Part shown: in pieces, positions 1-8,907 of the stretch | How the letters are laid out: every line of letters begins with the position of its first letter | How positions within the stretch are numbered: the first letter of the stretch is position 1 | From: Candidatus Altimarinota bacterium | GTDB taxonomy: Bacteria; Patescibacteriota; Gracilibacteria; GCA-2401425; JAJOLG01 | Reading direction: 5' to 3' | Assembly (NCBI GenBank): GCA_021129445.1 | Contig: JAJOLG010000073.1 | Location: 1 to 8,907, forward strand | Length of the DNA stretch: 8,907 nucleotides | Notes under the pieces: model-generated | Told to the model about the DNA's origin: nothing | The model's input: only the letters and a program-made list of their open reading frames with translations | The model's database searches: none | Program-made: the position numbers and the translations under genes

Positions 1-15
1 ATTTTTGACAAACAA

Positions 16-49
16 AAAAAATATTTCAAATAAGATTGAAATATTTTTT
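16..49 (-). terminator. Intrinsic terminator closing the minus-strand sugar operon, possibly bidirectional
   Basis: A perfect 14-bp inverted repeat: AAAAAATATTTCAA at 16-29 and its complement at 36-49, with a 6-base loop. On the minus strand the stem runs into eight T residues and lies 19 bp beyond the stop codon of the PfkB kinase gene, where a rho-independent terminator is expected. The plus-strand side also ends in a run of T, so it could serve a convergent gene to the left of the window. The stem is almost all A/T, so its strength is uncertain. Confidence 0.75.
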
Positions 50-68
50 ATTTTCTAAAAAAATTTTT

Positions 69-1043
69 TTAAACTTCAAAATATTTTTCAATATCAGAAA
101 TTTTTATTTCTCAAATTCAAGCCTTGTGAAATTGCAGTGTTCAGGACAAAATTGCAATTTCAATCGCTTTTTCAATATTGTATCATTTTGATAAAAATGC
201 ACAAAGTGTTGCCATTGTTTGGTCTCAACATCAAGTTTCATCATGAAATTCAGAATCTTCAACTTCTGGAATTTTGAAATGTTTTTTTGTTTTTTCTGAA
301 AAAAAATATGCTCAATTTATTCAAGCCGTAATCAAAACATTTTTTACTCATTTTTCAAAAAATATTTTTGCAGATTTTTCTGCACTTTCAAAATCTTTTA
401 TTTCAATTTCTGTAAACATTTTTGCCTCATGTTCATTTGGTTTTATCAAAAAAATTTCCCTCTCAAAAAGCTCTGAATAATCAAAATTTTCTTCCATTCA
501 TCACGGATCAAAAATATTTTTTAATCAAAATTTTTTTGCTTTATCCATCGAGTGCAAAACTGTTTTAAACGGCATTTCCAAAGAATATGCCACTGCTCAT
601 CAATTGTTTCAAGCTATTTCAAAAATTTCCTCAGCATCATCAATATCCTTTTCGCAAAAATCTTCATTTATTCACGGAATTGAATAAATTTGATTATTTC
701 AATCTTTATCAACTGGAATAAGTGCAATTCAAGGCATTTTTCAGGTTTCTTCAAAATCCAAAATTTTAATAAAATCTGTATTTACACCATTTTTTTCAAG
801 CGACTCAACCGGCTTTTTCCAAAGTCAAAATTCATCTTTTGAAGTTTTTCAAATCATCGCAACTTCATTTTCTCAAAGCAAAAGCGATGCCATTGATGCA
901 ATATTTCTTGATTTTCATCAAGGTCAAATTTTACAAACTCATCACATTGCAAGTTCTCATTTTCAAACAATTTTTGGAACTCAAATTCAGACAATATCTG
1001 TATTTAATCCTCATGGGACGATTAGTTTTATTTTATTTTTCAT
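69..1043 (-). CDS. PfkB-family carbohydrate kinase (ribokinase-like)
   Basis: A 324-residue sugar kinase of the PfkB/ribokinase family, which transfers phosphate from ATP to a sugar or nucleoside hydroxyl in the cytoplasm. Seen with TGA read as Gly: an N-terminal strand and glycine pair VPGGLNTD (about residues 9-16), the first family signature GPGGKSRNIA (40-49), a central ATP-domain segment LIKPNEHEA, and the second signature DETGCGDQTMA, where Asp274 is the expected catalytic base and GCGD replaces the usual GAGD. Length is normal for the family. The ATG at 1043 gives a normal N-terminus right before the first strand. It is the last gene of the minus-strand cluster, 18 bp after SemiSWEET, and is followed by a strong hairpin. 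The substrate cannot be fixed: ribokinase, fructokinase or a nucleoside kinase are all possible. The neighbouring SemiSWEET suggests a sugar (inference). Confidence 0.9.
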
Positions 1044-1061
1044 TTTTTTATTTTTTTTATT

Positions 1062-1346
1062 TTAAAATCCTAAAAATGCAACCACAGTAGAAAAACTAGT
1101 CAAAGTTGCAATAGCTCAAAGCACAACTCAAATAGCATTCGGAACAACCATTGGCCAATCTTTTACAGGTCTAAAAAATCAGTAAATTGTCCAGGCTAAA
1201 CAGTTCACAGTTGTCACTGCTGGTAAAATCACAGACCCAGTTTGTCATTCCAAATTAAGTCTAATTAAATCAATGTAAGATACAAACATCGCTGTTCACA
1301 TAAAAGATGCAAACCATCAAACCGTTTTATTCATTTTTTCAGTCAT
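1062..1346 (-). CDS. SemiSWEET-type sugar transporter (PQ-loop/MtN3 family)
   Basis: A 94-residue, very hydrophobic protein with three predicted membrane helices (about residues 10-28, 39-58 and 66-91), the size and topology of bacterial SemiSWEETs, which dimerise to form a facilitator for small sugars in the inner membrane. Visible family marks are FMGTAMFVSYI in helix 1, GSVILPAVTTVNCLAWTIYG (residues 37-56) holding the Asn and Trp of the N-x3-W-x2-YG pattern, and the VVPNAIG segment of helix 3. The usual Pro-Gln pair of helix 1 is replaced by Ile-Asp (residues 25-26). Five TGA codons fall at glycines, including helix positions. An in-frame ATG at codon 5 is an alternative start; neither has a clear Shine-Dalgarno sequence. 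It lies 31 bp after the LOG-like gene and 18 bp before the PfkB kinase, suggesting sugar entry coupled to phosphorylation. Confidence 0.86.
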
Positions 1347-1377
1347 AATATTTTTTATTTATTTTTATTTTTTTAAA

Positions 1378-1977
1378 TTAATTCAAATCAGTTCACTTTA
1401 TAACCCTTTCATCAGCAAACTCAGGCTGAGGCATTTCACGAAGTGCTAAAACCATTTTTTCAACCAAAGTTTTTGGATCAGATTCAAAAATAATTCTGTT
1501 TGTCACTTCTCTATTACATATTTTTAAAATTTCTGGTAAATTATCAGCAACTCATCAAGTTCAAGTTAAAACTCAAACAAGTTTTTGCTCATCATAAGCC
1601 ACAACAAATTCATTTAAAGTCCCAACTCATCATCAAACTAAACAAATTGCATCACTTGAACGAATATTTGTCACATCTCTTCACATCAATCATTGTCAAG
1701 TATACAAAATAATATCGTATTCAGAACTTGGTGATTTATATATTTCAATATGCTCTTGCTCAGAAAAGGCTGGTGAAATTCACACCACAAATCATCAATT
1801 TTCTTTTGCTCAAATCGCTGCCTCGTTTGGCAAACCTGGACAAGCTCAATTTACCAAAATACAATCCAATTTTGCAATCCATTTTCATAATTCTTGTGAT
1901 TTTAAAATTCACTCATTTCTTCAAGTTGTAGGTCATTGTGCCGATCACATTACTCAAATTTTTGTTTTTTGTCTCAT
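1378..1977 (-). CDS. LOG/TIGR00725-like SLOG-domain Rossmann protein
   Basis: A 199-residue soluble protein with the layout of the LOG (lysine-decarboxylase-like) and TIGR00725 families: an opening strand KIGVMGSAQGPTTGRN, a glycine-rich segment LVNGACPGLPNEAAIGA, and the hallmark GGGVGTLNE at residues 115-123, matching the PGGxGTxxE nucleotide-binding motif with Gly for Pro. Several of these glycines are TGA codons. LOG enzymes release free bases from nucleoside 5'-monophosphates, but many SLOG proteins only bind nucleotides, so activity is not assigned. The ATG at 1977 lies just before the first beta strand and 24 bp after the stop of the upstream membrane-protein gene. SemiSWEET follows after 31 bp, so it sits inside the presumed operon. 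A role linking nucleotide or sugar metabolism is inference only. No N-terminal DprA-like extension or C-terminal fusion is present. Confidence 0.8.
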
Positions 1978-2001
1978 AATTTTTTATTAGTTTTTTAATT
2001 T

Positions 2002-2475
2002 TTATTTTTCTGTTGATTCAAACAAATCAACAACTTTTCAGTCTAAAATTTTTCAATCGTACTCAAATTCGTGAATTACACCTCATTTTCACATAGTTGC
2101 TTCAAAATAAAAATGCACATAAATTCAAACCTGAGTCACTCTTTCATCTAAAATTTCTCAAAATTTTGGAAATTTAATTCAATAAATTTTTTCTAAATCC
2201 TCTATTTTTTCATCATTTCACGATTTAATTTTTTCTAAAAAATCTGCCAAGCTTAAAAAATTTTTTTCATCTCAAAAATTTTTTTCCTGCTCATCAGAAA
2301 AATTTTCCAAAAAAATTTTTGCTGAAATATCTTTAATATCAGAAAAATTTGTTTTTACAGAAAAAATTCACACTAAAAAAACAAAAAGTATCAAAAAAAA
2401 TTGAATTCTTTTTTTTAAAATATTTTTTTTATGTCAAAAAAATTTTTCTGATATTTTTTTTAAAATTTTTTCCAT
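2002..2475 (-). CDS. Single-pass membrane protein of unknown function
   Basis: A 157-residue protein that I do not recognise. A lysine-rich N-terminus (residues 1-23, seven or more Lys/Arg) precedes one hydrophobic helix (about 24-40, core FFLILFVFLVGIF). The basic-in rule places residues 41-157 outside the cytoplasm. The outer part is charged, first acidic and probably helical (about 45-95), then a likely beta-rich end with the segments GIYVHFYFEATMG and GVIHEFEYDG. No LPXTG-like sorting signal or lipobox is seen, although a sortase lies just upstream. The ATG at 2475 is the first in a frame open only since a stop at 2509-2511. It follows a TATAAT promoter by about 33 bp and heads the four-gene minus-strand cluster. 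Five or more TGA codons read as Gly lie in the C-terminal half, and the continuous frame supports a real gene. Being an envelope protein is inference. Confidence 0.72.
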
Positions 2476-2507
2476 TTTTGTTTTTATTTTTATTTTTAAA
2501 TCAAAGT

Positions 2508-2535
2508 ATTATACCCAAAAAAAAATACTTTTCAG
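2508..2535 (-). promoter_or_regulatory. Probable sigma-70-type promoter for the four-gene minus-strand operon
   Basis: On the minus strand a perfect TATAAT (-10) occupies 2513 to 2508. A CTGAAA at 2535-2530 is a moderate -35 match with a 16-bp spacer. Transcription would start near 2501, giving an A-rich leader of about 25 bases without a Shine-Dalgarno sequence before the ATG at 2475. The -35 overlaps the upstream sortase terminator hairpin, so the two signals share bases. Confidence 0.55.
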
Positions 2536-2548
2536 AGAAAAGTATTTT
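2522..2548 (-). terminator. Intrinsic terminator of the sortase gene
   Basis: A perfect 11-bp inverted repeat, AAAATACTTTT (2522-2532) and AAAAGTATTTT (2538-2548), with a 5-base loop. Read on the minus strand, the stem ends in a continuous run of nine T residues, and it starts 32 bp after the sortase stop codon. The stem has only two G/C pairs, which is normal for this base composition. A third copy of the arm, AAAGTATT at 2503-2510, overlaps the downstream -10 box. Confidence 0.7.
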
Positions 2549-2580
2549 ACAAATTTTTCAAAAATGGTTTTTTTAATTTT

Positions 2581-3288
2581 TTACAACAACTCCGACTTAA
2601 TAATCAACCTCCTCAAAGTAGTTCAAACTGGTGTACAAGTCATCAAAGTCGACATTTTTTTTCATTTTTCCTGTTTTAAAACTGAAACATTATCTGGTTT
2701 TACAACAAATTTTTCAATCACTCTGTAATGATATTTTTTCTGATTTTGAAAAACATAATAATCATCTCAAACATCTAAATATCACAATTTTGCAAAAATA
2801 CTTTTATATTTTCACGGATCCCACGGATGATATGAAGAATGCCCTGTAATAAACAAATTTCACTCCTCGCCCGCTTTTGCTGTTCATGGATAATGTACAA
2901 CTCATTTTTGCAACTCTTTTTGCACAGCGTCTTCAAAATCAGACCACCTATCAACTTCAAGCGAATCTGTTCACATTTCCATAATCGGTGCATTTACTCA
3001 CAATTTTGGCAAAATAATCCTAAAATCAATCGGTGAAACTGCAATGTCCAACACAGGATACTCTTTTTTCACCAATTTTTTTGCTCATTTTGGAATAAAT
3101 AATTTTTGTTTTTTTACCACTTCATCGATTGATTTGTTTATCTTATTCTCCTCTTGTAAAATTTGTTTTGAAAATAATTTTTGTGAAACAAAACTTGAAA
3201 GTGCAGAAAAATTTAAAATTGTAAAAATTACAATAAAAATTCATCAAGTTAATAACAGCAAGCCAAACAAATCTTTTATTTTATCCAA
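2581..3288 (-). CDS. Sortase (class D/E-like transpeptidase), membrane anchored
   Basis: A 235-residue sortase, an extracytoplasmic cysteine transpeptidase that cleaves a sorting signal in surface proteins and links them to an acceptor. An N-terminal helix (about residues 7-27, LFGLLLLTGGIFIVIFTIL) anchors it, followed by a linker. The sortase fold begins near residue 80 with FRIILPKLGVNAPIMEMG, then GVVHYPGTAKAGEEGN, the catalytic His150 in TGHSS, Cys218 in LMTCTP, and Arg227 in GTTLRRL, so the His-Cys-Arg triad is intact. Length fits single-domain sortases. No ATG exists in frame before the catalytic domain, and the frame is closed by a stop at 3307-3309. The TTG at 3288 is chosen because it leaves a normal signal-anchor after an A/G-rich stretch. 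It is transcribed divergently from the baseplate J-like gene. No substrate with a clear LPXTG motif is seen in the window, so its target is unknown. Confidence 0.93.
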
Positions 3289-3510
3289 AATTTTTCTTTT
3301 ATTTTTTTAATAATCAAAATATTTTACGAAAAAATTTTTTTTTTGCATTAAAAATTTTTTGACAAAATATTTTTAAATTTTTTTTTGTATTTGAAATTTT
3401 TCAAAATGATAAAAATTTTTTTGATTTATGAAAAAAAATTTTTTTACTTTTAAAGTATAAATTTTTTGTACAAAAACCAAAAAATTTTAACAAAAATAAA
3501 AAATATTTAA
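3289..3510. promoter_or_regulatory. Divergent intergenic region between sortase and baseplate J-like gene
   Basis: This 222-bp stretch is nearly all A and T and should hold the promoters of both flanking genes. On the plus strand a TATAAA at 3456-3461 lies about 50 bp before the ATG at 3511, but no good -35 stands at the right distance. A consensus-like TTGACA at 3359-3364 lacks a -10 at 16-18 bp. On the minus strand TAAAAT (3326 to 3321) is a possible -10 for the sortase. A short inverted repeat, TTTGAAA/TTTCAAA around 3390-3405, could be a regulator site. No RNA gene or ORF is supported here. Confidence 0.4.
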
Positions 3511-5184
3511 ATGAAAAAATTCGTAATTTACATAGATTTTAACGAAACAATTGACACACTTCTCGAAAAAATTCGTGCATCTTTGGAGTTTAAAAACAAG
3601 GTTTATATTTTCATTCCAGAGGAATCAAAAATTTTTGACAACAAAAATTCTTTGGAGATTTTTTATGAAGAAGTTAAAAAATTAAAAAAAGAAATAATTT
3701 TAGTTTCAAAAAATTTAAAAATTTTCCAAGAAGCGACAAAATTAAAAATTTCTGTTCAGAATATTTTAGATGAAAATTTAAAATTTTGAGAAAATATTGT
3801 TAAAATCAAAAAAGTTCAAAAAAAATGAAATGAGGAAATTTTTTATTCTTTCAATAATTTAAAAGAAAAACTTGAACAAAATTGAATTACAATTTTTTTT
3901 GAAGACAAAAAAGAAAAAATTTTAGAATCTTACAAAATCAACAAAAAAATCTCAATTTGATTGATTTTTTGAAGTTTTTCTCTGATTTTTGCAATTTTAA
4001 TTTTGATAATTCCAAATTCAAAAGTTTACATAAAACCAAATTCAAAAGAGATAAAATACACATGAAACTTCATTTTTTGAGAAGAAAAAACGAATGCAAA
4101 AAATATCGCAGATGACAGCAAAAGTTTTATTTGATACAAAAATATCAAAAAATTTTACGAAAAATGATTTGAAATTCAGTCAAACTGAAAGGTTTTTGAG
4201 TGAAATTATTCAAAATGAATAATTGAAATTGAGAATGCTTTTTGAGAAGATTTGGCGATAAAATGAGGTTCAACATTAAAAACAAAAAACTGACTTTTGT
4301 TTAAAACAATGTATTATGTCAATATTCCAAAAGCAAAAAAAATAAAAAACAAGGATTGAAAAATTATTTTAAAAAATTGAAAAGCAAAAGTGAAAATTAT
4401 CGCAAAAGATTTTGATATTTTTAATGAAGTTATTTGAGAAAGATGAAATGTGAAAAAATGAACCATTTTTGAAATACCGGCACTTTCCGCATTTTTGTCA
4501 AAAATGCTTACTTTTACGGCTAGTCAAGATTTTCAATGATGAACAACAAAATGGAGAAAACTTGTCACAGAGGACGATATAGAAGTTTGAAAAAAAATTA
4601 TTAGAAATAAAATTTTGGAAATTGCAAGACAAGATATTTTGAAAGAATTAAATGAGGAAAATTTAAAAAATTGAACCGATTTAAGAATTTTTCCAGCAAA
4701 AGATTTTTTTAATGTTCAAATATTGGACATTAAAATTCCAGAAAATATTATTTGACAAAAACTAAATAAATTCACAATTACTTGAAGTTTTTTGATAAAT
4801 TCAATAATTTATGATAACAAAAAACTTTACAAAAAATTAGAAAACTGAATCCGTTGAGCAGTTCATCCAAAAATGGTTTTAAGTTTTATTGATGCGAAAA
4901 ATTTCAATTTAAGAGTTTTTGAAGTTGATGAAAAATCAAATCAAATCAAAACGACAATTGCGATTTCTTGAAGGGAAGATTACGATTTATTTTGAAAAAC
5001 AGATTATTGAAAAAGATTTTTAAAAGAAATAAAAGAAAAAATCAAAAACCTTGATAAAAAAACTGCACTTGAATATTTAAGAAATTTTAATGAAGTTTGA
5101 GCTGTAAAAATCAAGATTTGGCCACCTTTTTTAGATAAATTACCGAAATTTGAAGATGGGATTGAGATTTTGGAGATGAAATAA
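3511..5184 (+). CDS. Membrane-anchored baseplate J-like protein of CPR type
   Basis: A 557-residue protein, visible in full only with TGA as Gly (the frame holds more than 30 TGA codons). Residues 1-146 form a charged, probably cytoplasmic alpha/beta domain (start KKFVIYIDFNETIDTLLEKI). A membrane helix lies at about 149-168 (LIFGSFSLIFAILILII), and residues 169-557 would be outside. The outer part has a segment with GGSTLKTKNGLLFKTMYYVN and NIPKAKK, the pattern of strands after a threshold glycine seen in baseplate J/gp47-like domains. It ends with VKIKIWPPFLDKLPK, like the C-terminus of long membrane proteins annotated baseplate J-like in CPR genomes. That family's role is unproven: a surface appendage or contractile-device part is possible. 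It is divergent from the sortase. The ATG is the first in frame and is followed at once by a beta strand. Recognition rests on architecture and remembered family patterns, so the name is tentative. Confidence 0.65.
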
Positions 5185-5197
5185 TTTTTATAAATAC

Positions 5198-5227
5198 TTG
5201 ATTTTTCTACTAGTTTAATAGTATAAA
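5198..5227 (+). promoter_or_regulatory. Promoter with an overlapping inverted-repeat operator candidate
   Basis: TTGATT (5198-5203) and TATAAA (5222-5227) are spaced by 18 bp and lie 19 bp before the ATG of the small RHH-like ORF. Within the spacer and over the -10 lies TACTA (5208-5212), six bases, then TAGTA (5219-5223), a perfect short inverted repeat. Ribbon-helix-helix antitoxins bind such repeats to repress their own promoter, so this may be their operator (inference). The promoter may also drive recJ and uvrB, since none better is seen before them. Confidence 0.5.
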
Positions 5228-5245
5228 ATTAGATAATAAAAAAAT

Positions 5246-5368
5246 ATGAACACTTTAACAATTAATATTCCTGATATTTTAAAAACAAAAGTTCAAGAAA
5301 AAGCTAAAAGTAGACAACTGAAAAAATATATTAAAAAATTTCCAAATTTAAAATCAGACTTATTTTAA
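5246..5368 (+). CDS. Small ribbon-helix-helix antitoxin-like ORF, probably frameshifted
   Basis: A 40-residue ORF beginning MNTLTINIPDILKTKVQEKA. This matches the N-terminal beta strand and first helix of ribbon-helix-helix antitoxins of the type 'LTINIPDELKEKVKEKAK'. After SRQL the expected second helix is missing: the frame turns lysine-rich and stops at 5366. A second frame, open from 5335 to 5415, encodes a hydrophobic helix-like tail (IRLILNLNKFLKQASNELNAK) that would suit the missing helix, so a one-base indel between about 5335 and 5368 may have broken the gene. The joined product would be about 57 residues and its stop (5416-5418) would overlap the recJ ATG at 5408, as in a coupled pair. 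No toxin gene is next to it. It could be a remnant, a programmed shift, an assembly error, or chance. Confidence 0.42.
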   Translation: MNTLTINIPDILKTKVQEKAKSRQLKKYIKKFPNLKSDLF

Positions 5369-5418
5369 ATTTAAATAAATTTTTAAAACAAGCATCAAAC
5401 GAATTAAATGCAAAATAA
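5335..5418 (+). pseudogene. Out-of-frame tail of the RHH-like gene
   Basis: An open stretch in a different frame from the small ORF before it, with no start codon of its own, ending at TAA 5416-5418. The translation around residues IRLILNLNKFLKQA looks like the amphipathic second helix of a ribbon-helix-helix protein. It overlaps recJ's first four codons. Listed separately because it marks where the reading frame seems to have been lost; it is weak evidence alone. Confidence 0.3.
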
Positions 5419-7087
5419 AACCTCAATAACCTGAAAAAAATGGCAACTTTTATCAGAAAAATTCTCAAAAAATTTCGAAAATTTTTCTGATTTTTTTCTT
5501 TATTCAAGAAAAATTTCTGATAAAGAAAAATTTTTTAATTGAAAATATCCAGAAGATTTGAGAGACTGAAAAAATTTGAAGGATATTGAAAAATGAGTTA
5601 AAAGAGTTGTTTTTGCAATTGAAAAACAAGAAAGAATAATTATTTTTTGAGACTACGATTGCGACTGAATCCCATGAACTACAATGCTTTTCGATGCTTT
5701 AAAAAATTTATGAGCACAAGTTTCTTACAGAATTCCAAATCGTGAAAAGGATGGATATTGATTAAAAAACTACTTTTTCGATGAATTCAAAGAAAAAAAT
5801 GTGAAACTTGTAATCACAGTTGACAACTGAATTTCTTCGATAAATGAAGCAGAATATGCAAAAAAACTTGGAATTGATTTGATAATTACAGATCATCACG
5901 AAGTGCAAAATTGAGAAATTCCAAAATGTATCGCTGTAATAAATCCCCAAAGACCTGATTGTAATTATGGTTTTTGATGAATTTGTTGAGCTGTTGTGGC
6001 CTGGAAATTTGCGATTGAAATTTGAAAAAAAATAAAATGAGAAGAATGGGCAAATAAAAATATTCGTGATAAACATATTGAACTTGCGGGATTATCAACA
6101 GTTGCTGATATTATGCCACTTGTGGATGAAAACAGAATTATTGTTAAAGAAGCATTGGAAAAAATAAAAAATACTAAAAATCCTTGAATTCAAGCCATTT
6201 TAAAAGAAATGAAATTTAAGCCTGAATTAGATTTAGATTCAAGTTTTTTTGGATTTAAACTTTGACCAAGAATAAATGCAACTTGAAGAATGCATGAATG
6301 AATTTTTTGAGTTCAACTTTTATTGTGAAAAACTGAATTTGCACCTTTTATTGAAAAATTAAACACAGAAAGAAAAAAAATTGTTTCATGAATTTTAAAA
6401 AAAGTTTCAGAAGATTTGACAAAAAAAGCAGAATCTGAATGAAAAATCAATGAATTAATTATTTTACATAACTCAAATTGGAAATCGTGAATAATCTGAC
6501 TTATTGCCTGAAAAATCACAGAAAACTTAAATCTACCATCAATAGTTTTGCAGGACAAATGAGATTTTTTGGTTGCCTCCTGCCGTGCCCCGGAATGATT
6601 TAATATTTTCGAATTACTATCAAATTTTAAGGATTTATTTGAACATTTTTGAGGCCACGAACAGGCTTGCTGATTTTCAATCAAAAAAGAAAATTTTGAA
6701 AAATTCGAAAAAAAAGCAAAAATTTTATGAAAAGAATTTTTAAAAAAATCCCCTCTTGAAAATTTTTTAATCGCAGATTTTGAATTATCAGAGAAATTTT
6801 TAAACTTAAATTTTCTTGATGAAATAAAAAAATTAGAGCCATTTTGAAAATGAAACGAATCACCAAAATTTTTAATAAAAAATATTTTACCAGAATATTT
6901 TTTAGTCTGAAAAGAAAAAAATCACATGCAATTAAAATTTTTTTGAAACCGTGCAATTTTTTTTCAATGATGAAAATTTTTTGAAAAATTAAATTGAAAA
7001 AAATGTGATATAATTTTCACACTTGCAGAAAATTTTTTTAATTGAAAAAGGCAGTTAAATATTATGATTGAAGATATTTCTATTTAA
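5408..7087 (+). CDS. recJ: Single-stranded-DNA-specific exonuclease RecJ
   Basis: A 559-residue RecJ, the 5'-3' single-strand DNA exonuclease of recombination and repair, in the DHH/DHHA1 phosphoesterase superfamily. Motifs in order: GDYDCDGIPG (Asp82, Asp84 and Asp86 region, metal binding), VTVDNGI, the namesake DHHE at residues 162-165, LSTVADIMPL, GPRINATGRMHEG, the SCRAPEGFNIFELL segment and the DHHA1 GGHEQACGFSI (Gly415, Gly416, His417). All metal ligands look intact. The length fits the core enzyme with the nucleic-acid-binding domain, without long extensions. The ATG at 5408 is chosen because KKWQLL follows, as in RecJ N-termini; it lacks a Shine-Dalgarno sequence. Over 30 in-frame TGA codons fall at glycines, including the motif I and GGH positions. 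A cysteine in motif I (DYDCDG) is a mild oddity. uvrB follows after 58 bp. Its first codons contain hairpin-forming repeats. Confidence 0.95.
5452..5530 (+). promoter_or_regulatory. Two adjacent perfect inverted repeats inside the start of recJ
   Basis: ATCAGAAAAATT (5452-5463) and AATTTTTCTGAT (5480-5491) form a 12-bp stem with a 16-base loop, followed directly by TTTTTT (5492-5497), the shape of an intrinsic terminator. TTTTTCTTTAT (5493-5503) then pairs with ATAAAGAAAAA (5520-5530) in a second 11-bp stem that would use that T-tract. Both lie within recJ codons 15-41. They could form an attenuator or could be chance in A/T-rich coding DNA. Confidence 0.35.
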
Positions 7088-7145
7088 AAAATTTTGCCAT
7101 TGTAAAAAAATTTTTATATTTTAAATTAAAAAGAAAAAATCAAAT
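7088..7145 (+). other. Short recJ-uvrB spacer
   Basis: A 58-bp A/T spacer. No hairpin followed by a T-tract and no convincing promoter is seen, so recJ and uvrB are probably read in one transcript. An A/G-rich run (AAAAAGAAAAAA, about 7128-7139) lies just before the uvrB ATG and is the nearest thing to a ribosome site. Confidence 0.4.
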
Positions 7146-8907
7146 ATGCAAAAGAAAAAATTCAAACTAAAATCAAAATTCAAGCCGTCGTGAGACCAAC
7201 CAAAAGCAATAAAAACCTTGGTTGAATGAATAAAAAACTGAGAAAAAGAACAAGTTTTACTTTGAGCAACATGAACTTGAAAAACTTTCACAATAGCAAA
7301 TGTCATTCAGGCAACTCAAAAAACAACAATTATTTTTGCTCACAATAAAACCCTTGCAGCGCAACTTGCTGCGGAAATGAAAGAGTTTTTTCCAGATAAT
7401 GCAGTTTGTTATTATATTTCTTATTATGATTATTATCAACCTGAGGCATATATACCAAAAAGTGACACTTTTATCGAGAAAACTACCCAAATAAATGAAG
7501 AAATTGCAAAATATCGTCATTTTGCAACTCAAAATTTAATTGAAAGAAACGATGTGATAATTATCGCATCAGTTTCTGCAATTTATTGACTTTGAGACCC
7601 GGAAGATTATAAAAAATTAGCAATAAACCTAAAAGTTTGAGATGAAATAAATAGAAATGATTTTTTGAGAAAATTGACTGATATTCAATTTACAAGAAAT
7701 TTTTGAAGTTTTAAACAAGGGCAATTCAATGTTTTATGAGACATTGTAGAAGTCTTTCCGCCAGCATGAGACGATATAATTCGTATCGAATTTTTTTGAG
7801 ATGAAATTGAAAAAATTTCGAGAGTTGACCATTTAATTTGAGATACAATTGAAGAAGTAGATTTTTTTAGAATTTACCCAGCAAAACACAATGTAACATT
7901 GAAAGAAAAAATAAAAGAAGCAATTCCAAATATTATTGAAGAAATGAAAACACAAGAAAAATTTTTCCTTGACAGATGAGATGCTTTGGCAGCAGAAAGA
8001 ATTGTGGTTAGAACCAGTTATGATATTGAAATGCTGAGGGAAACTTGATATTGTAATTGAGTTGAAAATTATGTAAAACACTTAAATTTTCATGAATGAC
8101 AAAAAAAAGTTCCAACACTTTTAGATTTTTTACCAGAGGATTTTTTACTAATAATTGATGAATCTCACATTACGGTTCCACAAATTTGAGCAATGTACGA
8201 ATGAAATAAATCAAGAAAACAAAGTTTGATAAATTATGGTTTTAGACTTCCATCGTCAGAAGAAAATCGCCCATTGATGTTTTCTGAATTTGAAGAATAC
8301 ATGAAAAATACAATTTTCGTTTCTGCAACACCTTGAAAATATGAATACAGAAATTGAGATGAAAACACAAGAGTTGCACAGCAAATTATTCGTCCAACTT
8401 GACTCTTAGATCCAAAAATAACTGTAAAAAAGAAGGATAAAATGGTTGAAGATGTTTGCGACGAAATTCGTAAAGTTATTGCAAAATGAGAAAGAGCGCT
8501 TGTGACAACTGTCACAAAAAAATCTGCCGAAGAAATTTCAAATCACTTTTTATCCCAATGAATTAAAGCAAATTATCTACATTCTGAAATAGATACAATG
8601 GAAAGAATTGAGATTTTAAGAGATTTAAGATTGTGAAAAATTGATGTAATTGTTTGAATAAATCTTTTAAGAGAATGACTTGATCTTCCAGAGGTTTCAT
8701 TAATTTCAATTTTGGATGCTGATAAAAGATGATTTTTAAGATCAAAAGATGCACTTATTCAAATAATTTGAAGAGCTGCAAGAAATGTAAATTGAAGAGT
8801 GATAATGTATTGAGATGAAATCACAGAAGTAATGGAATATGCAATAAATGAAACAAACAGAAGAAGGTCCATTCAAGAAGAATACAACAAAAAACACTGA
8901 ATCACTC
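7146..8907 (+). CDS. uvrB: UvrABC system protein B (partial, 3' end outside window)
   Basis: The first 587 residues of UvrB, the damage-verifying helicase-like subunit of nucleotide excision repair that receives DNA from UvrA and recruits UvrC. Visible: the N-terminal signature FKPSGDQPKAI, Walker A GATGTGKT (residues 40-47, Lys46), the beta-hairpin [12 protein letters not shown] (93-104) that probes the damaged strand, [26 protein letters not shown] with the DESH Walker B box at 338-341, FVSATPG, the [13 protein letters not shown] segment, [15 protein letters not shown], and helicase motif VI QIIGRAARN (539-547). About 34 of roughly 36 glycines are TGA codons, including all three in Walker A. 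The ATG at 7146 gives the normal N-terminus. The coding frame is still open at the window end; about 70-80 residues, including the UvrC-binding UVR domain, should follow. Confidence 0.97.

Follow-up and report, generated by a model that had tools for sequence, protein, structure and literature searches.

Reassignment of the UGA stop codon to tryptophan has evolved many times. The reading of UGA as glycine is likewise an established code (NCBI translation table 25), with proteomic proof in the BD1-5/SN-2 Gracilibacteria (PMC4032931) and, in SR1 bacteria, a tRNA-Gly with anticodon UCA that is charged with glycine (Campbell 2013, as described in PMC13293708). This glycine code has been reported as restricted to JAEDAM01 (53 genomes; PMC13092985), and a 2026 review also confines it to this group, comprising the Absconditabacteria and the BD1-5 Gracilibacteria, and states that it arose once, in their common ancestor (PMC13293708). 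A separate UGA reassignment occurs within the same phylum in the Patescibacteria family JAKLIH01, where the codon has moved to tryptophan and not, as in the genome described here, to glycine (PMC13092985). Further codons are affected in these bacteria: Codetta assigned both CGA and CGG to tryptophan in Absconditabacteria, and CGG to tryptophan in some Gracilibacteria (PMC8629427).

The genome considered here shares its reading of UGA with the BD1-5/SN-2 Gracilibacteria (PMC4032931). It resembles SR1/Absconditabacteria (table 25; Campbell 2013, in so far as it is cited in PMC8629427 and PMC13293708) in the same reading, in its low GC content and in an RF2 that was not found in the present assembly. 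What is new, as far as the open literature that we searched shows, is the occurrence of this code in a lineage that is sister to a standard-code genome bearing RF2. We put at about two in three the probability that this lineage represents a second, independent reassignment of UGA to glycine in bacteria, within an order where the other sampled genome keeps RF2 and still terminates at UGA, and that it was accompanied by a shift of CGG to tryptophan.

The window, a stretch of 8,907 nucleotides, is contig C34 of a metagenome-assembled genome of 672,893 bases in 77 contigs, with an estimated completeness of 94.8%. Its longest start-to-stop open reading frame is 123 amino acids under table 11, and the longest under table 25 are 587, 559 and 557 amino acids; the initial annotation had foreseen such fragmentation under the standard code. 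Under table 25 the window is tiled by eight genes, with uvrB, recJ and a gene for a 557-amino-acid protein on the plus strand and the other five on the minus strand. TGA supplies 189 of the 209 glycine codons across these genes, and although the interval given in the initial annotation spans uvrB only, the code is common to all eight. The genes and motifs are as follows.

69..1043, minus strand: PfkB-family sugar kinase with GPGGKSRN; 32 TGA and 2 GGN codons; Pfam PfkB, 4.8e-33
1062..1346, minus strand: SWEET/MtN3-type half transporter; 6 TGA and 2 GGN codons; Pfam MtN3_slv, 3.9e-6
1378..1977, minus strand: SLOG/LOG-type Rossmann protein with GGGVGT; 22 TGA and 2 GGN codons; Pfam LDcluster4, 1.7e-37
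2002..2475, minus strand: 157-amino-acid hypothetical protein; 11 TGA and 1 GGN codons
2581..3288, minus strand: sortase; 13 TGA and 3 GGN codons; Pfam Sortase, 7.6e-24 (code 25)
3511..5184, plus strand: 557-amino-acid protein; 32 TGA and 2 GGN codons; ends in TAA; frame open only with TGA as sense
5408..7087, plus strand: recJ; 559 amino acids; 40 TGA and 6 GGN codons; ends in TAA; NCBIfam recJ, 478 bits against a cut-off of 397 (TGA as glycine)
5651..5668, plus strand: RecJ DYDCDG motif, its glycine encoded by TGA (direct reading of codons)
7146..8907, plus strand: uvrB (excinuclease subunit B), its frame still open where the window stops; 33 TGA, 1 GGG and 1 GGT among 587 codons in the window; NCBIfam uvrB, 902 bits against a cut-off of 743 (code 25)
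7263..7286, plus strand: UvrB P-loop, TGA GCA ACA TGA ACT TGA AAA ACT = GATGTGKT; codons 40, 43 and 45 are glycine in 26 of 26 relatives
8676..8693, plus strand: UvrB GLDLPE motif, glycine encoded by TGA; codon 511 is glycine in 26 of 26 relatives
8784..8810, plus strand: UvrB QIIGRAARN motif, glycine encoded by TGA; codon 550 is glycine in 25 of 25 relatives

Those motif readings first made from the letters alone that we checked are all correct. The Walker A sequence of UvrB becomes GATGTGKT only when TGA is glycine, the count of glycine codons in uvrB is exact in having a single GGG and a single GGT beside TGA, and QIIGRAARN, GLDLPE, DYDCDG, GGGVGT and GPGGKSRN are all present under this code. 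The RecJ motif GGH is also present, with TGA at its first glycine as had been claimed; its second glycine, however, is GGC. Searches against Pfam and NCBIfam gave no match for the 557-amino-acid protein (3511-5184, plus strand) or the 157-amino-acid protein (2002-2475, minus strand), both of whose frames are intact. The former has, by eye, a hydrophobic segment at about residues 150-170.

UGA almost certainly encodes glycine in this organism, genome-wide and as the main glycine codon. Against 26 standard-code relatives, glycine occurs 671 times in the 33 columns where UvrB has TGA, with alanine next at 31, and 18 of these columns are glycine throughout. When TGA was translated as glycine, serine, alanine, cysteine or tryptophan, the UvrB profile scored 902, 829, 828, 822 and 801 bits and the RecJ profile 478, 437, 429, 412 and 380 bits, respectively, a lead for glycine over the other four residues of at least 70 bits in UvrB and at least 40 bits in RecJ. 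A third line of evidence is a Codetta-style tally, in which 108 genes from the window and 15 further contigs (16 in total) were aligned to standard-code relatives, overlapping open reading frames having been removed before the final count. Of 2252 aligned TGA codons, 59% lie opposite glycine (64-78% for GGN codons), and the log-likelihood is -4112 for glycine and -6813 for the residue ranked second. Among the 3145 glycine codons in these genes, 2673 (85%) are TGA, and the codon occurs inside every one of the 108; with TGA taken as sense, 96 of the tallied genes end in TAA and 10 in TAG.

The glycine reading put forward in the initial annotation is favored alike by the UvrB columns, the profile scores and the 108-gene tally. 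Tryptophan, cysteine, serine and alanine are ruled out by the UvrB and RecJ profiles and the genome tally. That UGA might specify another residue (tryptophan or cysteine, the meanings it has under tables 4 and 10), or mark decayed genes or programmed readthrough, has nothing in its favor among our results and is scarcely credible given a gap of 2700 log units in favor of glycine, the best profile scores for that residue, the placement of TGA at invariant glycines including those of the P-loop, intact gene lengths and strong profile matches. Apparent signals for CAN as proline and CTN as arginine in a first tally arose from antisense open reading frames matched to antisense open reading frames, and disappeared once overlapping frames were removed.

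The initial annotation had implied that the organism belongs to the known clade of Gracilibacteria and Absconditabacteria that read UGA as glycine; our trees do not support such a placement. The sample comprises one fragmented genome of the window's family and one sister genome (G001), and the two are assigned to one order independently of the marker trees. Two further families, f12 and f15, read UGA as glycine; CGA is tryptophan in f12 (genome G031) and arginine in f15, codon meanings by which f12 fits the Absconditabacteria and f15 the BD1-5 Gracilibacteria. A three-gene tree (EF-G, UvrA and UvrB; 28 genomes, 2222 columns), in which f12 is represented by EF-G only and f15 by marker loci only, joins the window's genome and G001 as sisters with support of 100/99 and sets both f12 and f15 apart, so that the genome falls neither with the SR1-like nor with the BD1-5-like family. 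Dayhoff-6 recoding, which reduces composition effects, returns the same pair at 99.7/99, and single genes support it at 98 (EF-G) and 96 (UvrB with outgroups). A six-genome tree with few shared genes also joins them, and EF-Tu of G001 is 84% identical to that of the window's genome, as compared with 69-73% for the others. UvrA taken by itself gives no resolved position for the window's genome. Terminal branches in the trees are long. A UvrB scan of named genomes returned mostly Firmicutes and Proteobacteria, with one standard-code Candidatus Gracilibacteria.

The sister genome possesses both RF1 and RF2, and TGA is the stop codon in 11 of about 90 of its open reading frames with homologues, UvrA among them. 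We surveyed RF2 across genomes of the class by prfB score, to which RF1 also responds weakly. Nearly all other families score 1e-100 or better, and G001, the only other sampled genome of the window's order, scores 2.6e-118; genomes of families f12, f15, f20 and f21, apart from G116, show either no score or only the weak one that RF1 can produce (best E from 1e-61 to 1e-86). The RF2 of G116, a member of f15, is strong and full-length (1e-152), although the rest of that family lacks the factor; its bin measures 2.7 Mb in 500 contigs, and contamination is likely.

Since RF2 and termination at UGA are both found in its sister, a separate origin of the glycine code in the window's lineage appears likely from these comparisons. 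Our confidence is tempered by the small number of markers, by long branches and by a sampling that consists of a single fragmented genome and a single sister. The opposing explanation is that the code was inherited from the single known ancestor of Absconditabacteria and BD1-5 Gracilibacteria, either with the trees misplacing this genome or with an older change from which G001 and its neighbors reverted to UGA as stop. Common descent would be the simpler account of a shared UGA reading and a shared CGG shift that would otherwise be coincidence, since Absconditabacteria have the same code and a similar movement of CGG to tryptophan (PMC8629427), and it accords with the one origin given in the review (PMC13293708). 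Furthermore, EF-G alone places f15 beside the pair of the window's genome and G001 with support of 88. Yet approximately unbiased (AU) tests reject both the union of all UGA-glycine genomes in one clade (p 0.004) and the union of the window's genome with f15 (p 0.0055), the sister relationship to G001 recurs with EF-G, with UvrB, in the three-gene alignment and after recoding, and RF2 is present in almost every other family of the class. Reversion requires that RF2 be regained; even under the EF-G topology a single origin entails that G001 regained it. We regard common descent as unlikely on this balance, and favor a separate origin.

A chimeric bin, or a contig contaminating it from a known code-25 bacterium, is a further rival explanation, and the short contigs (77 for 0.67 Mb), the missing RF1 and the recovery of only 26 tRNAs give some reason to consider it. 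However, TGA serves as a sense codon in all 16 sampled contigs, at 22-29% GC, and the estimated contamination is 0.54%. Long open reading frames on the tRNA-bearing contigs likewise appear only with TGA as sense, and hence the recoding is not confined to one stray contig. Moreover, TGA-rich EF-G and UvrB lie on different contigs and each has G001 as its sister; with 57 TGA codons of its own, the EF-G gene holds a tree position that a chimeric bin cannot explain. Such an artefact is very improbable.

In the reading that we prefer, RF2 would have been lost in the lineage of the window's genome, UGA would have passed to glycine separately from the clade of Absconditabacteria and BD1-5 Gracilibacteria, and CGG would have moved to tryptophan as well. 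By analogy with SR1, the decoder of UGA would be a tRNA-Gly(UCA) that glycyl-tRNA synthetase charges, and the gene for this tRNA would lie outside the fragmented assembly. RF2, whose absence had been anticipated together with the code, was indeed not found in the 77 contigs, a result weakened by the failure to find RF1 there despite the estimated completeness of 94.8%. RF1 is needed for genes ending in TAA and TAG. The tRNA-Gly(UCA) that had also been anticipated, and that SR1 possesses, was not recovered: the assembly yielded 26 tRNAs, including tRNA-Gly(UCC), and tRNA-Gly(UCA), tRNA-Met, tRNA-Glu and others were not found in it. A tRNA family search with E up to 10 added one further fragment and nothing else, and a pattern search for UCA-anticodon tRNAs returned four AT-rich matches, none of them tRNA-like, as compared with two for the reversed control pattern. 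Formally this outcome goes against the glycine reading, a genome lacking the tRNA having been named in the initial annotation as grounds for refuting it. Since tRNA-Met, tRNA-Glu and RF1 are indispensable to a living cell and are equally missing from the assembly, the missing tRNA-Gly(UCA) is no refutation of the glycine reading.

CGG is probably read as tryptophan in this genome, on the evidence of few sites: its 14 aligned codons lie opposite tryptophan in four cases, tyrosine in four, phenylalanine in two and arginine in none, with best-fit models of -35.3 for tryptophan, -35.7 for tyrosine and -39.7 for phenylalanine. This pattern recalls the CGA and CGG reassignments of Absconditabacteria (PMC8629427). 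CGA is not clearly tryptophan here: it lies opposite arginine in three of nine aligned codons, with no tryptophan among those listed, in contrast to its tryptophan meaning in the f12 genome and in Absconditabacteria. Because CGG behaves as tryptophan, table 25 may be incomplete for this genome.

In the window's genome, a tRNA with anticodon CCG (C5:3026-3102) combines a tryptophan-like acceptor end (A1:U72, G73) and A37 with an arginine-like A20. Anticodon CCA is carried by two tRNAs: that at C4:12830-12904 has G1:U72 and G73, whereas that at C8:1944-2019 has C1:G72, A73 and G37 and most closely resembles a tRNA-Arg(UCG). These molecules may be a trace of a shift in the decoding of CGG and UGG.

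Were a second origin, in a nearby yet distinct lineage, to be borne out, a standard-code sister and a recoded genome would form a matched pair. From such a pair one could trace in what order RF2 was lost, tRNA-Gly(UCA) appeared, AT bias set in and CGG shifted. Evolution would in that case have arrived at the two codon changes repeatedly, and they would not be one historical accident. There is also a practical consequence, in that standard-code annotation breaks nearly every gene in such genomes, and rules limiting table 25 to Absconditabacteria and Gracilibacteria would overlook the window's lineage.

The release factor survey also drew attention to G016, a genome of family f17 with an estimated completeness of 100%. 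It has a single match to the RF-1 family, which is of the RF2 type, and RF1 is apparently absent. Within a tiny sample of three loci (L065, L269 and L302), the stop codons of its main genes are TGA or TAA and in no case TAG, and termination at UAG has possibly been lost in this organism.
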